The translations under genes were made by a program, and so were the position numbers. Below the pieces are notes generated by a model. It was not told the DNA's origin. It made no database searches and saw nothing but the letters and a program-made list of their open reading frames with translations. DNA of 64,000 nt, taken from Arenibacter sp. 6A1. GTDB lineage: Bacteria > Bacteroidota > Bacteroidia > Flavobacteriales > Flavobacteriaceae. The DNA is taken from positions 1-64,000 of the forward strand of contig NZ_JAAXCQ010000011.1 of NCBI RefSeq assembly GCF_012272855.1. Direction: 5' to 3'. Below are positions 1 to 64,000 of the stretch, in pieces. The number at the start of each line of letters is the position of its first letter. The stretch's first letter is position 1.

Positions 1-146
1 GTTCCTCTAAGTCCAATCCCTAAAACAGCAACTTTTAATTTCTCCGTATTTCTTTTAAACGATTTCCCTAAAGATATGTTCGGAAGAATAGCAATACCGG
101 CCGATGTTATAGCGGTCTTTTTGATAAAATTTCTCCTGTGATTCAT
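1..146 (-). CDS. Gfo/Idh/MocA family oxidoreductase, N-terminal fragment (cut by window start)
   Basis: Reading the minus strand from the ATG at 146 gives 48 codons open to the window edge. The N-terminus has a twin-arginine-like start (RRNFIKK) and a hydrophobic stretch, then KVAVLGIGLRG, a Rossmann nucleotide-binding turn. Exported oxidoreductases of the Gfo/Idh/MocA family, including GH109-type glycosidases, start this way in Bacteroidota. The substrate cannot be told from the fragment. It is divergent from the hybrid regulator at 359, which fits a carbohydrate-use locus continuing to the left. Only the first few percent of the protein is visible, so the family call is moderate. Confidence 0.6.
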   Translation of the reverse strand, partial: MNHRRNFIKKTAITSAGIAILPNISLGKSFKRNTEKLKVAVLGIGLRG

Positions 147-358
147 TGATTCTTTTTTGTGTTAAATAAAGGCCAACAAATATTAATATTATGTGAAAAA
201 ATAAGGTGTAATTTATTCACATTTTAGGGGGGTAAAATCGGATATGCCCCGAAAACAGGCAGATTTTACACCATTTTAACCAAAATGACCGCTTTAGGTT
301 ATTGATATTATTGAATATATTTGTTACATCTATGTTTAGTTAGAGTTAATATATTTAT
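147..358. promoter_or_regulatory. Divergent intergenic region with a candidate -7 element
   Basis: About 210 nt separate the oxidoreductase fragment and the hybrid regulator. TAtaTTTG at 316-323 (plus strand) matches the Bacteroidota -7 consensus and lies 35 nt before the ATG at 359. A clear TTG at the usual -33 distance was not found, so the promoter call is weak. Confidence 0.3.
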
Positions 359-3300
359 ATGTTTACAAAAAGGAAGTTAATTAGGGAACCACTGCTAGGG
401 GTAATGTTATGGCTTTGGTTCTTAGGAAATACCGCTGTGTATTCCCAAAAATCTTCTAACTTCATTAAACTTCCTTTTACACTCGATAATCAAAAAGTAA
501 GAGTAGATCAAACCGTTCAAGATAGCTTGGGGTTTGTTTGGTTAGCCCATGGAAATGGATTATCTAAATATGATGGGCACAGGTTTACATATATTTCTTC
601 TGATAAAATATTCAAGGACGATCTAAATCAAAACGAGGTAAAGAAAATTTTAAAGGATAGTCATAGCCGTATTTGGGTCTTGTCTACAAGTGGTGAATTG
701 CGCTATCTGGCCGTGAATGATACCTTTCTTCCAATTGCCGAGAAAGCAAATTCCATTTTAAAAAACCATAAAATAACCATGTTCATGGAAGAAAATGGCA
801 CCTTGTGGTTAGGGACGGCAAACGGTGGGATTTTTACATATGATGTTTTAACTGGAAAATTGGAAGGTATTACTACCATACCTAATGTTACGGAAGGAAG
901 TATAGAATTGACATCGATGGTTGTCCGGAATTCAGAACAATTGATCGTTAGTACTTATATGGGCCCCGTTTATATTTATTCTTTGGTTACCGGAGAATTA
1001 GAGGAATTTAATGTTCCGTATAAAAGGAGAATTCCAGATAATTTAATTTTGCTTTTAGATAATCAAGATCGACTTTGGCTTGGGTCTTCTTATGTTAATC
1101 GTGGGTTGCTAATCTACGATTTTGATAAAAGAACCTTTGTGCAGGATGCCATTTTTGTCGAAAAAAGAAAGAATCTCCTTAGCGAACCATTTACCTTTAT
1201 GTACAAGGATTCTAAAGGGATTGTTTGGATCGGCACGGATGGTAACGGCCTCTATAAAATTAATTTGGATACGGATGAGTTTCAAAACTACAAGCACAAC
1301 GACCTTAATGAATTTTCTCTGAGCAGTAATACCATTTTAGATATAAATGAGGATATAAACCATAACTTATGGGTCATCAGCAATTATGGGGATATAAAAA
1401 TCCTCCCTAATCCAGATGGTCAATTTAAGTATCATTCCGGATCCCTAAATAACAAAACGGCGCGGGTCTTATCAATATATAGGGCAACAAACAATGTTTT
1501 ATGGATAGGGACAGATGGGCAGGGCTTAATTAGGCTATCAGAAGAAAACAAATCAGAAAAACAATTCTTTGCCTCTTCAAAGGAGCAAAAGGCCTTTTAT
1601 ATACATACCATAATTGAGGATCGTAACAACGATATCTGGATAGGTACCTATAAGAATGGGCTATGGGTGTACGATAAAGAAAATCAAGAGTTTTCCAAAA
1701 TACCCCTTAAGGATGCTAATGGGCTACAGGCATCCGATGTAAGAACAAGTTTTCGGGATGCTAAGGACAGAATATGGGTGGCTACCGATATAGGGATTTA
1801 TGTATTTGCGGACAAAGATCGGTTGTTGGCAAGTTTTCCGAATAATAGTGCAGGGCTGTTCGGTTTAATAACTCAAAGCATTGTTCAGGACGATAAGGGG
1901 GGCTTATGGTTGGGGAGTGATGGTGGGGGTTTATTTGAGTTTAAAGAAGATTTTTCAAATTTTTCTAAATCTACATTTAAACAGTACCCTTATGTAGACG
2001 AAAAAGGTCAAACGAAGAAGAGTTTTAGAATTCAATCCATGGCAGCAGTTGCCAATGGGGATATATGGATTGTGGCTACTCAGGGCAGTTTAATAAAATT
2101 CAACCCGAAAACAGGGAAGTTTAAGACCATTGGGATTAATGATCTTGTAAATAAAGTGGCTTTTAGATCGGTGGTATCGGATTCTGAAGGAAAATTGTGG
2201 TTGGGATCTACGCATGGGTTGTGGAACTATAGCGAAAAGGATTCCCTGCTTAGAATTTTTTACGATAAGGATGGATTGCAAGATAATTATTTTATGCCAC
2301 GAAGCGCTCATAAGGGAGTCGATGGGTATCTGTATTTTGGAAGTTTAAACGGAGTCAATTATTTTAAACCCAACAGCCTTAAAAAGAAAGAGTACGTCCC
2401 TAACTTACTCTTCGAGGAGATCAAAATTTTAAACCAACCGGCTATTTCCGTGATTCCCGAACAGTTAAAAAACGGGGTCGAAAAAATAACGGACCTTTCT
2501 TTAGAACACGATCAATCATCTTTTTCATTTCGGTTTTTGGCGATGGACAATGTTCTTTTTCCAAATTATAGTTATGCTTATCGCTTAAAAGGGTTTAATG
2601 AAGAATGGATTATTTCCGAAAATGAACGATTGGCAAGCTACACCAATATTCCTCCGGGAAATTATGTTTTTGAGGTAAAGGCAGGCACTGATAAAGACTT
2701 GTGGAATATTGCCCCCATTGCAATTAATATTCATATTGCTCAGCCATTTTGGAATACACCTTGGGCACATATTGTATATATATTGTGGGCGCTAGCTTTA
2801 ATTTATAGCATTTTCGTATGGCTACAATTAAGGAATAAACTTGCTTCAGAAGAATTGCAAAATAGACATGAAAGGGAATTATATGCCTTAAAAATGAACT
2901 TTTTTGCCAAAATGTCGCATGAAATACAAACCCCCTTGACCTTAATCCTTATTCCGTTGGAGAATATGATAGATAGAGCGGTAAAAAGCGGGAACGTTGT
3001 ATTGCAAAAAAGGCTTCGATTAATAGAAAATAATGCCAGTAGATTGTCTAGAATTGTCTTTGAACTTACATCTCTGCGAGATAAGGAATTAGAAAAACTG
3101 GTGCTAAGGGCTTCCCCAGGCGATATTATAGAAGATTTAAAAGTGATTGTGGCTTCCTTTGAAGAACAGGCCGAATTTAAGGGGATAAGCTTTAGGTTTA
3201 ATTACCCTTCGAACGGACTGACCATTTCATACGATAAGGAGAAAATAGAGCATGTTTTTTATAACCTCTTGTCGAATGCCTTTAAATTCACACCTAAAGG

Positions 3301-4456
3301 AGGTGCTATAAGCTTAGATATATTAGTTGAGGAATGGGACAAACAAGTTAAATTTTCTATTACCGATTCTGGGCCTGGGATACCTAAAGAAGAGCTCGAT
3401 AGCATTTTTAAATTGTTTTACCAAACGGGTGCTGGCAAAGAGAAAATAGGGACTGGAATAGGATTGGCACTAACCAAGGAGTTGGTAGACTTACACAATG
3501 GATCTATAGACGTAAAATCTGCCCCAGAAAAAGGGAGTTGTTTTATTGTGACCCTTCCTATAATCAGGGATTTAACAAGTGTTTCTGAAGGAAATAAGAG
3601 TGCCAATAGTTTAGATGAAGGGCTAGAAGAAAGTACCATAGAGATTCTTCCAACAAAGGATTTGCCAAGCAAGAAGCAAAGTAAAACTATATTAATTGTC
3701 GAAGACAATTATGAACTGCAAATTTCTTTAAAGGATATTTTTAGGGACTCTTACCAGATCATATTGGCCGATGATGGGCAAGAAGGATACGATTTAGCGT
3801 TGCAACATCTTCCGGATTTGATTATTAGCGATGTTATGATGCCAAAAATAGACGGTATTCAGATGAGTGAAATGCTATTGAAGAAAGCCAATACTGCCCA
3901 TATCCCTATTATCCTGTTAACAGCAAAGAAGGAATCGCAAACTAAAATATTGGGCTTACGTGCTGGGGCTATAGAATATATTAATAAACCGTTTAATATT
4001 AATGAGCTCATCCTAAAAGTTAATAATATTCTGACTAGACGAGATAGTTTGCTTTTTAAGTTTAAAAATGACCTGATCAGTACGCCTAAAAAAGGGAACT
4101 TGAAATCACAAGACGAAATATTCCTTGATAAAATTGTAGCTCTCATCGAAAATAACATGGGGAATCCCGATTTTAAATTGGAGGATATGGCAGTTGAATT
4201 TAATATGAGTTATTCGGCCATATATCGAAAGTTTCAAGCCTTGACCGGAAAAAAAATAGTCGATTTCGTAAGAACTATGCGCCTTAAAAAGGCAGCAGTC
4301 TTAATAGGAGAGTGTAATTATTCTATTTCGGAAGCTGCCTTTATGGTTGGATTTAATGATCCAAAATATTTTTCTAAATGCTTTAAAAAAGAATTTGGGA
4401 AAAGTCCAGGGAAATTGAAAGGTAAAAATAAAACGAACAGTAGTCCCGAGGTATAG
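359..4456 (+). CDS. Hybrid two-component system regulator (HTCS), 1365 aa
   Basis: This single protein senses a sugar ligand in the periplasm and acts on DNA in the cytoplasm. Visible in order: a signal peptide (about 1-30), repeated beta-propeller units with WIGT/WLGS motifs (about 35-700), a Y_Y_Y-type immunoglobulin-like domain (about 715-795), a membrane helix (about 805-825), a histidine kinase core with H854, an ATPase domain with DSGPGIP and GTGIGLAL motifs, a receiver with D1158, and a C-terminal AraC-type helix-turn-helix (about 1265-1355). The H-box reads SHEIQTPL, where R usually replaces Q. HTCS proteins normally control nearby polysaccharide-use genes, so the genes to 14.1 kb are the likely targets. 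The ligand is not known. Confidence 0.95.
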   Translation: MFTKRKLIREPLLGVMLWLWFLGNTAVYSQKSSNFIKLPFTLDNQKVRVDQTVQDSLGFVWLAHGNGLSKYDGHRFTYISSDKIFKDDLNQNEVKKILKDSHSRIWVLSTSGELRYLAVNDTFLPIAEKANSILKNHKITMFMEENGTLWLGTANGGIFTYDVLTGKLEGITTIPNVTEGSIELTSMVVRNSEQLIVSTYMGPVYIYSLVTGELEEFNVPYKRRIPDNLILLLDNQDRLWLGSSYVNRGLLIYDFDKRTFVQDAIFVEKRKNLLSEPFTFMYKDSKGIVWIGTDGNGLYKINLDTDEFQNYKHNDLNEFSLSSNTILDINEDINHNLWVISNYGDIKILPNPDGQFKYHSGSLNNKTARVLSIYRATNNVLWIGTDGQGLIRLSEENKSEKQFFASSKEQKAFYIHTIIEDRNNDIWIGTYKNGLWVYDKENQEFSKIPLKDANGLQASDVRTSFRDAKDRIWVATDIGIYVFADKDRLLASFPNNSAGLFGLITQSIVQDDKGGLWLGSDGGGLFEFKEDFSNFSKSTFKQYPYVDEKGQTKKSFRIQSMAAVANGDIWIVATQGSLIKFNPKTGKFKTIGINDLVNKVAFRSVVSDSEGKLWLGSTHGLWNYSEKDSLLRIFYDKDGLQDNYFMPRSAHKGVDGYLYFGSLNGVNYFKPNSLKKKEYVPNLLFEEIKILNQPAISVIPEQLKNGVEKITDLSLEHDQSSFSFRFLAMDNVLFPNYSYAYRLKGFNEEWIISENERLASYTNIPPGNYVFEVKAGTDKDLWNIAPIAINIHIAQPFWNTPWAHIVYILWALALIYSIFVWLQLRNKLASEELQNRHERELYALKMNFFAKMSHEIQTPLTLILIPLENMIDRAVKSGNVVLQKRLRLIENNASRLSRIVFELTSLRDKELEKLVLRASPGDIIEDLKVIVASFEEQAEFKGISFRFNYPSNGLTISYDKEKIEHVFYNLLSNAFKFTPKGGAISLDILVEEWDKQVKFSITDSGPGIPKEELDSIFKLFYQTGAGKEKIGTGIGLALTKELVDLHNGSIDVKSAPEKGSCFIVTLPIIRDLTSVSEGNKSANSLDEGLEESTIEILPTKDLPSKKQSKTILIVEDNYELQISLKDIFRDSYQIILADDGQEGYDLALQHLPDLIISDVMMPKIDGIQMSEMLLKKANTAHIPIILLTAKKESQTKILGLRAGAIEYINKPFNINELILKVNNILTRRDSLLFKFKNDLISTPKKGNLKSQDEIFLDKIVALIENNMGNPDFKLEDMAVEFNMSYSAIYRKFQALTGKKIVDFVRTMRLKKAAVLIGECNYSISEAAFMVGFNDPKYFSKCFKKEFGKSPGKLKGKNKTNSSPEV

Positions 4457-4551
4457 GTATACAACCATTGTTCGATAAGGTTTGATAAATAATTTATTTT
4501 TAAAGAATAGTAGTAATAAATTCCATTGGAAAAAATAATCAACGAGTGAAA

Positions 4552-5946
4552 ATGATAAAAACAGTTTTGAATAATCAGCAACGACAAGCATGGGCTTGGT
4601 CTATCAATGGATGTAACTTCCTAAAGCTTTTACTTTTTACAATTTTAATTTCTTCCTGTAATACGATGCCAAAGCAAGATATTCAAGGACTAATGAGTCC
4701 GGAAAAATTAGAATTTTCGACCACAATTAATCCTAGAGGCAATACTTGGGTAGTTAATAATCTAGGAGAAAATGAGTCTATGATCACTAAAGAAGGTGTT
4801 CAAAACTGGAAAAATATAGATAATGAGTTGCGCACTTACTTTAAGACGGATGCCATTGGGAAATTAAATCTAGGGCTTCATATAAAAGTACCCGAAGGAA
4901 TTTCTAAAATAAAGGTGAGCGTAGGTGACCAATCCAAGGAAATAGCTGTCTCTAACACTAATTTTGAAAACATACCAGTGGGAGTGTTTACCATTAGCAA
5001 ACCGGGGTATCACTATATACAGTTAGAAGGAATAGAAAAAACCGGTGCCATAGTGGCCGATATCAAGGAGGTATTGGTAGGAGGTCCTGCGGTGAATGCA
5101 GAAATAACCCATGTCAAGGAAGATTTTTATTGGGGTAGGAGAGGACCATCGGTACATTTAAGTTATTCCACTCCTGAGAACACAGATATTTTATGGTTTT
5201 ATAACGAAATTACCGTTCCCGAAAATGAAGATGTTATAGGTTCTTATTATATGGCCAACGGCTTTGGGCAAGGGTATTTTGGAATGCAGGTAAACTCGAA
5301 GACCGAAAGACGGGTTCTTTTCTCGGTTTGGAGTCCGTTTGAAACTCAGGACCCAAACGAAATTCCAGATGACCAAAAAATAATACTGTTGGGTAAAGGG
5401 AAAGGAGTAACCACTGGCGAATTTGGTAATGAAGGTTCTGGTGGGCAGAGCTATAAAGTGCTTGATTGGAAAGCAGGAATTACCTATAAATTTTTATTAA
5501 AAGGGGAACCTTCTGAAAATAACTCGACCGATTTTACGGCGTATTTTTATGATCCTGAGGTTAAGGAGTGGCATTTGATTGCTAGCTTTAGAAGGCCTCA
5601 TACGAGTACCTACCTCACAAGGCCCCATTCTTTTTTAGAGAATTTCGAAACCGAAATGGGGTTTGTTTCTAGGCAAGCTGAATATTCCAATCAGTGGGTT
5701 TCTGATACTAAGGGCAATTGGCATGAACTAACCCAAGCTAAATTTACAGCTGACGCAACGGCTCGAAAGGGATCAAGGGAAGATTATGCCGGCGGTGCTT
5801 ACGATAATAAATTTTATATGAGAAATTGTGGTTTTTTTAGCGATAAAACGGACATGGATACTTTTCATAGCAGAAAGAGTAATGGAATAGCGCCAAAAAT
5901 AGACTTTTCGGCTTTAGAAAAGCCTAAAATGAGTGCTGACAAATAA
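4552..5946 (+). CDS. DUF3472 domain protein, putative lipoprotein
   Basis: About 464 aa. The start is taken at the ATG at 4552; a GTG at 4546 in frame is the alternative. After a longish basic N-terminus comes a hydrophobic stretch ending in LISSC, a plausible lipobox. The rest matches my memory of DUF3472 proteins with an N-terminal DUF5077-like beta domain: a run of aromatic-rich strands with motifs such as FYNEITVPE and NGFGQGYFG. These proteins are common in Bacteroidota polysaccharide loci, but their activity is not established. It lies between the HTCS and the beta-galactosidase, 95 nt downstream of the former on the same strand, so it may be co-transcribed with the GH2 gene. No catalytic residue is proposed. 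Confidence 0.75.
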   Translation: MIKTVLNNQQRQAWAWSINGCNFLKLLLFTILISSCNTMPKQDIQGLMSPEKLEFSTTINPRGNTWVVNNLGENESMITKEGVQNWKNIDNELRTYFKTDAIGKLNLGLHIKVPEGISKIKVSVGDQSKEIAVSNTNFENIPVGVFTISKPGYHYIQLEGIEKTGAIVADIKEVLVGGPAVNAEITHVKEDFYWGRRGPSVHLSYSTPENTDILWFYNEITVPENEDVIGSYYMANGFGQGYFGMQVNSKTERRVLFSVWSPFETQDPNEIPDDQKIILLGKGKGVTTGEFGNEGSGGQSYKVLDWKAGITYKFLLKGEPSENNSTDFTAYFYDPEVKEWHLIASFRRPHTSTYLTRPHSFLENFETEMGFVSRQAEYSNQWVSDTKGNWHELTQAKFTADATARKGSREDYAGGAYDNKFYMRNCGFFSDKTDMDTFHSRKSNGIAPKIDFSALEKPKMSADK

Positions 5947-6040
5947 GTGTACCTCCATCTAGTATTGGAGTATGGTTCATTAAAACTTAAAAAGATAAAA
6001 ATCCTAAGGTAGTGACTGGAGCTTAGAAGAAAATTAATAG

Positions 6041-9409
<3,369 letters not shown>

Positions 9410-9453
9410 GGGATAGGACTGTTTTTTCTAACTATTAGTAGTATTTTTGAGCC

Positions 9454-9502
9454 ACTGTTTGGAGTTTTATAAGGTATTATAAAACTTCAGACAGTTTTTT
9501 TT
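9454..9502 (+). terminator. Rho-independent terminator after the GH2 gene
   Basis: A long stem with near-perfect arms (ACTGTTTGGAGTTTTATAA against its complement, with one mismatch) around a 4-nt loop, followed by a run of eight T. It lies 45 nt after the stop of the beta-galactosidase gene. Confidence 0.9.
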
Positions 9503-9544
9503 AAGGAGCAATTCCAAATTATTTATTCAAGACGTAATTAAAAA

Positions 9545-10510
9545 ATGAAAAGTTTAAAAATTTATTTGACGGCTGTTTTAGGGGGCATGGTTTTGCTCTC
9601 TGCCAATGCACAACAAGACATTACCACTGCAGAATTAAGAAAGCATATCGAGTTTTTGACTTCAGAAAATAACATAGGCCGTTATCCGGGAGGGAAAGTA
9701 AATAGAAAGATTGTAAAATACATAATCAATGATTTTAAAGAAGCTGGGATATCGCCTTTTTCAAAATCGTATACCCAAAAGTTTAAAGCCCAATTACGGT
9801 CTAAAGAGGGGGATGCCCCTAAAGGCAAGGCCAAGACATGGAACGTAATTGGTTTTATAGAAGGTAATGATGATACCTTAAAGCACGAATATGTGGTTCT
9901 TGGAGCTCATTATGACCATCTGGGTATGGGTGGAGGCCCTTCTACCAAATCAGATAAAATTGCGATTCATTACGGTGCCGACGATAATGCTAGTGGAACT
10001 TCGGCCCTGATGGAAATTGGAGAAAAATTGAAGGCTCACCAATCAGAATTAAAAAGGAGTATCATTCTAGTAGCTTTTGGCGCTGAGGAACAGGGATTAT
10101 TAGGTAGTAAATTCTTCGTTGATAATCCTATTGTGCCGATTTCACAAATTAAATTGATGGTGAATATGGATATGATAGGAAGGTTGAATTCTGAGAACCA
10201 TATTTATATGGGGGGAGCAGGAACATTTCCTGGCGGTGTAGAATTAATGAAAGAGTTAGGGCCTCCTTTAGGACTTACCCCATTGGTACATGCAGGGTCC
10301 GTAGGCGGATCGGACCATGTCTCGTTTTTCAAAAAAAACATTTCGGTTCTTGGTCTTCATACCGGTGGTCATCCGCAATATCATACTCCGGAAGATACCA
10401 TAGAATTTATTAATTTTGAAGGACAAAAAAGGGTTAGTGAGTATATATTCCAGGCTATTATGAAAGTAGCAAGTACTGATTATAAAATGGAGTTTATTTA
10501 TCAGGAATAA
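9545..10510 (+). CDS. M28 family zinc aminopeptidase, exported
   Basis: 321 aa with a signal peptide ending near SANAQ. The zinc ligands of the M28 fold are visible: H in GAHYDHLG, D in GADDNASG, the EE pair in AFGAEEQG, D in NMDMIGR, and H in the C-terminal TPEDT region (HPQYHTPEDT). These enzymes remove N-terminal amino acids from peptides in the periplasm or outside the cell. It sits between two strong terminators, so it is probably a single-gene unit and not bound to the sugar genes by co-transcription. The exact peptide specificity cannot be read from the sequence. Confidence 0.9.
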   Translation: MKSLKIYLTAVLGGMVLLSANAQQDITTAELRKHIEFLTSENNIGRYPGGKVNRKIVKYIINDFKEAGISPFSKSYTQKFKAQLRSKEGDAPKGKAKTWNVIGFIEGNDDTLKHEYVVLGAHYDHLGMGGGPSTKSDKIAIHYGADDNASGTSALMEIGEKLKAHQSELKRSIILVAFGAEEQGLLGSKFFVDNPIVPISQIKLMVNMDMIGRLNSENHIYMGGAGTFPGGVELMKELGPPLGLTPLVHAGSVGGSDHVSFFKKNISVLGLHTGGHPQYHTPEDTIEFINFEGQKRVSEYIFQAIMKVASTDYKMEFIYQE

Positions 10511-10545
10511 TCAGGGTCCTGAGTATTCTTACATTATAAATATTT

Positions 10546-10576
10546 AATATCCCCGAAGTTTTGCTTCGGGGATATT
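10546..10576. terminator. Strong hairpin between the M28 and FGE genes
   Basis: Perfect stem AATATCCCCGAAG / CTTCGGGGATATT with a TTTTG loop, 35 nt after the M28 stop. The T tract after it is short (TTTGGTTTT), but the stem is very stable. Confidence 0.75.
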
Positions 10577-10596
10577 TGGTTTTAAGTAGTATTTTA

Positions 10597-10624
10597 TTGG
10601 TAACTTTACCCTTCATTATTTTTG
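10597..10624 (+). promoter_or_regulatory. Promoter of the FGE gene
   Basis: TTG at 10597-10599, a 17-nt spacer, then TAttTTTG at 10617-10624, a full match to the Bacteroidota promoter form. The ATG of the next gene is 17 nt downstream. Confidence 0.65.
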
Positions 10625-10640
10625 AAAATTAATTTATAGA

Positions 10641-11783
10641 ATGAGGAGTCTTAACATATTTGGTGCATTGTTGTTGGTTTTGCTCACGGTGCAATGTAAG
10701 GAAGATAAAAAAACAGTGGAGAAAAACGCTCCACAAAAATCAAGTCTGAATGAATCATTTTCGGCAGAGGTTCTCAGTAGCCTTATTTATGAAAAGCCAT
10801 CAAATATAAAGACACCTAAAGGAATGGTATGGATTCCTGGGGGCGAATTTATACAAGGGGCGGTACCACAAGACAAAATAGCCATGGCTCATGAAAAACC
10901 TGCCCATAGGGTAGCAGTCGATGGGTTTTTCATGGATGTAACCGAAGTTACCAATGCCCAGTTTTCTAAATTCGTAAATGAAACCGGATATATTACAGTG
11001 GCAGAAAGGGCTATAGACTGGGAAGAAATGAAAACCCAAGTACCCGAAGGAACACCAAAACCACACGATTCTATATTACAGCCAGGGTCATTGACCTTTA
11101 AAAAAACAAAAAACTCGGTCCCAAATCTATTTGATTTTTCCCAATGGTGGAATTGGACCGTTGGCGCTAATTGGAAACAGCCTAATGGTCCCGGAAGTAG
11201 TATTAAAGGAAAAGATAACGAACCTGTAGTGCAAGTGGCATACGAAGATGCATTGGCTTATTGCAAATGGGCCAATAGACGTTTGCCAACCGAGGCCGAA
11301 TGGGAAAGAGCGGCAAGAGGAAAAAAAGAAGCCAGTATTTATTTCTGGGGCGATGAGGATACCGTTTTATCCCAAATGGCGAATACTTGGGAGGGCGAAT
11401 TTCCTGTAAATAATAGTAAATCCGACGGATTCGAAGCTCGTGCAAAAGTGGGGTCATATCCTCCAAATGAATTTGGGTTATATGATATGGCCGGAAATGT
11501 TTGGGAATGGACCAGTGATTGGTATAATGTAAATTATTACCAAGAGCTTCTAACATCACAACAACCAATAGTGAATCCTAAAGGAGCAGCTACGGCCTAT
11601 AACCCCAACTCCCCATATGCCAAAGAAAAGGTTATGAAAGGAGGTTCGTTTTTATGCAATGCTTCCTACTGTGCTAGCTATAGAATTTCTGCTAGGATGG
11701 CAAGTAGCTTGGATTCTTCCTTAGAACACCTAGGTTTTAGGACTGTAGCTACAGTAGAAATGTTGTCTGCTAACAAGCCATAA
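10641..11783 (+). CDS. Formylglycine-generating enzyme (SUMF1/FGE), lipoprotein
   Basis: 380 aa. FGE oxidises a cysteine of type I sulfatases to formylglycine, which activates them. The N-terminus ends in LTVQC, a lipobox, so the protein should be exported and lipid-anchored. The FGE-sulfatase domain begins with MVWIPGGEF (about residue 60) and ends with MKGGSFLCNASYC. C339 and C344 in that motif have the same five-residue spacing as the two catalytic cysteines of human FGE (C336, C341), so this one is likely active and not one of the many related proteins that lack them, such as GldJ or GldK. No sulfatase is in the window, but the galactosidase neighbour points to sulfated galactans. The export is discussed as a finding. 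Confidence 0.88.
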   Translation: MRSLNIFGALLLVLLTVQCKEDKKTVEKNAPQKSSLNESFSAEVLSSLIYEKPSNIKTPKGMVWIPGGEFIQGAVPQDKIAMAHEKPAHRVAVDGFFMDVTEVTNAQFSKFVNETGYITVAERAIDWEEMKTQVPEGTPKPHDSILQPGSLTFKKTKNSVPNLFDFSQWWNWTVGANWKQPNGPGSSIKGKDNEPVVQVAYEDALAYCKWANRRLPTEAEWERAARGKKEASIYFWGDEDTVLSQMANTWEGEFPVNNSKSDGFEARAKVGSYPPNEFGLYDMAGNVWEWTSDWYNVNYYQELLTSQQPIVNPKGAATAYNPNSPYAKEKVMKGGSFLCNASYCASYRISARMASSLDSSLEHLGFRTVATVEMLSANKP

Positions 11784-11815
11784 GTCATAATTAAATTATG
11801 AGACCCTTTTAATGA

Positions 11816-11844
11816 TTTATAAATGTATTTAATACATTTATAAA
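11816..11844. promoter_or_regulatory. 29-nt perfect palindrome in the galK promoter (candidate operator)
   Basis: Arms TTTATAAATGTATT and AATACATTTATAAA are exact complements around one central T. The palindrome ends 11 nt before the -7 element at 11855 and so covers the -33 region. No T tract follows, so a terminator is less likely than a repressor site. The binding protein is not known. Confidence 0.65.
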
Positions 11845-11854
11845 ATAATATTTC

Positions 11855-11862
11855 TATTTTTG
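11855..11862 (+). promoter_or_regulatory. -7 element of the galK-galT operon
   Basis: TAttTTTG, a full match to TAnnTTTG, 28 nt before the galK ATG. The -33 position lies inside the palindrome 11816-11844 and has no clear TTG. Confidence 0.6.
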
Positions 11863-11889
11863 AATATAGCAATTCACAAACTAATATAA

Positions 11890-13020
11890 ATGCAGTTTTT
11901 AGAAAACTTTATCCCTCAACTGGTTGTCGATTCTCCAGGTAGAATTAATATTATCGGAGAACATACGGATTACAACCTAGGGTATATTTTGCCGACGGCT
12001 ATAGATAAAACAATCAAATTCAGTTTTCAAAAAAATGGATCTGAAAATACATGTCAGATATACAGTCTAGGCTACGACACCGGATTTGAAGCTAATTTGG
12101 ATTGTATTGAAAAAAGCGAGGTGCAATGGGAAAATTATATTCTTGGCGTGCTGCACGAAATAGCACTAAGGTCAGATAAATTAAGGGGGTTTGACTGTAC
12201 AATAGAAAGTAAATTGCCTATAGGATCTGGGGTAAGTTCTTCTGCAGCCTTGGAATGTGGTTTGGCCTATGGTCTGAATGAACTTTTTGATTTGGGCTTA
12301 TCTAAAATGGACATAGTAGAATTATCTAGGGCCGCTGAGCATAATTACGTGGGTACCAAATGTGGGATTATGGACCAGTACGCTTCAGTAATGAGCAAGG
12401 AAGGGCATGTAATTCTTTTGGATTGTGAATCTTTGGCAGCTACTTATATTCCAATGGAAATAGCGCCTTATAGAGTTTTGTTGTTAAACACTAATGTATC
12501 GCACAGTTTAGCTACGGGAGAATACAATACAAGACGTAGCGAATGCGAAACAGGAGTTGCCATGATTCAAGCACAAAATTCAGAAGTAAAGGCTTTAAGA
12601 CATGTTGATCTCCAAACATTGGCGACCTATAAGGATACTATGGACCCTATAGTGTATAAACGCTGCAGTTATGTCATTGAGGAAAACCAAAGGGTTCTTG
12701 ACGCTGTAAAAGCCTTAAAAGATAATAATTTAAAAACCCTGGGGGCTTTAATGTATGAAACTCATCAGGGCTTAAGTGAACTGTATGAGGTAAGTTGCCC
12801 GGAACTAGATTTCTTGGTAGATTTCTCCAAAGGAAGGGAAGGAGTTTTAGGAGCTAGAATGATGGGTGGTGGTTTTGGTGGCTGTACCATTAATTTGGTC
12901 CACGAAGATGCCATGGAAGCTTTTATAGAGGCCGCTTCCAAAGCTTATACAGAAAAGTTTAATATAGCGTTAACGGCTTTTGAAGCCCAACCAAGAGAAG
13001 GAACTTCTATCGTAAAATAA
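11890..13020 (+). CDS. galK: Galactokinase
   Basis: 376 aa, the usual length. Phosphorylates galactose with ATP to galactose-1-phosphate, the first committed step of the Leloir pathway, in the cytoplasm. The galactokinase signature PGRINIIGEHTDYN (about 17-30) and the GHMP-kinase ATP loop GSGVSSSAALE (about 114-124) are visible, as are GIMDQYAS and a C-terminal GARMMGGGFGGC motif. It is followed after five bases by galT, so the two form one operon, with a palindromic operator candidate just upstream. Confidence 0.97.
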   Translation: MQFLENFIPQLVVDSPGRINIIGEHTDYNLGYILPTAIDKTIKFSFQKNGSENTCQIYSLGYDTGFEANLDCIEKSEVQWENYILGVLHEIALRSDKLRGFDCTIESKLPIGSGVSSSAALECGLAYGLNELFDLGLSKMDIVELSRAAEHNYVGTKCGIMDQYASVMSKEGHVILLDCESLAATYIPMEIAPYRVLLLNTNVSHSLATGEYNTRRSECETGVAMIQAQNSEVKALRHVDLQTLATYKDTMDPIVYKRCSYVIEENQRVLDAVKALKDNNLKTLGALMYETHQGLSELYEVSCPELDFLVDFSKGREGVLGARMMGGGFGGCTINLVHEDAMEAFIEAASKAYTEKFNIALTAFEAQPREGTSIVK

Positions 13021-13025
13021 ATACT

Positions 13026-14066
13026 ATGTCTAAAGAGTTTAACAACAATCCGCATAGAAGACTTAATATACTGACCGGAGAATGGATTCTAGTGTCTCCG
13101 CATAGAAACAAGAGGCCATGGCAAGGGAAAACAGAAAAACAAGCTGAAACAGATCGCCCTCAATACGATCCGGCCTGTTATTTATGTCCTACCAATAAAA
13201 GAATGGGTGGTGAAAATAATCCTGATTATAAAAAACCGTATTCTTTTGTCAATGATTTTTCGGCCTTGTTGAACGATGTCAAGGAGGAAACATATGAAAA
13301 TGGACTCCTGTATGCCGAGTCTGAATCTGGCCTTTGCAAAGTTGTTTGTTTTTCACCTGACCATTCGGTAACCTTGCCTCTCATGTCTATTTCGGCCATA
13401 TCAGATGTTATTTCTCTCTGGCAAAAGGAATATAAAGAACTGGGAAATATGGAAGGTATTAACCACGTTCAGATTTTTGAAAACAAAGGGGACGTTATGG
13501 GGTGTAGTAATCCTCATCCCCACGGGCAGATATGGGCTCAAAACAATATACCTTTGGAAGTAGCGAAAAAAATAGATAGACTGAAGGATTATTGGGAGAA
13601 AAACCAAAAAAGTATTTTGGAAGATTATGTGCAACAAGAGTTAAAATTGGATGAACGTATTATTCTAGAAAACGAACATTTTGTGGCTCTAGTGCCTTAT
13701 TGGGCTGTATGGCCCTATGAAACTATGATACTTCCCAAAAGAAAAATAGCCCATATAGGCTTGCTTACGGAGAAGGAAAAAGTTTCCTATGCAGAAATTT
13801 TAAAGGGCATGACGATTAAATACGATAATATATTTAAGACTTCTTTCCCCTATTCTGCAGGGATACACCAAGCACCAACAGATGGAGAAGAACATCCCGA
13901 ATGGCATTTTCATATGTCCTTTTATCCGCCATTATTACGTTCGGCTACCGTCAAGAAATTTATGGTAGGCTATGAAATGTTTGCAAACCCACAACGTGAT
14001 ATCACTGCGGAACAGGCGGCCGAAACTTTGGCATCCTTACCGAGTATTCACTACAGTAAAGTATAG
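13026..14066 (+). CDS. galT: UDP-glucose--hexose-1-phosphate uridylyltransferase
   Basis: 346 aa. Exchanges galactose-1-phosphate with UDP-glucose to give UDP-galactose and glucose-1-phosphate. The catalytic motif SNPHPHGQIW places the HPH histidines at residues 164 and 166, the same numbers as in E. coli GalT where H166 is the nucleophile. Zinc ligands are expected in CYLCPTNKR (about 56-62). It follows galK by five bases. No galE or galM is in the window, so epimerases must be encoded elsewhere. The ORF ends in a run of noncoding DNA with only a weak hairpin. Confidence 0.97.
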   Translation: MSKEFNNNPHRRLNILTGEWILVSPHRNKRPWQGKTEKQAETDRPQYDPACYLCPTNKRMGGENNPDYKKPYSFVNDFSALLNDVKEETYENGLLYAESESGLCKVVCFSPDHSVTLPLMSISAISDVISLWQKEYKELGNMEGINHVQIFENKGDVMGCSNPHPHGQIWAQNNIPLEVAKKIDRLKDYWEKNQKSILEDYVQQELKLDERIILENEHFVALVPYWAVWPYETMILPKRKIAHIGLLTEKEKVSYAEILKGMTIKYDNIFKTSFPYSAGIHQAPTDGEEHPEWHFHMSFYPPLLRSATVKKFMVGYEMFANPQRDITAEQAAETLASLPSIHYSKV

Positions 14067-14257
14067 TAACAATAAGGTTTCCGATGTATAACCCATACAA
14101 GGGCCATGCATCGGGAAAATCTTATGATTTCTTAGGAGGGATTGGTATGTTAAAAGTAACTTTTGTTCTTCAAAGTGCCAAACTAGTAAGATAGGAGTAT
14201 TGTAGTCCAGGCTAAAACAAAAAATCAGCTGTGTTAGTGGCTTCTTTGTTCTTGGAT

Positions 14258-14662
14258 TTACTCATCTAATAAGATTTTTAACTTTGTCAAAATAATAACT
14301 TCCGCTTTATTTTTATTGGCAAAGGCAGCCGCGATTTTATTGGAGGTATCCCAGATTAGTTTTTTTATAGGAATGGTGAATTTTGATTTATGCTCCCTAT
14401 AAAAATCGCTGAACTCTTTAAAATATATGGAACCCTCATGTTCTTCATTCTGTAACCAATCAAAAACAATTTCGATTTGGTATGCTGTGTCAGTACCAAA
14501 TTGATCCTTAAAATCCTCCAGGGAAACCCAATTTTCACGTACCGCAGCATGTAGTTTTTCAACCTCACTAGGCCTAACTTTATTGTCGGCCATAGCAATT
14601 GCATAGAATAATTTTCCTAGATTTTGGTAGAACTCATCGCTTATTTTATTGGATTGTTCCAT
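14258..14662 (-). CDS. TerB-like small protein
   Basis: 134 aa, acidic and helical. The segment FYAIAMADNKVRPSEVEKL (about 18-36) resembles the metal-binding EF-hand-like turn of the TerB (tellurite resistance / TerB-like) family. No signal or membrane segment. It is the leftmost gene of the stress island, transcribed away from it, and faces galT convergently. Role unknown; TerB relatives are often linked to membrane stress. I rate the family call as moderate because only one motif supports it. Confidence 0.55.
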   Translation of the reverse strand: MEQSNKISDEFYQNLGKLFYAIAMADNKVRPSEVEKLHAAVRENWVSLEDFKDQFGTDTAYQIEIVFDWLQNEEHEGSIYFKEFSDFYREHKSKFTIPIKKLIWDTSNKIAAAFANKNKAEVIILTKLKILLDE

Positions 14663-14765
14663 GTCTTATTGTTTAAGATTAGTAATAAATTCAAACCATT
14701 CACCCCAAAAGAACCAAAAGCAAGGAATACTTATTGTGCTTTAGTTAACAGCTAACTTCTATACT

Positions 14766-15002
14766 TTAAAAGGACATCTCAGATTCGTTATAGTCCGTTA
14801 ATGAATGAAGGGCATTTTTAATTCTCATCAATTCTTTTTTAACCTTTTCTAGGGTAAAAGGATGGTTATAACGTATGGATATAGTTTTGTTTTCCACACT
14901 GATATCTAGAATTCGTAAATCTAAAATTCTACTTAGATTTCTAATTATAATGCGTTTGCACTGCTCGGAATTAAGATCCGGTACTTGGATTAATGTTTTC
15001 AT
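14766..15002 (-). CDS. HMA-like small protein without the CxxC site
   Basis: 78 aa. The pattern of two beta-alpha-beta units (MKTLIQVPDLNSEQC..., VENKTISIRYN, TLEKVKKEL) looks like a heavy-metal-associated domain. The metal loop should read MxCxxC but here has a single Cys (LNSEQC), so metal transfer is doubtful. A TGAT-N4-ATCA box lies 64 nt before its start and a TTatTTTG element lies at the spacing shared by the other boxes, so it is probably part of the local stress regulon. It is divergent from the ROK kinase, which shares the same box. Confidence 0.6.
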   Translation of the reverse strand: MKTLIQVPDLNSEQCKRIIIRNLSRILDLRILDISVENKTISIRYNHPFTLEKVKKELMRIKNALHSLTDYNESEMSF

Positions 15003-15059
15003 TACAGTAAGATTTTGGGTTTAATGCTCAAAAATAACCACTCAATTGTAGATAGTAAA

Positions 15060-15071
15060 TGATATATATCA
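15060..15071. promoter_or_regulatory. CRP/FNR-type operator box, copy 1 (TGAT-ATAT-ATCA)
   Basis: Exact TGAT-N4-ATCA between two divergent genes. Counting 29.5 nt from its centre gives TTgcTTTG at 15095-15102 toward the ROK gene and TTatTTTG (minus strand, 15036-15029) toward the HMA-like gene. Both are one base from TAnnTTTG. The box therefore could drive both genes. Confidence 0.65.
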
Positions 15072-15153
15072 TAACAAAGGGGACATAATTTGCGTTGCTT
15101 TGTATTAACGCACTCATTTATCAACAAATGATAGTTGTTTTATTCCAAAAGCG

Positions 15154-16116
15154 ATGAAAAAAATAGTATTGGCCATAGATATTGGAGGTACTAATACCAA
15201 AATAGGGTTGGTTACCAAGGAAGGTAAGATTCTAGGGGCAAAGGTATTCGAGACTCGAGCAAAATTGCCCTATAAAAACTTCATGCAAAAGCTCGAAGAA
15301 AAAGTAAATATGTTGCTTAATGAACACAATGCTTTTTTTAGGATAGAGGCGATTGGCGTAGGAGCACCCAATGTTAATATTCTTACCGGAAATATGGAAA
15401 ATCCACCTAATTTAAATTGGGGAGCTTCGGTTCCTTTAGCTAAATCTATAGAGGAAACATGGAAATTCCCCACTATAGTGGCTAATGATGCCAATGCCGC
15501 AGCGATAGGCGAAATGACCTTTGGAATGGCCCAAGGAATGAAAAACTTCGTGATGTTGACCCTTGGGACCGGATTGGGGAGCGGTATAGTGATTAATGGA
15601 CAATTATTGACCGGTGAACACGGCTTGGCTGGGGAATTGGGACATACCAAAGTAGATCCCTATGGCCGACAATGTAATTGTGGCCTAAGAGGGTGTTTGG
15701 AAAATTATGTTTCCGTAACAGGGATAAAGCGGACCGTTTTTGAACTTATTTCTGAAATGACGGAAGACTCCCCTCTAAAAAAATTAAGCTTTGATGACCT
15801 AAAAGGAGAAATGATCGCCGAGGCAGCCTTAAATGGAGATCCTATTGCCATAAAAGCTTTTGAACTGACTGGTGAAATTTTGGGAAGTAAATTGGCCGAT
15901 TCCGTCGCACATTTAGATCCAGAGGCCATTATCTTGGCAGGGGGATTGGGAAACGCCGGAGATATCTTGTTAAATCCGACGGTAGCAAGTATGGAAAAAA
16001 ACCTGTTTACGGCTTACAAAGGAAAGATAAAAGTCCTTATTTCTATGGGGCCAAGTGCTAATTCCATTTTGGGCCCCGCAGCATTAGCCATTAATAACCT
16101 CACCTATTCTTCATAG
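15154..16116 (+). CDS. ROK family sugar kinase (probable glucokinase)
   Basis: 320 aa. The ATP-binding phosphate loop DIGGTNTKIG is at about 9-18, the catalytic-region motif ANDANAAAIGE at about 110-120, the glycine-rich LTLGTGLGSG at about 131-140, and the ROK zinc motif CNCGLRGCLE at about 172-181. This set is typical of glucokinase-type ROK proteins, which phosphorylate glucose or a related sugar with ATP; the absence of a DNA-binding N-terminus argues against a ROK repressor. Its last 13 bases overlap convergently with cbpM. Its promoter holds operator copy 1, so it is probably induced with the stress proteins, which is unusual for a glycolytic kinase. The sugar is not certain. Confidence 0.88.
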   Translation: MKKIVLAIDIGGTNTKIGLVTKEGKILGAKVFETRAKLPYKNFMQKLEEKVNMLLNEHNAFFRIEAIGVGAPNVNILTGNMENPPNLNWGASVPLAKSIEETWKFPTIVANDANAAAIGEMTFGMAQGMKNFVMLTLGTGLGSGIVINGQLLTGEHGLAGELGHTKVDPYGRQCNCGLRGCLENYVSVTGIKRTVFELISEMTEDSPLKKLSFDDLKGEMIAEAALNGDPIAIKAFELTGEILGSKLADSVAHLDPEAIILAGGLGNAGDILLNPTVASMEKNLFTAYKGKIKVLISMGPSANSILGPAALAINNLTYSS

Positions 16117-16397
16117 AGATGTAATTTGTTTTTTAGGAAAATGATCTCATCTTGCATTTTTTCGATTCGATCTAACAAATGATTGATTACTGCTATTCCC
16201 TCTAAATTGATCTCTAAATCTGAGTATAACCTAAGAATTTTTTCGGCCCTTGGCAATTGTTGAAGAGGTATGTACCTTGTTTTTTCCATAGAAATCAACT
16301 CTATTAGCCCATAATCATGTAGTTCCAATATAAATTTGGAGGATATATTATGGCTTATACAGAAGTCGGTAATTGCTATATAATGTTCGTTTCCCAT
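16104..16397 (-). CDS. cbpM: Chaperone modulator CbpM
   Basis: 97 aa. The MerR-like fold starts with IAITDFCISHNISSKFI, followed by DYGLIE and a C-terminal coiled coil (about 70-97). CbpM binds the J domain of CbpA and blocks its use of DnaK. It lies two bases downstream of cbpA, the usual pairing, so the partner assignment is strong. The last codons overlap the end of the ROK gene on the opposite strand. Confidence 0.85.
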   Translation of the reverse strand: MGNEHYIAITDFCISHNISSKFILELHDYGLIELISMEKTRYIPLQQLPRAEKILRLYSDLEINLEGIAVINHLLDRIEKMQDEIIFLKNKLHLYEE

Positions 16398-16399
16398 GA

Positions 16400-17299
16400 T
16401 TAGGCGTGTTTTTTAAGGGTTGCCAACTCGCTAAACAGTTCTTTCTCCTTTGGGCTTAGCTTTGTTGGGACCACAATATTATAGGTAATATATAAATCGC
16501 CGAACTGCCCTTCTTTTTTGTACACAGGAAATCCTTTTCCCTTAAGTTTTACTTTAGTTCCGTTCTGAGTCTCTGGTTTTACTTTTAGTTTTACTTGGCC
16601 TTCAAAGGAGTCTACTGTGATATCTCCACCCAATACGGCCTTGTAAAGATCTAAATTTACCGTGGTATACAAATTGTTGCCGTCTCTTTTAAACGGCGTA
16701 TCGTTTATGATAGTGAAACTAATGTAAAGATCCCCATTGGGTCCGCCTTGTTGTCCTGGTCCCCCATGGCCACTTATCTTAATAGTCTGCCCATTTTCTA
16801 TTCCTGCCGGTATGTTGAGTCTGATTTTTTTATTGTTGATGGTCAATGTTCGCTTATGGGACGTATAGACATCCCTAATATGCAATTGTAAGGAGGCATT
16901 TAGGTCTTGCCCTCTAAATTTTACTCTTCCTCTGCCACCAAAATTTTGGGAACCCCCAAACATAGATTCGAAAAAATCCGAAAAATCCTGTCCACTATAA
17001 CCTTGTGATGACCCAGAGCTTTGCGGACCATAACTGTATTGTCTAGATTTTTTTGCCTTTTCAAACTCTTCGGCATGTTGCCAGTCCTTACCGTATTGGT
17101 CGTATTTTTTACGGTTTTCAGGATTGCTCAACACCATATGCGCTTCATTAATTTCTTTAAACTTTTTCTCGGCTTCCTTATTGTTGGGGTTTATATCTGG
17201 ATGATATTTTCTGGCCAACTTTCTATAAGCTTTTTTAATATCGCTTTGGCTGGCACCTTTATCTAAATCAAGAACCTTGTAATAATCTATAAATTCCAC
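16400..17299 (-). CDS. cbpA: J-domain co-chaperone CbpA
   Basis: 299 aa. The J domain (residues about 4-72) has the HPD motif at 33-35. It is followed by a Gly/Ser/Phe-rich linker (about 85-120) and two DnaJ C-terminal substrate-binding beta domains, with no zinc finger, which separates CbpA from DnaJ. It stimulates DnaK at stress or in stationary phase. cbpM follows at once. No operator box was found in the 118 nt upstream. Confidence 0.92.
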
Positions 17300-17417
17300 C
17301 TTGTTGATATTTATAATTCAATAATAGATTGAGTGTATTGTTAAGCTACTATTTTTTCTGCTGTTTTTACAATATTGAAATTCTGTAATGGGTAAATAGG
17401 CTTCAGAGGATATGATC

Positions 17418-17840
17418 TCATTTTGTTTTGAAATTCAAAAGGGTAGGGGCGGTAATTTTGAAGATGTCTTTTTTTGCTAGTTTGAAAGACTCCGTAATAT
17501 CGTGCATCGTTTTTTTAAATTTTAATTGTTTTTTGATTAATTCCAATGCCGTTTCTTTTGGTGCAAAATAGGGAATACAAGCAAGCTCAAATTTTCGATA
17601 CTCAATTTTTTGGATGAGCTTGTCACATTTAATTCTTAGGGACTCAAAGCGGATTAAAACTTGCCTTACATCGTCCAAATTTTTATTTTCTGGACTATTG
17701 GAAAAATACCGGTCCAATAAAAGCTGTAAAACAATAAGTTCTTCCTTGTATTGGGATAAATCGGACATCCAATCTTCTAAAGAGTTGTAAATTAAGGATA
17801 TATTTAATGGTTGTTTGTTGGTTGATTGAAATGAATCCAT
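17418..17840 (-). CDS. Small helical protein of unknown function, family member A
   Basis: 140 aa, no signal or membrane segment, all helix with coiled-coil character. I do not recognise a named family. It resembles the protein at 30667 in the order of its motifs: W-x-S/D-x-L near the start, an LLxxY segment, a short proline/asparagine loop with NL, then a Q/R/L helix and a block ending in Y/H-x-x-x-L. Its promoter has operator copy 2 (58 nt before the start) and a TAaaTTTa element at the shared spacing, so it belongs with the universal stress genes. It is divergent from the PAS kinase. Confidence 0.7.
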   Translation of the reverse strand: MDSFQSTNKQPLNISLIYNSLEDWMSDLSQYKEELIVLQLLLDRYFSNSPENKNLDDVRQVLIRFESLRIKCDKLIQKIEYRKFELACIPYFAPKETALELIKKQLKFKKTMHDITESFKLAKKDIFKITAPTLLNFKTK

Positions 17841-17891
17841 AATGATGTTGTTTATTTTTATAAATTTAAGGAGCCCTTTTTGGTCGTGACA

Positions 17892-17903
17892 TGATTTAAA
17901 TCA
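17892..17903. promoter_or_regulatory. CRP/FNR-type operator box, copy 2 (TGAT-TTAA-ATCA)
   Basis: Lies 58 nt from the start of the minus-strand gene at 17840. The element TAaaTTTa (minus strand, 17868-17861) is 29.5 nt from the box centre. On the side of the kinase at 18020 no element fits that spacing. Confidence 0.65.
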
Positions 17904-18019
17904 TTTCGACCTATTGAAAAACAGCTTTTTAACGGTGGAAATAGAAATTTTATCAGCTCCTATTTTAAAGAATACGAAAAAGAATCCTTAAGGGCATTAA
18001 TATTAAAGCAGCTCGGATA

Positions 18020-19258
18020 ATGAAGACTTTTGAAGGGAACAAGTCGTTTTTTCTACTGCTTACCCAAGCGGTATCTCAAGGAATTGTAATAATAAATCAA
18101 GAAAGTATTATTATAGCTGCTAGTGAACGTACCTATGCCATGTTTGGATATTCGGAAGATGAGGTAATAGGAATGCCTATAGAAGGGTTAATGGTTGACC
18201 AGGATAGACAATCTTGTAGTGTTGCGGTAGATACCGTGTTTAATAACATAGAAAACATCAACATAATTTCTAGTACCCCATTAATAGGACAGCGGAAAAA
18301 TAAAGTGGAACTGCCTTTGGAAATAGTTTTGTTTAGGTTTCAAGATCATGGCCGAAGATACGCTTTAGCACTGTTTAAGGACATGACTGCTCTAAAAAAC
18401 AAGGATGTTGAAATACATGAACTGCAGAGTCAATTAGAATTAAAAATAAAGGAACGAACAAGGGAACTTCGCGATACGGTGGCTATTCTTAAAAAAGAAA
18501 TAAAGCGAAGGGAGAAGGCCGAAGCCCAATTGGCCTTGACACTTCAAAAGGAAAGGGAATTAAATGAATTAAAGACAAAATTTCTTTCCCTGGTATCCCA
18601 TGAGTTTAAAACCCCCTTAGGAGGTATTCTTACCTCTGCCACTTTGGTAGGGAAGTATAAAACAACTTTAGACCAAGAGGTAAGGGATAAGCATCTAATT
18701 AAAATTATTGGTGCGGTACAGCATCTTAATTCCATTTTAGACGATTTCCTCTCTGTAGAACGATTGGAAAAAGGGAAAGAGGTTTACCATAAAACAAATT
18801 TTTCCCTAAGTAAAATTGTCAACGATGTCATTTATAACGCTAATATGCTTTTAAAGAGTGGGCAACGCATTAATTATCCAGCAAATATAGATGAAGTTGT
18901 CATTCGGCAGGATGAGAAAATTGTATCTTTAGCATTAACCAACTTGTTGCACAATGCTATTAAATATTCTCCAGAAGATATGGAAATTGATGTACAAGTG
19001 GTATTGTGTAAAGAAAAAGTCATTTTTCATATCATAGATAAGGGGATAGGAATTCCCTTTAAAGATCAAAAACATATTTTCGAAAGATATTTTAGAGCAG
19101 AGAATGTTTTGTTAACCCAAGGTACCGGTATTGGTCTAAATATCGTAAAATCGCATATAGAAAACTTAGGCGGAAAAATATATTTTAGTAGTGAACATGA
19201 AAAAGGCAGTACCTTTTCATTAGAGTTTCCTCTCATAGAGCAAACATCCCAAAAATAG
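18020..19258 (+). CDS. PAS-domain sensor histidine kinase, cytoplasmic
   Basis: 412 aa and no membrane helix. A PAS domain spans about 10-125, followed by a coiled coil (about 130-180), a dimerisation domain with the phospho-acceptor H194 in VSHEFKTPLGG, and an ATPase domain with N (LHNAIKYS), G1 (DKGIGIP), F and G2 (GTGIGLNI) boxes. No cysteine-rich or haem motif is obvious, so the PAS signal is open; oxygen or redox would suit the neighbours. It is followed 49 nt later by the receiver-CRP regulator, its likely partner. Confidence 0.92.
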   Translation: MKTFEGNKSFFLLLTQAVSQGIVIINQESIIIAASERTYAMFGYSEDEVIGMPIEGLMVDQDRQSCSVAVDTVFNNIENINIISSTPLIGQRKNKVELPLEIVLFRFQDHGRRYALALFKDMTALKNKDVEIHELQSQLELKIKERTRELRDTVAILKKEIKRREKAEAQLALTLQKERELNELKTKFLSLVSHEFKTPLGGILTSATLVGKYKTTLDQEVRDKHLIKIIGAVQHLNSILDDFLSVERLEKGKEVYHKTNFSLSKIVNDVIYNANMLLKSGQRINYPANIDEVVIRQDEKIVSLALTNLLHNAIKYSPEDMEIDVQVVLCKEKVIFHIIDKGIGIPFKDQKHIFERYFRAENVLLTQGTGIGLNIVKSHIENLGGKIYFSSEHEKGSTFSLEFPLIEQTSQK

Positions 19259-19307
19259 ACATGAAAGTGATAAAAAGTGCTTTTTAAATCTTTCAAAAAA
19301 TGAGTAT

Positions 19308-20354
19308 ATGAGCAAAATTTTAATCATTGAAGATGACCCGTTATTACGCGAAAATACTGCGGAATTATTAGGTTTGTCTGGTTATGAGGTGTTTACGGCT
19401 GCCAATGGACAAAAGGGGGTTAAGGCTGCAAAAGAACTGTTGCCAGATTTGATAATTTGTGATATTATGATGCCGGTGTTGGATGGCTATGGGGTTTTAA
19501 AGGTGCTTTCTATGGAAGAAACCACCAAATTTATCCCTTTTGTTTTTATGTCGGCAAAAACAGAAAATAAGGATATCCGAAAAGGGATGGCCCTGGGGGC
19601 CGATGATTATTTGACCAAACCCTTTGAAGAAACAGATCTTCTTGGGGCTATCGAGAGCAGGTTGGCAAAAATAGCCATCCTAAAAGAAAGAAATTCCTTG
19701 GCGTTGACAGTAGGGGACGTTTTTCAAATTGCGACTATCGATGATTTAAAATGTCATATTAAAAACAAAGGAAAATCGTATGATTTTAAAATAGGAGAAT
19801 ACGTATATAAGGAAGGGGATCATGTAAATATGGTGTTTATTATAATAAGGGGGGTCGTTAAAACACATAGATTAGATGAACAAGGAAAGGAATTGATTAC
19901 GGGAGTATATAAGGAGAGCGATTTTTTTGGGTTTGGTTCCTTTGGCAATACGCCCTTTTACGCAGAATCAGCAACCCCCTTAGAACATACAACCTTGGTA
20001 GGGTTAAGGAATGAGGAATTTCGGAATATATTACAACAAAACAGTCTGCTTTCTTATGAGTTAATGAAACTATTAGCGGTAAACCTTTCAGAAACTAAAA
20101 CGCAACTCTTGGAAATGGCATACGGATCGGTTCGTAAAAAAACGGCCAGTACCATTTTAAAATTTGCCGAAAAACTAGAAACCGATGCGGAAGGGTGTAT
20201 TCATATCTTACGAACAGATCTGGCAAGTGTCGCTGGAATGGCCACGGAAACATTGATAAGAACCCTCTCGAGCTTTAAAAAAGAAGGCCTAATAGAAATA
20301 AAAGATAGAAACATTAAGGTAATCGATATTGAAAAGTTGAAAAAAATTCAATAA
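19308..20354 (+). CDS. Response regulator with receiver, cNMP-binding and CRP-type DNA-binding domains
   Basis: 348 aa in one chain: receiver (1-120, phospho-acceptor D52 in IICDIMMPVLDG, K near 103), cyclic-nucleotide-binding-like beta-roll (about 145-255), and a CRP/FNR-type winged helix (about 265-345). The recognition helix MATETLIRTLSSF keeps the E and R of FNR (ETISR) and CRP (ETVGR), which contact TGA half-sites. That suits the four TGAT-N4-ATCA boxes around it. It probably activates promoters when phosphorylated by the kinase upstream. Whether the roll still binds a nucleotide is not clear. Confidence 0.92.
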   Translation: MSKILIIEDDPLLRENTAELLGLSGYEVFTAANGQKGVKAAKELLPDLIICDIMMPVLDGYGVLKVLSMEETTKFIPFVFMSAKTENKDIRKGMALGADDYLTKPFEETDLLGAIESRLAKIAILKERNSLALTVGDVFQIATIDDLKCHIKNKGKSYDFKIGEYVYKEGDHVNMVFIIIRGVVKTHRLDEQGKELITGVYKESDFFGFGSFGNTPFYAESATPLEHTTLVGLRNEEFRNILQQNSLLSYELMKLLAVNLSETKTQLLEMAYGSVRKKTASTILKFAEKLETDAEGCIHILRTDLASVAGMATETLIRTLSSFKKEGLIEIKDRNIKVIDIEKLKKIQ

Positions 20355-20385
20355 AATCAGGTGTTTTGGCTTGCTTAAGGCAGTA

Positions 20386-20397
20386 TGATAATAATCA
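20386..20397. promoter_or_regulatory. CRP/FNR-type operator box, copy 3 (TGAT-AATA-ATCA)
   Basis: 65 nt before the first universal stress gene. TAttTTTa at 20421-20428 begins 29.5 nt from the box centre, so a class II activator would touch the polymerase here. Confidence 0.7.
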
Positions 20398-20455
20398 TTT
20401 ACTAACCGCTGATTCTCAAGTATTTTTAAGGAAATAAGTTGTAATCCTAGAAGAC

Positions 20456-21295
20456 ATGAGGCAAATCTTAATTCCAACCGATTTTTCCAACAACTCTTGG
20501 AATGCCATTAATTATGGACTACAATTTTTCAAGAAATCTAAATGTACTTTCTATCTTTTGCACATCATTCCAATATTCTCTTTTTCAGAATCCTTAAATG
20601 AATCAGCGAATTCATCGGCCGATCTACAGGAACAATTGTTGACTGAAAAACAGGCAGACCTACAAGAAGTGATCGATAAGATTGAAAAGAATTCCCTGAA
20701 TCCAAAGCACCGTTTTATAGGTGTTGCAGTGTATGACTTTTTTATAGATGCTATTCGGAAACAAGTATCGGATAACCATATAGATATGATCGTTATGGGA
20801 ACCAAAGGGGCTTCCGGTCTAAAAAAAGTAGCTATAGGAAGTAATACCGGAGATGTTATCACTAAAGTAAAATGTCCCTTATTGGCGATTCCTGAAAACT
20901 CTCAGTATCTAAGACCAAAGGAAATAGCATTCCCCACAGATTTTCATATGGGGTTCGATTTAAAAGTGTTGGATACACTTTTAGATATAGCCAATAGAAA
21001 TAAGGCTATAATCAGAGTACTGTACATTTCTAAAAAAGAAGAAAGCTTAAGTTTGGAACAAACCAAGAACAAAGATTTTCTGAACGATTACTTTTCAGAT
21101 CTGCAACATAGTTTTCATTTTGTCACAGGAAATAAAATGGAAGCCGCTATACAGAGTTTTACAGAGCGCAATGACATTGATATGATTGCCATGGTTGCAA
21201 AAAATTTAAATTATTTTCAACGTATTTTATTCAAACCAGCCGTAGAAGAAATAAGCTACCATACTAAAATCCCGTTTTTGGTTTTACACGAGTAA
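20456..21295 (+). CDS. Universal stress protein, two UspA domains (copy 1)
   Basis: 279 aa made of two UspA folds. The first (about 1-145) starts with MRQILIPTDFSNNS and has the ATP-binding pattern G-2x-G-9x-G-S (GTKGASGLKKVAIGS). The second (about 155-279) lacks it, so nucleotide binding is expected only in the first half. Cytoplasmic. Operator copy 3 is just upstream. Copies 2, 3 and 4 downstream have the same layout, and a fifth lies at 28086. Confidence 0.93.
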   Translation: MRQILIPTDFSNNSWNAINYGLQFFKKSKCTFYLLHIIPIFSFSESLNESANSSADLQEQLLTEKQADLQEVIDKIEKNSLNPKHRFIGVAVYDFFIDAIRKQVSDNHIDMIVMGTKGASGLKKVAIGSNTGDVITKVKCPLLAIPENSQYLRPKEIAFPTDFHMGFDLKVLDTLLDIANRNKAIIRVLYISKKEESLSLEQTKNKDFLNDYFSDLQHSFHFVTGNKMEAAIQSFTERNDIDMIAMVAKNLNYFQRILFKPAVEEISYHTKIPFLVLHE

Positions 21296-21338
21296 TTAAC
21301 ACGCAATGTATTCCATTATTAAAATCTCCTTTTTGATG

Positions 21339-21638
21339 TTATCCTTTGGATTTTATCGTATTGATTAAGGCCGCTTTTTGTACAATTCCAGATTCTCGCC
21401 ACACCTGTTGCCCATTTTTAAATAAAATCATCGTAGGGACTCCGCGTACATTGTATTTACTGGCTAATTCCTGGTTTTTGTCTACATCTATTTTTATGAT
21501 TTTTACCTCATCGCCAAGCGCTTCTTTTACTTGTTTAAGGATAGGAGCCAAAGATTTGCATGGTCCGCACCACTCTGCGAAAAAATCAATTAAAACGGGA
21601 CTATCCGATTTTAAAAGTTCATTAAAGCTAGTTTTCAT
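21339..21638 (-). CDS. Thioredoxin
   Basis: 99 aa, the usual length. The active site EWCGPCK has cysteines 24 and 27, and the cis-proline turn VRGVPTM is present near residue 70. It reduces protein disulfides in the cytoplasm and is recycled by a thioredoxin reductase such as the one at 31511. It is convergent with USP copy 1 and divergent from USP copy 2. The operator box at 21794 is about 155 nt from its start and points to the USP gene instead. Confidence 0.95.
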
Positions 21639-21793
21639 GTTTTGTAAGATTTATAGAGATTACACCTACTTATTGTACGTTTCTAAAAGGAGTATTGCCT
21701 ATGTGGCCCTTTTAATTGATGGAAAATTCTTGAAATAGCCCTAAAACATATTTCTTTAATACCTATTAGTATTCAAATATACCCTTTTTAACC

Positions 21794-21836
21794 TGATTGA
21801 TATCATGTTTATTTACAATATGTAAGGTTAAATTTG
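21794..21836 (+). promoter_or_regulatory. Operator box copy 4 (TGAT-TGAT-ATCA, 21794-21805) with a perfect -7 element
   Basis: The box centre is 64 nt before the ATG at 21863. TAaaTTTG at 21829-21836 is a full consensus -7 element, again starting 29.5 nt from the box centre. This is the clearest of the four sites. Confidence 0.75.
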
Positions 21837-21862
21837 AACGTATAAGCTAGTAAAAATAACCC

Positions 21863-22708
21863 ATGAGAAAAGTTTTGATTCCAACAGATTTTTCCGACAA
21901 TGCTTTTAACGCATTAAAATACGCCTGTCAAATTTTTAAATACGAAACCAGTGAGTTTTATATTATGCATGCTTATGCGGATGATGTGTACAATCAGGAA
22001 ATTAATACCGATCGCAGTTTGTTGGAGGTAAAAAAAGAAGAGTGCTTTCAGGAATCTGAGATAAAGCTCAAAAATATTTTGGCTGAGATTAAAAAATATT
22101 CCCCAAATCCAAATCACACTTATTCTACGCTTTCCAAATTTGGTTCGTTAATAGATGAAACAAATGACTTGGTTAACGAGCACAATATGGATATTGTCGT
22201 CATGGGAACCAAAGGAAAAACCAATGACCGGCATCTCACCTTTGGCAGTCATACCCTGCAAGTATTAAAGTACATTCAGAGTCCTGTATTGGCGATTCCT
22301 GAAAACTACGAATACAAAGCACCTAAAGAAGTGCTTTTTCCTACCAATTATTTGGTGCCGAACAAACGCAGGGAACTTAAATTATTATGTGAGATAACAG
22401 CCTCCTTCAGGTCATCGATACATTTATTGTATATAGACCCTATAAAAGTATTGACACTCCGACAGGAAGACAATTTAGAGTTTATTAAAAACTCTTTAAA
22501 AAAGGCAAAAATCATCACGGCCACTAGTGCAGAAAAGGACAAAGCAAAGGCTATTACCAATTTTATAACCGAACATAAGATAGATATGTTGGTGATGGTA
22601 CATACAAGACACTCCTATTTAGAAGATATGTTGTACCAATCTACCATAGACAAAATAGGTCTGCATATAAAGATCCCTTTTCTGATTTTTCAAAACCTAG
22701 CTCGTTAA
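21863..22708 (+). CDS. Universal stress protein, two UspA domains (copy 2)
   Basis: 281 aa. Starts MRKVLIPTDFSDNA. The first domain keeps G-2x-G-9x-G-S (GTKGKTNDRHLTFGS); the second does not. It is the first gene after operator copy 4 and is followed 20 nt later by copy 3, so the two form an operon. Confidence 0.93.
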   Translation: MRKVLIPTDFSDNAFNALKYACQIFKYETSEFYIMHAYADDVYNQEINTDRSLLEVKKEECFQESEIKLKNILAEIKKYSPNPNHTYSTLSKFGSLIDETNDLVNEHNMDIVVMGTKGKTNDRHLTFGSHTLQVLKYIQSPVLAIPENYEYKAPKEVLFPTNYLVPNKRRELKLLCEITASFRSSIHLLYIDPIKVLTLRQEDNLEFIKNSLKKAKIITATSAEKDKAKAITNFITEHKIDMLVMVHTRHSYLEDMLYQSTIDKIGLHIKIPFLIFQNLAR

Positions 22709-22728
22709 AAAACTAAATACGATCCCTT

Positions 22729-23586
22729 ATGAAGCGCATTTTGATTCCTACCGATTTTTCCGAAAATAGCTATAAAGCAATAGCTTATGCTTTACAGTTG
22801 TTAAAATCTAAAAGCTGTACCTTTCACTTGTTAAATACGTATACTCCCGCAATATATCAGGCCGAGTATTTATTGCACAGTCCGGCACAAATAGGGTTGG
22901 GCGATATTTACCAGACAAATTCGGAGACCCAGCTAGAGGGATTAAAAAAGAAGCTTACCACCCAATTTAAGAATCCATTACATGAATTTGTGACCCATAC
23001 AGCCTTTAATGTATTAGTAGACGCCATTGATGAGTTGGTGAGTAATGAAAGTATAGATCTCGTTGTGATGGGTACACAGGGTGCTACAGGTGCCAAGGAG
23101 ATTTTCTTGGGAAGTAATACCGTACATCTTTTAAAACGCGCTAAATTCCCTGTTTTGGCCGTGCCCAACAACTACGGGTTCAGGCTTCCTAAAAAGATTT
23201 TATTTCCCACAGATTATGAGATAAATTATAATACTGTCTTATTAAAAGAGATGCTCTATTTGGCAGATATTCATAATGCCAAGATAAAGGTGATGCATAT
23301 ATCACAAAATTACGAGCTCAGTGCAGAACAACAAAAAAACAAAAGTAAATTAACCGAACTTCTTGCAGGGGCGGTACATCAATTTCACGACCTGCCAGAT
23401 CAAGGAATAATTGAAGGTATAAACAGCTTTCAGCAAACTCATGAAACAGATGTTTTGGTCATGGTTAAAAACAAACACAGCTTTTTGGAAAATCTTTTTC
23501 TTAAACCTGTCATTAACCAAATAGGATTCCATACTAACATCCCCTTCTTGGTGCTGCCTTATAATTTGTTACAGGAATCTAAATGA
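22729..23586 (+). CDS. Universal stress protein, two UspA domains (copy 3)
   Basis: 285 aa. Starts MKRILIPTDFSENS; the first domain has GTQGATGAKEIFLGS, a complete ATP pattern. The second domain is degenerate. Second gene of the operon with copy 2. Sequence divergence from copies 1, 2 and 4 is large enough that this is an old family expansion and not a recent tandem duplication. Confidence 0.93.
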   Translation: MKRILIPTDFSENSYKAIAYALQLLKSKSCTFHLLNTYTPAIYQAEYLLHSPAQIGLGDIYQTNSETQLEGLKKKLTTQFKNPLHEFVTHTAFNVLVDAIDELVSNESIDLVVMGTQGATGAKEIFLGSNTVHLLKRAKFPVLAVPNNYGFRLPKKILFPTDYEINYNTVLLKEMLYLADIHNAKIKVMHISQNYELSAEQQKNKSKLTELLAGAVHQFHDLPDQGIIEGINSFQQTHETDVLVMVKNKHSFLENLFLKPVINQIGFHTNIPFLVLPYNLLQESK

Positions 23587-23755
23587 TTTGGTAGAAACTA
23601 AATCTTGCCAACCTTAAATGTTTTTTAATTTGCAGTGATAGCTATTGTTGTTTGCTCTGGAACAAGACGGTTTCTGCCATTTTTAAACGTATTATGGCCA
23701 TGGTCTTCACAGTCATGAAATTTACATTTACCAGCCGAGTTAAATGGATGAAAAT

Positions 23756-24604
23756 ATGGACAAAAGAATTTTATTGCCGACAGATTTTTCAAGGAATTCC
23801 CTTAATGCCATTATATACGCATTGGAATTTTTCCAGGATCAAAAATGTCATTTTTATATTTTGAACGCCTATTTGGTAAACGGATATTCCATAGACGATT
23901 TTAGAGTGCCCGTACCGGGAAATAAGGCTCATCAAACAGCTCATAATGCTTCTCAAGAGAACCTTCAAAAGGTTCTGGAAAAACTAAAACTTCACCAAAA
24001 CGTACACAATCATACCTTTCATACCATATCAACCAACAATTCCTTGAGCTATGGTGTTAAAAATATAATCACTAAAAAAGATATCGATCTGGTGATCATG
24101 GGTACCAAAGGGGCTACCGGGGCAAAAACTATTATTTACGGCACCAATACGGTGGCAATTATGGAAGAGGTCACTGAATGTCCGGTGATGTCGATTCCAG
24201 AAGAATTTAAATTTTCTCGGCCCAAGGAAATTGTTTTTACCACTAATTACAAAGCCAGTTTTAAACGTAGGGAACTACTTCGCTTAATAGAGATCGCAAA
24301 AATACATCATACCCCAATAAGGGTGCTACATATAATGGAGGACCTTGAACTTAGTTCATTGCAGCAAAATAACAAGGAATTACTCGAAGGTGTTTTAGAG
24401 TCTTTGGAGCATAGTTTTCATCATCTTTCACCAATAAACATCCATAAGGGAATAGGGGCCTTTATTGAAAGTAGGGGGAGCGATATGGTAGCCTTTTTAA
24501 ATAAAAAGCATCATTATTTCAAAAGTATCTTTACCAACCCCTTGGTAAAAGAAATAGGCTACCATGCTGATATTCCAGTCCTAGTGCTAAATGATTATAC
24601 CTAA
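23756..24604 (+). CDS. Universal stress protein, two UspA domains (copy 4)
   Basis: 282 aa from the ATG at 23756, chosen because MDKRILLPTDFSRNS then lines up with the starts of the other copies; an ATG at 23744 is possible. The first domain has GTKGATGAKTIIYGT, with T for the last S, which the pattern allows. The second half lacks the pattern. It is 170 nt downstream of copy 3 with its own TAcaTTTa at 23723-23730 as a candidate -7 element, and I found no full TGAT-N4-ATCA box for it. Confidence 0.92.
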   Translation: MDKRILLPTDFSRNSLNAIIYALEFFQDQKCHFYILNAYLVNGYSIDDFRVPVPGNKAHQTAHNASQENLQKVLEKLKLHQNVHNHTFHTISTNNSLSYGVKNIITKKDIDLVIMGTKGATGAKTIIYGTNTVAIMEEVTECPVMSIPEEFKFSRPKEIVFTTNYKASFKRRELLRLIEIAKIHHTPIRVLHIMEDLELSSLQQNNKELLEGVLESLEHSFHHLSPINIHKGIGAFIESRGSDMVAFLNKKHHYFKSIFTNPLVKEIGYHADIPVLVLNDYT

Positions 24605-24786
24605 AAGAATTTAAGGCGCTGTTCTCATACCTGGTGCGATAAAACGGAAGAAATTCACTTAAAAATGAGGTTTTTAATTTAAAAGGAACAGCATTATATG
24701 ATTTTTAAAACTATCAAAGTGTACCATTAAACTGGAGTTTTCATTTATAAAGTATTCAAAAACTCATAATAATTAATCATAATAAG

Positions 24787-24794
24787 TACCTTTG
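24787..24794 (+). promoter_or_regulatory. Strong -7 element opening a gene-free leader
   Basis: TAccTTTG, a full consensus match, about 440 nt before the porin start. The 628-nt gap 24605-25232 contains no convincing gene. After this element come a 14-nt palindrome (TACTACTAGTAGTA near 24914-24927) and then the terminator-like structure at 25002-25069. A short ATG frame at 24803 (seven codons) was not accepted as a gene. Confidence 0.5.
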
Positions 24795-25001
24795 CATCTT
24801 ATATGTCGACGTCCAAACTGTCTTAGTTGTCTGCGCCGGATAATTAGTCCATACAAATACATATCGAAGAGGTTTAACATTGACTAACCTTTAGAAAGTA
24901 AAAATTTTCAGTACTACTAGTAGTAGCATAATTTACGGTTCCCTTAATGTTTCTTCAAGTAGCCATAGACTTATTGGAGCAAATCGACAAGAAGAATTAA
25001 G

Positions 25002-25069
25002 AGCTGTTCGGTAACAAACGAAAGGATCTGGTATAGAAGGTACAGCTTTGTTTTTGGAACAGTTTTTTT
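25002..25069 (+). terminator. Terminator with an overlapping alternative stem (candidate attenuator)
   Basis: CTGTTC (25004-25009) pairs with GAACAG (25057-25062), strengthened by AACAAA (25013-25018) with TTTGTT (25048-25053), and seven T follow. AGCTGT (25002-25007) can instead pair with ACAGCT (25042-25047). The two pairings share bases and exclude each other, as in a transcription attenuator. It may end a leader of the porin-transporter operon or a small RNA starting near 24800. Confidence 0.5.
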
Positions 25070-25232
25070 AGTTCCTTTTTTGAACTTAAGGTTTTATCCT
25101 AAATATGCGGATATTCTTGTGTATTTTATACTTTTTTAATTAGTTAGGACCCTAAAAGTGTTTTATAAATACCTGGAATTTTTGCAGCAATAATAATTAA
25201 ATACTAGTTTATCCAACTTTTAAAATCACTTA

Positions 25233-26384
25233 ATGATAGAGAAAATCACTCATTTACAATTCCCAAAAACTATTTGCCTTGCATTTCTTGCCTTGCTAGT
25301 AGCACTTCCTGTTATTGCTCAGGAAAAACCGGAATTAAAAATTGGCGGAGCATTGCGTTTCAACTATAATTTATCGTCCTGGAAAGAAGGTCAGAAAAAG
25401 CGTGGTGGAGATTTTGGATATGATATGTTCAGGGTAAATGCCGAAGCAGCCTACAAAGGAATATTTCTGAATGCCGAATACAGATTGTATTCTGAAGGTT
25501 TTGGAGGTGGATTCTTAAAGCAGGGTTGGGTAGGGTATAATTTTAACGAACAAGATCAAATTCATATTGGTTTAACACAGGTTCCTTTTGGAATTCAACA
25601 ATACAATTCTCACAACTGGTTTTTTAATTTGTCTTATTATGTAGGGATGGAAGATGACCATGATATGGGGGTGAAATACTTGCATTCAGGAGAAAAAATT
25701 GAATATCAATTGGCCTTCTTTAAAAATGCGGAGGAATTGAGATTTGGTAACTATACGGAAACTTCCCCAAACAGATATTCCTATGACATCACAGGTAGAA
25801 ACAAAGAAGTAAATCAATTCAACGGTAAATTTATTTACAAATTTGGGGAAGAATCAGCCAATAGATTGGGCGTTTCCTTGGAATATGGGGGGCTCTACAA
25901 TTTAGATACCGAAGAAATGGGCGATCATGCTGCTATTGCCGCTCATTACGAAATAACGAAAGGAAAATGGAATGGAAAAGCACAAGTTATTACAGCTTCC
26001 CATAACCCAGCGAATGCGGAAGGAGAATCTACAGATGTAGTTATGATGGCTGCCTACGGAGCGCCTTATGAAGTTGCTTCCGATTTTAATATGTATTCTT
26101 TGGCCATTTCCAGAAATGTTCCGGTAACATGGGGGCCTGTTTCAAATTTGCAGTTTTATAATGATTTTGGTTATATGCAGAAAAAGACCTTCGGATTTAC
26201 CGATTCTTATATGAATGTAACCGGGGTTTTGGTCTCTGCCGGAAGTGTGTATATGTATATAGATTACGCCGCGGGATACAATCATTCTTGGTTAGGAGGA
26301 AATTTTGTGGACGATTTCTCCAAAGGGAATCCGGACGCCAAATGGGAAGCAAGGTTTAACATCAATATTGGCTACTATTTTTAA
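25233..26384 (+). CDS. Outer-membrane porin-like beta-barrel
   Basis: 383 aa. A signal peptide ends near VIAQE; the rest is alternating polar and aromatic strands with many G/Y/F turns, ending in phenylalanine (YYF) as outer-membrane barrels do. It resembles porins of the OprP/phosphate-selective fold by general look only. It is followed 67 nt later by a BCCT transporter and then a universal stress gene, so it probably lets the transporter's substrate, such as a betaine, cross the outer membrane. The substrate is inferred from the neighbour. Confidence 0.75.
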   Translation: MIEKITHLQFPKTICLAFLALLVALPVIAQEKPELKIGGALRFNYNLSSWKEGQKKRGGDFGYDMFRVNAEAAYKGIFLNAEYRLYSEGFGGGFLKQGWVGYNFNEQDQIHIGLTQVPFGIQQYNSHNWFFNLSYYVGMEDDHDMGVKYLHSGEKIEYQLAFFKNAEELRFGNYTETSPNRYSYDITGRNKEVNQFNGKFIYKFGEESANRLGVSLEYGGLYNLDTEEMGDHAAIAAHYEITKGKWNGKAQVITASHNPANAEGESTDVVMMAAYGAPYEVASDFNMYSLAISRNVPVTWGPVSNLQFYNDFGYMQKKTFGFTDSYMNVTGVLVSAGSVYMYIDYAAGYNHSWLGGNFVDDFSKGNPDAKWEARFNINIGYYF

Positions 26385-26451
26385 AATTCACACATAGTAC
26401 AGAGAGGGTAAAACTCTTGAAAATTAATTACATTAAAAAACAAAATACTTT

Positions 26452-28077
26452 ATGGCAAAGAAGATTATAAGAAGTGATGAAAGAAAACCCGTTTTCGGAT
26501 TGGAGGTGAATGGTCCTGTGTTTTTTACATCGGCTATTACTATTATCATCATTATAACATTAACCCTGATGTATAAAGAAAGGGCAGAACAATATTTTAC
26601 CGCAATCCAGGATTTTGTTTCAAGGAATGCCGGTTGGTTTTTTATATTAAGCATAAATATTTTTCTAATATTTATGATCTATCTGGCCTTCAGTAAATTT
26701 GGACAGTTACGGATTGGAGGGCAAAGTGCAAAACCCGAATTTAAAACTATTTCCTGGTTCGCAATGCTATTTAGTGCGGGAATGGGAATTGGATTATTGT
26801 TTTGGAGTATTTCAGAACCAATCTATCATTTTTTGAGTCCGCCAATGGCAGAAGGCGGAACTGCCGAAGCTGCCAAGGAAGCCATGAAATTTACCTTTTT
26901 ACACTGGGGATTTCACGCCTGGGCCGTGTATGCATTGGTTGGATTATCCCTAGCGTATTTCACGTATTCTCGTGGCCTTCCCCTTACTATTAGATCGGTT
27001 TTTTATCCTTTTTTAGGAGATAGAATTTACGGAAAAATTGGAGATGCTATAGATATTTTCGCTGTACTCGCCACTTTATTTGGCCTTGCCACTTCTTTAG
27101 GAATGGGGGTTCAACAAATTGCGGCCGGATTAAATCACCTTTTTGGAGTGGATAGCGGTGTACAAACTCAAATTATGCTAATTGCCGGAATAACCTTGGT
27201 TGCTACCATCTCAGTTGTTTTGGGAGTCGATAAAGGGGTGCGGATTTTGAGTGAGTGGAATATGAGAATAGCGGTGTTATTTCTCTTGATAGTATTAATA
27301 TTGGGGCCAACGATCTTTATATTTAAGTCCTTTGTACAAAATACAGGGAATTATTTATCCGGATTTCTTGAAGTTGCAACTTGGACAGAAAGTTTCACTG
27401 GTTCCAATTGGCAAAATACCTGGACCCTTTTTTACTGGGGATGGTGGATTGCCTGGTCTCCTTTTGTAGGAATGTTTATTGCCCGTATTTCTAAAGGGCG
27501 CACCGTGCGTGAGTTTATTTTAGGAGTATTAATAGTGCCTGCAATTGTAACCTTTTTTTGGATCTCAGCTTTTGGTAGTACAGCGATCCATCAGGCACTT
27601 CTTGGAGATGATATTATTATAAATGCGGTAAATGATAATGTTGCCACCGCTCTGTTTGTGTTTTTGGAAGATTATCCTTTTGCCTTTGTTCTAAACATTA
27701 TTGCCGTAATTTTAATCGCAGGATTTTTTATTACCTCTTCAGATTCCGGATCTTTAGTGGTAGATAATTTAACCTCCGGAGGTAAAATAGATGCACCGGT
27801 AGGACAAAGAATTTTTTGGGCCATTGCAGAAGGAAGTATTGCAGCGGTCCTTTTAATAGGGGGCGGGTTGCAAGCACTGCAAACAGCCACTATAGTAACA
27901 GGACTGCCCTTTGCAGTGATTTTATTGATTATGTGCTTTTCCCTATACAAAGGCTTAAGCGAAGATTTGAGAAAATTGAAAAAGCGGGAATCCCAAAAAG
28001 AACTTGAAAATTACGAGGAAATAGTTTCTGCCATCGTTAAAAAACGAAATATTAATCAGCAAAACAATATTAAATAA
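26452..28077 (+). CDS. BCCT family transporter (betaine/choline type)
   Basis: 541 aa with about twelve membrane helices. BCCT landmarks: MGIGLLFWSISEP after the third helix and GWWIAWSPFVGMFIARISKGR, which holds the tryptophan box that binds quaternary amines in BetP. These carriers import glycine betaine, choline or carnitine with Na+ or H+. The C-terminal tail is charged and short. Between a porin and a universal stress protein, an osmoprotectant role is likely. The exact substrate is open. Confidence 0.93.
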   Translation: MAKKIIRSDERKPVFGLEVNGPVFFTSAITIIIIITLTLMYKERAEQYFTAIQDFVSRNAGWFFILSINIFLIFMIYLAFSKFGQLRIGGQSAKPEFKTISWFAMLFSAGMGIGLLFWSISEPIYHFLSPPMAEGGTAEAAKEAMKFTFLHWGFHAWAVYALVGLSLAYFTYSRGLPLTIRSVFYPFLGDRIYGKIGDAIDIFAVLATLFGLATSLGMGVQQIAAGLNHLFGVDSGVQTQIMLIAGITLVATISVVLGVDKGVRILSEWNMRIAVLFLLIVLILGPTIFIFKSFVQNTGNYLSGFLEVATWTESFTGSNWQNTWTLFYWGWWIAWSPFVGMFIARISKGRTVREFILGVLIVPAIVTFFWISAFGSTAIHQALLGDDIIINAVNDNVATALFVFLEDYPFAFVLNIIAVILIAGFFITSSDSGSLVVDNLTSGGKIDAPVGQRIFWAIAEGSIAAVLLIGGGLQALQTATIVTGLPFAVILLIMCFSLYKGLSEDLRKLKKRESQKELENYEEIVSAIVKKRNINQQNNIK

Positions 28078-28085
28078 TTCTACTC

Positions 28086-28943
28086 ATGACTGATATAAAA
28101 AACATCCTGGTCGCCTTAGATCTTTCAGATATCGATACTACCCTAATTGAGTATGCATCATTTATTGCTCAAGCCCTAAAGGTTGATAAAGTATTCTTTG
28201 TACATAATATAAAAAAATATGAGATTTCAGAATTATTTGATGAACAGCTAAAGGAAATTAACCTCGACGAAATAATAGGGGATGAGTTAAATGAAAAGGT
28301 AGAAGAAAAATTTACCTCTTCTGCCGAATGGGAAGTCCTTATTTCAGAAGATCCTTATTCCGAATCCCTTATCAATTATATTGTCAATAAGTATCAGGTC
28401 CAGCTTGCCATAATAGGAAATAAAAACAGGTCAAAAGGTACTGGAGTCGTAAGTGGAAAATTACTACGTCTTTTAAAGTGCAATATTCTGTCGGTCCCAA
28501 AAAATGCGGAACCTGTTATTTCCAATATTTGGGCAGGAACAGATTTTTCAAGTGCTTCCAGAAAGGTTTTTGGAGTGGCAGAAAGTTTGCAGAGAGCCAC
28601 AGCGGCAAAAGTAAAAGCGGTGCATGTATTTAATGTGCCCGTTCAGTTTTCTCCTTATATTCCAAAAGAACATCTCGATCTGAAGATAGAGAATCATTTA
28701 AAAGGGAAGTATGAGAAATTCATTAAAAAAATCAAATATCAAGGAGATTTAACTTCAGAAATTATTCCAGGAAGAGATAGCGGAGTTGCAGAAAAACTGC
28801 GTATCAAAGCCCAAACTTCCAAGGTAGATCTTATTATTGTTGGAGACAAAGGAAGAAACACCTTCTCATCCTTGCTTGTAGGGAGTGTGACCGAGGAGCT
28901 TTTTAATCAGGACTTGGATGTGCCTCTATGGATCGTAAAGTAG
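28086..28943 (+). CDS. Universal stress protein, two UspA domains, transporter-linked (copy 5)
   Basis: 285 aa, starting eight bases after the BCCT stop. Unlike copies 1-4, the ATP pattern is in the second domain (GDKGRNTFSSLLVGS) and the first is degenerate (GNKNRSKGTGVVSGK). It has diverged strongly from the others. Linkage to the transporter suggests it tunes uptake under stress; USPs fused or linked to carriers are known in other bacteria. Confidence 0.92.
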   Translation: MTDIKNILVALDLSDIDTTLIEYASFIAQALKVDKVFFVHNIKKYEISELFDEQLKEINLDEIIGDELNEKVEEKFTSSAEWEVLISEDPYSESLINYIVNKYQVQLAIIGNKNRSKGTGVVSGKLLRLLKCNILSVPKNAEPVISNIWAGTDFSSASRKVFGVAESLQRATAAKVKAVHVFNVPVQFSPYIPKEHLDLKIENHLKGKYEKFIKKIKYQGDLTSEIIPGRDSGVAEKLRIKAQTSKVDLIIVGDKGRNTFSSLLVGSVTEELFNQDLDVPLWIVK

Positions 28944-29071
28944 TACATTAAACCTTGAGAGAACCAATAGGAATGCGTTTTTCGATCGTACGTTGACACT
29001 TCTGAATGGGTGCATGGTCCGTATTTTCACAGACCTATAAATGACAATGTAGTCTCGCGAAAAACAAAATG

Positions 29072-29121
29072 AAGGGGCTTAAGAAATATTTGCAAAAAGG
29101 CAAATGTTTTTTAAGCCCCTT
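29072..29121 (+). terminator. Terminator-like hairpin after the BCCT-USP operon
   Basis: AAGGGGCTT (29072-29080) pairs with AAGCCCCTT (29113-29121), extended inside by ATTTGC with GCAAAT around a short loop. It lies about 130 nt after the last stop codon. The T run is short. Confidence 0.75.
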
Positions 29122-29123
29122 AT

Positions 29124-29156
29124 TTGTAGTAGTTTATCTTCTTTTTCTTACCTTTA
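29124..29156 (+). promoter_or_regulatory. Candidate promoter of the MBL-fold gene
   Basis: TTG at 29124-29126, 22-nt spacer, TAccTTTa at 29149-29156, then the ATG at 29224. One base off the consensus. Confidence 0.4.
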
Positions 29157-29223
29157 GTTATACGGGTCCTGTCCCCTTACCCAGTTTAGCGATTATTTTT
29201 ATTACGAATTAAAATATTCTGAT

Positions 29224-30609
29224 ATGCAAACTGTAAAACTTCATTTCTTAGGTGCCTCGGGCACTGTGACAGGATCGAAATACTACCTAGAAACGTCTGA
29301 ATGTAATATCATGATCGATTGTGGGATGTTTCAAGGATTAAAGGAATTGAGAGAACTGAATTGGAAGCCACTACCTATAGACGCATCAAAAATAGATATA
29401 GTACTGCTAACCCATGGGCATTTTGATCATATCGGGTATTTGCCAAGATTGTTGAAAGAGGGGTATAATGGTACAATAATAGGAACCGAACCTACACTGG
29501 CCATTACAGAAATCGTATTAATGGATAGTGCTAAAATTCAGGAAGAAGCAGCAGAAAGGGACAACGAGGAAGCCTTAAGTGTGCATCAACCTGCAATGCC
29601 TTTTTATACCATAGAAGAGGCCGCCCTGACGTGTAAAAAATTTCAGGTTGAAAAACGGGACAATTGGCACTCCCTATCTACAAATATAAAATTCAGGTAT
29701 CGTTATAACGGTCATATTTTGGGGGCTACTTTCATTGAAATGGAGGTCTTTGGTAAACAATTTGTGTTTTCCGGAGACATCGGGCGACCGCTAGATTATT
29801 TATTAGATGCTCCGGAGCGGCCCCGTTGGGCAGATTATTTATTGTTGGAAAGTACCTATGGCAATAAATTACATCCAAAAGAAAATGTGGAGGAAGCCTT
29901 AAAAGCATTGGTCAATAAAACTATTCTGGAAAAAGGAACTTTAATTATTCCATCCTTTGCTGTAGAGCGTCTTCAATCTTTAATGTATATTTTTTGGAAA
30001 CTTTACAAAAAAAACAAAATTCCCGACATCCCCATATTTATAGATAGTCCCATGGGAAACAATGTACTATCGGTATTCGAAGCTTTTCCGAAATGGCACA
30101 AATTAAGCCATGAAGAATACCTTGCCATGAGAGATCATTTTAATATTGTAAGTTCTTACCGGGAAACCTGGGAGACCATTGACGATCCTAGGCCAAAAGT
30201 GGTTATTGCAGGTAGCGGTATGGTCACTGGAGGAAGGGTGTTAACTTATCTGAAGCAACTTGTCGATATAACGACAACCACGGTACTGTTGGTAGGGTAC
30301 CAGGCCGAAGGCACAAGAGGAAGGCAGCTGCTAGAGGGGGCCCATGAATTAAAACTCTTTGGGAAATACTATCCGGTTAAAGCTAAGATCGAACATTTTG
30401 AAAGCCTTTCTGCCCATGCCGATCAGGAAGAATTGCTACATTGGTTAAAAGAAATTAAAAATATTCCGGAAATGGTTTTTTTGGTGCATGGAGAACCCTT
30501 GGCTTTAGATGCTTTTAGGGTGAAGATAAAGGATAGTTTGGGATGGCTGGTTAAGGTGCCAAAACTCTATGAAACCGTTGAAATATTAATTGATGCAAAA
30601 ACTGATTAA
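29224..30609 (+). CDS. MBL-fold, beta-CASP hydrolase (RNA-processing type)
   Basis: 461 aa. The metallo-beta-lactamase motif LTHGHFDHIGYLP (about 62-74) and the beta-CASP insert (about 195-375) with SGMVTGGR and FVHGEP-like LVHGEP near the end are visible, along with a C-terminal RMMBL part. Such proteins are exonucleases or endonucleases acting on RNA (YSH1 / RNase J relatives), or of unknown role in bacteria. Cytoplasmic. Next to the stress genes and upstream of the helical family protein B, it may act on RNA in stress. The substrate is inferred. Confidence 0.88.
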   Translation: MQTVKLHFLGASGTVTGSKYYLETSECNIMIDCGMFQGLKELRELNWKPLPIDASKIDIVLLTHGHFDHIGYLPRLLKEGYNGTIIGTEPTLAITEIVLMDSAKIQEEAAERDNEEALSVHQPAMPFYTIEEAALTCKKFQVEKRDNWHSLSTNIKFRYRYNGHILGATFIEMEVFGKQFVFSGDIGRPLDYLLDAPERPRWADYLLLESTYGNKLHPKENVEEALKALVNKTILEKGTLIIPSFAVERLQSLMYIFWKLYKKNKIPDIPIFIDSPMGNNVLSVFEAFPKWHKLSHEEYLAMRDHFNIVSSYRETWETIDDPRPKVVIAGSGMVTGGRVLTYLKQLVDITTTTVLLVGYQAEGTRGRQLLEGAHELKLFGKYYPVKAKIEHFESLSAHADQEELLHWLKEIKNIPEMVFLVHGEPLALDAFRVKIKDSLGWLVKVPKLYETVEILIDAKTD

Positions 30610-30666
30610 TATCATAGCATTGCGCCTTTCAGTACAATAGATTTGTGGTTAATTAAGGGGGCAAAC

Positions 30667-31089
30667 ATGAAAAAGAGCTTTAATATAGAAGACCAGAATA
30701 AAAAACTGGAGGTATTATACCGAGACACGCAAAATTGGAAATCAAATCTAAAATTTTTGGAAGATGAGGCGCAGTTTATTAGCCAACTATTAAATTCTTA
30801 TGTGTTTGAGCCGAATACCCCCAACCTTTTTGAACGATTGCAGGACTATGGGAATCGAATGACAACTGTGTCCCAACAAAAGAATGTTCTTAACGAACAA
30901 ATAGCGAACCATGAAAAAAGTTTGGGAGGCATGTTGGAGTGTAAGGACGAAACCTGTGATTTTACCTACTATAATAAACACGAAGAACTGCAAAACGAGG
31001 TAGATCGTTGTTTAAATAGTTTTAAGGAGGTTAAAGCCGAAATATTTAATTATGCCGGGGGAATTTTAAAGAACCGAAAAGAAAATTGA
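30667..31089 (+). CDS. Small helical protein of unknown function, family member B
   Basis: 140 aa from the ATG at 30667; an in-frame TTG at 30643 is less likely. All helix and no signal. It matches the protein at 17418 in length and in motif order: W-x-S-x-L near residue 20-25, LLxxY, a loop with NL, a glutamine/arginine helix, then a block around HExxL. Member B adds two cysteines (LECKDETC). It lies 57 nt after the MBL gene and may be in one operon with it. Confidence 0.7.
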   Translation: MKKSFNIEDQNKKLEVLYRDTQNWKSNLKFLEDEAQFISQLLNSYVFEPNTPNLFERLQDYGNRMTTVSQQKNVLNEQIANHEKSLGGMLECKDETCDFTYYNKHEELQNEVDRCLNSFKEVKAEIFNYAGGILKNRKEN

Positions 31090-31252
31090 GACCTTTTAGG
31101 AGAGGCGTGTAACATACCTTATAGCTGCAAGAAGTGAAGTATTCTATGATAACGACACAGGTCTAATTTTAAAGTCCGGTAACACTGCGAGGATAATTCC
31201 TCTTTAAGAATTCTGTACAATCTCCAAGATTTTTTCCTATTATAAAAAGTAA

Positions 31253-31283
31253 TTGCCTTTATTGAAAAAAGGAGGTAACTTTC
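31253..31283 (+). promoter_or_regulatory. Candidate promoter in the 420-nt gap before trxB
   Basis: TTG at 31253-31255, 20-nt spacer, TAacTTTc at 31276-31283, one base off the consensus. The leader to the ATG would be about 220 nt. Apart from this the gap 31090-31510 shows nothing definite. Confidence 0.35.
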
Positions 31284-31510
31284 GCAATTAATTTAAGGTG
31301 GAAAAGCGTTTCCTAAAATGGCATATATGTGTTCATTGAGATTATAAAAAGATGGTATCTAGTCTCCTATGTAGATTGGGTCATGGAAAAATAATAATAA
31401 TGAATTTTGATATTCTCTATTCTATTATAATAACTTTTTATAACTTTTGAACTATGGTTTTTATGGAAACACCTACTTTTGCCATATAACATGTATTGAA
31501 GATTTTGATT

Positions 31511-32482
31511 ATGACAGAAAAAATAGAACGTTTAAAAACGCTGATTATAGGCTCGGGACCTGCAGGTTATACTGCAGCAATATATGCAGCAAGGGCAGAT
31601 TTAAAACCTGTTCTATATACCGGAATGGAACCTGGTGGACAATTGACTACAACTACGGAGGTAGATAATTTTCCAGGGTACCCAGAAGGAATAGACGGAC
31701 CTACCATGATGGTACAATTACAGCAACAGGCAGAAAGGTTTGGTACAGAGGTTCGAATCGGAATGGCTACGGCTGTTGAGTTTAGTGATGAGGTTGGAGG
31801 TATTCATAAGATTACTATAGACGACAGTAAGGTTATAGAAGCAGAAACGGTCATAATTTCAACCGGAGCTACTGCCAAATATTTAGGGATTCCTAGTGAA
31901 CAAAAGCTAAGAGGTGGCGGAGTATCTGCGTGTGCCGTATGTGATGGATTCTTTTACAAAGGACAGGATGTGGCGATTGTAGGTGCTGGTGATACCGCAG
32001 CCGAAGAAGCTTCCTATTTGGCAAATATTTGTAAGAAAGTAACCATGTTGGTGAGAAAAGATCATATGCGTGCTTCAAAAGCGATGCAGCATAGGGTTGA
32101 AAGTCTAGACAATATCGAAATCCGTTACAACACTGAAGTAGATACCGTATTAGGAGATCAAGTGGTAGAAGGCTTAAGAATGGTCAATAATGTTACCGGA
32201 GAAAAAGAAGATATTTCTATTACCGGATTATTTATCGCTATTGGACATAAACCTAACACCGATATCTTTAAAGGGCAATTGGAAATGGACGAAACCGGGT
32301 ATGTTATTACTAAAGGGAAATCGACCAAAACAAGTAAGCCTGGTGTTTTCGCTAGTGGAGATGTTCAGGATAAAGAATACAGACAAGCCATTACGGCTGC
32401 CGGAACAGGATGTATGGCAGCATTGGATGCTGAGCGTTATTTAGCTACTATAGAATCTCCAGAAGAGGTTTCCAAGGCATAA
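31511..32482 (+). CDS. trxB: Thioredoxin reductase
   Basis: 323 aa from the ATG at 31511; a TTG at 31496 would add five residues. Two Rossmann motifs: FAD-binding GSGPAGYTAAIYAAR (about 14-28) and NADPH-binding GAGDTAAEEA. The redox cysteines are C141 and C144 in CAVCDGFF. It reduces thioredoxin with NADPH, so it pairs with the thioredoxin at 21339. It ends before a good terminator. Confidence 0.96.
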   Translation: MTEKIERLKTLIIGSGPAGYTAAIYAARADLKPVLYTGMEPGGQLTTTTEVDNFPGYPEGIDGPTMMVQLQQQAERFGTEVRIGMATAVEFSDEVGGIHKITIDDSKVIEAETVIISTGATAKYLGIPSEQKLRGGGVSACAVCDGFFYKGQDVAIVGAGDTAAEEASYLANICKKVTMLVRKDHMRASKAMQHRVESLDNIEIRYNTEVDTVLGDQVVEGLRMVNNVTGEKEDISITGLFIAIGHKPNTDIFKGQLEMDETGYVITKGKSTKTSKPGVFASGDVQDKEYRQAITAAGTGCMAALDAERYLATIESPEEVSKA

Positions 32483-32501
32483 ATAATATCTTATAAAATG
32501 T

Positions 32502-32531
32502 AAAAACCGCTCCTTACTTTGAGCGGTTTTT
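32502..32531. terminator. Bidirectional terminator between trxB and the next gene
   Basis: AAAAACCGCTC / GAGCGGTTTTT with an eight-base loop; A and T runs on either side make it work in both directions, serving the convergent gene at 32557 as well. Confidence 0.9.
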
Positions 32532-32556
32532 ATATTTTTAATAAAGAAGTTATATT

Positions 32557-33003
32557 TTATTTGATTCGAACATAATTCTCAGAAAAGGTCCTGTTTCCTT
32601 CTTCGTCGACTGTAATTTGGCTGTAGGTATCCTTGTTCAGCACTAGTTCAAACTTAAATTCCCTTAAATCCCCTGCAATTTTCACCATGGTGGCAGACAT
32701 GTATTCAATATTTTCGGTCAGGGAGTTTTCTGTGGTCGAATAGCTACCATAACCAAACCATTCCGAAGAATCTATAGGGACGTAACGGGTCCACATAACT
32801 TTTCCGTTATAATACATTTTAATTTGCCGATAACCATCCGTGGTCGGAATGGTTTTAATAACATCGGTACCATCGTAATTGTTAAAGCTAACAAGCTCCC
32901 AAGTACCTTCTAAGGAGTGTTCGTTTTGTAGTTTTGGAGATGTAAAATTAGTTGCTGAAACTAAAAATAACACCATAAAAACCAATCCAAGTAGTTTTTT
33001 CAT
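32557..33003 (-). CDS. Exported lipocalin-like / DUF4488-type protein
   Basis: 148 aa with a signal peptide. A mostly beta pattern with motifs GTWELVSFN and GKVMWTRYVP looks like a small lipocalin-type barrel as in DUF4488 proteins. It may bind a small molecule in the periplasm, but the function is not known. An inverted repeat (TGATAT-N3-ATATCA, 33019-33033) is 16 nt before the start. It is otherwise isolated. Confidence 0.55.
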   Translation of the reverse strand: MKKLLGLVFMVLFLVSATNFTSPKLQNEHSLEGTWELVSFNNYDGTDVIKTIPTTDGYRQIKMYYNGKVMWTRYVPIDSSEWFGYGSYSTTENSLTENIEYMSATMVKIAGDLREFKFELVLNKDTYSQITVDEEGNRTFSENYVRIK

Positions 33004-33126
33004 GGGGTAAGGTTTTAGTGATATATAATATCATGATTACCACAAAAAGTTACAAAATAATTTAGACATAACCCATAAAAATGAAAAAAATATATTATTA
33101 AGATTGATTCTTGAGAATAATTTAAT

Positions 33127-34179
33127 TTATGGAGAAAAAAATGTTTTAAGCAACAGTGAAAGTCTTTCAATATCCTTTGGCGTGTGTTGGGCATTGATAA
33201 CAATTCTGCTCTTCATCTCGGCCGAGGCGTCGGGATAATGAAAATTGGTCACCAACACCTTATTCTTTTCCAAATATTCTGATAGGGCAGGGTTTTTAAA
33301 ACTAAATGCCGGGTGATATGGCATGCTGGTAAAATGGATGTTTTGACCTAATTTCTGCTTAAATAAAGCAATGTTCTTTTGTAGTGCGGTCCTTTTCTTA
33401 TGGAAAATCGCAGTGGTTTTTATTAGCGTAGCCATGGCTGCCGGGGCAGCTGGACTAGCACCTCCAAAAAAGGGGGTGTTTGTAAACTGGTCGATTCTTG
33501 ATTTTGTCCCAAAAATGGCGCCGGCCTGTATACCTAAACTTTTTCCTAATGAACAACAAACGATAAGCTCCATTGGAGCTAGGCTTAATAAATAGCGATA
33601 CATAGAACCTCCTTGTGTGCCCAAAATTCCAATACCATGTGAGTCGTCGGCAATGAGGATGACCTTATCTAAGGGAAGCGATTTTAAGCCTTCAAAATCG
33701 GGGTAATGAGTACCCGAAAAATCTACGGTATCCAATAAAACTAAAGGAACGATATGGGGCTTCTGGGCCAAATGTTCCCTTAAGGCAATAGCCAGGCTTG
33801 CAAAGGTACTATAGGAACAAACATTGCTTTTGGAAAGAGAAGCATGGGTGTTTGGGGCGTAAAAAAATTCAAATGTGGGCTTATCAAAATATTGAACGAC
33901 CATTTGTCCGGTTAAGTAACCCGAAGAAAGCGTGGTACAGGCCTCGCTACCTACTAGGTTGCATAGATAGTTTTCTGTTTGTTCATAAATCGAAAAACGG
34001 ATGTTCGAATTCCTGGAAGCTCCATAATGGGTACCGTATTTTTTTATATTGGCGATGTGCAGGTCTTGAAAATCAGCATCGCCCTGTAGGCCTAGATAGG
34101 AAGTACCGCCAAAATATAAAAACTCCTCTTGTTCCAGTACAATGGTTCTACCCGGAAACTCGTCAATATAATATGCCAT
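33127..34179 (-). CDS. PLP-dependent enzyme of the 8-amino-7-oxononanoate synthase type
   Basis: 350 aa. Fold type I PLP enzyme: TSYLGLQ start, GASRNSN near residue 54-60, DDSHGIG, and the PLP lysine in CSLGKSLG. Related families (AONS, KBL, serine palmitoyltransferase) join an amino acid with an acyl-CoA. It starts one base inside the stop of the dipeptide epimerase (TAATG), so the two are translated together. A role in muropeptide recycling or peptide modification is inferred from that; biotin synthesis is the other option, but no bio genes are near. Confidence 0.75.
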   Translation of the reverse strand: MAYYIDEFPGRTIVLEQEEFLYFGGTSYLGLQGDADFQDLHIANIKKYGTHYGASRNSNIRFSIYEQTENYLCNLVGSEACTTLSSGYLTGQMVVQYFDKPTFEFFYAPNTHASLSKSNVCSYSTFASLAIALREHLAQKPHIVPLVLLDTVDFSGTHYPDFEGLKSLPLDKVILIADDSHGIGILGTQGGSMYRYLLSLAPMELIVCCSLGKSLGIQAGAIFGTKSRIDQFTNTPFFGGASPAAPAAMATLIKTTAIFHKKRTALQKNIALFKQKLGQNIHFTSMPYHPAFSFKNPALSEYLEKNKVLVTNFHYPDASAEMKSRIVINAQHTPKDIERLSLLLKTFFSP

Positions 34180-35189
34180 TATCGCATTTTTATACCGCTT
34201 CCCCCTACGGTCGGAAAAACAATATTTCCGTTTTTTTCTATAATAACCCCATCGGCAATATCTTCCTTAAGAAGCATGGCTCCATCCATATCAACATAAT
34301 CTAATTGCGGAATAAGCTGGGCAATGGCCGAGATGCCTACGCTAGATTCCGTCATACAACCTACCATAACCTTAATGCCCATGGCTTTAGCCTCGGCGAT
34401 CATGCGTCGGGCAGGAGTGAGTCCGCCACATTTGGTCAATTTTATATTGATGCCGCTAAAATGAAGTCCACATTGCGCTACATCAGTCTCAACAATACAA
34501 CTTTCATCGGCTATTACAGGGAGTACACAATGTTGCTTTACTTTTTTCATGCCTTCCCAATCATCGGCCTTTAAAGGTTGCTCAATAAATTCGACTCCTA
34601 GCTTTTGTAGGATCGGAGCATTGGCAATGGTCTCTTCAGCGGTCCAGGCACAATTGGCATCTACCCGAAATATAGCATTGGTATGCTTGCGCAATTCTCT
34701 TACAATGTCGACATCTTCCTTAGTGCCCAGTTTTATTTTATAGATAGGCCAAGGCGTCTCCTTCATTTTCTCTACCATTTTAGGTATTGTGTCTATACCT
34801 ATTGTATAATTAGTAATGGGGTAGGTGCTGTTGTCTGTTTGCCAAATGTCGTACAAGGGCTTGTTTGCTAGTTTTCCGTATAAATCATTGGCGGCAAGGT
34901 CTAAGGCACAAATAGCAAAATTGCTTAAGTTTTTAGATACCAGAAAGGCATGAAAAGTTTCGGGAAGAGTAAAATTGAAATTTTCGATTTCGTTTCTAAC
35001 GGCCTCTATTTCGGCTCTCATACTTTCAAAAGTCATCTTGTAATAAGGATTTGCCGTGGCTTCGCCATAGCCAGTTTCCCCATCGAGAGAAAGACCAACG
35101 ATCATGGAGTCTTGAAAATCGTGTGATTCGCGAGAAATACTAAAAGTGTGCTTTAAAGGAAGCACATACTTGGTGATACTTATTTTCAT
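34179..35189 (-). CDS. Dipeptide epimerase (enolase superfamily)
   Basis: 336 aa from the ATG at 35189 (MKISITKY); an upstream ATG at 35258 gives a poor extra 23 residues. Enolase-fold catalytic set: KIKLG base, metal ligands D (RVDANCAW), E (EFIEQP) and D (IADES), and the second base K in NIKLTKCGG. These enzymes convert L-Ala-D-Glu to L-Ala-L-Glu in murein recycling. Substrate by family, not proved. Coupled to the AONS-like gene. Confidence 0.9.
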   Translation of the reverse strand: MKISITKYVLPLKHTFSISRESHDFQDSMIVGLSLDGETGYGEATANPYYKMTFESMRAEIEAVRNEIENFNFTLPETFHAFLVSKNLSNFAICALDLAANDLYGKLANKPLYDIWQTDNSTYPITNYTIGIDTIPKMVEKMKETPWPIYKIKLGTKEDVDIVRELRKHTNAIFRVDANCAWTAEETIANAPILQKLGVEFIEQPLKADDWEGMKKVKQHCVLPVIADESCIVETDVAQCGLHFSGINIKLTKCGGLTPARRMIAEAKAMGIKVMVGCMTESSVGISAIAQLIPQLDYVDMDGAMLLKEDIADGVIIEKNGNIVFPTVGGSGIKMR

Positions 35190-35314
35190 AGGGATGGTTA
35201 AAGGACTAAGATAAACAAACGACAGCGCTTTTAAAATGAAAACCCATTGAAAATTCAATGGGTTTTTATATATATTAAAAAGTTCCTTTTTAGGGGTGTT
35301 AAGATATGGGGGTC

Positions 35315-36040
35315 TTAAAAATGAGATACACTGCCCGAACTCGTTTTGCGTTGTGTTACCTCTGCCTTTCCAGTATAGGAAATATGGCCTCCGCTACTGG
35401 CATCGGCTTCTAAGGAGCTAGAAACGTTTATTTGTATGTTGGCGCCGCTGCTGGCCTCGGCTTGACACTTGTTGGATAGTAGGTTTTTGGCCTCTATAGA
35501 AGCACCGCTACTAGCTTTTGTAAATAGGTTACTTACCTCACCGCCCAAGGTAATGGAAGCACCGCTACTACTGCCTACATTGATATCTTCTGCCATAAGC
35601 TGCTCTACTTGAAGCCTAGAGCCACTGCTGGCACCGAGTTTTACATTTTTGGCGGTAATAGTGTTTTTGGATCGCAAATTGGCGCCACTAGAGGTTTCCA
35701 AGGAAGTAATCTCGGGTAACATTACAAAAACTTTTTTGGTAGCCTTCCCTATATTTTCCCGGGCGTGGATCCGTAAGGTCCCATTTTTTATGTCTGTACC
35801 AATAAGGTCTAACACGTTTTCATCGGCTTCTACTAAAATCTCGAAATCATTCCCTTGGGTAATAAAAACGTTTAAACCTGCCGAAGCTGTGACGGCTGTA
35901 AAGTTTTCCTGAACGGGGCGTCGCTCTTCGGTAATAATGCCGTTCCCCTTTTTGCCTGCTCCAAAATTAAGATCAAAGCCACAGGAGGATATTAAAATAG
36001 CGATGATTAGGCTGATTAAAATTCGTGCTAATGTTGTCAT
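35315..36040 (-). CDS. DUF2807 (head GIN) lipoprotein
   Basis: 241 aa. Signal ending in LISSC (lipobox). The rest is a right-handed beta solenoid typical of DUF2807 with repeated SSGA/SSGS motifs roughly every 16-20 residues (about 115-235). These proteins often follow PspC genes in Flavobacteriia and may sit in the outer membrane or periplasm. Function unknown. It probably forms a unit with the PspC and PadR genes upstream. Confidence 0.85.
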   Translation of the reverse strand: MTTLARILISLIIAILISSCGFDLNFGAGKKGNGIITEERRPVQENFTAVTASAGLNVFITQGNDFEILVEADENVLDLIGTDIKNGTLRIHARENIGKATKKVFVMLPEITSLETSSGANLRSKNTITAKNVKLGASSGSRLQVEQLMAEDINVGSSSGASITLGGEVSNLFTKASSGASIEAKNLLSNKCQAEASSGANIQINVSSSLEADASSGGHISYTGKAEVTQRKTSSGSVSHF

Positions 36041-36142
36041 GATGGTTGATTTTTGATTGATAAATGTAAACTCTATTTCTAAGAAAAATTAAATATCGAT
36101 GATGGATAGTAGTATTTGAGGGACGAATTGTATGTCTTGTAG

Positions 36143-37858
36143 CTAGTTCCCTGTCTTAATTTTTACACCGTTCTCGTCAATTTTCATTTTAAAAGAATCT
36201 CCATTGTCTTTGAGGTCAATGTCGATACCTTCCTTGTTGATTAAAATTTTATTGTTTTCCTTTTCATCGTGCTCCTTTTCTGTGGGACAGTTTACACATT
36301 CCAGGGCTCCATTAGCTCCCATTTGCCACAGGTAATCCTCCATATTTAAAAAGTCAATATCACGATCTGTTTTTGTGCGATAACCCAATTTGTTTTTTGC
36401 CGATTTATCTAACCGTACTACGGTTTCTTTAGGAAGGTATAGGGTAACCCTTACGTCCTGTGACCTGATCTTATTTGCTGCGGCAGTAACAAAAAATCTA
36501 TCTAAAATTAGTTTGTTGCCTTTTAACTCATAATTATAAGCGATTTTGCCAGCTCTATCTTTGGCATCGTTGAAAGAGTGTCCGCTGGCGTCCTTGGTGA
36601 TTTTAATATGTGCTTGTTCGTCATCGGAAACCTTCAAGTTAAATCTGACTTCATCGTTAAACAATACCTTTTCTCCCTTATCGTTGTAAGCAACCCTCAT
36701 TCCGTCAAAATCATAATCCTCCTGATATTCATATAGGTCACTGCTTTTCATAGCAATTTGTAAGGTGTCCAAGGGAATATTATAAGGTAGTATCTCTTTG
36801 GTGGTAGTACTTCCGGTATAGGCATGGGCTGTTGCTTGCTGCACTCCAAGGACAACCAAAGCTACCATTGACAGGAACCAAAGTCCTACTAAGGAGTATT
36901 TAGCGATACTTCCGATAGATTTAAGATTGTTGATCAAAACCTTCAATCCCAAATAAAGAAGGAAGAAAAACGGGATTCCGATGGCAAAAAAGGAGAATAA
37001 GGATACCAGCCAAATAGGGGTTCCGGTAGAGTTTATCATGTCGTAAAAATCAATTCCAGGGATGTGAATGATGTCTAGGACCCCGACGGTAAAAAGACCA
37101 ATAAACAAACCCACTAATCCGGCGGCGCCAAGGATAATCAGAAAGATGCCAAAAATTTTGCCGATGATTTTAAAAAGAAAGGTGATAATCTCTGCTAGGG
37201 CGTCAAAAAAATTTTTACTGCCTTTTTTGACTTTATTCCCTACTTGTTCATAATCTACATTTTTTACCTTTTCCGCAACATCCTCAAAGCCTTCTTTAAC
37301 TTTTTTTTCAATAGTACTGATGTTCACGGTTTCACCGGTCATATCCAATTTTTGAGCTGTAGTAACCGCCTCAGGGATAAGGATCCATAACAAGGCATAG
37401 ATGAATACAAATCCACCCCAACTAAAAATGGTCAGTAGAATCCAGATGAGCCTTATCCAAAGGGCATCGATTCCAAAATAGTGCCCTAAACCAGCGGAAA
37501 CACCCCCAATATATTTGGACTCTATGTCACGGTACAATTTTTTGATCCTAATGGGGTTGGAAGCCCCTTTGGGAATATCTTCAAAGATATCTTCGTCTAC
37601 CATATAATCTTCTGGTTGGCCCATAATATTGATAATTTCATCGACCTCTTTTAAGGTGATTACCTGTCTTTCGTTTTCCATTTTCTCGTGGAACAACTCA
37701 GCAATCCGAGCCTCTATATCAGCAATAATTTCATCGCTTCCGCTGGTATTGGCAAAAGACCTTTTTATGGCCTCCAAATACCGCTGCAATTTGCTATAGG
37801 CTACTTCATCTATGTGGAAGAATAAATTGGCCAGATTTATATTTATTGTCTTGTTCAT
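36143..37858 (-). CDS. PspC-domain membrane protein
   Basis: 571 aa. An N-terminal cytoplasmic helical part, then the PspC domain (about 110-165, with YIGGVSAGLGHYFG), several further membrane helices (about 215-345) and a C-terminal beta domain (about 375-570). PspC relates to the phage-shock response to membrane stress; in this layout the beta domain may sense the envelope. Its ATG overlaps the end of the PadR gene by four bases. Confidence 0.88.
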   Translation of the reverse strand: MNKTININLANLFFHIDEVAYSKLQRYLEAIKRSFANTSGSDEIIADIEARIAELFHEKMENERQVITLKEVDEIINIMGQPEDYMVDEDIFEDIPKGASNPIRIKKLYRDIESKYIGGVSAGLGHYFGIDALWIRLIWILLTIFSWGGFVFIYALLWILIPEAVTTAQKLDMTGETVNISTIEKKVKEGFEDVAEKVKNVDYEQVGNKVKKGSKNFFDALAEIITFLFKIIGKIFGIFLIILGAAGLVGLFIGLFTVGVLDIIHIPGIDFYDMINSTGTPIWLVSLFSFFAIGIPFFFLLYLGLKVLINNLKSIGSIAKYSLVGLWFLSMVALVVLGVQQATAHAYTGSTTTKEILPYNIPLDTLQIAMKSSDLYEYQEDYDFDGMRVAYNDKGEKVLFNDEVRFNLKVSDDEQAHIKITKDASGHSFNDAKDRAGKIAYNYELKGNKLILDRFFVTAAANKIRSQDVRVTLYLPKETVVRLDKSAKNKLGYRTKTDRDIDFLNMEDYLWQMGANGALECVNCPTEKEHDEKENNKILINKEGIDIDLKDNGDSFKMKIDENGVKIKTGN

Positions 37859-38196
37859 TTTTGGCTATTTTTTGTATTTGTAATTAGGTTCGTTGCATTT
37901 CTTAATTCGTCCCAAGTAGTGTCTAGTTCCTTTAGAAACATTTTTCCCGTTTCTGTTAGGGTATAGTATTTACGAGGTGGTCCCGAAGTAGATTCCTCCC
38001 AACGATAATTAAGAAGCCCTGCGTTTTTTAACCTTGTAAGCAAAGGGTAAATAGTTCCCTCTACAACAAGCATTTTAGCGTCTTTAAGAGTTTCTAGGAT
38101 CTCAGAGGTATATTTGTCCTCCCCGTCTAAAATAGAGAGAATGCAATACTCTAAAACGCCTTTTCGCATTTGCGCCTTTGTGTTTTCAATGTTCAT
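37855..38196 (-). CDS. PadR family transcriptional regulator
   Basis: 113 aa, a short PadR with a winged helix. Landmarks: MRKGVLEYCILSIL, EGTIYPLLTRLKNAGLL and PPRKYYTLTETG. PadR proteins usually repress until a ligand or damage signal releases them; this one is first in the operon with PspC and DUF2807 and probably controls it. Confidence 0.93.
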   Translation of the reverse strand: MNIENTKAQMRKGVLEYCILSILDGEDKYTSEILETLKDAKMLVVEGTIYPLLTRLKNAGLLNYRWEESTSGPPRKYYTLTETGKMFLKELDTTWDELRNATNLITNTKNSQK

Positions 38197-38362
38197 AGTG
38201 GCATGATTATAATAATTTAACTGTTCGTTTTTTTGAGCCGTAAACCATTCAGTTGTGAAGCTCTAATTGATGATGGGCAATGGTTCCTACTTAAGGGAAC
38301 ACATTAATTGATTTGATGAATAAACTCTGGTTTGAAGTGTGATGAGCACTTTTATAAGTTGA

Positions 38363-38845
38363 CTATTTTATAAAATTTATGGTTAACGGGTATTTAAAAT
38401 CTTGGCCTTCGTTACTCCTGATGGTTGCTAAAATGGTATAAACAATATTTATTATTGATAGCATTACCTGCCCCAAAACAAGTATCCCAACTGGCCAAAT
38501 AAAACTTGGGATATGAAAATTTTGACTATCCAGATGTATAGAGAAGTCCTCAAAATTCATTGGAGCAATAAAATTGAAATTTTCCCAAAAGATGACTTCC
38601 GATATTACGCCTATAAAAAAAGGGATCGTTAACATAACTAAGAACAGGGAGTACACCAAAAGACTAATTTGGAAATTTAAGGCCCGTTTGCCCTGTTCGG
38701 CAACATATTCATATGTCTTCTTGTTGGCAACCCAAAGTATCAATGGAACAATAATATTTCCAAATGGAAATAAATACTTAGAAAAAGTAGAGGCATGTAT
38801 GATGGAGGCCAAATTTCTTTCGTGTTTATCTACTGTTGTTACCAT
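38363..38845 (-). CDS. DUF4870 membrane protein
   Basis: 160 aa with about three membrane helices. The LIHASTF/FGNIIVPLILW start and KRALNFQI motif are typical of DUF4870. Function unknown. It is read on the same strand as PadR-PspC but ends 166 nt before PadR begins and may be separately transcribed. Confidence 0.8.
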   Translation of the reverse strand: MVTTVDKHERNLASIIHASTFSKYLFPFGNIIVPLILWVANKKTYEYVAEQGKRALNFQISLLVYSLFLVMLTIPFFIGVISEVIFWENFNFIAPMNFEDFSIHLDSQNFHIPSFIWPVGILVLGQVMLSIINIVYTILATIRSNEGQDFKYPLTINFIK

Positions 38846-38978
38846 AACATAATAGTTTCTTATGCAAATATATGTCTAAAAGAAGGTACTATGCAAAGCA
38901 AAGTACTGTATATTAACATAAATTTAACTTTTAGTCCTTCGGTTTTTTTCAATACTTTTAGAAAAAATAACTATTCAT

Positions 38979-39434
38979 ATGGGGGCAAACGCAAGTAAAT
39001 TCAACACCTTTACCTTTTTTAAGCTTCCATCGGCATGGTGGTGTGGCGTACGGCTACGACATTTAGATGAAGAGAAGGCCGTGGTAACGGTACGGCATAG
39101 GTGGATTAATCAAAATCCGTTTAAATCTATGTTTTGGGCCGTTCAAGGAATGGCTGCACAACTATCGACAGGAGCTTTGGTAATCAGTAAAATAAAAAGC
39201 AGCGGTAAAAACATATCCATGTTAGTAGCGAATAACAAGGCTTCATTTACAAAAAAAGCTACCGGAAAAATTACATTTAGTTGTGACGATGGACATCTTA
39301 TTCAAAAAACTGTAGAAAAGGCGGTAAAGACGGGAGAAGGGCAGACCTTATGGATGACATCTGTAGGTAAAAATGAAGAGGGAGTTGTGGTTTCTACCTT
39401 TAATTTTGAATGGACCCTTAAGGTGAAGGGGTAA
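38979..39434 (+). CDS. DUF4442 hotdog-fold thioesterase-like protein
   Basis: 151 aa. The sequence FFKLPSAWWCGVRLRHLD and NPFKSMFWAVQGMAAQLSTG is the DUF4442 pattern, a hotdog fold related to acyl-CoA thioesterases. Cytoplasmic. Whether it cleaves thioesters is not known. Single gene between the DUF4870 and AIM24-like genes. Confidence 0.78.
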   Translation: MGANASKFNTFTFFKLPSAWWCGVRLRHLDEEKAVVTVRHRWINQNPFKSMFWAVQGMAAQLSTGALVISKIKSSGKNISMLVANNKASFTKKATGKITFSCDDGHLIQKTVEKAVKTGEGQTLWMTSVGKNEEGVVVSTFNFEWTLKVKG

Positions 39435-39674
39435 GATCAACTGTAAACTGCGCTAATTAGTAGCGTTGGTATGTAGTTTGGCAGCTGCGAATAAAGCCCC
39501 AAAACCTACAGAAATAAAAGGGGAAAATAGCTAAAAAACTTATAAAATACGCTTTGTTACTTGTAACAAATTGTACTTTAGTTTTACCTATAGAAAGATT
39601 TTAGGTTAAAACGAAGAGCAAACAGTTTATATCGTTTTACCAATTTTAGAGTTTAACAAGATAACTTACAGAAA

Positions 39675-40469
39675 ATGAACGCACATGAAATAGATTACCG
39701 TATTTACGGGGAAGAAATGCAATATGTAGAAATAGAACTCGACCCTCAAGAAGCGGTAGTCGCCGAGGCAGGTAGTTTTATGATGATGGATGCCGATATA
39801 AAAATGGAGACCATTTTCGGAGATGGATCGAACCAGGATAGCGGCGTTCTGGGAAAATTGTTTTCTGCAGGGAAACGATTACTTACCGGGGAAAGCTTAT
39901 TTATGACGGCCTTTTTAAATGTTGGGCATGGGAAAAAGCAGGTGAGTTTTGCCTCACCATATCCGGGGAAAATAATTCCTATTGACCTTGCGGAAAAACA
40001 AGGGAAATTTATTTGTCAAAAGGATGCCTTTTTATGTGCCGCGAAAGGAGTTTCCGTAGGCATAGAGTTTTCACGTAAACTTGGCCGTGGACTTTTTGGT
40101 GGGGAAGGGTTTATTATGCAAAAGCTAGAAGGCGACGGAATGGCCTTTGTACATGCCGGTGGTACTATGGCTAAAAAGGTCTTGGGACCAGGCGAAGTAT
40201 TAAAAGTAGATACGGGCTGTATCATTGGTTTTTCACAGGAGATAGATTATGATATCGAATTTGTAGGAGGTATTAAAAACACGGTTTTCGGTGGAGAAGG
40301 CCTGTTCTTTGCAACCCTGAGAGGGCCTGGAACAGTCTATATTCAATCCTTGCCATTTAGTAGGCTGGCAGGCAGAATCGTTGCTTCTATTCCTGGAGGA
40401 AAAAGCAAGGGCGAAGGAAGTGTTTTAGGGGGATTGGGAAATCTTCTGGATGGTGATAACCGTTTTTAA
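39675..40469 (+). CDS. TIGR00266 / AIM24 family protein
   Basis: 264 aa, all beta. The AIM24 fold of TIGR00266 is seen in AEAGSFMMMD, GEGLFFATLRGPG and the final GGLGNLLDG. Function unknown in bacteria; the yeast relative is mitochondrial. A good terminator follows at 40486, so it is likely a single-gene unit. Confidence 0.85.
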   Translation: MNAHEIDYRIYGEEMQYVEIELDPQEAVVAEAGSFMMMDADIKMETIFGDGSNQDSGVLGKLFSAGKRLLTGESLFMTAFLNVGHGKKQVSFASPYPGKIIPIDLAEKQGKFICQKDAFLCAAKGVSVGIEFSRKLGRGLFGGEGFIMQKLEGDGMAFVHAGGTMAKKVLGPGEVLKVDTGCIIGFSQEIDYDIEFVGGIKNTVFGGEGLFFATLRGPGTVYIQSLPFSRLAGRIVASIPGGKSKGEGSVLGGLGNLLDGDNRF

Positions 40470-40485
40470 TAGCACGACATATAAT

Positions 40486-40518
40486 TTCCCCTCCCCCGAA
40501 AGGCGAGGGGAATTTTTT
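40486..40518 (+). terminator. Terminator after the AIM24-like gene
   Basis: TTCCCCTC (40486-40493) with GAGGGGAA (40505-40512), followed by six T. Confidence 0.85.
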
Positions 40519-40542
40519 ATACTAAAAGAACTAATTGGCAAA

Positions 40543-41196
40543 ATGAATTTTAAAAATGTATTCGAATTTCTCGAGCAGTTAAATCGGAACAACTCCAAGG
40601 AATGGATGGATCAAAACCGAAAATGGTATCATGAGGTGCGCGATAGTTATATTGCTTGGCTCAATGGTTTGGATCTTATGTTAGCGGCGATTGATGATGA
40701 ATACTATCCTACTCCGGGAAAAAGAGGTATTAATAGAATTAACAATAACCTCATGTTCCATCCCAATAAACCCGTCTATAAAGATCATTTTGGGGCCGGA
40801 CTGGATAAGGAACCCAATAAGGGCGATTTTTATATAGAAATAGGACTAAAGCATTGTATGTTGGCAGGTGGACTCTGGCGGCCAGATCCAAAGACCTTAA
40901 AAAGTATTCGTGAGGGCATAGATTATGATGGTGAAGAATTAAAAAAAATCCTGAATAAACCATCTTTTAAGGCAGCTTTTGGTGGCTTGGTAGAAGACGA
41001 AAAATTAAAAAATGCCCCCAAGGGTTTTAGCAATGATCATCCACATATCGAATTGTTGCGGAATAAAACCTTTGCGGTGATGCACCCCCTAACCAAAAAA
41101 GAAGTACTTCAGGATGATTTTAATGATAGAATCATCGAAATATATAAAGAAATGCTCCCTTTTCGCCGCTACTTAAATAGGGCGGTGACGGTATAA
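40543..41196 (+). CDS. DUF2461 (TIGR02453) family protein
   Basis: 217 aa from the ATG at 40543 (MNFKNVFEFLEQLNRNN); earlier in-frame starts run through the terminator and are rejected. Family landmarks: KEWMDQNRKWYHEVR, RINNNLMFHPNKPVYKDHFGAGL. Function unknown; cytoplasmic. Found alone between a terminator and the nudK gene. Confidence 0.82.
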   Translation: MNFKNVFEFLEQLNRNNSKEWMDQNRKWYHEVRDSYIAWLNGLDLMLAAIDDEYYPTPGKRGINRINNNLMFHPNKPVYKDHFGAGLDKEPNKGDFYIEIGLKHCMLAGGLWRPDPKTLKSIREGIDYDGEELKKILNKPSFKAAFGGLVEDEKLKNAPKGFSNDHPHIELLRNKTFAVMHPLTKKEVLQDDFNDRIIEIYKEMLPFRRYLNRAVTV

Positions 41197-41341
41197 CTGC
41201 AATAAAATTAGCTGTTTTCAACGCTTCAGTATCCCATAAAAAAACGATAATTTGAAATGAGCATGACCGAAAACTGTACGCAAATACGAATTCGGCTAGG
41301 CGAATTACAAATGACCGTTATAAAGCATTAAATGTCTACAT

Positions 41342-41932
41342 ATGAAAAATAATAAGGTAAGAAATATAAAAAAAGAACTCTTGTCCGACAATTGGTATAC
41401 CTTGGAAAAGGTGACTTTTGAATATGAAAAGGAAGAAGGAGTATGGGAAGCTCAATCCCGAGAAGCCTATGATAGGGGTAACGGAGCCGCGATCCTTCTG
41501 TATAATCAAAACAAGGGAACCGTAGTGTTAACCAAGCAATTTAGGATGCCTACCTATTTAAACGGCAATGATTCTGGAATGATGATAGAGGTTTGTGCTG
41601 GCTTGTTAGATGGTGACCATCCTGAAGAATGTATCCTAAAAGAGGTAGAAGAGGAAACTGGGTATAAAATAGAGACTGTAAAGAAGGTTTTTGAAGCTTA
41701 TATGTCTCCTGGGGCTGTCACAGAAATGTTGTACTTTTTTATTGGCAGCTATGAAGATACGATGAAAGTAAGCGATGGTGGCGGAGCCGCAGACGAAACC
41801 GAAAATATAGAGGTGATAGAATGCTCCTTTGAAAGTGCTTTGGAAATGGTAGCCTCGGGAGAAATTAAAGATGCCAAAACCATTATGTTATTGCAATATG
41901 CAAAATTAAATAGGTTATGTTCCCCTGTTTGA
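41342..41932 (+). CDS. nudK: Nudix hydrolase, GDP-mannose pyrophosphatase type
   Basis: 196 aa. Very close in layout to E. coli Nud[38 protein letters not shown], the Nudix box (about 88-110, ending EVEEETGY) and YMSPGAVTE. NudK hydrolyses GDP-mannose to mannose-1-phosphate and GMP. It is 15 bases upstream of msrA, so probably one operon. Confidence 0.88.
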
Positions 41933-41947
41933 CACGACTAAAATTTT

Positions 41948-42454
41948 ATGGGTGCAATTTCTAAAATAGCATTTGGGGGAGGTTGTCATTGGTGTACAGA
42001 GGCAATATTTCAGTCCGTCATTGGGGTGGTAGGAGTAGACCAGGGGTTTATATCCATTGATGAAGGGGATGACTCCTTTTCAGAGGCGGTTATTGTAAAT
42101 TACCAAAACGATAAAATTGGGCTAGATGTTTTAATCGCCATTCACTTACATACCCATCGCAGTACTTCTGAACACAGTATGAGAAAAAAGTATCGCTCGG
42201 CCATTTATACTTTTAATGATGCTGATAGCAAAAGAGCGATAACCGCCCTGGAATTATTACAGGAACAGTTTAGTATGCCTCTAATTACCCAAGTATATCC
42301 GTTTAAGGCCTTTAGGTTTTCCGATGAAATGTTTCACAATTATTATTTTACCGATCCCAACAAGCCTTTTTGCGCTACTTATATAGCACCAAAACTAAAG
42401 GTGCTGCTGAAAGAATTTGGCCATTATGCAAATAAGGAAAGGATAGGTGCTTAA
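41948..42454 (+). CDS. msrA: Peptide-methionine (S)-S-oxide reductase
   Basis: 168 aa. The catalytic Cys is C13 in GGGCHWC, the form of the MsrA GCFWC motif. HTHRSTSEH matches the family's D-P-T-x-x-N-x-Q region only loosely, so this is a divergent MsrA. It repairs oxidised methionine. Its last four bases overlap convergently with the PBP4-type gene. Confidence 0.85.
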   Translation: MGAISKIAFGGGCHWCTEAIFQSVIGVVGVDQGFISIDEGDDSFSEAVIVNYQNDKIGLDVLIAIHLHTHRSTSEHSMRKKYRSAIYTFNDADSKRAITALELLQEQFSMPLITQVYPFKAFRFSDEMFHNYYFTDPNKPFCATYIAPKLKVLLKEFGHYANKERIGA

Positions 42455-43782
42455 TAGTTGTCGCGGAGCCATTCAAATATTTCTTGCATTTGCTCTTTTA
42501 CTTCTTTGCTACTCTTTTTAAAATGATTGTTCATAAAGCTAAATATGAGAGTTTTTCCCGAATTAGTGAGCAAATAGCCACTTAGGCAATAATTATTTCC
42601 CAAGGATCCCGACTTAGCGTATATATAGGGGGTGTTTTTTCCGGGATAAGAGTCTTTTAAGGTTCCAGAAACGCCGCCTACAGGAAAATATCCCAATAAT
42701 CGTTCTTGTGGGATTTCTTGATACATTTTATTTAAAACATAGACCATAGACGCTGGGCTAAACAAATTATATCTGGAAAGTCCGGAACCGTCTACCCAGC
42801 GTGGCGATTGAGGCATTTCTTGTAGGTAGGTGTCCAAAACATGGTTTCTTGCCTTAGCACTGCTTAAGGTGTCCGATAGGGTAGAGGAAGCCAGGATTAA
42901 CAACTGTTCCGCTATAAAATTATCGCTCTCGAACATCATTCTTTTATAGAGCGAATCTGAAGGAATACCATATAGGGTCTTTTTTTCTGCAGCCGGCATA
43001 TTTGGTACAAGGCTCAGTTTTTTATGTAGCGCTTCTTCCAATAAATTCTTTATAACCAGGCTGTCTACCAAAAAAGGAATCTCTAGGGTGTCCTTTTGGT
43101 CAGGTGCTAGATAAAAAAGATTGTCTGTTAGTGCTCTTCTTATAGCCTGCTTTTGCGATAAGATTTTAGGGCTAAAAAAACTAGGGCTCGCTACTATGGT
43201 GTCTGTTTGGTAAACAGACAAGGTATTCCCAAAAAGGGGAAGACCACTTCTTTCCGGGCTATAGCTTCTGTCATAGTCATCCCATGCCCATCCGGGGCCA
43301 AATTTAGTGTCCTGGAAATTGTTTAAATGAAGCGCAATGTTTGGATAGCCAGCGGCAAATTTTAGGGCCGTACTGTCGTTGTAATAATGATGTAATAAAG
43401 TAGGGTCGCCTGTACCTTCCATGAATAGGGTGTCGCCTAGAACAACATATTTTAAGGCTGGAATGTGGTTGGGCAAGGTTTTAAGGGAGGCATAGAGCGT
43501 GAAAATTTTGGTGTTACTGGCAGGGGTAAAATATTTCTGACTGTTGTGTTGGTATAGGGTGTCATTTTTTTGAGGATCGTAGACAAATACTCCTTGGAAG
43601 TAATTTTTGTTGAATTCGGATGCCAAGGTTTGGTCTATCGTAAGGTGTAATTTTTTATGTGGTAGTGATTTACATCCAAATAATGAAAGAAGAAGTAGGA
43701 GGAGGCCTGACAGTAGTTGAAGGCGTTTTCTTGTAGGTAAAATTAAGGCCATAAATTGGGGGTTGGTCGAATTTAAATTCAT
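42451..43782 (-). CDS. dacB: D-alanyl-D-alanine carboxypeptidase/endopeptidase (PBP4/DacB type), lipoprotein
   Basis: 443 aa. The SxxK motif is SNTK with the acyl-serine S89, SGLSRYN supplies SxN, and YAKSGSLG the KTG-like KSG. The hydrophobic N-terminus ends in LFGC (C37), so it is likely lipid-anchored. It trims or opens peptidoglycan cross-links in the periplasm. An alternative start at residue 11 would keep the signal. Convergent with msrA. Confidence 0.9.
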   Translation of the reverse strand: MNLNSTNPQFMALILPTRKRLQLLSGLLLLLLSLFGCKSLPHKKLHLTIDQTLASEFNKNYFQGVFVYDPQKNDTLYQHNSQKYFTPASNTKIFTLYASLKTLPNHIPALKYVVLGDTLFMEGTGDPTLLHHYYNDSTALKFAAGYPNIALHLNNFQDTKFGPGWAWDDYDRSYSPERSGLPLFGNTLSVYQTDTIVASPSFFSPKILSQKQAIRRALTDNLFYLAPDQKDTLEIPFLVDSLVIKNLLEEALHKKLSLVPNMPAAEKKTLYGIPSDSLYKRMMFESDNFIAEQLLILASSTLSDTLSSAKARNHVLDTYLQEMPQSPRWVDGSGLSRYNLFSPASMVYVLNKMYQEIPQERLLGYFPVGGVSGTLKDSYPGKNTPYIYAKSGSLGNNYCLSGYLLTNSGKTLIFSFMNNHFKKSSKEVKEQMQEIFEWLRDNY

Positions 43783-43871
43783 TTTATCTATTAATTAACA
43801 ACATTATTGTAATATAATATATCTTTATTTAGTTATATTAGTCAAACCAATCTAAAAAATGAATTTGAAAT

Positions 43872-44069
43872 ATGGCAAGAGCTATGTTAGAGTACACTAA
43901 GACTGTACTCCAAAAGGTTAGTTTTGATACCAAACTATTTTGTAAAGAATTGGAAAAAGCAGTAACACGACTATTGCCTTTTGAATTAGAAGAATTAAAA
44001 GTCTGGGTACAAAGATTTATATTTGATAAGCCAGAATTACGACCAAGTTTACTTTGTTTAAAAGCATAA
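43872..44069 (+). CDS. Conserved small protein, unknown
   Basis: 65 aa, mainly helix. It begins MARAMLEYTKTVLQKVSFD and reads as one of the short unnamed proteins found across Flavobacteriia. It has an ideal terminator three bases after the stop, which supports a real gene. No membrane segment or motif. Confidence 0.75.
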   Translation: MARAMLEYTKTVLQKVSFDTKLFCKELEKAVTRLLPFELEELKVWVQRFIFDKPELRPSLLCLKA

Positions 44070-44071
44070 TT

Positions 44072-44102
44072 AAAAAACCACTTTTTTAAAGTGGTTTTTT
44101 AA
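44072..44102 (+). terminator. Terminator after the 65-aa gene
   Basis: AAAAAACCAC / GTGGTTTTTT around CTTTTTTAAA-like centre, with a run of T. Confidence 0.9.
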
Positions 44103-44208
44103 TTGTTAGGACTTTCCCTAATCTGATGCATAGGAAAGCTAAGGATGATGTTTATAAATGCAATACGATTGTTTTTATTAATATCGCGAGACTGTTATAC
44201 CTATAACT

Positions 44209-45147
44209 TTATTTATTAAGGGGACTTACAATCTTTACATCCTGAAAAGTGATAGCTCCTCTTATTACACTGGCGATAATATCGTAAAGAGCCTCGGTGA
44301 TCTGTATTTTAAGTTCACTTTTATGGTAAATGAGACTTACTTCTCTAGCAGGGGAAGGGGCCTTAAAAAATTTGAGGTTTTTCCTTTTTTTATCGTCCAG
44401 CTCCAAAGTGTTTAAGTAGGGTAAAAGCGTCATGCCCAAGCCTTCGTTGGCAAGGTTGATCAGTGTTTCAAAACTGCCACTTTGCAGTTGAAACTGTTCT
44501 TTTAGATTACTTTTAGAAGCATTACATAAGTTGATGACTCCGTCTCTAAAACAGTGTCCATCCCTTAACAGAAGCACATCGTTAATGTCCAGGTCTTCCG
44601 GGACCAGTTCGGTTGTTTTCTCCAATCGGTGCAGTTGAGGTACATAGCCTACAAAGGGTTCGTAATACAAAGGCCTTTCCTTGATAAATTCAATTTCTAA
44701 TGGAGTGGCGGCTATGGCCGCATCTAAATGTCCATCCTGTAAATTACGGATAAGGTTTTCGGTACTCTGTTCCTTGATAATTAAATTTACTTTCGGATAT
44801 TTTTTTATAAAAGTCTTTAAAAACATGGGCAATAAGGTGGGCATTATCGTAGGGATTATGCCTAATATAAACTCCCCGCCTATAAATCCTTTTTCCTGAT
44901 CTACAATATCCTTAATTCGGTTGGCCTCATTCACTATGTTTTTGGCCTGATCCACTATTTTCTGACCTACCTCGGTAATGGTAATAGGTTTTTTTCCTCT
45001 GTCGAAAATGATAATATCCAATTCCTCTTCGAGCTTTTGCACTTGCATGCTTAAAGTAGGCTGGGTTACAAAACTTTTTTCTGCGGCCAAAGTAAAATTT
45101 TGATGTTCGGCAACGGCCAATACGTATTGTAATTGTGTTATGGTCAT
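44209..45147 (-). CDS. oxyR: Hydrogen-peroxide-sensing LysR regulator OxyR
   Basis: 312 aa. LysR winged helix (about 1-60, QLQYVLAVAEHQNFTLAAEKSFVTQPTLS), then the sensing domain. C199 and C208 in RDGHCFRDGVINLC sit at the same residue numbers as the redox pair of E. coli OxyR, so the peroxide switch is expected to work the same way. It is divergent from dps, a classic OxyR target. Confidence 0.95.
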   Translation of the reverse strand: MTITQLQYVLAVAEHQNFTLAAEKSFVTQPTLSMQVQKLEEELDIIIFDRGKKPITITEVGQKIVDQAKNIVNEANRIKDIVDQEKGFIGGEFILGIIPTIMPTLLPMFLKTFIKKYPKVNLIIKEQSTENLIRNLQDGHLDAAIAATPLEIEFIKERPLYYEPFVGYVPQLHRLEKTTELVPEDLDINDVLLLRDGHCFRDGVINLCNASKSNLKEQFQLQSGSFETLINLANEGLGMTLLPYLNTLELDDKKRKNLKFFKAPSPAREVSLIYHKSELKIQITEALYDIIASVIRGAITFQDVKIVSPLNK

Positions 45148-45176
45148 TCAGTATAATTTTAAACAATAAAAATATG

Positions 45177-45197
45177 AAAACTATCAGTAAAAACTAT
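45177..45197. promoter_or_regulatory. Candidate OxyR site: direct repeat AAAACTAT
   Basis: AAAACTAT at 45177-45184 and again at 45190-45197, 13 nt apart, 30-50 nt before the oxyR start. On the minus strand this reads ATAG repeated with AT-rich flanks, like part of an OxyR recognition site. Evidence is only the spacing and ATAG content. Confidence 0.35.
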
Positions 45198-45395
45198 GCT
45201 GATTTGGGTTTACTCCAATATTTTAGGGCGATTCTTATTAGAAGGTCTAGTTCTGTAGTAGGATGAGTGAATTTTTGGCGGATCTTTATTATTAGTATAA
45301 GTAAATACTATTTCAAGATCAATATCATAGATGATGATTAGGAGCGAGCCTAATTTCTTTTATGTAATTTGGAGGAAACTTTAAAAAGCAACCAT

Positions 45396-45875
45396 ATGAA
45401 ATTAAATAGTATAGGACTCAGTGCTAGTAAGTCTAAAGTAGTAAGTGATGATTTAAATAAATTATTGGCGAATTTTCAGCGCTATTATCAGAATCTTCGT
45501 GGTATTCATTGGAATATTAGGGGAAAAAGATTTTTTGATTTGCATGTTAAATTTGAGGAGCTGTATACAGATGCCAATATAAAAGTAGACGAGATCGCCG
45601 AGCGTATTCTTACTTTGGGCGGGGTTCCTTATCATACTTTTGAAGATTATATTAGCAATGCAAAGGTTCCGGTTGGAAAAAATATTTCAAAGGACGAGGA
45701 GGCTATTCGGTTAATAGTCGACTCCCTACAGGAACTTTTGATTATTGAAAGAGCCATATTAGAGACCTCGGCAGAAGCTTCCGATGAGGGGACCAATGCT
45801 ATGATGAGCGATTTTATTACCGAACAGGAAAAAACTGTATGGATGATGAAAGCTTGGTTGGCAGAAGAGATATAA
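45396..45875 (+). CDS. dps: Dps family DNA-binding ferritin-like protein
   Basis: 159 aa from the ATG at 45396. The dinuclear ferroxidase motif is complete: HWNIRGKRFFDLHVKFEELYTDANIKVDE. It stores iron and protects DNA from peroxide. Divergent from oxyR with a 248-nt gap, so it is probably OxyR-regulated. An 80-nt repeat follows 44 nt after the stop. Confidence 0.95.
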   Translation: MKLNSIGLSASKSKVVSDDLNKLLANFQRYYQNLRGIHWNIRGKRFFDLHVKFEELYTDANIKVDEIAERILTLGGVPYHTFEDYISNAKVPVGKNISKDEEAIRLIVDSLQELLIIERAILETSAEASDEGTNAMMSDFITEQEKTVWMMKAWLAEEI

Positions 45876-45918
45876 GCTGCCACTAGTTACTAATTAGGAA
45901 ATAGGAAAGGGATACCCC

Positions 45919-45998
45919 GCGTTAGGGACCGCGGCGGCATCCCCGCCGCAACGCAAGGGATATAGCCAAGGGCCCGCCCGACGTAGGAGGGAACGCCC
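45919..45998 (+). repeat. 80-nt GC-rich dispersed repeat, copy 1
   Basis: Begins GCGTTAGGGA and ends GGGAACGCCC, with GCGTT / AACGC inverted ends and an internal GCAACGCAAGGGA. The minus-strand copy at 54200-54279 has the same length and differs at six positions. It lies in the 312-nt gap between dps and doxX, next to no transposase. Confidence 0.85.
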
Positions 45999-46152
45999 AA
46001 ATTAATAGAGCAACCCTAGTACAAAAGAAATTGGAATTGAAACGATTTCATTTTCGACAGATAGTGGCTTTTACCCTTTAAATATGGGGTGATTTTAAAC
46101 ATACTTCCCCCACTAGACGTCAGAAGACTAGTTGCTAGGGAAAAATATAAAT

Positions 46153-46200
46153 AATGCGACAATAGGAATGGGTGTAAATACCTACTTCTATTGTTGCATT
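46153..46200 (-). terminator. Terminator of doxX, overlapping its stop codon
   Basis: On the minus strand AATGCAACAATAG pairs with CTATTGTCGCATT (one mismatch), and the first arm contains the stop codon of doxX. A/T-rich tail follows. Confidence 0.7.
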
Positions 46201-46610
46201 TTTAAGTAGTAATCTGCAGAATGTTTTCCCGATCCGTAAAATAGAAAGAAAACACATACCAAAAAGGTGATACTGGCCAACAATAGGTTGTTAACATTCA
46301 TTTCTCCGAAGAAATTTACCAATATGGCCCCTACTAAGATAGGCAATTGTGCTAATACCGTTAGACGGGTAAGCAAACCGATGACTAATAAAAAGCCGCC
46401 TATAAAATGTGCAGGTGCTACATAGTGCATTATCCAAATACCCATAGGCATGTTTTGGAATGGCCTGAATATTTCGGCCATTTCTATGGGATTGGACATA
46501 AATTGGATTCCTTTTATAAAGAGAAATACACCCAGAGCTACTCGTAACAGGTCCAATGGATAATAAGTATGTGCATTGGCCCATTTGTTTAAAGACTTAA
46601 TTGTATCCAT
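46188..46610 (-). CDS. DoxX family membrane protein
   Basis: 140 aa with about four membrane helices and the RVALGVFLFIKGIQF / HFIGGFLLVIGLLTRL pattern. DoxX-type proteins are inner-membrane proteins of poorly known function, sometimes linked to quinone or redox stress. Single gene. Confidence 0.88.
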   Translation of the reverse strand: MDTIKSLNKWANAHTYYPLDLLRVALGVFLFIKGIQFMSNPIEMAEIFRPFQNMPMGIWIMHYVAPAHFIGGFLLVIGLLTRLTVLAQLPILVGAILVNFFGEMNVNNLLLASITFLVCVFFLFYGSGKHSADYYLKMQQ

Positions 46611-46810
46611 GATGTACTATTTTAAGTGTGTTATACTCTAATGTACTTATTTTTAGTAAAATATGAAAGATAAAAGAGCTCTAATAATGAGCGGATTCAC
46701 TATTTTATAAGCGCTTTTAGCAGGGGTTCGGGCGTCATAAGCCTTGGTATTGCTCTTTTAATACGAAGGCCATAAATGGGTTTATTAGCCTAGCTTCCCC
46801 ATTGGTGCTT

Positions 46811-46847
46811 AAAAATAGGCCAGGAGGTACTTTTCAGTACCAGCCTA
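46811..46847 (-). terminator. Terminator of the exported protein gene at 46871
   Basis: Minus strand: GGTAC-TGAAAA-GTACC inside an outer TAGGC / GCCTA stem, then TTTTT. Lies just past the stop. Confidence 0.7.
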
Positions 46848-46870
46848 AATGAACATAGGGCTCCATTGCT

Positions 46871-47632
46871 TTACTGCCTAGATGCTGCCAAAACTTTTGC
46901 ACCAAGACCGCTAAGTGCTTCTTTGTAAATCCACAACTCTTCAGACTCCCCGTTGGTCGTATCTTCAATCTCTTTTAAAAAGTTCTTAAAACTTCCAGAG
47001 CCATACACTTCTTCAAAATGTAGGGGAAAGGAGTCCCTGTTTCCCATCCAAGCAGATTTTTCAAAGAAATCTACCCATGCAAAATCCATTCCTTCCATAT
47101 TCGCCATGTCGTTTATGTAGATGCCATAGGGATGATCGGGCATTTTTTCCAAATATACCTTTTGTACTTTTTTTACGACTTCCATAAATTCCATATGTTT
47201 AAATCGCTTTACATCGACCACAAATATCAAAAGGTTTTTTATGGTGAAATCCTTGCTGAAATTTGATAATTCGGGATGAAACCTCCAATAGTGTTGTTCG
47301 GTTTCTGGGAGCATATATGGAAGCACATTGGTATTCCAGTCCATGTCATGTCCTTCCTGTGCAGGTCTAGTATCCAAGGCGCTCCAGGGTAGGGGCCCCA
47401 TCACCCAAACATACTTACCGGCGTTTTTTCCGTTTGCAATCCAATATACCCTTGCCCCATATATACCTTGAGCATGGTATTTTTTGTTGTGTGCTGCCAT
47501 CCCGCTTTCAAATTCCTGTATTTTTTCTGGATTTGCGGTAAGCATGGCATTTTCAATGACGTTGTACTCCTTGGGAGCCTGTGATATTACCATTAAAGGA
47601 ATGAGTAATACGAGATACATTATTGTTTTCAT
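46871..47632 (-). CDS. Exported protein, dimeric alpha-beta-barrel-like, unknown
   Basis: 253 aa with a signal peptide. Alternating helices and strands and motifs such as YGARVYWIANGKNAGKYVWV suggest an ABM/NIPSNAP-like fold, with two halves. No catalytic residue. It is one of three exported proteins of similar size in this strand; the others are at 47857 and 48627. I do not know the function. Confidence 0.6.
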   Translation of the reverse strand: MKTIMYLVLLIPLMVISQAPKEYNVIENAMLTANPEKIQEFESGMAAHNKKYHAQGIYGARVYWIANGKNAGKYVWVMGPLPWSALDTRPAQEGHDMDWNTNVLPYMLPETEQHYWRFHPELSNFSKDFTIKNLLIFVVDVKRFKHMEFMEVVKKVQKVYLEKMPDHPYGIYINDMANMEGMDFAWVDFFEKSAWMGNRDSFPLHFEEVYGSGSFKNFLKEIEDTTNGESEELWIYKEALSGLGAKVLAASRQ

Positions 47633-47856
47633 AAGATCTATTATTTAAAGGTTCATATTCTAGTGTATTTTGAAAGGGGAATTGTCACGCTCGGTTTCTC
47701 GCCCAACATAACCGTAACTACGAATGGCTTTTCTGTGCCAATCACTATGTTGGCAAGTCATTTTATGTGGTCTACATTTTATTATAGTATAGGTTGTTGC
47801 GATATTCCCTACAAATCCGATTAAAAGCAGTTATTTTAGTTGCCAAACTGAATTGA

Positions 47857-48375
47857 TTAGTTTTTCGCAGTTGCTTTTTTACCCGGTTTTTGTTTATCCA
47901 ATTTCTCGATGGCTGCCAGGTATTTGGATAAATCATAGTATCCCTGCTCCAATACAATTTTACCGTTTACAAATTGAAGGGTAAGATGTATAGGAATGAC
48001 AAGCTTTTCACCGGTGGCTGCCATGGTGCCTTCCCAGGTTCCCCAGAAATTCACCCATTTTTGCCCTTTGTCGTCTATTATCATTTCACAAAACATAGCT
48101 TCATCCGAAAATCCGTACTTGGACAAGGGCTGTAAATTGTTTTGTAGGCCTTGTTGAATTTCTAAAGGGGTAGAGGGGTCTATGGTATTGTGACGCACTA
48201 TGGCCGTATCTGCATAATGACTCAGCCATGATTCCCAGTTCCCTTCATTGTAATCCTTTACCAGTTCCCGAACTTCATTAACCTCTGGAGAGGTATTTGT
48301 ATATCGAGTTATTTCTTTTGGTTGGCAACTTGTAAAAAAAAGGACCATTAGTCCGTGTAAAATAATGGTTTTCAT
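47857..48375 (-). CDS. NTF2/SnoaL-like lipoprotein
   Basis: 172 aa with lipobox LFFTSC. The pattern VRELVKDYNEGNWESWLSHYADTAIV and the closing beta sheet are typical of SnoaL-like / NTF2-like folds, which bind small hydrophobic ligands or act as simple enzymes. It lies between the two alpha-beta proteins, so the three probably work in one periplasmic process. Confidence 0.7.
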   Translation of the reverse strand: MKTIILHGLMVLFFTSCQPKEITRYTNTSPEVNEVRELVKDYNEGNWESWLSHYADTAIVRHNTIDPSTPLEIQQGLQNNLQPLSKYGFSDEAMFCEMIIDDKGQKWVNFWGTWEGTMAATGEKLVIPIHLTLQFVNGKIVLEQGYYDLSKYLAAIEKLDKQKPGKKATAKN

Positions 48376-48626
48376 TAGGTTGCTTGTTTTTGTGGTTGTT
48401 TCTATATCTATCTAATCGGAGTACTATTGGTGGCTCAAAAAGTTACTTCCAAAGCTTTCGTCAACTTCTGGTCTTCAGGTTTTAGTTCGTTGTATAGTTC
48501 TAATTTCAAACCATGACATGGTCGTTCGTTTGTCGAGTTTTGGCTACCGACTACACTTCCTAAATACGGTGTGGCTACCCTTGTTATCCGTAAGAGGAAT
48601 TCGGGTTTTAACGGTTGCGCATTGGC

Positions 48627-49394
48627 TTATTTTGGGGCGTATTTTAAATCAGGTCTTATTTCACCCTGCTTTTGTTTGTACTTTAATAAGCTGCTAAAGA
48701 GCTCGCTCATAACAGCTTGTCCCTCATCTCCCAGTAATTCGTCGTTTTCTATACTTCGGCTGGCATAATGTAGGGCATCCTTTGCCGCAATAGCTACTAA
48801 ATAATGTTCGCCATCGGTTCCAAAACCACTGCGATATACCCTATAGTGTACAGGCGATCCTTTTCTGGTAAACAGGTCTTTTACGGCTGTCATATGTTCT
48901 TTTACAACAGCCCTATTGCCTGGCGATACATATAACCAGTGCATGGTCCGGAAATTTTGCCCTTCTGGGGTTTGGGTAATTCCATAGGGCATGTAGGTGA
49001 GCTCCTTGTCTAAATGTATGATATAGTCGAGTTCGGTATCATAGCATTTGTCCATTCTCGTAAAAATCTCGCTTACCTTTTCTTTGCCGGCTTTTTCCGA
49101 TAGTTCCATAAAAATTTGCTGATGCACATCTGCCATGCTTTTAATAGGAGACACAAAACTATAGCTGGCGTCATAAGTATTTAGGGTAATCCATCCCGAA
49201 CTTTGTATCTCATGTGTTTTTAATAGGTTTAGCAGTTCTTTGACCGTTTTTTCATATTCGGATACCATCGATAACTTTACTAGGTCTTCGTGTACCCAAT
49301 ATGCCTGTGAGGCCTCCTCTTCCTGTCCCTGGACAGATCCCAAAGGCAGGAATAACAGTAATGCTCCAATGAATTTTATCAGTTGTCTTCCCAT
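48627..49394 (-). CDS. Exported protein, alpha-beta fold, unknown
   Basis: 255 aa with a signal peptide (ends near VQGQE). Helix-strand pattern similar to the protein at 46871, with repeated LxxxMxAVKDLF-like helices. Unknown function. The three exported genes are read in the same direction but have gaps of 224 and 251 nt, so they may be separate transcripts of one regulon. Confidence 0.6.
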   Translation of the reverse strand: MGRQLIKFIGALLLFLPLGSVQGQEEEASQAYWVHEDLVKLSMVSEYEKTVKELLNLLKTHEIQSSGWITLNTYDASYSFVSPIKSMADVHQQIFMELSEKAGKEKVSEIFTRMDKCYDTELDYIIHLDKELTYMPYGITQTPEGQNFRTMHWLYVSPGNRAVVKEHMTAVKDLFTRKGSPVHYRVYRSGFGTDGEHYLVAIAAKDALHYASRSIENDELLGDEGQAVMSELFSSLLKYKQKQGEIRPDLKYAPK

Positions 49395-49879
49395 AGTACG
49401 TTGTTTTAACGGTTGTCTAATTTATCTGCGAAATTGTTATTTATAAGGAGGACATTTTCTAAGGATATCCTATTATAGCTAAGGGGTTCTAAGAGGCTTT
49501 CCTAGATCTGAGAATAGGGTGACGCCATGGAAAATGAGGCCCTTCGCAAGCACTATCATTCTTAAAAGGTAGGAGGACTATAAATTTTCCTCCCTTGCAC
49601 TTTTATCCCTTTAGAAAAGCTAATCCACGGGTTTTTATGATCTTTTACTAATGAGGAATTGATATATCCATATAATAGCAATAGCCCTTATAGGATTGAA
49701 AAGCGATTTTAGAATTTGGAGTATTCTAAGTAATACATTTTATTCACTATAACTAAACCGTTAAGGACGAAGACATAGCTTTTTTGTCCAAAGCAAGGAT
49801 TTTATTTACCAAGTGGAATTTGGAAATAATATTCGTATATTTATTATCCCCAGATTTTTTAATTATATATGATTAAGAA
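49395..49879. other. 485-nt gap with no gene
   Basis: Divergent gap between the exported protein at 49394 and the kinase at 49880. TATATTTA near 49837-49844 could be a -7 element for the kinase. ACCGTTAAG at 49757-49765 fits a loose LytTR pattern only. No repeat or terminator was found. Confidence 0.4.
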
Positions 49880-50917
49880 ATGGGAAAACTCGTCCACATA
49901 TTCCTTCTAAGTTATTTGATCTTTTCGGTGACTCCCTTTGGTTATAGTACGGACTTTAAGGAGCATAAGGCAGATGCGAATAAATTTGTAATACCACAAG
50001 ATATTGGCACATTTAAGGGGGATTTTTACGATAGGCACCTCTTTCCTTCTTTATCGGATCAATTGGATTTTAAAAAAGAAATTTTCATCACAGCAGTCAG
50101 CAGTGTAACAGGATTGCTACCATCAGCATTAGGGCTACTTGAAAACGAAGGAAATGTCCCCTTGCAAATCAATCAAGTTCCGAAACAATTTACTGGCCTG
50201 GTCCTAACCCCAAGTCTATTGGGCTTGTTATTGTTTTTATTGCTGGTCGGTTTTGTGAAAATTATACAAAGTAGAAGGAAAAATCATTTTCTGCTGTTAC
50301 AGGTCCAAAAAAAAGAATTGTTAATTCAAGAGATCCGCCATAGGGTTAGGAACAATTTTGAGGTGGTATCTAGCCTGCTTGCCTTGCAAGCAGCCTACGT
50401 AAAGGACCAAAAGCTAAAAGACAGTCTTCACCACTTTCAGACCCGCATTCAGAGTATGAATATGATACATCAAAATTTGTGTCAGGGACACCAATGCGAA
50501 GCTATTGAAATGTCTGGTTATTTTAAAAATTTGGGTGCCTATATGCTCCATACCTACGGGCTAGCGGATAGGGTGCTAATAAAATATGAATTGGAAAAGA
50601 CAAGCCTACCTATAGACATGGCAATATCCTTGGGATTACTAGTGAATGAATTGCTTACGAATTGCCTAAAACATGCCTTCCCAGACGGTTTAAGGGGCAC
50701 GATAAGCATTGGGCTTATAAAGACACCCCTTCATTTAAAACTATGGGTCAGTGATGATGGGGTGGGCATGGGCAATGTCATGGGAACAACAGACAGCGGT
50801 TTTGGCACCCAATTGATGCATCTTTTAGCAAAACAATTGGATGGGGAAATGAGACTGAATAAAAATGCTGGTACCTCCGTGACTTTTGAATTTCAACAAC
50901 CAAAAGCTGTCTTATGA
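49880..50917 (+). CDS. HisKA_2-type sensor histidine kinase
   Basis: 345 aa. A signal-like start, a short outer part, one membrane helix (about 110-133), then the HisKA_2 motif EIRHRVRNNFEVVSSLLALQ with H154, and an ATPase domain with NELLTNCLKHAF and SDDGVGMG. Its stop overlaps the regulator start by four bases. It phosphorylates the LytTR regulator next to it. Confidence 0.92.
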   Translation: MGKLVHIFLLSYLIFSVTPFGYSTDFKEHKADANKFVIPQDIGTFKGDFYDRHLFPSLSDQLDFKKEIFITAVSSVTGLLPSALGLLENEGNVPLQINQVPKQFTGLVLTPSLLGLLLFLLLVGFVKIIQSRRKNHFLLLQVQKKELLIQEIRHRVRNNFEVVSSLLALQAAYVKDQKLKDSLHHFQTRIQSMNMIHQNLCQGHQCEAIEMSGYFKNLGAYMLHTYGLADRVLIKYELEKTSLPIDMAISLGLLVNELLTNCLKHAFPDGLRGTISIGLIKTPLHLKLWVSDDGVGMGNVMGTTDSGFGTQLMHLLAKQLDGEMRLNKNAGTSVTFEFQQPKAVL

Positions 50918-51651
50918 TACTCGAAAAAACTAGAATTTTGGTTGTAGAGGACGATATGATCGTCGCAGCAAATATTTCCCTGCAATTAACAGCCTTGGGA
51001 TATGAAGTCACTGGGATAGAATCGAGGGGAGAAGAAGCCGTGATGCATGCAGGCCTAAATACTCCCGATATTATCATTATGGATATACTACTTAAAGGCA
51101 CCATAAACGGAATAGAAGCAGCAAAAAAGATTCAACAAACCCAGGAAATAGCTATTGTGTACCTGACTGCAAATACGGGTGAAGCTACTTTTTCAAAGGC
51201 GAAAAGTACCCACCCTTATGCCTTTATCCCCAAACCTTTTAATTCCCTACATTTAGAAAGGACCATAGCCTTAGTGGCCGAACAGATAAAGGACCATATA
51301 GGGTATAAATTACACAAACTCGAAAATTTAAAAGTACTTAAAGATCGGATATTTGTTAGGCACAACGGTAAAATGATAAAACTGCTGCTCGATGAAATAC
51401 TCTATATTGAAGCCGATAGGAATTATAGCAATATTGTGACCCAAACGGGAAAATATCTCATCAGTACAACCCTCAAGACGGTAGAAAGTGAACTAATGGC
51501 CTCTGGTTTTATACGGGTACACCGGTCCTATATTGTCAATATGTCAAAATTAGATGTGGTAGCAGATCATCATTTGGAAATCAAACGAAAAGTAATTCCC
51601 ATTAGCAAAGGCCTCAAAGATCACGTTTTAAAACATATACACACCATTTAA
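50914..51651 (+). CDS. LytTR response regulator
   Basis: 245 aa: receiver (phospho-acceptor D57 in IIIMDILLKG) and a C-terminal LytTR DNA-binding domain (about 150-245) with HRSYIVNMSKLD. Translationally coupled to the kinase upstream. Targets unknown; it differs from the regulator at 60894, so the two systems are separate. Confidence 0.94.
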   Translation: MILEKTRILVVEDDMIVAANISLQLTALGYEVTGIESRGEEAVMHAGLNTPDIIIMDILLKGTINGIEAAKKIQQTQEIAIVYLTANTGEATFSKAKSTHPYAFIPKPFNSLHLERTIALVAEQIKDHIGYKLHKLENLKVLKDRIFVRHNGKMIKLLLDEILYIEADRNYSNIVTQTGKYLISTTLKTVESELMASGFIRVHRSYIVNMSKLDVVADHHLEIKRKVIPISKGLKDHVLKHIHTI

Positions 51652-51713
51652 GGTCGCTAGAAACCGCTTACCCAGAAGCTGTTTACGGGGGCTAAGAGCA
51701 ATCTATTATTTCC

Positions 51714-52388
51714 TTAACGTTTAAAGACCTCCGTAGTATCTCCCCTTCCTATTATAACAATATCGGCAATATCCAAAAACAGTCCGGTCTCTACTATGCC
51801 AGGAAGTTGTTTTAGGGTATTTTCCAATTGGGCTACATTACTTATATGGGTGATGTCCAAATCTAAAATATAGTTGCCTTCATCGGTAATAAATGGGCTG
51901 TTGTCCTTTTCCCTAAGGATTGGATTTAAGTTCATTATGCGCAGTTTTTTTATCAAAATCGGCGTAGCAAAGGGAATGGTTTCAATAGGGAGTTTAAACT
52001 TGCCCAATCGGGAGACTTGTTTATGGCAATCGGCAATAATGATATTTAGTTTAGAATTAAAGGCCAGAATCTTTTCCCGCAAAAGAGCGCCACCGCCACC
52101 TTTTATAAGTTGTAAATAGGGATCAAACTCATCCGTGCCGTCTATATTGATGTCTATAGCCGAAATATTGGCGAAATCGGTAAGGGGAATACCATTGGCC
52201 AATGCTAATTCTTTAGTGCTTTCAGACGAGGGGATGCCTATGATGTTCAGTCCCTTGGCCACCTCCTCTGCCAAGGCGGTAATCATATGGGCAGCCGTAG
52301 AACCCGTTCCCAAGCCTATGGTCATCCCATCTTTAATATATTTTATGGCAGCCCTGGCGGCCAATTCCTTTTCTTTTTCTGTGCTCAT
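51714..52388 (-). CDS. rpiA: Ribose-5-phosphate isomerase A
   Basis: 224 aa. Interconverts ribose-5-phosphate and ribulose-5-phosphate in the pentose phosphate pathway. Landmarks: GLGTGSTAAHMI, DGTDEFD and LIKGGGGALLREKI. Last gene of a three-gene run with paiB and the EEP hydrolase. Confidence 0.97.
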   Translation of the reverse strand: MSTEKEKELAARAAIKYIKDGMTIGLGTGSTAAHMITALAEEVAKGLNIIGIPSSESTKELALANGIPLTDFANISAIDINIDGTDEFDPYLQLIKGGGGALLREKILAFNSKLNIIIADCHKQVSRLGKFKLPIETIPFATPILIKKLRIMNLNPILREKDNSPFITDEGNYILDLDITHISNVAQLENTLKQLPGIVETGLFLDIADIVIIGRGDTTEVFKR

Positions 52389-52428
52389 TTTTATGACAGT
52401 TATAGTGGGTGCCCAGCGGGCTTTTGCA

Positions 52429-53043
52429 TTATTTTTTGGTGTTGTTTTTCATCATTTCAGCTATTTCCCTAGCCCCTGAATGCTCTTGGTGCTGTAGCTC
52501 GTCTATAATGTTGGCATGGTCTTGCGATCGGGTTTGCGAAAGCTTATAAGTGGCCTGTATTTCCGTAATAGCGATTTGGAAACCTACGATGCCTTGAACC
52601 TGATTCATGGTCTCAGCAGACATATGGTGTAGGGAAATGGGGTTTTTGGCCACTTTTTCGTGCTTCTCTACCAATTGGTGCAAGGAGGCCAGCACTTCGG
52701 CCTCGCTCAAGATTTTTACGATCCCATACACATGAACCGCAACATAGTTCCAGGTAGGGACTTCCTCGTCCTGGTACCAAGAAGAAGAAATATAACTGTG
52801 GGGGCCATTAAAAATAGCCAACACCTCTCCTTGATCCTTGAAGGATTTCCACTGTGGATTGGCCTTGGAGACATGGCCTACCAAAATATCATTGCCGTCC
52901 TTGTCTACACTTAACTCTAAAGGAATATGGGTTGCCCATGGGCGTCCCTCTAGTTGATTTACCAGAATGCCAAAGCTATTTTGTTTTAAAAATTCCTTTA
53001 CTTCTGCTAGGTTCGTATTCTTATAATGTGATGGGGTATACAT
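52429..53043 (-). CDS. FMN-binding PaiB family protein
   Basis: 204 aa. MYTPSHYKNTNLAEVKEFL, WATHIPLEL, GPHSYISSSWY and PTWNYVAVHVYG are PaiB landmarks. PaiB relatives bind FMN and affect sporulation or protease control in Bacillus. Six bases before its start is the stop of the EEP gene, so they share a transcript; 40 nt after its stop rpiA begins. Confidence 0.85.
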   Translation of the reverse strand: MYTPSHYKNTNLAEVKEFLKQNSFGILVNQLEGRPWATHIPLELSVDKDGNDILVGHVSKANPQWKSFKDQGEVLAIFNGPHSYISSSWYQDEEVPTWNYVAVHVYGIVKILSEAEVLASLHQLVEKHEKVAKNPISLHHMSAETMNQVQGIVGFQIAITEIQATYKLSQTRSQDHANIIDELQHQEHSGAREIAEMMKNNTKK

Positions 53044-53049
53044 GGTACT

Positions 53050-53901
53050 TTACGGATTTACAATGGTAACAAGTACAGGATAATGATCAGAAATATGTTT
53101 GTTGTTGTCCAGTTTGTCATCGATATGCACATAAGACAATACCTGTAGGTTTTGCACAAATATATAATCGATCCTTTGGTCTACTATTTTGTTTAAATCA
53201 AAGCCGTTAAAAGTGCCAACCGGTCCATAGAACGGTTTTTCTGAAACTTCTTGTGCATCGGTCAGATAGTTTTTTAAATATTGTATCGGAGCCTCTTCTG
53301 GACTTAAATTTAAATCGCCCATAAGGACAACCGCTAAGTTTTTGGTGTTGATTTCGGTGATCTTTTTATAGATAAGCTGTGCAGAATTAGCCCTTGCTAG
53401 CGTTCCTATATGATCAAAATGAGTGTTAAAAACCCAAAATTGCTTTTTTGTAGCTACGTTTTCCATCAAGGCATAAGTACAAATACGCTCCATGGATGCA
53501 TCCCATCCTACAGATACCTTTTCGGGGGTGTCCGATAGCCAAAAAGTTTCTGATTGTAGCACCTTAAACTTATCTCTCTTGTAAAAAATAGCGGTGTATT
53601 CTCCCTTGGATTTACCATCATCCCTTCCTACACCAACATAATCATAATTGGGAAGTGCACTGTCTAAATAATCAACTTGGCGATGTAGCCCCTCTTGTAT
53701 CCCTAGAATATCGGTTTCGTAATGCTGTACTAACTTTACCAAGCTAGCCTTTCGATCGTTCCAATTGTTGATGGCATCGCCTTTATTATCGTATTTAATA
53801 TTATAAGAAATAATATTGGTCGTTTGGGAAACAACCGAAGAAGGGAGCAAAAAAAGAATAAGTACAATAGTACAAGAAGCAAGAATGTTTTTCATAACCA
53901 A
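53050..53901 (-). CDS. Exported endonuclease/exonuclease/phosphatase family hydrolase
   Basis: 283 aa with a signal peptide. EEP fold: SYNIKYDN start, ILGIQEGL with the metal-binding glutamate, NTHFDHIG, MGDLNLSP and SDHYPV. It cleaves a phosphodiester or phosphate group in the periplasm; the substrate could be DNA, RNA or a phospholipid head group. First gene of the run with paiB and rpiA. Confidence 0.9.
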   Translation of the reverse strand: MVMKNILASCTIVLILFLLPSSVVSQTTNIISYNIKYDNKGDAINNWNDRKASLVKLVQHYETDILGIQEGLHRQVDYLDSALPNYDYVGVGRDDGKSKGEYTAIFYKRDKFKVLQSETFWLSDTPEKVSVGWDASMERICTYALMENVATKKQFWVFNTHFDHIGTLARANSAQLIYKKITEINTKNLAVVLMGDLNLSPEEAPIQYLKNYLTDAQEVSEKPFYGPVGTFNGFDLNKIVDQRIDYIFVQNLQVLSYVHIDDKLDNNKHISDHYPVLVTIVNP

Positions 53902-54199
53902 GATAGTAAAGTTTAAGAATCCTAAGATCTATTTTAAAAGGTTAAATATCCTGATTTTTTTAAATACGTGCTAATTATTGACGTTTTATATAAGGCTAAA
54001 ATTAAAAAAAGCAGTGCCATGGTGTTTGTAATCATGGCCATTATTTATTGATCCTAGGATTAGATTTTACTGAAAAATGACAATGGAAAACTGTCCATTT
54101 AAAATTGCAGTTGTTTTCTAAAACGGCAGCGAATGGGGTGAAAAGAAGCCATTATAGGAGGTAGCCTTTCAATACTTATAGCCCTTGCTGTAGTAATAT
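53902..54199. other. Gap before repeat copy 2
   Basis: On the minus strand GCCATG (54038-54033) pairs with CATGGC (54021-54016), and seven T follow five bases later (54010-54004). It may be a terminator, with the odd gap reducing confidence. No gene was found. Confidence 0.35.
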
Positions 54200-54279
54200 G
54201 GGCGTTCCCTCCTTCGTCGGTCGGGCACTTCGCTATATCCCTTGCGTTGCTGCGGGGATGCCGCTGCGGTCCCTAACGC
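54200..54279 (-). repeat. 80-nt GC-rich dispersed repeat, copy 2
   Basis: Reverse-complement partner of 45919-45998: same length, 74 of 80 positions identical. It sits between the EEP operon and the DEAD-box helicase. A dispersed element of this kind could be moved by a REP-associated transposase, but none is in the window. Confidence 0.85.
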
Positions 54280-54377
54280 ATTATAATATAGTCCTGTGTC
54301 CCGGTAGTAGTACACCAATGGGTAAGGAGGTGTATGGTGAAGGGCCAGGAAAGAGGGGGCATGGATTAGAAATAAAA

Positions 54378-54423
54378 AACCCAGGACAGGAGGATACATA
54401 AGGTATGCTCCGGTCTTGGGTTC
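54378..54423 (-). terminator. Terminator of the DEAD-box helicase gene
   Basis: Minus strand: AACCCAAGAC pairs with the distal GTCCTGGGTT with one mismatch, an inner GGAG-GCATAC type stem adds strength, and a T-rich run (TTTTTTATTT) follows. Confidence 0.85.
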
Positions 54424-54445
54424 TATTCAGTATACGAAAAAGGAA

Positions 54446-55723
54446 CTAGTCTCTTTTAGGTCTTCCGTTGTCACTGCGTCGGCTGTTGGTCCTGCTTCCA
54501 CCACCTCTGTGTTTGGCATTCACCGGACGTTTTTTGTTTCTGTTGTGATGCGATTTCTTTTTCTCTAAAGGAATTTCGCTAGCCGTATCGTCAACAAAAG
54601 GATGATCGGAAATTACCGGCACCTGTTGATTGATTAACTTTTGTATATCTTTAAGGTAAGGCCTTTCTTCTGCATCGCAAAAGGAAATGGCAACCCCACT
54701 GGCGCTAGCTCTTCCTGTTCTACCGATTCGGTGAACATAGGTTTCCGGAACATTGGGTAAATCGTAGTTGACCACTAGGGCCAATTCCTCTACGTCAATC
54801 CCCCTTGCGGCGATATCCGTAGCAATTAATACTTTTAGCGCTCCGTCCTTAAAGTCGCCCAAAGCCCTTTGCCTTGCAGTTTGGGATTTGTTACCATGTA
54901 TGGCATCGGCCTTAATGTCGGCTTTTGCCAATTGTTTTACAATTTTATTGGCTCCGTGCTTGGTGCGTGAAAAAACCAAGGCAGAATCGTTTGGGTTTTT
55001 TTCCAAAAGGTGAATAAGCAATTCTGGTTTGTTTTTTTTAGTAACAAAATAAACAGCCTGTTCTACCTTTTCGGCCGTAGCCTGTTGTGGTTTAATGGTA
55101 ACCCTATCGAAATCGCCAAGAATTTTTTGGGAAAGTTCTACGATCGCTGGAGGCATAGTTGCCGAAAAGAAAAGCGACTGTCTGTCCGCTGGTAATTTGG
55201 CGATTATTTTTTTAATGTCGTGGATAAAGCCCATGTCCAACATTTGGTCGGCCTCATCTAACACGGCATACTTTATGTCGCGTAAGGAAATAAATCCCTG
55301 GTTCATTAAATCTAATAATCTTCCTGGGGTTGCAATAATCACATCGGCTCCTTTTCTTAAAGCGTCTGTTTGTCTGCCTTGTTTGATACCACCAAAAATT
55401 ACCGTATTTCGAATATCCGTAAAGCGGGAGTAGGAGGTGAAATTTTCACCGATCTGTATGGCCAGTTCCCTGGTTGGGGTAACCACTAGCGCTCTAACTT
55501 TTCTAGGACCGCCATTCTCCTGACGGTCTTGGATCAATTGTTGAATGATAGGAATAGAAAAGGCAGCCGTTTTACCGGTACCTGTTTGTGCACAACCCAA
55601 TAAATCCTTGCCTTTCAGTAAAATAGGAATAGATTGTTCTTGGATTGGAGTTGGATTTGTATATCCTTCGAGCGTAAGAGCCTTTAGGATTGGGGCAGTA
55701 ATGCCTAAGTCTGTGAATGTCAT
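54446..55723 (-). CDS. DEAD-box RNA helicase (RhlE type)
   Basis: 425 aa. Q motif near the start (PTPIQEQSIPILL), Walker A AQTGTGKT, DEAD motif (LDEADQML), SAT (FFSATMPP), and the C-terminal HRIGRTGRA. A basic tail rich in K, R, G, S is typical of cold-adapted helicases that unwind structured RNA. Single gene with its own terminator. Confidence 0.95.
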   Translation of the reverse strand: MTFTDLGITAPILKALTLEGYTNPTPIQEQSIPILLKGKDLLGCAQTGTGKTAAFSIPIIQQLIQDRQENGGPRKVRALVVTPTRELAIQIGENFTSYSRFTDIRNTVIFGGIKQGRQTDALRKGADVIIATPGRLLDLMNQGFISLRDIKYAVLDEADQMLDMGFIHDIKKIIAKLPADRQSLFFSATMPPAIVELSQKILGDFDRVTIKPQQATAEKVEQAVYFVTKKNKPELLIHLLEKNPNDSALVFSRTKHGANKIVKQLAKADIKADAIHGNKSQTARQRALGDFKDGALKVLIATDIAARGIDVEELALVVNYDLPNVPETYVHRIGRTGRASASGVAISFCDAEERPYLKDIQKLINQQVPVISDHPFVDDTASEIPLEKKKSHHNRNKKRPVNAKHRGGGSRTNSRRSDNGRPKRD

Positions 55724-55784
55724 GTATTATGAAAAATATGTGGCAAAGGTAGGCGAATAGTTTGGATAAATCTATTTAATGGTA

Positions 55785-57341
55785 TTATAGTCCCACTATC
55801 GCAGCCTCTGCACAGCGTTCTCCGTCCATGGCAGCCGATACTATTCCCCCGGCGTAACCACCGCCTTCACCACACGGAAAAAGCCCATGGATCTCTGGAT
55901 GCTCCAAATTTTCATTCCTCGGAATGTTTACCGGGGATGAGGTTCTAGATTCTACCCCGACAATATTGGCCTCCTCGGTATAATATCCCTTCATTTTTTC
56001 TCCAAAAGCCATAAATCCACCGCGTAGTCGGCTACCGATAAGTTTTGGTAAAAGGGAATGTAAGGGCGCCGATTTTAATCCCGGCTGATAGGAGGTCGGA
56101 TTTAAACTCGGGGAAAGCTTCCCTTCGACAAAATCTGTTAATCGCTGGGCAGGGGCCACCTGGCTGCGGCCACCCGAGGTAAAGGCAAGACGCTCTAGGT
56201 TCTTTTGGTATTCTAATCCTTTTAAAGGGCCAAAACGTTCGTATTTCGGGATATCTACATCTACATTAATTTCTACGACGATACCCGAGTTGGCATATAG
56301 GTTGTTTCGTTTGGAAGGCGACATACCATTGACCACCACTTCTCCCGGTGCCGTTGCCGCCGGAACTATGAATCCGCCCGGACACATACAAAATGAATAA
56401 ACACCCCTGTTTTTTACCTGCTCGACAAGACTATAAGAGGCTGCCGGTAACAGCTCATTTCGCGATCCGGAACAATGGTATTGGATGCTATCGATAATGT
56501 GTTGCGGGTGTTCTACCCTTACCCCCATAGCAAAGGATTTCGCTTGTATGGCAATATTTTTTTTGTGCAAGAGCTCGTAAATGTCCCTGGCAGAATGGCC
56601 CGTGGCCAAAATTAGACGCGATACTCCCATTTCCTTGCCGTTTTGCAAGACAATACCCTGGATGGCATTGTTTTTAAGGATGATATCGACCATCCTGGAT
56701 TCGAAATGGATTTCTCCGCCAAATTTTATGATGGTCTCCCGAATGTTTTCTACCAATTTTGGTAACTTGTTTGTCCCAATATGAGGGTGGGCATCGACCA
56801 ATATTTCATGGGTGGCACCATGGAATACCAAGTTTTCGAAAATTCTGCGTACGTCTCCTCGTTTAAGACTCCGGGTGTATAGCTTTCCGTCAGAATAGGT
56901 GCCGGCACCGCCTTCCCCAAAGCAGTAGTTAGAATCTTCGTTGACAATATGTTTTTGGTTAATGGCCTTTAAATCGCGTCGGCGATCCTGTACGTTTTTA
57001 CCGCGTTCTAAAACTATGGGTTTGTACCCTAATTCTATACAACGCAGGGCCGCATACATACCTGCAGGTCCAAAACCTATAATATGAATTTCCTTGGCTT
57101 TGGAAACATCCTTATATTCAAAGATATAATCGCTTTTCTCAGGAGCGGCCTCTCTTATATATACCGATACTTTGTAATTAAAGTAAATGGTAGCCTTTCG
57201 AGCGTCTATAGATTTCTTGAGGACCTTTACCGCTGTAATGTCCGCTATATCGACGCCCAAATATTTTGAAGCTTTCTTTGTTAGGATTCCCTCTATGGGT
57301 TCTTCCCTTAAAGTGGTTCTTAGTTGAATGTTTCTTACCAT
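55785..57341 (-). CDS. FAD-dependent dehydrogenase, COG2509 type
   Basis: 518 aa. A small N-terminal domain (about 1-85), then a Rossmann FAD site GFGPAGMYAALRC (about 93-105), LERGKNVQDRR, GEGGAGTYSDGKL, and a C-terminal GEGGGYAGGIVSAAMDG. These proteins are annotated as NAD(P)/FAD-dependent oxidoreductases of unknown substrate. LytTR-like site copy B (57665) points toward this gene. Confidence 0.88.
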   Translation of the reverse strand: MVRNIQLRTTLREEPIEGILTKKASKYLGVDIADITAVKVLKKSIDARKATIYFNYKVSVYIREAAPEKSDYIFEYKDVSKAKEIHIIGFGPAGMYAALRCIELGYKPIVLERGKNVQDRRRDLKAINQKHIVNEDSNYCFGEGGAGTYSDGKLYTRSLKRGDVRRIFENLVFHGATHEILVDAHPHIGTNKLPKLVENIRETIIKFGGEIHFESRMVDIILKNNAIQGIVLQNGKEMGVSRLILATGHSARDIYELLHKKNIAIQAKSFAMGVRVEHPQHIIDSIQYHCSGSRNELLPAASYSLVEQVKNRGVYSFCMCPGGFIVPAATAPGEVVVNGMSPSKRNNLYANSGIVVEINVDVDIPKYERFGPLKGLEYQKNLERLAFTSGGRSQVAPAQRLTDFVEGKLSPSLNPTSYQPGLKSAPLHSLLPKLIGSRLRGGFMAFGEKMKGYYTEEANIVGVESRTSSPVNIPRNENLEHPEIHGLFPCGEGGGYAGGIVSAAMDGERCAEAAIVGL

Positions 57342-57497
57342 GGGGACAAAATTACTTCAATTAATGCAATTATTTAGCCTAGGCCTTATACCTTTTAGAG
57401 GATAAATACACTTTTCTTACAAATAATTGAAAATCACCGAATATTAATCGTGAAATAACCTTATGTGATTGATAATGAGGGTGTGTTTAGTGTTTTT

Positions 57498-57596
57498 CTA
57501 GCTAAGAAAGATTAGGTAAGGAATAATACACTTCATTAAACATAAAATAAAACTGTAAAAAATGTAAATAAATTCTTTAAATCTATTTTTTGTCAT
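57498..57596 (-). CDS. Candidate 32-aa small membrane peptide
   Basis: ATG at 57596, stop at 57498. The translation is a short basic start (MTKNRFKEF) followed by a hydrophobic stretch rich in I, L, Y, F. It is small and the region is AT-rich, so chance is a real option. It stands out because LytTR-like site copy B lies 69 nt upstream, with TAgtTTTT at the spacing seen at copy A (see finding). It could also just be part of the leader of the FAD gene. Confidence 0.3.
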   Translation of the reverse strand: MTKNRFKEFIYIFYSFILCLMKCIIPYLIFLS

Positions 57597-57664
57597 TATA
57601 TTTAAGTTTCATAAGAAAGGTTAAAAACTAGTTTGTTATTTGTTGGTTTGTTAGTTTGAATGTA

Positions 57665-57674
57665 ACCGAACTGT
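57665..57674 (-). promoter_or_regulatory. LytTR-type site, copy B (ACAGTTCGGT on the minus strand)
   Basis: Exact ACAGTTCGGT. TAgtTTTT at 57630-57623 is 35 nt after it and an ATG at 57596 is 69 nt after it, matching the layout of copies A and C. Confidence 0.5.
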
Positions 57675-57688
57675 TTTTAATTTAAAGG

Positions 57689-57712
57689 AAAGGACGTAGG
57701 GGTACGTCCTTT
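57689..57712. terminator. Hairpin in the gap, direction unclear
   Basis: AAAGGACGTA / TACGTCCTTT, loop GGGG, then TTCTATTTT on the plus strand. No plus-strand gene ends here; a minus-strand gene at 57767 does, so it may serve that candidate. It could also end a small RNA. Confidence 0.6.
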
Positions 57713-57766
57713 TCTATTTTCATTTGGTGTACAATGCTGGGAAAAAACAATCCAATCTAATCCTAA

Positions 57767-57955
57767 CTAAAGGCTTGTCTCAGTATATAGCGCTAGAGTA
57801 TTCTCTTTCCATGTCGCTATAATCCTCTTTACCAACTCGTCCTTCATTAATGACAGTTCGGTTATTCTTTTTTCCAAAAGCTTCTTGTTTGTTTCAGATT
57901 TGTGCTGTTCGTAAACAAAGAAAACTGTTATGCAAAAAATAATACTAATCGTCAT
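57767..57955 (-). CDS. Candidate 62-aa protein with one membrane helix and a coiled coil
   Basis: MTISIIFCITVFFVYE at the start is a membrane segment; the rest is a charged coiled coil (KKLLEKRITELSLMKDEL). The composition looks like a real small protein, and a terminator-like hairpin lies downstream. Its first 26 bases overlap divergently with the plus-strand candidate at 57930, so at most one of the two is likely in use as drawn. Low confidence. Confidence 0.3.
   Translation of the reverse strand: MTISIIFCITVFFVYEQHKSETNKKLLEKRITELSLMKDELVKRIIATWKENTLALYTETSL
57853..57862 (+). promoter_or_regulatory. LytTR-type site, copy A (ACAGTTCGGT)
   Basis: Followed, after two bases that differ, by the same TTCTTTTTT as copy C (59720), 21 of 23 positions alike. 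CAgaTTTG at 57895-57902 is a near-consensus -7 element 33 nt after it. The ATG at 57930 is 68 nt after it. Confidence 0.55.
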
Positions 57956-58193
57956 TGCAATGCTCGTAGAACAACTTTCGGCGGGTCAATTAAAAAATAC
58001 CTCCGGAATCGATATCGAGGAAAAATTCGAATGTTCTCCCCAAAATTTTACAAACTTAGAAGAGGTACGGTCTTTAGATTGTCTATTTTATACCTGTCAG
58101 AGGGGGATTTCCTGTTATGAGCATACTCCTCTAGCTATTTTAGTTTTTGCTAACTTTAAGCCAGAAAGCAGTGTTTCATCTAAGAGCGAGTAG
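57930..58193 (+). CDS. Small exported cysteine-containing protein, candidate first gene of the 2TM operon
   Basis: 87 aa. Hydrophobic signal-like start (MQKIILIVIAML), then a soluble part with four cysteines (one each in FECSP, LDCLF, YTCQR, SCYEH), like a small secreted or periplasmic ligand. LytTR site copy A and a -7 element precede it, and the kinase starts 20 nt after its stop. No family recognised. It could be a leader without protein function. It conflicts with the minus-strand frame at 57767. Confidence 0.45.
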   Translation: MQKIILIVIAMLVEQLSAGQLKNTSGIDIEEKFECSPQNFTNLEEVRSLDCLFYTCQRGISCYEHTPLAILVFANFKPESSVSSKSE

Positions 58194-58213
58194 AGTAATT
58201 AGTGTTTTGTACT

Positions 58214-59536
58214 ATGACCAAATTGTTTAAAATATTTAAAATCAGTGTATATATTGCCATAGTTCTTATTCTAGTACCAAGGATTATCTATTGGCAGCAA
58301 GAAATAGTGTGGAAGGAACAGCTAGAATATGGTATTCTATGTTTTGTATATTCTTTGGCACTTACCGCAGTAAATGTATATTTCTACGCCTATATTTCCA
58401 AGAAGTACAGTTGGGAGTTTCACCCTCAAAAAAGATTGTGGATTGGGGCCTTGGGGGCCATCGGACTTACCTTAATCGCTTTTGCTTTTGTCAGGATAGC
58501 CGTATCCTTAGGGTATTATGGTAAAACCTTTAGGGGCTTTTTAGAGAATGAGCAGTTATTTTCGTATTTAATAGCCTTGTTAATCGCTATTGTGGTCTCC
58601 TTATTTTTACATGCTTTTCATTTTTATAGGGCGCTACAGGATAACAAGGTCAAGGAACAGAAAATTATCGCAGGGACGGCATCGGCACAGTTCGATGCCC
58701 TTAAGAACCAGTTAGATCCTCATTTTTTATTTAATAGCTTAAATGTGCTTACTAGTTTAATAGAAGAAAGCCCGGACAAGGCACAGAAATTTACAGCTTC
58801 CTTATCTAAGGTATACCGCTATGTATTAGAGCAAAAGAATAAAGACCTGGTCACCGTAGATGAAGAATTGGCCTTTGCTAAAACCTTTGTTAACTTAATG
58901 AAAATGCGTTTTGAGGAGAGTATTGTTTTTGAGGTTTTAGAGAAAAGCACTAATCCAGAAGCCAAGATAGTTCCCTTGTCCTTACAGCTTTTGTTAGAAA
59001 ATGCGGTAAAACACAATGTAGTTACTGCCAAAAAGCCGTTACATATAAAGGTATATGAAGAAAAAGGGATGCTTTGTGTGAGCAATAATCTTCAAGTAAA
59101 ACAAGTCGTTAAAAAAAGTAGTGGCGTCGGTCTAAGGAACATTATGCAACGGTATCAAATATTATCGGACAGGAAGGTTGTTATTCAAAAAACAGAGACC
59201 GATTTTAGTGTACGGCTTCCCATGCTGACAAAACAATTGACCCTCATAAAATCACAGGAAGATTTTATAGAAGACAAGCGGTACCAAAAGGCCAAGGCCC
59301 GGGTAGAGGCCTTAAAAGGATTCTATGGTAATGCACTGGCATATTGTATCGTAATTCCTTTAATGGCAGTCCTTAATTATAGTACCACAAGTTTTCCATG
59401 GGTGATTTTTCCGGCCCTGGGATGGGGGTTCGGTCTACTAATGCACGGAATGGAAGTGTATGGGTATAATCCCGTCTTGGGGAAACGTTGGGAAGAACGT
59501 AAAATGAGGGAATATATGGAAGATAAGAATTTTTAG
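58214..59536 (+). CDS. LytS-type sensor histidine kinase with a C-terminal 2TM domain
   Basis: 440 aa from the ATG at 58214 (MTKLFKIFK); a GTG at 58202 would add four residues. Four membrane helices at the N-terminus (about 10-145), then a His_kinase domain with H170 in NQLDPHFLFNSLN, an ATPase domain, and a C-terminal 2TM domain (about 355-440) with RYQKAKARVEALKGFY and GKRWEERKMREYM. The fusion shows that the 2TM module works with this kinase. See the system finding. Confidence 0.93.
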   Translation: MTKLFKIFKISVYIAIVLILVPRIIYWQQEIVWKEQLEYGILCFVYSLALTAVNVYFYAYISKKYSWEFHPQKRLWIGALGAIGLTLIAFAFVRIAVSLGYYGKTFRGFLENEQLFSYLIALLIAIVVSLFLHAFHFYRALQDNKVKEQKIIAGTASAQFDALKNQLDPHFLFNSLNVLTSLIEESPDKAQKFTASLSKVYRYVLEQKNKDLVTVDEELAFAKTFVNLMKMRFEESIVFEVLEKSTNPEAKIVPLSLQLLLENAVKHNVVTAKKPLHIKVYEEKGMLCVSNNLQVKQVVKKSSGVGLRNIMQRYQILSDRKVVIQKTETDFSVRLPMLTKQLTLIKSQEDFIEDKRYQKAKARVEALKGFYGNALAYCIVIPLMAVLNYSTTSFPWVIFPALGWGFGLLMHGMEVYGYNPVLGKRWEERKMREYMEDKNF

Positions 59537-59719
59537 ACATACGTATTTTACAAAAAAGGTTCATAACAGGGATGGTCATTGCTAATACTGTCCTTTTAGG
59601 AGTTTTGTATGGCATTTGATTTTTTGGCTATGGCATGTACAAACAAGTATTGAAAAAGGAAAATTTAAATAGGGTAAGGCCAAAAATAATAGGTAGTAAC
59701 AATCCAACCCGCATACTTG

Positions 59720-59729
59720 ACAGTTCGGT
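59720..59729 (+). promoter_or_regulatory. LytTR-type site, copy C (ACAGTTCGGT)
   Basis: 66 nt before the ATG of the first stand-alone 2TM gene. It shares the ACAGTTCGGT core and the T-rich tail of copy A. A -7 element at the shared spacing is weak here. Confidence 0.5.
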
Positions 59730-59794
59730 AGTTCTTTTTTAGAGATTAACCCAGGTCTTTGGAAATTAGCAGAGTAGTTAAAAGAATAATTAAA

Positions 59795-60097
59795 ATGGAA
59801 AATACAGAGAAAGAAAATAAATACCTCCGGGCGAAGGCCAGGGTAGAAGAGATCAGGAAATTTTATTCCAATCTGAGTATGTACGTACTATTTATTTCAT
59901 TTTTGGCCTTTATTAATTACTGGACCAACGAGTGGAGCTACCCCTGGTTTCTGTGGGCGGCCTTTGGATGGGGCATAGGGGTGGTATTCCAAGCCATTAA
60001 GGTGTATCGTGGCAATTTATTCTTTGGTAAAAATTGGGAAGAACGCAAGATAAAAGAGTTTATGGAAGGCGACGATAAAAACCATAGATGGGAATAA
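59795..60097 (+). CDS. 2TM-domain protein 1
   Basis: 100 aa from the ATG at 59795; an in-frame TTG at 59759 is less likely. Start MENTEKENKYLRAKARVEEI, then two membrane helices separated by a short loop, and the closing NWEERKIKEFM. All three stand-alone proteins share [RK]AK-x-[RQ]V near the start, GWGIG or GIGIF in the second helix and WEER near the end. This is the Pfam 2TM fold, whose function is unknown. Confidence 0.9.
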   Translation: MENTEKENKYLRAKARVEEIRKFYSNLSMYVLFISFLAFINYWTNEWSYPWFLWAAFGWGIGVVFQAIKVYRGNLFFGKNWEERKIKEFMEGDDKNHRWE

Positions 60098-60111
60098 AAC
60101 AAGCTTAGATT

Positions 60112-60453
60112 ATGAAAGAGAACACAATGGAAACCGATATTGAAAAACGAAAAAGAGCCAAGAAACGCATAGAGGCATTAAAAGGGTTTTACATTCACTT
60201 AACGGCCTATATCTTGGTGAACTCTTTTGTTTCTGTAAATAAGATTGTTAGAAACTTAAATGGTGGCGAAACAATAGGAGAAGCTTTGTGGGACTTTGGC
60301 ACCTTTGCCCTATGGTTGTTTTGGGGGATTGGAATCTTCTTCCACGGGCTAAAAACCTTCGATCTAAATCCGTTTTTTAGTAAGGACTGGGAGGAGCGGC
60401 AGATAAAAAAATATATGGATGAGGAACAAAAGGATTTTGATAAATACCGATAA
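60112..60453 (+). CDS. 2TM-domain protein 2
   Basis: 113 aa. RKRAKKRIEALKGFY start, two helices with a longer loop (GGETIGEALWD), and DWEERQIKKYMDEE. Starts 15 nt after protein 1 and its stop shares one base with the start of protein 3, so all are one operon. Confidence 0.9.
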   Translation: MKENTMETDIEKRKRAKKRIEALKGFYIHLTAYILVNSFVSVNKIVRNLNGGETIGEALWDFGTFALWLFWGIGIFFHGLKTFDLNPFFSKDWEERQIKKYMDEEQKDFDKYR

Positions 60454-60803
60454 TGGAAAAATATTCATATCGCTCGGAGCGATTGGAAAAGGCCAAAAAG
60501 CAGGTGGCCAATATAAGAGGGTTTTATAGCCATCTTTGGGTATATATTCTCATTAACCTTGGTCTATTGGCAATAGGATGGTATTTGGGAGCGTATAAAG
60601 AAGGATGGTTGCAAGGCGATGAACACTTTGAACGATGGATACAATGGAATATAGGCTTAAGCCTGGTAGGTTGGGGTATAGGTGTCTTGTTACACGGTAT
60701 GATAGTCTTTGGGAGAAAGCCCCAGTGTATAAAACAATGGGAAGAACGGCAAATCCAAAAATATATGGACCAAGAAGCCTTGGAAAATAAAAAGAAACCA
60801 TAA
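60453..60803 (+). CDS. 2TM-domain protein 3
   Basis: 116 aa. LEKAKKQVANIRGFY, two helices, GWGIGVLLHGM, and QWEERQIQKYMDQ. Overlaps protein 2 by one base (TAATG). The LytTR regulator starts 90 nt on and is likely co-transcribed. Confidence 0.9.
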   Translation: MEKYSYRSERLEKAKKQVANIRGFYSHLWVYILINLGLLAIGWYLGAYKEGWLQGDEHFERWIQWNIGLSLVGWGIGVLLHGMIVFGRKPQCIKQWEERQIQKYMDQEALENKKKP

Positions 60804-60893
60804 GTCTTATGCCAAAAACAATATAGAAAGCCCGTTTATTAAAATATAATAGAACCTTAAATAAGTCGATACTAAACAACCAGCCATAAAAAA

Positions 60894-61649
60894 ATGAACG
60901 TAATAATCATTGAAGACGAAAAGCCAGCTGCCAGAAGACTGGACCGTTTGTTGCAAAAATTAAACCTAAGGGTCTCTACCATGTTACATTCAGTAGAAGA
61001 AGCTATCCTTTGGTTTCATAAAAACGAACACCCGGATTTAATATTCCTGGATATTCAGCTTTCGGACGGACTCTCTTTTGAGATTTTCGAGGCCATCGAT
61101 ATTCAAAGTTCCATTATTTTTACGACAGCTTATGACGAGTACGCTCTTCAGGCATTTAAGCTCAATAGTATAGATTACTTGCTAAAACCCATAGACGAGG
61201 AAGAATTGGAGGCTGCGGTTAAAAAGTTTCAGTTTCTCTATCCCAAAAGGCAATCCATGACCATAGATTTTGAGGATATTAAAAAAATGTTGGTCAATCC
61301 ATTGGAACGAGAATATAAGAAGCGCTTTACCGTAAATGTTGGGAAGCATATGAAAATTGTCAATGCCGATGAGATTGAATGTTTTTACAGTGAAAATAAA
61401 GGGACCTATATGGCTACCATGGAAGGTAGGAACTACTTGATGGACCTAAGCCTTGAAAATCTGGAAAACGAGCTGCAGCCAGAAATGTTTTTTAGGGTAA
61501 GCAGAAAATTCTATATCAATATCAAGTTCATAAAAGACATCATAGCATACACTAATTCTAGGTTAAAAATTAAACTCAAGAACTATAACGGTCAGGAAAT
61601 AATTGTGAGCCGAGAGCGCGTAAAAGATTTTAAACTATGGCTGGGCTAG
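60894..61649 (+). CDS. LytTR response regulator of the 2TM system
   Basis: 251 aa: receiver (phospho-acceptor D53 in IFLDIQLSDG; K in LKPIDEEELE) and a LytTR domain (about 150-250). It is the likely partner of the kinase at 58214. It may bind the ACAGTTCGGT sites, which fit the known LytTR half-site pattern. The next gene is convergent, 10 nt away. Confidence 0.94.
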   Translation: MNVIIIEDEKPAARRLDRLLQKLNLRVSTMLHSVEEAILWFHKNEHPDLIFLDIQLSDGLSFEIFEAIDIQSSIIFTTAYDEYALQAFKLNSIDYLLKPIDEEELEAAVKKFQFLYPKRQSMTIDFEDIKKMLVNPLEREYKKRFTVNVGKHMKIVNADEIECFYSENKGTYMATMEGRNYLMDLSLENLENELQPEMFFRVSRKFYINIKFIKDIIAYTNSRLKIKLKNYNGQEIIVSRERVKDFKLWLG

Positions 61650-61659
61650 TGAACTCAGT

Positions 61660-62844
61660 TTATTCCACTCGGTTTTCATCAAAGGCCGAAGGAAGCAATT
61701 TGGGAATCAATTTTATAAAAATAGGTAGCAATACAGCTCCGCCCGGGAGAATGAAAATAGCTAGGGAAGGAATGCTTTTAAAAATATCCAAGAGCTGGAT
61801 TTGTACTTTTTTACGCTCCTCCGGTGTTAATTCCTTTACCGTCGATTTTGATAATAAGGCTAGCAGTTCTTTGCTTTCCGATAGTTCCTTGAGCAATCGC
61901 TTGCTGTTTCTTAAAATAAGTTTATTCACAATTCTAGACATGCTGTCATAAAACTGTACCGCCATATTATGGTCTTTTAAATGAGGTATTTTATTGATGT
62001 TTACATCAAAAAACAAGCTTACCTCGTATAGCGATTTTGCCATGTTTGAAGGGGCAAATCCTAAATCTTTTCCGATTCCAAAAATAAACTCGGATTCCCT
62101 ATAATCCAAGGAATGGTCTTCCCACACCGTCAGACATGCCACATCTAAAAAATATTGGTTTTCATAAACCGAGAACCTTTGTGACAACTGATGGCGATAA
62201 GAACCGTCAAAATTTTTATGGTTGCTATCTATAAAAGTAAGGGAGGCCGCAAAAAGTTGTGCGAGCTTTTCATCGTTCCTATTCTTCTCCTTAGAATGTA
62301 AGGTGTGATAGGTAATATTGATAGTGATATGCTCTAAACCTTGCGCTATTTCCTTGATAGCAGGCGCACCTTCCAAATACCTTTTAAAGGCCAGTACATC
62401 TATAAAAAGTAAAGAATTGGTAATGCTGCTGTTAAAGGTTTTGCTAATAAAGCTGTCTTCTAAATAGATTCTAGAATCTAATAGTTTTTCTAATTGGTCA
62501 GAAGTTTTTTTTCCCGTTAAAATCTTATTCAAGAAGGATGTTTTGTTGACATCCAAATCCTGATAGAACTTAAAAATATGTTCTAAAAACAATGAAAAAT
62601 CATGTTCTTGGGTCTTAAAACTGTAAGTGTAATAAAGGGCTGTTAGAAGATTTAATTTAGCTTTTTCATCTTCAGACAGTGGGTGTTCACTTTCTATAAA
62701 GGCAGGTGCTTTTAGATTAATGCCGTAAACAAAACCAGCGTCCCTTAATTGGGTATATAAATCCTCAAAGGAGGTGAAATACGCTCCCTGATCCTTTATC
62801 AGAAAGCCAAACTTAGCGATCCAACCAGAGGCAGAAGGATTCAT
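61660..62844 (-). CDS. LETM1-related protein
   Basis: 394 aa from the ATG at 62844 (MNPSASGWIAKF); earlier ATGs at 62853 and 62877 are less likely. A long helical part, then a C-terminal stretch (PSLAIFILPGGAVLLPIFIKLIPKLLPSAF) like the LETM1 membrane segment. Bacteroidota proteins of this kind are called LETM1-related biofilm-associated. Function not established. Convergent with the LytTR regulator. Confidence 0.75.
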   Translation of the reverse strand: MNPSASGWIAKFGFLIKDQGAYFTSFEDLYTQLRDAGFVYGINLKAPAFIESEHPLSEDEKAKLNLLTALYYTYSFKTQEHDFSLFLEHIFKFYQDLDVNKTSFLNKILTGKKTSDQLEKLLDSRIYLEDSFISKTFNSSITNSLLFIDVLAFKRYLEGAPAIKEIAQGLEHITINITYHTLHSKEKNRNDEKLAQLFAASLTFIDSNHKNFDGSYRHQLSQRFSVYENQYFLDVACLTVWEDHSLDYRESEFIFGIGKDLGFAPSNMAKSLYEVSLFFDVNINKIPHLKDHNMAVQFYDSMSRIVNKLILRNSKRLLKELSESKELLALLSKSTVKELTPEERKKVQIQLLDIFKSIPSLAIFILPGGAVLLPIFIKLIPKLLPSAFDENRVE

Positions 62845-63020
62845 AGGTATCATATTTAGTGGGTCAAAATAAAACAAAAAATATGACTTGGTGGTCCTTT
62901 AGCGGAGATTTTGGAAAAAGGTATTTTCTTGGTGTTAACAAAATATTAACAATTAAAACCAAACCCTGAAAATTAAAGCTCCGTAGGTAAGGATGATTTT
63001 AAACCTAAAATATCTTGATC

Positions 63021-63701
63021 ATGAAAAAAACAACATTATTATTTGGACTTGCTTTTCTGGCGATGCTAGGGCTAATCATGGTTGCCGCCGACCATATAGA
63101 CGCGCCTTCCTCTAAGGGTACTACGGCAGACATTGCCGATTTTTATGGATTTGAACCTACAGAAGGTTCTGATAATACGGTTTTTGTGGTAGACCTTCAG
63201 TCGAGTGTACTTCCAGAATTAGCGTATGGCACCTTCGATGAAGAGGTATTGACCGAAATAAACATCGATACTGATGGCGATCTGATCGAAGACTTGGTCA
63301 TACAAGCTATCCCTAGAAACGGCAGAATGTACTTTTTTGGTCCGGTAACACCCGCCAAAACAGGCTTGGACAGTGAGGTATTGGTTGATGCACCTTTAGG
63401 AAGCGTTGCCATTTCTGGTGAAACGGCCGTTAAGGAAACTACGGCCAGCGGAGCAACTCTTTTTGCAGGACCACGGCAAGATCCCTTTTTCTTCGATTTC
63501 TTTCAGTTCAATGCAGTTATCGGGGGAATGGCAGCAGAAGGATTCAAAACCGCGGACGAGGCAGAAAATACCTTCGCTGGTGCCAATACCATGTCTATCG
63601 TTATAGAACTTCCAAACTCCTTATTGGGAACAACTACTGCAAGCAATGCCCTAGGTTTGTCTGTGTATAAAACTTGGGTAACCACCAATAAAAAACAATA
63701 A
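63021..63701 (+). CDS. DUF4331 exported protein
   Basis: 226 aa from the ATG at 63021; a TTG at 63015 is weaker. Signal peptide, then ADHIDAPSSKGTTADIADFYGFE, the DUF4331 start. Function unknown; the family is found in exported proteins of marine bacteria. It is followed 27 nt later by a lipoprotein that looks like a second member. Confidence 0.8.
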   Translation: MKKTTLLFGLAFLAMLGLIMVAADHIDAPSSKGTTADIADFYGFEPTEGSDNTVFVVDLQSSVLPELAYGTFDEEVLTEINIDTDGDLIEDLVIQAIPRNGRMYFFGPVTPAKTGLDSEVLVDAPLGSVAISGETAVKETTASGATLFAGPRQDPFFFDFFQFNAVIGGMAAEGFKTADEAENTFAGANTMSIVIELPNSLLGTTTASNALGLSVYKTWVTTNKKQ

Positions 63702-63728
63702 ACACCTAATAACTTAAAATATAAAATC

Positions 63729-64000
63729 ATGAAACTATATAATATAAAATATGCTGTAATGGCCGTAGTAGGCCTTATCTATTTCTCCTCTTGTAATAAC
63801 GATGACGGTGCCAGGGACCCTATGGCGATGGCCGCCTGTTATGACGGAATTATGAACGGTTCCGAGACAGGGGTAGATTGTGGAGGGGCTTGTGAGCCTT
63901 GTACTACCACTACGGATTTCTCTGGTAGTTATTCCCAAGTAGACCATATGGGGAGACCCGGAATAAATACTGTATTGGGCTTTGATATGGAAGGAGAAGC
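63729..64000 (+). CDS. DUF4331-like lipoprotein, cut by window end
   Basis: 90 codons are visible. Lipobox YFSSC, a spacer, then a cysteine-rich motif CYDGIMNGSETGVDCGG and SQVDHMGRPGINTVL, which recalls DUF4331 proteins. Partner of the preceding gene. The rest lies beyond the window. Confidence 0.65.
   Translation, partial: MKLYNIKYAVMAVVGLIYFSSCNNDDGARDPMAMAACYDGIMNGSETGVDCGGACEPCTTTTDFSGSYSQVDHMGRPGINTVLGFDMEGE

Follow-up and report, generated by a model that had tools for sequence, protein, structure and literature searches.

The window, which is the whole stretch of 64,000 nucleotides analysed here (positions 1 to 64,000 of contig NZ_JAAXCQ010000011.1, assembly GCF_012272855.1, from Arenibacter sp. 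6A1), carries genes for universal stress proteins (USPs) and small helical proteins around a histidine kinase gene and a gene encoding a receiver domain fused to a CRP-type protein, hereafter called the “receiver-CRP”. The genes are arranged as follows.

14258–14662, minus strand: TerB-like protein, encoded 3′ of the HMA-like gene
14766–15002, minus strand: HMA-like small protein, 78 aa
15154–16116, plus strand: ROK kinase
17418–17840, minus strand: helical protein A, 140 aa
18020–19258, plus strand: PAS-HisKA-HATPase histidine kinase, directly 5′ of the receiver-CRP gene
19308–20354, plus strand: receiver-CRP (Response_reg, cNMP_binding and HTH_Crp_2)
20456–21295, plus strand: USP, copy 1
21863–22708, plus strand: USP, copy 2
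22729–23586 and 23744–24604: USP-like frames after USP copy 2, both named by eye
29224–30609: beta-CASP-type metallo-beta-lactamase, with matches below the cut-offs
30667–31089, plus strand: helical protein, 140 aa, of the family of helical protein A

The HMA-like protein has no Pfam match, a weak CsoZ match below the cut-off, a paralogue on contig C46 (18204–18458) and profile matches in 4 of 84 loci. The Pfam search of helical protein A gave no match either, while Pfam TerB matches 9 of the 29 members of the TerB-like family at E ≤ 0.05. Structure prediction yielded three long helices for the helical family (pLDDT 88, modelled on the member at 30667–31089) and six helices for the TerB-like protein (pLDDT 80); neither predicted structure matched a PDB entry with E ≤ 0.001.

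Exact TGAT-N4-ATCA boxes occur five times in the window, each with a −7 element of the TAnnTTTG type. The initial annotation had reported four of them, all of which are present, and had missed the fifth at 30603.

15060–15071, no strand: box 1, TGATATATATCA, between the divergent HMA-like (leftward) and ROK kinase (rightward) genes
15029–15036, minus strand: −7 element TATTTTTG, 23 nt from box 1, serving the HMA-like gene
15095–15102, plus strand: weaker −7-like element TTGCTTTG, 23 nt from box 1, toward the ROK kinase gene, one mismatch
17892–17903, no strand: box 2, TGATTTAAATCA
17861–17868, minus strand: −7 element TAAATTTA, 23 nt from box 2
20386–20397, no strand: box 3, TGATAATAATCA
20421–20428, plus strand: −7 element TATTTTTA, 23 nt from box 3
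21794–21805, no strand: box 4, TGATTGATATCA
21829–21836, plus strand: −7 element TAAATTTG, 23 nt from box 4
30603–30614, no strand: box 5, TGATTAATATCA
30638–30645, plus strand: −7 element TAGATTTG, 23 nt from box 5, upstream of the helical protein gene 30667–31089

The gap between the box and TAnnTTT is 23 nt in all five cases, which places the first base of the −7 element 29.5 nt from the box centre, the geometry originally described for four boxes. The centres of boxes 1–4 lie 57.5–64.5 nt from the start codons, where 58–65 nt had been reported. The leftward −7 element of box 1 had been read as TTatTTTG; it is actually TATTTTTG, a full match to TAnnTTTG. The palindrome TGA-N6-TCA with TGAT half-sites is that of an FNR-type operator, and its single fixed promoter distance, compatible with about −41.5, is that expected of a class II site, as had been suggested. 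The flanks differ from the E. coli form TTGAT-N4-ATCAA: the distal base, preceding TGAT, is C (0.58), A (0.30) or T (0.10), the promoter-proximal base, following ATCA, is T (0.97), and this composition does not reproduce the outer TT...AA. Within the window, the extended form with at most two mismatches gave 65 matches against 67.7 expected, and thus no excess.

Could these boxes be chance palindromes in AT-rich intergenic DNA, spotted after the fact? The window count alone is mildly unusual, since dinucleotide shuffles of the window contain 1.39 boxes on average and at least five in 1 of 100 shuffles. The spacing decides the matter. Across the entire genome, the 23-nt gap is found in 12 of 38 box/−7 pairs with 31 allowed gaps, and in 7 of the 32 pairs located outside the window, against an expectation of about 1 (binomial p = 6e-5); these pairs are independent of the DNA that prompted the idea. 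The genome scan of box plus −7 proposed by the initial annotation, with at most two mismatches, gave 62 matches and the reversed pattern 20. Moreover, around 56 receiver-CRP genes the 23-nt gap occurs 121 times, as compared to 0–7 times for any other gap between 8 and 44, and 796 sites face 36 reversed-pattern controls in 159 genomes. Chance is thereby reduced to a negligible probability, and the observation is confirmed as real and larger than first reported.

Conservation in related genomes had been set beforehand as a test, and the boxes are kept. In Arenibacter nanhaiticus (locus L120), box 1 with TATTTTT (5752), the −7 element of box 2 (8585) and box 4 (12486) are conserved, and TGACAATAATCA is found in place of box 3 (11078). 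The evidence supports one regulon, as claimed, but not a regulon of one island: it extends to a second, larger island on contig C46, which contains another receiver-CRP, Pta/acetate kinase, PfkB and Hsp20, and to a small USP cluster with a box on contig C11. The USP, Hsp20 and PfkB set detected with Pfam and NCBIfam in the C46 and window proteins is that of the DosR/lxa-like gene sets. Three further features outside the window bear on the regulation.

C46:21412–22464: receiver-CRP, second copy
C46:22461–23984: histidine kinase adjoining the second receiver-CRP
C23:76620–77306: FNR-like protein with a recognition helix close to that of the receiver-CRP

The module recurs throughout the family of this bacterium and is concentrated around receiver-CRP genes. 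In the 56 loci, a half-site spacer of 4 occurs 211 times, against 16–61 times for the other spacers from 0 to 12, and the reversed-pattern control is found in none. In 24 further loci, the 23-nt gap stands out (18 versus 0–3) once the half-site may contain either T or C; the signal in these loci (L176–199) needs this degeneracy, as pure TGAT-N4-ATCA gave a weak 3 sites at that gap. In the neighborhood of receiver-CRP genes on named contigs, 1.09 Mb of sequence contain the 42-base pattern 117 times (about 108/Mb), and its density over the 78 receiver-CRP genomes is 2.1/Mb; in the 13 of these genomes with sites listed, 55 of 113 sites are no more than 25 kb away from a receiver-CRP gene, where 1.65 are expected. 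The targets of 129 sites include 54 USP, 20 TerB-like, 7 helical, 4 CbpA-type DnaJ and 3 Hsp20 genes, and TerB-like relatives are the second commonest target in other genomes. A kinase-profile match is present in 81 of 84 loci, counting any histidine kinase, adjacent or not.

Which protein reads the box? The initial annotation took the receiver-CRP at 19308 as the obvious candidate regulator. The data support it as a candidate, but not as the obvious one: three proteins of this genome share the E-x-x-I-R recognition helix (the window and C46 receiver-CRPs and the FNR-like protein), and the box is used in genomes without a receiver-CRP. The FNR-like protein, whose best named relative is Fnr (98 bits against a curated cut-off of 228), might alone activate both the USP islands and the respiratory genes, with the receiver-CRP as a minor or non-activating partner merely located in an FNR-regulated island. 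In genomes without a receiver-CRP, the box with the same spacing precedes the known FNR targets hemN, CcoN (cbb3 oxidase), NirK and Nos-type cytochrome c, as well as three USP genes. In a survey of 30 hand-picked genomes, whose negatives were taken from site-rich ones, 27 have a hemN match, and 26 of these carry a box at this spacing upstream of the gene: all 12 that lack a receiver-CRP and 14 of the 15 that have one. Of the 81 genomes without a receiver-CRP, 20 have at least five sites.

Several results oppose this reading, which we regard as fairly unlikely. The 78 receiver-CRP genomes have threefold more sites (mean 7.55, each with at least one) than the 81 others (mean 2.56; none in 26), while the control means are 0.23 and 0.22 (Mann-Whitney p = 9e-15, with genome kinship ignored; related genomes are non-independent samples, and none of our p-values is corrected for phylogeny). 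The sites also cluster strongly around receiver-CRP genes, as described above. In addition, E314, I317 and R318 of the receiver-CRP recognition helix are invariant in 82 of 82 aligned proteins, as expected of a DNA binder and in line with the earlier remark that E and R are kept.

The half-site types provide a further comparison. Pure TGAC/GTCA boxes account for 0 of 19 sites in the two islands of this genome versus 5 of 5 respiratory sites (4 of 4 in the FNR/cbb3/hemN region plus the Nos-cluster site, C11 not counted), which also argues against the FNR-like protein acting alone. This contrast suggested a rule in which the receiver-CRP reads TGAT and FNR reads TGAC. We rejected it as a rule: several genomes with a receiver-CRP have a TGAT/ATCA box at hemN, several lacking one have TGAC/GTCA there, a USP-like gene of the C11 cluster has a pure TGAC/GTCA box upstream (303921), and TGAC sites are likewise commoner in receiver-CRP genomes (mean 4.06 versus 1.12). 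The C11 box slightly lowers the probability of the receiver-CRP reading and slightly raises that of the FNR-like protein acting alone and of sharing by both regulators; both this box and the pure TGAC/GTCA box before the USP gene adjoining the FNR-like gene favor the FNR-like protein.

Alternatively, both regulators may share the boxes by competition or co-regulation, with the fourth half-site base tuning the preference. Near receiver-CRP genes, 121 TGAT/ATCA and 31 pure TGAC/GTCA boxes are accompanied by mixed ones (42 TGAT-N4-GTCA and 37 TGAC-N4-ATCA), and hemN has both box types in both genome groups. The TGAT share is higher near receiver-CRP genes (117:30) than over receiver-CRP genomes (589:317; same patterns, p = 4e-4), but this is a small difference between samples drawn from distinct sets of genomes. 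We consider such sharing improbable.

The residues of the receiver-CRP indicate its likely input. E8, D9, D52 and K104 are invariant in 82 of 82 aligned proteins, and position 82 is Ser or Thr in all of them; the acid pocket, phospho-Asp, Ser/Thr and Lys of a response regulator are all present. A cognate kinase gene lies next door in the window and on C46, as in two-component systems. In the phmmer alignment, F209 and Y218 correspond to the E and R of 3h3u that we take to be its cAMP-phosphate contacts; among the 82 proteins, 71 have F or Y at position 209 and 78 have Y or H at position 218, and the Glu and Arg of the cAMP phosphate-binding cassette are absent at these aligned positions. The N-terminus is occupied by the receiver, and no FNR-type (Fe-S) N-terminal cysteine cluster was found; the whole protein has 1–4 cysteines, and 1 or 2 in 68 of 82. 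With an intact phosphorylation site, no cAMP residues and no cysteine cluster, the natural input would be phosphorylation by the neighboring PAS kinase. By eye, the C46 kinase has a His about where FixL presumably has its haem ligand, and the window kinase lacks it.

We lean, with modest confidence, toward an FNR-type class II promoter of flavobacteria that a phosphorylation-controlled receiver-CRP employs here for a DosR/lxa-like survival regulon. On this view, a dimer of the CRP/FNR family would occupy the box as its operator, at about −41.5 of a Bacteroidota promoter whose −7 element is TAnnTTTG, and would act as a class II activator, the 23-nt gap keeping it on the face and at the distance required for contact with RNA polymerase. 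The island boxes of this genome are most likely read by both receiver-CRPs; the pathway would amount to a FixL-FixJ-FixK cascade condensed into two proteins, the receiver being fused to a FixK-like activator. The set switched on would comprise the USPs, the small helical proteins, TerB-like, Hsp20, CbpA, PfkB and AckA/Pta. The conventional FNR-like protein of this genome probably recognizes an overlapping group of boxes and controls hemN, cbb3 and nos. The module thus resembles a switch for survival at low oxygen, and its signal would be low oxygen or energy stress.

A wider proposal, that throughout the Bacteroidota a PAS-kinase-driven receiver-FixK/FNR-like fusion commands a repeatedly duplicated regulon for dormancy or low-oxygen survival through one rigid operator-promoter module, is tentative, and we judge it slightly less probable than its opposite. 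If true, it would add a third independent solution, after DosR and Anr/FixK, to the control of the same survival gene kit, and a receiver-CRP circuit would run beside an FNR circuit on a nearly identical operator. The module also offers a case for studying how a cell separates two regulators with nearly identical recognition helices. To our knowledge, the regulons of environmental Bacteroidota are little mapped. Among the titles and abstract openings of the matches listed from the open-licence literature, we found no description of a receiver-CRP regulon or of this operator in Bacteroidota. The 42-base module with its exact spacing can be searched for in such genomes, where it points to candidate genes for low oxygen or energy stress, among them those of two families of small proteins, the three-helix and TerB-like proteins.

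FNR/ANR class II promoters have a TGAT-N4-ATCA core at about −41.5 and hemN, cbb3 and USP targets, and the Anr site of Pseudomonas and Burkholderia is TTGAT-N4-ATCAA. In the FixL-FixJ-FixK system, a PAS histidine kinase, a receiver and a CRP/FNR-type activator lead to low-oxygen genes. DosR is a NarL-type response regulator, and a CtpF-type ATPase, an M50-CBS protease and a phosphoribosyltransferase are presumably further parallels to its regulon.

The present module shares the core, position and targets of the FNR/ANR promoters; in contrast, its outer bases are not TT...AA, its fourth half-site base is T or C, its promoter is of the Bacteroidota TAnnTTTG type, and the added regulator has a receiver where FNR has its cysteine cluster. 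PMC9104464 gives TTGATCTCGATCAA as a potential Anr site upstream of the cytochrome bd genes of B. cenocepacia. The combination of PAS kinase, receiver and CRP/FNR-type activator is that of FixL-FixJ-FixK, except that receiver and activator are one protein here; FixLJ and fixK are mentioned for Burkholderia dolosa in PMC6127331 and PMC9104464. PMC6127331 also describes the lxa (Burkholderia cenocepacia) and DosR (Mycobacterium tuberculosis) sets as USP-rich clusters with alpha-crystallin and phosphofructokinase, and links lxa to Anr/FixK-type proteins. The present islands resemble these sets in their genes; the phylum differs, and the regulator here would be the receiver-CRP and/or the FNR-like protein. 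The likeness suggests that distant phyla share a survival kit of USP, Hsp20 and PfkB while controlling it by unrelated regulators. The metallo-beta-lactamase candidate of the window, with matches below the cut-offs, has a counterpart in the lxa locus, for which the same paper lists a metallo-beta-lactamase superfamily protein (mass 50.96). Finally, the NmpRSTU system of Myxococcus xanthus, as described in PMC11841059, places USP, CBS-domain, HemN and cbb3 genes under two-component control, but its regulator is NtrC-like, with a different class of operator.

The window holds five palindromic TGAT-N4-ATCA boxes, at 15060, 17892, 20386, 21794 and 30603, compared with a mean of 1.39 in shuffled versions of the window, of which one in 100 reached five or more. 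At all five boxes, exactly 23 nt separate the palindrome from a TAnnTTT (−7) element ("gap 23"), and the 29.5-nt spacing rule proposed in the initial annotation was therefore right. The four boxes listed there stand; the fifth, at 30603, had been overlooked, and one −7 element had been read wrongly. Box 5 has a full-consensus −7 element, and its downstream gene (30667-31089) belongs to the family of helical protein A (17418-17840). Box 1 lies between the HMA-like gene and the ROK kinase gene.

Box 1, leftward: TATTTTTG, TAnnTTT match at gap 23
Box 1, rightward, to the ROK gene: TTGCTTTG, a second, weaker −7 element
Box 2, leftward: TAAATTTA, TAnnTTT match at gap 23
Box 3: TATTTTTA, TAnnTTT match at gap 23
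Box 4: TAAATTTG, TAnnTTT match at gap 23
Box 5: TAGATTTG, TAnnTTT match at gap 23

The 4.67-Mb genome of Arenibacter sp. 6A1, in which the window forms bases 1-64000 of contig 2, contains 124 boxes vs 69 matches to the reversed pattern. Boxes paired with TAnnTTT at gaps of 8-38 nt number 38, 12 of them at gap 23, as compared to 18 pairs for the reversed control over all of these gaps together. Without the six window pairs, gap 23 accounts for 7 of 32 (p = 6e-5; p-values here ignore shared descent). When up to two mismatches are allowed in the box plus −7 element, 62 matches are obtained vs 20 reversed, and thus about one third of the matches may be due to chance; of the 62, the window island accounts for six and contig C46, between 11 and 60.3 kb, for 18. 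Two more exact sites are isolated (C6:42427 and C46:141609).

How widely is this geometry conserved? The window encodes, at 19308-20354, a protein with Response_reg, cNMP_binding and HTH_Crp_2 domains, hereafter called the receiver-CRP. Its nearest named relative, among the matches listed (own-genome records possibly excluded), is that of Arenibacter nanhaiticus, with 96% identity. We collected 80 receiver-CRP loci, the best 80 of at least 580 relatives. In 56 of them (L120-L175; flanks up to 10 kb, nearly all Flavobacteriaceae by title), 121 sites fall at gap 23 and 0-7 at each other gap from 8 to 44; at least one site occurs in 46 of the 56 loci, and the reversed control in none. The 24 further loci (L176-L199, by title mostly other Bacteroidota) have just three pure TGAT/ATCA sites at gap 23, in three loci, while allowing T or C in the half-site yields 18 at gap 23 and 0-3 at other gaps. 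The averaged site reads A-A-(C/A)-TGAT-(A/T)-T-(A/T)-T-ATCAT-(T/A)-(T/G)-T, with TAnnTTT(A/G) 22 nt past ATCAT. The genes downstream of 129 sites (five in the window), classed by similarity clusters named after window and C46 members, comprise 54 USP-type, 20 TerB-like, 7 helical-family, 4 CbpA-type DnaJ and 3 Hsp20 genes; five sites have no downstream frame, and the others belong to further small clusters. A. nanhaiticus, whose compared stretch covers boxes 1-4 and stops short of box 5, has sites for all four at orthologous positions, with one half-site T replaced by C in box 3.

Across 159 genomes of the family, evenly drawn out of a larger group, we counted 796 copies of the exact module TGAT-N4-ATCAT-N22-TAnnTTT, vs 36 of the reversed control. 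The 78 genomes with a full-length receiver-CRP (E below 1e-70) have 589 sites (mean 7.55); each has at least one, and in seven the number is just one or two. The 81 genomes without it have 207 (mean 2.56), with zero in 26 and at least five in 20. In the 13 receiver-CRP genomes that are covered by the matches listed, 55 of 113 sites lie within 25 kb of a receiver-CRP gene, vs 1.65 expected.

The receiver-CRP is nevertheless unnecessary for the box/−7 module. Among 30 hand-picked genomes (negatives from site-rich ones; hemN match missing in three), TGA-N6-TCA with TAnnTTT at gap 23 precedes hemN in 26 of 27: all 12 that lack the receiver-CRP and 14 of the 15 that have it, 25 at −59 to −74 and one at −105. 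In 30 loci from 15 site-rich, receiver-CRP-negative genomes, the targets include CcoN (225 nt off), hemN, NirK, a small hydrogenase subunit, genes for CBS-domain proteins, an Rrf2 gene, the kind of cytochrome c gene that heads the Nos cluster (NosZ established for G092, and by eye in other genomes) and three USP genes; other sites lie at genes with no evident link, and some lack a convincing gene. In Arenibacter sp. 6A1, TGAC-N4-GTCA boxes with gap 23 are found at ccoN, hemN, a USP gene adjoining the gene of an FNR-like protein, and a Nos-cluster cytochrome c gene (L230, L231, L264, L064). The boxes are predicted to serve as operators in a Bacteroidota class II promoter module of FNR type. In two compared genomes (L232 of G122, L233 of G015), FNR-like genes have a P-type ATPase gene (identified by eye) and cbb3 genes as neighbours, and a box lies between; the module may have originated in such a setting.

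Which protein reads the island boxes? Five proteins of the genome have a CRP-type HTH above cut-off, and three of them, both receiver-CRPs and the FNR-like protein (an ordinary CRP/FNR-family member, C23:76620-77306), have the E-x-x-I-R recognition helix. The FNR-like protein might use the island boxes, alone or jointly with the receiver-CRP. Because of the clustering, the site number and the neighbouring kinases, the receiver-CRP is the most probable reader in this genome. Six residues (D9, D52, K104, E314, I317, R318) do not vary among 82 receiver-CRP sequences, all of which have Ser or Thr at position 82. The phosphate cassette of the receiver-CRP lacks the Glu and Arg found in the aligned CRP/FNR-family chain 3h3u, and an N-terminal cysteine cluster is absent, which points to phosphorylation as its likely input.

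A sister island on C46 (8-60 kb; L076-L078, L263) is larger than that of the window, and has boxes upstream of several USP genes (by position). Its domain names are Pfam/NCBIfam matches, with several USP frames named by eye.

C46:21412-22464, second receiver-CRP
C46:22461-23984, second kinase
C46:33562, PfkB kinase preceded by a box (by position)
C46:38872/38903, cation ATPase and Hsp20, back to back, boxes before both (by position)
C46:42843 and C46:53291, small helical proteins preceded by boxes (by position)
C46:48992, dienelactone-hydrolase-like gene preceded by a box (by position)
C11:303921, TGAC/GTCA site
C11:306670, TGAC/ATCA site

The dienelactone-hydrolase-like gene leads a run of phosphoribosyltransferase, PfkB, Pta and acetate kinase genes. 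Overall, the C46 island contains many USPs, Hsp20, a cation ATPase, two PfkB proteins, Pta/acetate kinase, an M50-CBS protease and a phosphoribosyltransferase. The C11 sites belong to a third USP cluster (303-307 kb); besides a DUF2267 gene it has four genes of USP type, one identified by test and three by eye, and no receiver-CRP was seen in C11:301500-309000 (L265). A division by TGAC-N4-GTCA as a general rule is ruled out by the hemN boxes of other genomes and the C11 TGAC/GTCA site.

In its gene set the regulon is similar to two loci for survival at low oxygen, lxa and DosR (PMC6127331). These target genes, together with the module common to hemN/cbb3, suggest that the regulon may respond to low oxygen. 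A metallo-beta-lactamase protein is likewise among those listed for the lxa locus; the window encodes one of beta-CASP type at 29224-30609 (NCBIfam matches below cut-offs), and its frame runs into box 5 and terminates there.

The TerB-like family (window member 14258-14662) is present in 41 of 84 loci and ranks second by frequency as a box target. The three-helix family of about 140 aa (17418-17840; 30667-31089; L076, L077, L078), without a Pfam family of its own, is expanded: 28 of 84 loci together encode 42 members, and several of its genes have boxes. Within the window island, a DnaJ protein with DnaJ_C and a MerR_2 protein form a CbpA/CbpM-like pair (16104-17299), and DnaJ relatives are box targets in four other loci.
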